Positions 1 through 6,788 of a stretch of DNA of 6,788 nucleotides are shown here, piece after piece. Source of the stretch: Desulfotignum sp. (lineage in GTDB: Bacteria > Desulfobacterota > Desulfobacteria > Desulfobacterales > Desulfobacteraceae). How positions within the stretch are numbered: position 1 is the first letter of the stretch; the number at the start of each line of letters is the position of its first letter. The stretch lies in the NCBI GenBank assembly GCA_011390235.1, contig JAABSS010000031.1, positions 1 through 6,788 on the forward strand, in the 5' to 3' direction. The translations under genes were made by a program, and so were the position numbers. The notes beneath the pieces were generated by a model. The model saw nothing but the letters and a program-made list of their open reading frames with translations, was not told the DNA's origin and did no database searches.

Positions 1-513
1 GTTAATCCATGACTCCAGTTCCGCCTTGTGTCGCAGATAGCCCTCTTCGCTCCAAAAACCAGAGTATCGTATTGCAGCCATCCGTCGGGCTGGGACCTGA
101 CGCAGTGTGATCTCGTTATCCTCTGGTTCTGGCAGGGTTTTGATGGTGTATGTGCTCGGCATCATGAAGCTGACAACCCAACTTTCTTTGTCGCGCTGCT
201 GTGCCACGGGGGCGGTCATTTCAATCTTTTCCCCCTCGGGCTTTTGGGATACTGGTGCTGTCATCGATACTTTGTCGCGTGACCGGTTGTCACCGGAAAT
301 ATAGCCAAAAAGTTTTTTGAAAGCGATGTCCCCGGCATCTTTAATATTTCCTTGCACAACGGTTTCGGCAATGATGTGGGGTGCATAGTCACGTATCTCA
401 AAGTGGGTGTCTTTTTTTATCACTGTGTACTCAGCTTCTTCGATCGCCATGGCATTTATCGCTCCAGTTACTAAAAGCGCTGTTACAGTTGTGATTAGTA
501 AAAAATGTTTCAT
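1..513 (-). CDS. SOUL family heme-binding protein, exported, 3' end cut by window
   Basis: 171 codons are visible from the ATG at 513 and the frame is still open at base 1, so the C-terminus is missing. Residues 1-23 look like a Sec signal peptide: Lys2, a hydrophobic core, and an A-M-A cleavage site before Ile24, so the protein is probably periplasmic. The mature part shows hallmarks of the SOUL/HBP family: a YxVI...FEIRDY start (29-43), LFGYISG (68-74), and the paired motifs KVSMTAPV (81-88) and KIEMTAPV (96-103), followed by FMMPSTYT (116-123) and an IRYSGFW segment (148-154). SOUL proteins bind heme or related tetrapyrroles; the physiological role of bacterial members is mostly unknown. 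Family members run to about 200 residues, so only a short tail is lost. A weak purine-rich ribosome binding site (CAGAGA, plus-strand 522-527) lies 8 bp upstream. The gene follows cphA by 69 bp and has its own promoter candidate. No functional link to cyanophycin is evident. Confidence 0.9.
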   Translation of the reverse strand, partial: MKHFLLITTVTALLVTGAINAMAIEEAEYTVIKKDTHFEIRDYAPHIIAETVVQGNIKDAGDIAFKKLFGYISGDNRSRDKVSMTAPVSQKPEGEKIEMTAPVAQQRDKESWVVSFMMPSTYTIKTLPEPEDNEITLRQVPARRMAAIRYSGFWSEEGYLRHKAELESWIN

Positions 514-555
514 ATGCAAAATCTCTGATAGGGTAAATGCATGTCCGCCAAATTA

Positions 556-586
556 ATTATACGGGTCTGTTTGTTTAACAGGTCAA
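556..586 (-). promoter_or_regulatory. Candidate sigma70 promoter for the SOUL gene
   Basis: On the minus strand, TTGACC (586-581) and a perfect TATAAT (561-556) are separated by 19 bp. That is longer than the preferred 17, but both boxes are good. The -35 box overlaps the cphA stop codon (585-583). Transcription would start near 549, giving a leader of about 36 nt before the ATG at 513. This suggests the SOUL gene can be transcribed independently of cphBA. It is prediction from sequence only. Confidence 0.5.
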
Positions 587-3195
587 ATGTGTGTCACAAG
601 CTTTCGATATTTTTCAATAATTTGGCTCATGACAGGTTCAAGCTCATCGGGTTGAATGACCAGCAGGTCTCCTTGTTGTGCTCTTGAAAAAAGGGCATCC
701 ACAGCCTTGTGCGGTTCCGGAACAATTTCAATATGTTCTTTGCGGAAACCACCCTGAATCAATCCCTGATAGACCAGGTCCGGGGTTTCCCCGATGGGTC
801 TGTCCCGCGGGTCAAAATCAGTCAGCAGGATATAATCGTAGACCGAAGCCAGGGCCTTTCCATAGTCAATGATCTGTTCGGTGGTCCGGTTTCCGGTCCC
901 ATGGCACAGGGCGACCTTTCTGCCTGGTGAAAGTCGCGGCAGTAACCGGGACATGGCACGGGCGGATTCCGGATTATGGCCGTAATCCAACAGGACTTTG
1001 AATTTCTGGAAATCGAATAAATTCATGCGGCCGGGGTTTTGATTCGGCGTGGGATAAAATGTCATAATTCCATTCCGAATCTGATCAACGGGGATGTTCA
1101 CACCATGCAACGCACCTATTGCAGCAAGGGTGTTTGAGATGTTAAAATCGATCATTCCGTCAAAAGTAATGGGGATTTCTTCCAGCGTGCAAATGTTGAT
1201 ATCCAATTCACTGTCTCTGATAATCACATTTCGGCCGACCAGCGTGACAGCGACCCCACCGTTTTTTACATGCGCCTTAATCCTTTGATTATTTGGGTCC
1301 AAAGAAAATAAAATCACATTTCCCCGGGCACGGTCCAGAATCGTCATGGTTGTTTTGTCATCTGCATTTAAAACAGAAAATCCGGTCTTCTTGACAACCT
1401 CCACCACGGTGGATTTTATCATGCACAGATCTTCCTGGGTCTCTATCCAGTCACTGCCCAGGTGATCCTTTCCAATGTTCAGCACAACTCCCACATCAAC
1501 CTCGCTGACGCCAAGGCCTCGCCTGACGATTCCCCCGCGGGCAACTTCCAGGACAATGTGGTCCACCGATGGTTCCCTGAGAACAATACCGGCACCCTCC
1601 GGGCCGCTGTAATCTCCGGATAAAATCGGTTTTCCATCAATTACAACACCGGTAGTACAGGTCAGACCGACTGTTTTTCCTGAATATTTGAGTGTATGGG
1701 CAATAAGTTTGCAGGTTGTTGTTTTGCCGTTTGTTCCGGTTACGGCTAAAACGGGAATGTTTGCATACCCCATGGGAAAGAGCATGTCCACAACCGGCTT
1801 TGCAACATTCCGGGGCCGCCCTTGTGTGGGCTCAAGATGCATGCGGAATCCAGGTGCGGCATTCACTTCGACCACCTTAAGGCCGGAGGACTCAAGGGGC
1901 AATGAGATGTCTTTTGCCAGCACATCAACCCCCACACAGTCCAGTCCGATAATCCGGGCGGCCCGTTCAGCCATGAAGCGGATATCCGGGCTGACCTCAT
2001 CGGTAACATCTGTGGCAGTCCCCCCCTGGCTGAGATTGGCCGTGGCTTTAAGATAGACCACCGCATGGTTTTCAGGGACAGAATCTATGGAAAGGCCTTT
2101 TAAAGCCAGAAGCCTTTGGGTCATGTCATCGACTTCGATCTGTGTGAGCACCTTTTCATGCCCAAACCCGCGATGGGGATCGGAATTGACGGCCTGGATC
2201 AGATCATGGATGGAAGATGTTCCATCACCAATGACATGGGCCGGTTCTCTTTTTGCCGCAGCGATAAAATTGCCGTTAATGACCAGAAGACGAAAATCAC
2301 CGCCCTTGACGTATTCTTCGACAATAACATCGGGGTGGTAGGCATGGGCTGCATGAAACGCCATCTTCAACTGCCCGGGATCGGTCACATTAATGGTGGA
2401 CCCGTTTCCATGATTTCCCACATCCGGCTTGACGACAACGGCTGTGCCAAGTTGTTTAAAAACGGTGAGTGCCTCTTCTTCGGAAGATGTCACCCGGCCC
2501 TCAGGTACGGGAATTCCTGCTTTTTTTAAATAGGTTTTCACCCGGGTTTTTTCGTCGGCCGTTTCCACGGCAATGGCTGAGGTCTGACAGGTGATCGAGG
2601 CCTGAATCTGTTTTTGGTGTGCGCCATGACCCAATTGGATATGGCTGTCCTGGTTCAGCCGGATAAAGGGAATCCCTCTGGACTGCGCCTCTTTGACAAT
2701 ACTCCAGGTCGTGGGGCCCAGCATATGGGCTTCCCGCAGAACCTTGAGATCGGAAACCGCCTGGTCGACATCAAAATATTTTTCCCGGGCAACGGATTCA
2801 AACAAAGATACGGCAATTTCGGCCGCCTTTAACCCGGCAGATTCCACCAGGTATCTAAAGACCACAAGATAAATGCCCCTTTGAGATGTATCCAGGGTTT
2901 TGCCGAATCCGACGCTCATCCCGGCCAGACATTGAAGTTCAATGGCAATATGCTCAATAATATGACCGGCCCAGGTGCCTCTCTCAAGGCGCTGGATAAA
3001 GCCGCCGGGTTTTCCAATCGAGCAGCCGTGTTCCTGAAGCGTTGGCATAAGTGTCAACAAGCGGTTTGAAAACCCGTCCATCTTATCCGATGGCAGATCC
3101 TCATAGTCGTCAATATCCAGAACCATAAATATGGCGGTATGCCGGGTGTGCCGGTTTGGACCGCGTAATGCTCTTAGTTCTTTAATCTCAATCAT
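583..3195 (-). CDS. cphA: Cyanophycin synthetase
   Basis: The 870-residue product makes multi-L-arginyl-poly-L-aspartate (cyanophycin) from Asp, Arg and ATP, acting as a cytoplasmic nitrogen-storage enzyme. The length is typical of CphA1. Three regions follow in order. The N domain (about 1-160) carries HIIEH (His78, Glu81, His82), the metallopeptidase-like motif reported to trim polymer into primers. An ATP-grasp domain (about 161-475) carries VVVKPDVGNHGNG (253-265), the FRLLVINGNFIAAAKREPA segment (301-319) and VVEVNAAPGF (441-450). A Mur-ligase-like domain (about 480-870) carries the P-loop GTNGKTT (487-493), NIGKDHLG (573-580) and LLDYGHNPES (735-744). The intact P-loop separates it from CphA2-type enzymes, which lack it. 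The start ATG overlaps the cphB stop as ATGA, and AGGAG (plus-strand 3201-3205) sits 5 bp upstream. The stop is TGA. One oddity is Asn264 in the glycine-rich ATP-grasp loop, where I recall Arg in cyanobacterial enzymes. Confidence 0.96.
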   Translation of the reverse strand: MIEIKELRALRGPNRHTRHTAIFMVLDIDDYEDLPSDKMDGFSNRLLTLMPTLQEHGCSIGKPGGFIQRLERGTWAGHIIEHIAIELQCLAGMSVGFGKTLDTSQRGIYLVVFRYLVESAGLKAAEIAVSLFESVAREKYFDVDQAVSDLKVLREAHMLGPTTWSIVKEAQSRGIPFIRLNQDSHIQLGHGAHQKQIQASITCQTSAIAVETADEKTRVKTYLKKAGIPVPEGRVTSSEEEALTVFKQLGTAVVVKPDVGNHGNGSTINVTDPGQLKMAFHAAHAYHPDVIVEEYVKGGDFRLLVINGNFIAAAKREPAHVIGDGTSSIHDLIQAVNSDPHRGFGHEKVLTQIEVDDMTQRLLALKGLSIDSVPENHAVVYLKATANLSQGGTATDVTDEVSPDIRFMAERAARIIGLDCVGVDVLAKDISLPLESSGLKVVEVNAAPGFRMHLEPTQGRPRNVAKPVVDMLFPMGYANIPVLAVTGTNGKTTTCKLIAHTLKYSGKTVGLTCTTGVVIDGKPILSGDYSGPEGAGIVLREPSVDHIVLEVARGGIVRRGLGVSEVDVGVVLNIGKDHLGSDWIETQEDLCMIKSTVVEVVKKTGFSVLNADDKTTMTILDRARGNVILFSLDPNNQRIKAHVKNGGVAVTLVGRNVIIRDSELDINICTLEEIPITFDGMIDFNISNTLAAIGALHGVNIPVDQIRNGIMTFYPTPNQNPGRMNLFDFQKFKVLLDYGHNPESARAMSRLLPRLSPGRKVALCHGTGNRTTEQIIDYGKALASVYDYILLTDFDPRDRPIGETPDLVYQGLIQGGFRKEHIEIVPEPHKAVDALFSRAQQGDLLVIQPDELEPVMSQIIEKYRKLVTHI

Positions 3196-4031
3196 AGAGA
3201 CTCCTGTATGGGTAATGACGATGGCTTGAGAAACCGTCTTTTTTTAAAATGGTACCCATATCCATCCACCAGCGAATGAATTCGAACATTTTCCACGGCA
3301 ATGGGTTCCCCCGGGAGGATGTCCATGATATTGGACACCCCGATACCGCATCCATCAACAATGATAACCTGCCCGGAACCCACAACCTCGGCAACCCCGT
3401 CTCCCCTGAGGATCACGCCTGAATCTTCCCCAATACCGACGCCGATGCAGGTTGGATTTGAAGTGACGATCTGAATCAACCGTCCAATCCGTCCCCGGGC
3501 CATAAAATGCGTGTCAAAAATAATTTTATCCACAAACCCGAACCCGGATGTTGAAAGAACACTGCCTTTGAACAGTCCTTCTTCACTTTTACCTTCATAA
3601 ATCATGGTGTCGGAAAACACGGCTGCCCCGGCACTGGTCCCTGCGATAAGCCCGCCATTTTCAAGATGTGCCTGAATGGCGTCAAATATCCTTGTTCCCC
3701 CCATGATCGTTGTCAGCCGCAACTGGTCTCCTCCCGTAAAAAAGATCAAGTCAAGGTCTGCGATGGTTTTGGCTGTTTTTCTGTCATTGGCCTGACCTCT
3801 TTCTTTGATGTTGAATATGTCTATCCTGGATGCACCAAGCGTCGTAAATACGCTGTGATAGTCTTTGCCGCGCTGTTCAGGATCTTCGCTTGCTGTGGTG
3901 ACGACACCGACCTTGAATTTGGTTTTCCCGATTTCCTGGACCACGCGTTTGAGGACGATCAGTTCATTTGCCTTGTCTTCGTTACCGCCAATGGCTATCA
4001 GGCGACCTGAGAATATTGGGTTCAATACCAT
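3192..4031 (-). CDS. cphB: Cyanophycinase (peptidase family S51)
   Basis: The 279-residue product hydrolyses cyanophycin to beta-Asp-Arg dipeptides. There is no signal peptide, so it should act in the cytoplasm on the host's own polymer rather than as a secreted scavenger. Visible motifs are RLIAIGGNED (10-19), FFTGGDQ (97-103), the nucleophile elbow GTSAGA (131-136) with Ser133, DTHFMARGRIGRL (173-185) with the probable catalytic His175 and conserved Arg residues, and GIGEDSG (199-205) with the probable catalytic Glu202. The length matches the family (about 270-290). The ATG at 4031 has AGGGG (plus-strand 4039-4043) 7 bp upstream. The gene is first in the cphB-cphA operon and overlaps cphA by 4 bp, implying coupled translation of degrading and synthesising enzymes. 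One substitution stands out: DTHF, where I recall DQHF in the cyanobacterial enzyme. Confidence 0.95.
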   Translation of the reverse strand: MVLNPIFSGRLIAIGGNEDKANELIVLKRVVQEIGKTKFKVGVVTTASEDPEQRGKDYHSVFTTLGASRIDIFNIKERGQANDRKTAKTIADLDLIFFTGGDQLRLTTIMGGTRIFDAIQAHLENGGLIAGTSAGAAVFSDTMIYEGKSEEGLFKGSVLSTSGFGFVDKIIFDTHFMARGRIGRLIQIVTSNPTCIGVGIGEDSGVILRGDGVAEVVGSGQVIIVDGCGIGVSNIMDILPGEPIAVENVRIHSLVDGYGYHFKKRRFLKPSSLPIQESL

Positions 4032-4151
4032 TCATCATCCCCTGGACAGGCAACTGCTCCTGAGTTACCACAAAACAGACCGCATGCCAGTTTTAATAAG
4101 TTTCACATGGTGTGTATGAACTGTATGGTAGGCTTTTACTTATGCGTATGC

Positions 4152-4179
4152 AAGATATTTAAATAAACACAGGGTTCAA
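4152..4179 (-). promoter_or_regulatory. Candidate promoter for cphBA
   Basis: On the minus strand, TTGAAC (4179-4174) and TATCTT (4157-4152) are 16 bp apart, each matching four of six consensus bases. The -35 box lies inside one copy of the GGGTTCAA direct repeat, so a protein binding the repeat could control it. The leader would be about 115 nt. This is a weak prediction in an AT-rich region where chance matches are common. Confidence 0.25.
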
Positions 4180-4189
4180 ACGGGTTCAA
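4172..4189. repeat. Direct repeat GGGTTCAA x2, 10-bp period
   Basis: Two exact copies of GGGTTCAA (4172-4179 and 4182-4189) lie on the same face of the DNA helix. The second copy also provides the left arm of the inverted repeat TTCAAT...ATTGAA (4185-4204). Position between divergent genes suggests an operator, but no regulator can be named. Confidence 0.4.
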
Positions 4190-4207
4190 TGCATATCAAT
4201 TGAAGGG

Positions 4208-4236
4208 TTGCAAAATTCATAAAGACTGGATAAAAA
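4208..4236 (+). promoter_or_regulatory. Candidate promoter for the thioesterase gene
   Basis: TTGCAA (4208-4213) and TAAAAA (4231-4236) are separated by exactly 17 bp, each with four of six consensus bases. The start site would be near 4243, giving a leader of about 46 nt before the ATG at 4289. Prediction only. Confidence 0.35.
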
Positions 4237-4288
4237 AGCCCATGGCATTTCAATTTAGAAAGCCGGATGGTTTTGGAGAGGATAAAAT

Positions 4289-4702
4289 ATGTCTGAACCG
4301 ATAGAAATCCTTCGTGGCGTTGTCCATCCCTGGTATTGCGATGCATTTGGACATATGAATGTTCGCTGGTACAGCCATTTTTTTGATGATGCCGCATTTC
4401 ATATATGGCCGCTGTACTGGGGGAGTCACAAAAAAATGCAGGATGAATTCGGCATTCATACGGTGTCAGCTTCAGCAAAAATACAATTTCACAAAGAGCT
4501 GGTAACAGGAGATTTGATTTTAGTGGATTGTCTACTGACCCGTATTGGCCGGAAAAGCTGCACGTTTACTGAGCGAATGCTGCATATAGACACAAAGGAA
4601 ATACATGCCACCTACGAAACCGTGGAGGTTTTTTTTAACCCACAAACACGCAAATCAACAGAAATACCCGTCGAAATCAAGCGGGCTCTTGATTCGGCAT
4701 AG
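4289..4702 (+). CDS. Hotdog-fold acyl-CoA thioesterase (4HBT-like)
   Basis: The 137-residue protein has the size and motif of single-domain 4-hydroxybenzoyl-CoA-thioesterase-type hotdog enzymes, which hydrolyse acyl-CoA thioesters in the cytoplasm. The family motif near the N-terminus reads WYCDAFGHMNVRWY (15-28), with Asp18 as the likely catalytic residue, His22 and Asn24. A second typical stretch is QFHKELVTGD (66-75), followed by beta-strand-rich sequence to FFNP (115-118). No signal peptide or membrane segment is seen. The start is well supported: GGAGAGG (4275-4281) lies 7 bp upstream of the ATG. The stop is TAG. It is transcribed away from cphBA, so the neighbourhood gives no clue to its acyl substrate. 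Confidence 0.85.
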   Translation: MSEPIEILRGVVHPWYCDAFGHMNVRWYSHFFDDAAFHIWPLYWGSHKKMQDEFGIHTVSASAKIQFHKELVTGDLILVDCLLTRIGRKSCTFTERMLHIDTKEIHATYETVEVFFNPQTRKSTEIPVEIKRALDSA

Positions 4703-4784
4703 CTTTGGTCGCCTAAACAGATACCAATTCAATATTGCTGTTGAGGATTAATTATTTAAACGTTATTGACCTAAGCCCGGTTAC

Positions 4785-4813
4785 TTGATAGCGTTAATCA
4801 TCACGGCTAAAAT
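4785..4813 (+). promoter_or_regulatory. Candidate sigma70 promoter for the selenopeptide-maturase operon
   Basis: TTGATA (4785-4790) and TAAAAT (4808-4813) are 17 bp apart; each box matches five of six consensus bases, the best promoter match in the window by balance of boxes and spacing. Initiation near 4820 would leave a leader of about 112 nt, long enough to contain the hairpin at 4865-4894. Confidence 0.5.
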
Positions 4814-4864
4814 TATTGATCTATTCTTATTGCCGGTGTCCAGACGCCGTGATTCGTTTTGGTT

Positions 4865-4900
4865 TTGGTTCTTTATCCCCGGGCGGAGAACCAACTTTTC
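4865..4900 (+). terminator. Leader hairpin with U-rich tail: attenuator or terminator candidate
   Basis: TTGGTTC (4865-4871) pairs perfectly with GAACCAA (4888-4894). Inside it TCC can pair with GGA around a CCGGGC loop, leaving a bulge of about four bases. The tail is CTTTTCTT, T-rich but interrupted by C. It could end thioesterase transcripts. Because it lies between the promoter candidate and the ribosome binding site, it could also attenuate the selenopeptide operon. Confidence 0.35.
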
Positions 4901-4917
4901 TTACGCTTTCCTTGTCC

Positions 4918-4923
4918 AGGAGG
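4918..4923 (+). promoter_or_regulatory. Strong ribosome binding site of the selenopeptide gene
   Basis: A perfect AGGAGG lies 8 bp before the ATG at 4932-4934. It decides the start: without it the 35-codon frame ending at the first TGA would be dismissed as noise. Confidence 0.8.
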
Positions 4924-4931
4924 GAACAGGT

Positions 4932-5291
4932 ATGGATCAAAAAGAACTGAAAAAAGTATTGGCCGGATTTTGTGTCGCCGGTCTTCTTTCCGGTTCTTCT
5001 GCCGTATTGCCCCCTGTCTGCATTGCCGGCAGTGGTTGAGGCGATAAAAAATCGGGAACAGGTAGTTCCCAGAGCGGCTGAAGCGGAGAAAAACCGGAGG
5101 CAGTTAGCCCCCAAAGTGGCTGAAGTGGGAACTCGAATGGTGCAGGTGGCACCATAGCAGAACCCCAGAAAGAGGCCAAAAAACAAAAACCCCAAAGTGG
5201 CTGAAGTGGGAATTCAGATGGTGCAGGTGGCACCACAGGAGAATCCCAGAATGAAGTCAAAGAACAAAAACCCAAAAGCGGTTGAGGTTAG
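4932..5291 (+). CDS. Multi-selenocysteine RiPP precursor peptide (five in-frame UGA codons)
   Basis: Read with UGA as selenocysteine, the frame gives 119 residues from ATG 4932 to TAG 5289-5291. The UGAs at 5037, 5079, 5121, 5202 and 5283 give Sec at residues 36, 50, 64, 91 and 118, always as Ser-Gly-Sec-(Ser/Gly). Residues 1-35 form a leader: a charged start (MDQKELKK), then a hydrophobic Gly/Ala/Ser-rich stretch with Cys14 and Cys30. The core is Gly/Ser/Lys/Gln-rich and repetitive, with Sec spacing 14, 14, 27 and 27. Residues 65-91 and 92-118 are tandem copies. Every UGA has a SECIS-like hairpin beginning a constant distance downstream. A radical SAM maturase follows after 65 bp. cphA and cphB end in TGA, which argues against genome-wide UGA reassignment. 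From memory this fits the selenocysteine target peptides predicted by Haft and Basu (2011). The alternative, a gene degraded by five nonsense mutations, would not explain the identical codon contexts. The mature product and function are unknown. Confidence 0.88.
5054..5070 (+). promoter_or_regulatory. SECIS-like hairpin 1 (for UGA at 5037)
   Basis: GGGAAC (5054-5059) pairs perfectly with GTTCCC (5065-5070), with the five-base loop AGGTA. The loop starts 23 nt after the U of the UGA and carries GGU, as in the E. coli fdhF SECIS loop recalled as AGGUCU. Confidence 0.75.
5096..5112 (+). promoter_or_regulatory. SECIS-like hairpin 2 (for UGA at 5079), weakest of the five
   Basis: GGAGGC (5096-5101) pairs with GCCCCC (5107-5112) apart from one A-C mismatch; the loop is AGTTA. 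It starts 23 nt after the U of the UGA, exactly as in hairpin 1. The loop has GUU rather than GGU. Confidence 0.55.
5137..5155 (+). promoter_or_regulatory. SECIS-like hairpin 3 (for UGA at 5121)
   Basis: ATGGTGC (5137-5143) and GCACCAT (5149-5155) form seven perfect pairs around loop AGGTG, again starting 23 nt after the U. The upper stem and loop closely resemble the E. coli fdhF SECIS tip as I recall it, but without its bulged U. Confidence 0.8.
5219..5235 (+). promoter_or_regulatory. SECIS-like hairpin 4 (for UGA at 5202)
   Basis: TGGTGC (5219-5224) and GCACCA (5230-5235) form six perfect pairs around loop AGGTG, starting 23 nt after the U. The tip is identical to hairpin 3 although bases around it differ between the two repeat units. 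Confidence 0.78.
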
Positions 5292-5297
5292 TCCATT

Positions 5298-5314
5298 TCA
5301 TGCGGTTCGCATGA
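5298..5314 (+). promoter_or_regulatory. SECIS-like hairpin 5, beyond the stop codon (for UGA at 5283)
   Basis: TCATGC (5298-5303) and GCATGA (5309-5314) form six perfect pairs around loop GGTTC. The loop starts 21 nt after the U, two bases earlier than in the other four. It lies entirely after the TAG at 5289-5291, so coding constraint does not explain it. Confidence 0.65.
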
Positions 5315-5356
5315 TCTGTACTGCCCGATCATTGATTTAGACCGAAAATCAAAAAA

Positions 5357-6788
5357 ATGACCGAATCTTTTAATCAGTTAGCCGAATATTTTCCCATCTG
5401 CCGCAGGATCCTTGGACACAACGCCTGGGAAAGGATCCTGTCGGCATTGGAACATTCCGGGCCTTGGAATTTTGTCCAGTATATCAGCGATGTCCAGGGG
5501 AAAATTGACGTTCCGGAATACCTTGCGGATACCGCATTGCTGGAATTCAATTATCAAAAGTTGCGCAGGAATCCAGGACGCAACCCGCAAAGTGTGGGTA
5601 CCATGATGGTTAACCCCGACCTTCATCTGATTCCAAGCCAGTGGCGGAATCTTTCTTTCCTGTTCAATTCGGAAGACACCCTGAGACAAGCCGCGCCGGA
5701 GAAAAAAGACTGTCATGTCCTGGTCTGGCGTCATCCGGCAACCGGGAAGGTGTTGTGCCGGGAGGCCTTTGATGAAGACCTTCTCGCACTCAAACTGATA
5801 GTGGATGCCATCGACATCAAGGAGGCTGCAAGCGAGGTGGAAACGCCGCCTGGAAAACTGATGGCCATTCTCCATCGCGCCGTTGACGATGGACTCCTGA
5901 TAACTCCTGAATCCGGTATCTGCAGGGACCCTGAATACTTTCCAGCAGATGGGTTCCCCCCCTCTTTTTTAAAAACTGACGTGTTTACCCTGCAATGGCA
6001 TATCACCCAGGTCTGTGATCTGCACTGCAGGCACTGCTATGACAGAAGTGACCGGACGAGACTGTCTCTTGCCGATGCCCAGTGTGTTTTGGATACGTTA
6101 TTTGATTTCATACAAAAAATGAATGCCAGAGGGCATGTGACCTTTACCGGCGGAAACCCCCTGCTTTATCCGGACTTTACGGAGCTGTATCAAAGGGCGG
6201 CAGACATGGGGTTTTCTATCGCAATTTTGGGTAATCCTGCTTCCGCTGACATTCTTGACACCCTGCTGGATATACAGCCCATGACCCATTTTCAGATCAG
6301 CCTGGAAGGTCTTGAGACCTATAACGACTATATCCGCGGTCCCGGACATTATAAACGGTCACTTTCTTTTCTGGAAAAACTCCGGGAAAAAAACATTTAT
6401 TCAATGGTCATGCTGACACTGAACCGGGACAACATGGACCAGGTCCTCCCCCTTGCAGAGGTCTTGAAGGACAGGGCGGATTCCTTTACATTCAACCGGC
6501 TGGCCATGGTGGGGGAGGCGGAGACATTAAGCCTGCCGACCCCACAGGATTTCAAATCCTTTCTAAATGACTATGTCAGTGCAGCCCAATCCAATCCTGT
6601 CCTGAGTTTAAAAGACAATTTGATAAACCTTGTCAAAGCTGAAAACGGATTCGAACTGTTTGGGGGGTGTACCGGACACGGCTGCGGTGCCGCATTCAAT
6701 TTCGTATCACTTCTTCCCGATGGAGAAGTTCATGCCTGCCGAAAATTTCCTTCCATGATCGGAAATGTCAAAGAAGACTCTCTTTTGA
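5357..6788 (+). CDS. Radical SAM/SPASM peptide maturase, selenobiotic type, 3' end cut by window
   Basis: 477 codons are visible and the frame is open at the window end (the terminal tga is out of frame). Residues 1-110 match nothing I recognise. Residues about 118-183 resemble a PqqD-like RiPP recognition element: short strands (VLVWRHPATGKVLC), then a winged-helix-like stretch ending AVDDGLLI. The radical SAM core starts near 209 with CDLHCRHC (Cys220, Cys224, Cys227) for the SAM-binding 4Fe-4S cluster, followed by TGGNPLL (264-270, the GGEP-type motif with Asn for Glu). Cysteines 438, 443 and 461 in GGCTGHGC and VHACRKFP begin a SPASM-type domain for further clusters; the rest lies outside. 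Such enzymes modify a peptide encoded next door, here most likely the selenopeptide 65 bp upstream. ATG 5357 is the only start before an in-frame stop at 5333, yet no good Shine-Dalgarno precedes it. Confidence 0.87.
   Translation, partial: MTESFNQLAEYFPICRRILGHNAWERILSALEHSGPWNFVQYISDVQGKIDVPEYLADTALLEFNYQKLRRNPGRNPQSVGTMMVNPDLHLIPSQWRNLSFLFNSEDTLRQAAPEKKDCHVLVWRHPATGKVLCREAFDEDLLALKLIVDAIDIKEAASEVETPPGKLMAILHRAVDDGLLITPESGICRDPEYFPADGFPPSFLKTDVFTLQWHITQVCDLHCRHCYDRSDRTRLSLADAQCVLDTLFDFIQKMNARGHVTFTGGNPLLYPDFTELYQRAADMGFSIAILGNPASADILDTLLDIQPMTHFQISLEGLETYNDYIRGPGHYKRSLSFLEKLREKNIYSMVMLTLNRDNMDQVLPLAEVLKDRADSFTFNRLAMVGEAETLSLPTPQDFKSFLNDYVSAAQSNPVLSLKDNLINLVKAENGFELFGGCTGHGCGAAFNFVSLLPDGEVHACRKFPSMIGNVKEDSLL

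Follow-up and report, generated by a model that had tools for sequence, protein, structure and literature searches.

The sbtA–sbtM locus

The window, by which we mean the whole stretch of DNA that was analysed (6,788 nucleotides), contains on its forward strand a short gene, sbtA, with five in-frame UGA codons, and next to it the gene of a radical SAM maturase, sbtM. The features of the two genes are as follows.

4918–4923, plus strand: AGGAGG ribosome binding site, 8 nt 5′ of the ATG, from the sequence
4932–5291, plus strand: SbtA precursor, 119 residues if its UGAs are taken as selenocysteine (Sec), ATG at 4932, TAG at 5289–5291, match to TIGR04081
4932–5012, plus strand: SbtA leader, residues 1–27, the part matching TIGR04081, signal-peptide-like
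5037–5039, plus strand: UGA 1, residue 36, SG-U-G
5079–5081, plus strand: UGA 2, residue 50, SG-U-S
5121–5123, plus strand: UGA 3, residue 64, SG-U-S
5202–5204, plus strand: UGA 4, residue 91, SG-U-S
5283–5285, plus strand: UGA 5, residue 118, SG-U-G, one codon 5′ of the TAG stop
5109–5285, plus strand: 81-bp tandem repeat, 2.2 copies, containing UGA 3, 4 and 5
5357–6788, plus strand: SbtM radical SAM/SPASM maturase, cut by the end of the window, with 477 residues present of the 537 in P0002

The sequence-only reading of this DNA had described a strong ribosome binding site and five TGA codons, all in the context Ser-Gly-TGA-(Ser/Gly), ahead of a TAG. Both descriptions are correct: AGGAGG lies 8 nt ahead of the ATG at 4932, and the TGA codons begin at 5037, 5079, 5121, 5202, and 5283, with the context SG-U-(S/G) at 5/5 and a spacing of 14, 14, 27, and 27 residues. 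The number of TGA codons is in itself ordinary, as there are 21 other TAA/TAG-free frames of at least 60 codons in the window with 4 to 10 TGAs; none of these 21 has all its TGAs in one shared context. What exceeds chance in sbtA is the shared context of the UGAs, the fact that its leader matches a curated family, and the hairpins described below.

It had also been anticipated that annotation would truncate sbtA at 35 residues or call spurious frames instead, and the truncation is borne out. A public protein, P0122, consists of 35 SbtA residues identical to those of the window and ends at the first UGA, and the stub of 35 residues is shorter than a frame antisense to sbtA (4937–5275, minus strand, 112 aa). 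A group of minus-strand frames recurs in 9 loci, and its representative, in L001, is antisense to SbtA. When the five-Sec peptide was compared with the protein database with C in place of U, the sole match was P0122, and nothing was found that reads past the first UGA. The plasmid collection, searched in 'near' mode, gave no DNA similar to the window. Since ordinary gene calling truncates the gene at the first UGA, as in P0122, the SbtA family is probably undercounted.

Residues 1–27 of SbtA match NCBIfam TIGR04081 (thio(seleno)oxazole RiPP precursor) with 50 bits, against a cut-off of 30.5. The SbtM reading frame starts at 5357, 65 nt past the TAG stop of sbtA, and although it is cut by the window it scores 600 bits with TIGR04082 (cut-off 350); P0002, a full-length SbtM that is 100% identical over the shared part, scores 690 bits. 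Because both genes are over their NCBIfam cut-offs, the SbtA/SbtM system is already known. Thus, the earlier proposal that the peptide is a precursor of the selenocysteine-type RiPPs stands, but it does not represent a new kind. That the product would be a modified selenium peptide is supported by the TIGR04081 leader, the adjoining radical SAM maturase, and the hairpins behind the UGAs.

The three cysteines of the CxxxCxxC motif of SbtM, C220, C224, and C227, are invariant across 26 sequences. The SPASM domain is over the cut-off in P0002 and below it in the cut ORF of the window. Among named SbtM proteins, the highest identity is to one from a Desulfotignum MAG (92%, across 65% of the query); another, from a Desulfobacterales MAG, aligns along 100% of the query with 78% identity. 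The next-best family for SbtM is the radical SAM/SPASM protein of the ACGX system (TIGR04340), with 137 bits for the window ORF and 181 bits for P0002, both of which stay below the cut-off of 400; UGA cores are not known to be part of the ACGX system. The RiPP maturases SkfB, SuiB, and CteB (6efn, 5v1s, and 5wgg) differ from SbtM in their products, as they form thioether or carbon–carbon crosslinks, not oxazoles. In the model of SbtM, strands at 90–97, 115–125, and 132–136 are followed by three helices (residues 90–177), and this strand–strand–strand–helix–helix–helix order is that of RiPP recognition elements. An N-terminal domain of that kind, suspected from the order of the elements, was not confirmed; Pfam gave nothing in this region, and the fold comparison covered residues 192–477.

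Comparison with published SbtA and SbtM

PMC11002830 describes a Sec insertion element directly 3′ of the TGA in a predicted SbtA precursor, and reports that SbtM removes four hydrogens from both Cys- and SeCys-containing substrates and that the Cys product is a thiooxazole by NMR. The SbtM in question, WP_083768621, is the enzyme of Lewis et al. 2021, as cited there. Thus, a SECIS after the UGA of SbtA is not new; it is already in print. The published system and that of the window have the same leader family, the same maturase family, the SG-U-(S/G) core, the precursor beside the maturase, and, behind the TGA, an element for Sec insertion, which in the window is predicted. They differ in the number of cores. 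The window's SbtA has five UGA cores, three of them within the 81-bp tandem repeat, whereas the entry in a 2026 review (PMC13188914), under 'Selenobacteriocin', TIGR04081, and SGUG, lists two Sec. According to the same review, a single Sec is found in most families of prokaryotic selenoproteins, and 2–3 in a small subset. In the literature covered, namely titles and abstracts, with subscription journals mostly outside its scope, we found no five-Sec SbtA and no spacer imprint of the kind described below.

Many Sec residues per chain are also found in animal selenoprotein P; the likeness to the window's SbtA is one of number. Selenoprotein P depends on the eukaryotic SECIS in the 3′ UTR, not on one hairpin per UGA.

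Predicted hairpins behind the five UGAs

A hairpin is predicted behind each UGA of sbtA. Scores in bits are those of a covariance model built from 59 sites of relatives, with the window left out.

5054–5070, plus strand: predicted SECIS core hairpin of UGA 1, loop AGGUA, 24.4 bits (match at 5037)
5096–5112, plus strand: predicted SECIS core hairpin of UGA 2, loop AGUUA, −5.5 kcal/mol, 38.1 bits (match at 5079)
5138–5154, plus strand: predicted SECIS core hairpin of UGA 3, loop AGGUG, 16.1 bits (match at 5124, right after the UGA)
5219–5235, plus strand: predicted SECIS core hairpin of UGA 4, loop AGGUG, 34.6 bits (match at 5202)
5298–5314, plus strand: predicted hairpin of UGA 5, past the stop, loop GUU, −14.9 kcal/mol, 3.5 bits

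The match for UGA 3 begins at position 4 of the model because the match for UGA 2 covers its UGA. The bSECIS rule, as quoted in PMC13188914, places the apical loop 16–37 nt after the UGA and asks for a loop of 3–9 nt with G in the first two positions, a stem of 4–16 pairs, and an energy of −7.5 kcal/mol or lower. Within this search range of 16–37 nt, the loops after UGA 1 to 5 start at 20, 20, 20, 20, and 19 nt. The loops and stems all agree with the rule (10, 5, 14, 14, and 15 pairs, bulges allowed). The energies range from −5.5 to −16.8 kcal/mol, and the energy limit is passed at 4/5 sites, the exception being UGA 2 (−5.5). Shuffled sequences gave better hairpins than the native one in 4/20 cases for UGA 1, 9/20 for UGA 2, and 0/20 for each of UGA 3, 4, and 5.

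The covariance model gives a complementary result. Four of the UGA sites in the window are its four best matches, and the next-best match in the window has E 0.71. The hairpin of UGA 2 is weak by energy, yet it is the best match of all. The hairpin of UGA 5 is of a different type, strong by energy and scarcely seen by the model. Rfam showed no match at the sbtA hairpins and one sub-threshold match elsewhere in the window.

SbtA relatives and their cores

Several sources supplied the relatives of SbtA: the 80 best among 308 loci that surround SbtM relatives in named genomes, 86 genomes of one family, 395 genomes of the phylum, and additional stretches. A TIGR04081 match (E 0.001) was found in 39/395 phylum genomes, and 15/80 of the SbtM-relative loci gave no SbtA match. 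Three of 116 leader matches were dropped as false (L037 on the minus strand, L151, and L153), and the set comprises 113 distinct peptides, that of the window included. There are five UGA cores in one peptide (the window's), four in 4, three in 52, two in 36, one in 11, and none in 9, with a UGA right after the last core counted as a stop (16 peptides). The SbtA of the window has the most UGA sites among the 113 distinct peptides, the other 112 having 0 to 4. Its SGUG-stop C-terminus is also seen in the close relatives L001, L081, and L083.

The expectation that homologs would have U or C at the UGA positions is in agreement with the set, as the cores of the relatives alternate UGA with Cys; the context of the family's cores is partly built in, because a rule based on the adjacent residues served to select the core sites. 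Cys-only peptides are found in L012, L030, L031, L047, L058, and L087, of which L012 was counted here because its only UGA is its stop. L051 was classed as UGA-type by hand, the core rule having given no UGA. Both kinds of core occur together in the peptides of L013, L016, L046, L068, L083, and others. Two SbtA paralogs per locus were seen in L134, L118, L132, L135, L033, L035, L036, L045, L048, and L149; in L134, the cores of one paralog are all UGA and those of the other are Cys. In 16 peptides, for example those of L005, L014, and L021, the C-terminus resembles SGUSU, with a second UGA at most three codons past the last core. This second UGA is probably the true stop, which would place a Sec codon and a stop UGA almost side by side.

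Hairpins across the family

Of 260 UGA sites (the five of the window included), 234 passed the bSECIS rule, compared with 44% of dinucleotide shuffles. The corresponding figures are 27/64 for core Cys sites (38% of shuffles) and 30/46 for lipobox Cys sites, which lie just 5′ of the first hairpin (57% of shuffles). The commonest register, in which a loop of 5 nt starts at 20 nt, was also applied to the 258 distinct UGA sites with no selection by folding, and 118 of them pair at five or more of six positions. When the arms were swapped among sites in 200 rounds, the mean was 35 and the maximum 49. For the 64 Cys sites, no register is prominent.

The alignment A2 contains 59 sites and leaves out the window. 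Pairing is seen in 90.7% of its cells, and 74 cells carry a change on each side, compared with 24 in shuffles and 10–28 with slid partners. These pair counts lean towards structure, because the 68 sites from which A2 was drawn are one folding site per locus with the loop at 20–21 nt; nine near-duplicates were removed from the 68 by hand.

The last UGA site is followed by at most five residues before the stop in 84 of 104 cases, and 76 of these 84 pass the bSECIS rule; a SECIS reaching past the stop is therefore common in the SbtA family. In L001, L081, and L083, a different palindrome is found at the same distance after the terminal SGUG UGA. Among 14 pairs of UGAs that are 3–8 codons apart, 7 (L057:968, L016:2376, L036:3304, L009:32, L126:1501, L127:1501, and L140:1501) have both UGAs folding with the same loop, at distances of 26/17, 35/17, or 35/20 nt. 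Thus, one SECIS may serve two Sec codons.

The spacer between cores

The residues that follow a UGA core are not those that follow a Cys core. The motif [SG][AT][GV][SGT][TSA] at +4 to +12 is present in 125/161 distinct UGA windows and 1/51 Cys windows (windows of at least 11 residues, made distinct); the motif, of the GAGGT/SAVST type, was framed with the peptides already in view, and the counts are uncorrected for relatedness. Within peptides that have both kinds of core, it follows 15/15 UGA and 1/23 Cys windows, where windows of less than 9 residues and L012 are omitted. The single exception among the 23 is in L013, and L083 has a worn form, GADGT. Furthermore, the Gly at +8 is encoded by GGT in 53/91 cases, compared with 158/732 elsewhere in the same peptides (p 2e-12). 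Where GGT follows the UGA, it is mostly an in-frame Gly codon, at +16 (53 sites), +19 (27), +22 (70), and +25 (11) across 260 sites. Because the counts differ after UGA and Cys cores, we read the spacer as most likely the imprint of the RNA hairpin, not a signal for the maturase, and this is new here. If the spacer is conserved for the sake of the RNA rather than the maturase, then the substrate motif of SbtM needs a fresh reading.

Selenocysteine machinery in the genomes of relatives

SelB is over the cut-off in 47/50, 30/39, and 33/33 genomes of three sets. Since 221/247 genomes of the phylum also have SelB, SelB alone is weak evidence, and UGA-type loci were therefore compared with Cys-only loci. 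The genome has SelB for 90/96 UGA-type and 1/6 Cys-only loci (Fisher p 3e-5), and at least one Sec gene over the cut-off for 96/96 and 2/6 (p 4e-6), with p-values that ignore relatedness and gaps in MAGs. The six UGA-type genomes without SelB each keep at least one of SelA, SelD, and tRNA-Sec over the cut-off; G153 has SelA alone. The genomes of four of the six Cys-only loci have no SelA, SelB, or SelD over the cut-off, and two Cys-only SbtA loci are in Sec-capable genomes. G146, the genome of a Cys-only locus, has a tRNA-Sec match of 50.2 bits (limit 47 bits), which if counted would make the figure 3/6. This match was taken as an ordinary tRNA because the same score occurs beside a match of 74–75 bits in G138 and G144. 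SelA, SelB, SelD, and tRNA-Sec were all found in Desulfospira joergensenii (G013). Judged by its cyanophycin synthetase, whose closest named relative is from this species, the window likely comes from a member of the Desulfobacteraceae, and probably from a sulphate reducer.

Leader and neighbouring genes

A lipobox-like Cys is found in 59 of the 113 leaders, compared with 18% in shuffles, by a simple pattern and not a trained predictor. AxA is found in 28 more, and 26 have neither, among them that of the window (VLPPVCIAGSG), in which there is no strict lipobox and no AxA. In a second count over residues 17–36, the lipobox-like Cys is at residue 29 in 46/62 cases. In L017:3673, from the Olavius algarvensis Delta 4 endosymbiont, the position of the lipobox Cys is a TGA (TLSA-U-ATGK); this could be Sec at the site of lipid attachment or a base error in the MAG.

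SbtM adjoins SbtA in 76/81 loci, the cut ORF of the window not being among them. Apart from SbtM, no neighbour occurs in more than 10/81 loci (ORFs of at least 80 residues, flanks of up to 4 kb and often shorter), and the largest such group (10 loci) has a GGDEF protein as its representative. Among these ORFs, no conserved exporter or peptidase is found beside SbtA–SbtM in the 81 loci. Because the leaders are export-like and only SbtM is widely shared among neighbours of that size, an exported peptide is favoured and a classical bacteriocin disfavoured. The pattern speaks for SbtA peptides that would be exported by general secretion and not by a bacteriocin cassette.

Proposed mechanism and alternatives

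We are confident that the locus contains an SbtA precursor beside its SbtM maturase, in which the five UGAs are predicted to be read as Sec by means of their own hairpins, and that SbtM would likely convert the cores to seleno-oxazole rings. In the proposed mechanism, the mRNA presents five UGAs, each with a predicted hairpin whose apical loop is 19–20 nt downstream. SelB would bind each predicted hairpin and deliver Sec-tRNA, and the last hairpin would act on UGA 5 from beyond the stop codon. By analogy with the published chemistry of the relative, SbtM would then oxidise each Gly–Sec pair, with the loss of four hydrogens, to give a thio(seleno)oxazole. The final steps are the least certain: the leader may double as an export signal, which would bring the product to or outside the cytoplasmic membrane, and the row of ring-bound seleniums would likely be a ligand for metal or for redox chemistry. 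The largest doubt concerns the yield of the full-length product. With five UGAs in 119 residues, spaced by 42 or 81 nt and each with a predicted hairpin of its own, the gene offers a natural test of serial decoding of UGA in bacteria.

A more comprehensive reading would make the SbtA peptides exported strings of seleno-oxazoles with spacers dictated by the RNA, in which the 81-bp repeat has duplicated core and hairpin together, UGA 5 is decoded with the help of RNA past the stop, and the product is a metal or redox ligand of the envelope, not an antibiotic. We offer this combination tentatively, as a possibility and not as an expectation.

It is also conceivable, though we regard it as rather unlikely, that decoding is partial and gives a ladder of peptides ending at successive UGAs, with the five-Sec form rare and the short forms as the working product. 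Insertion of Sec in bacteria is inefficient, and the differing strengths of the predicted hairpins would fit such a ladder. However, all five UGAs have a hairpin at a like distance, and the last of these counts against the ladder, because it lies outside the coding region and would be useless unless ribosomes reach that far. A ladder can hold partly alongside the five-Sec peptide.

A role as a selenium-containing bacteriocin, with which the producer would kill its competitors, appears improbable. The name 'Selenobacteriocin', in the entry of PMC13188914 noted above, points in this direction, as does the fact that SbtA is a RiPP with a repeated core. However, no exporter or peptidase recurs among neighbours of at least 80 residues within at most 4 kb, where the largest non-SbtM group is that of 10/81 loci and a small immunity gene could escape, and the lipobox-like Cys of 59/113 leaders would tether the product.

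We rejected, as highly improbable, the explanation that sbtA is a decayed gene or a chance frame whose translation ends at 5037. It would account for P0122, which has the same 35 residues and ends at the first UGA, and TGA-rich frames are common in the window; but it does not fit the UGA context at 5/5, the hairpins, which covary in relatives, the Cys at relatives' cores, or the SGUG C-terminus shared with L001, L081, and L083.

A changed genetic code, with UGA read as some other amino acid throughout the organism, would equally leave the sbtA frame open, but it can be dismissed because the neighbouring genes of cyanophycin synthetase and cyanophycinase both end in TGA, the synthetase at 870 residues, which is the length of most listed homologs. 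These two genes form a pair beside the SbtA locus (583–4031, minus strand) that is not a recurring neighbour among the SbtA loci compared. The closest named relative of the window's cyanophycin synthetase is from Desulfospira joergensenii (91%).
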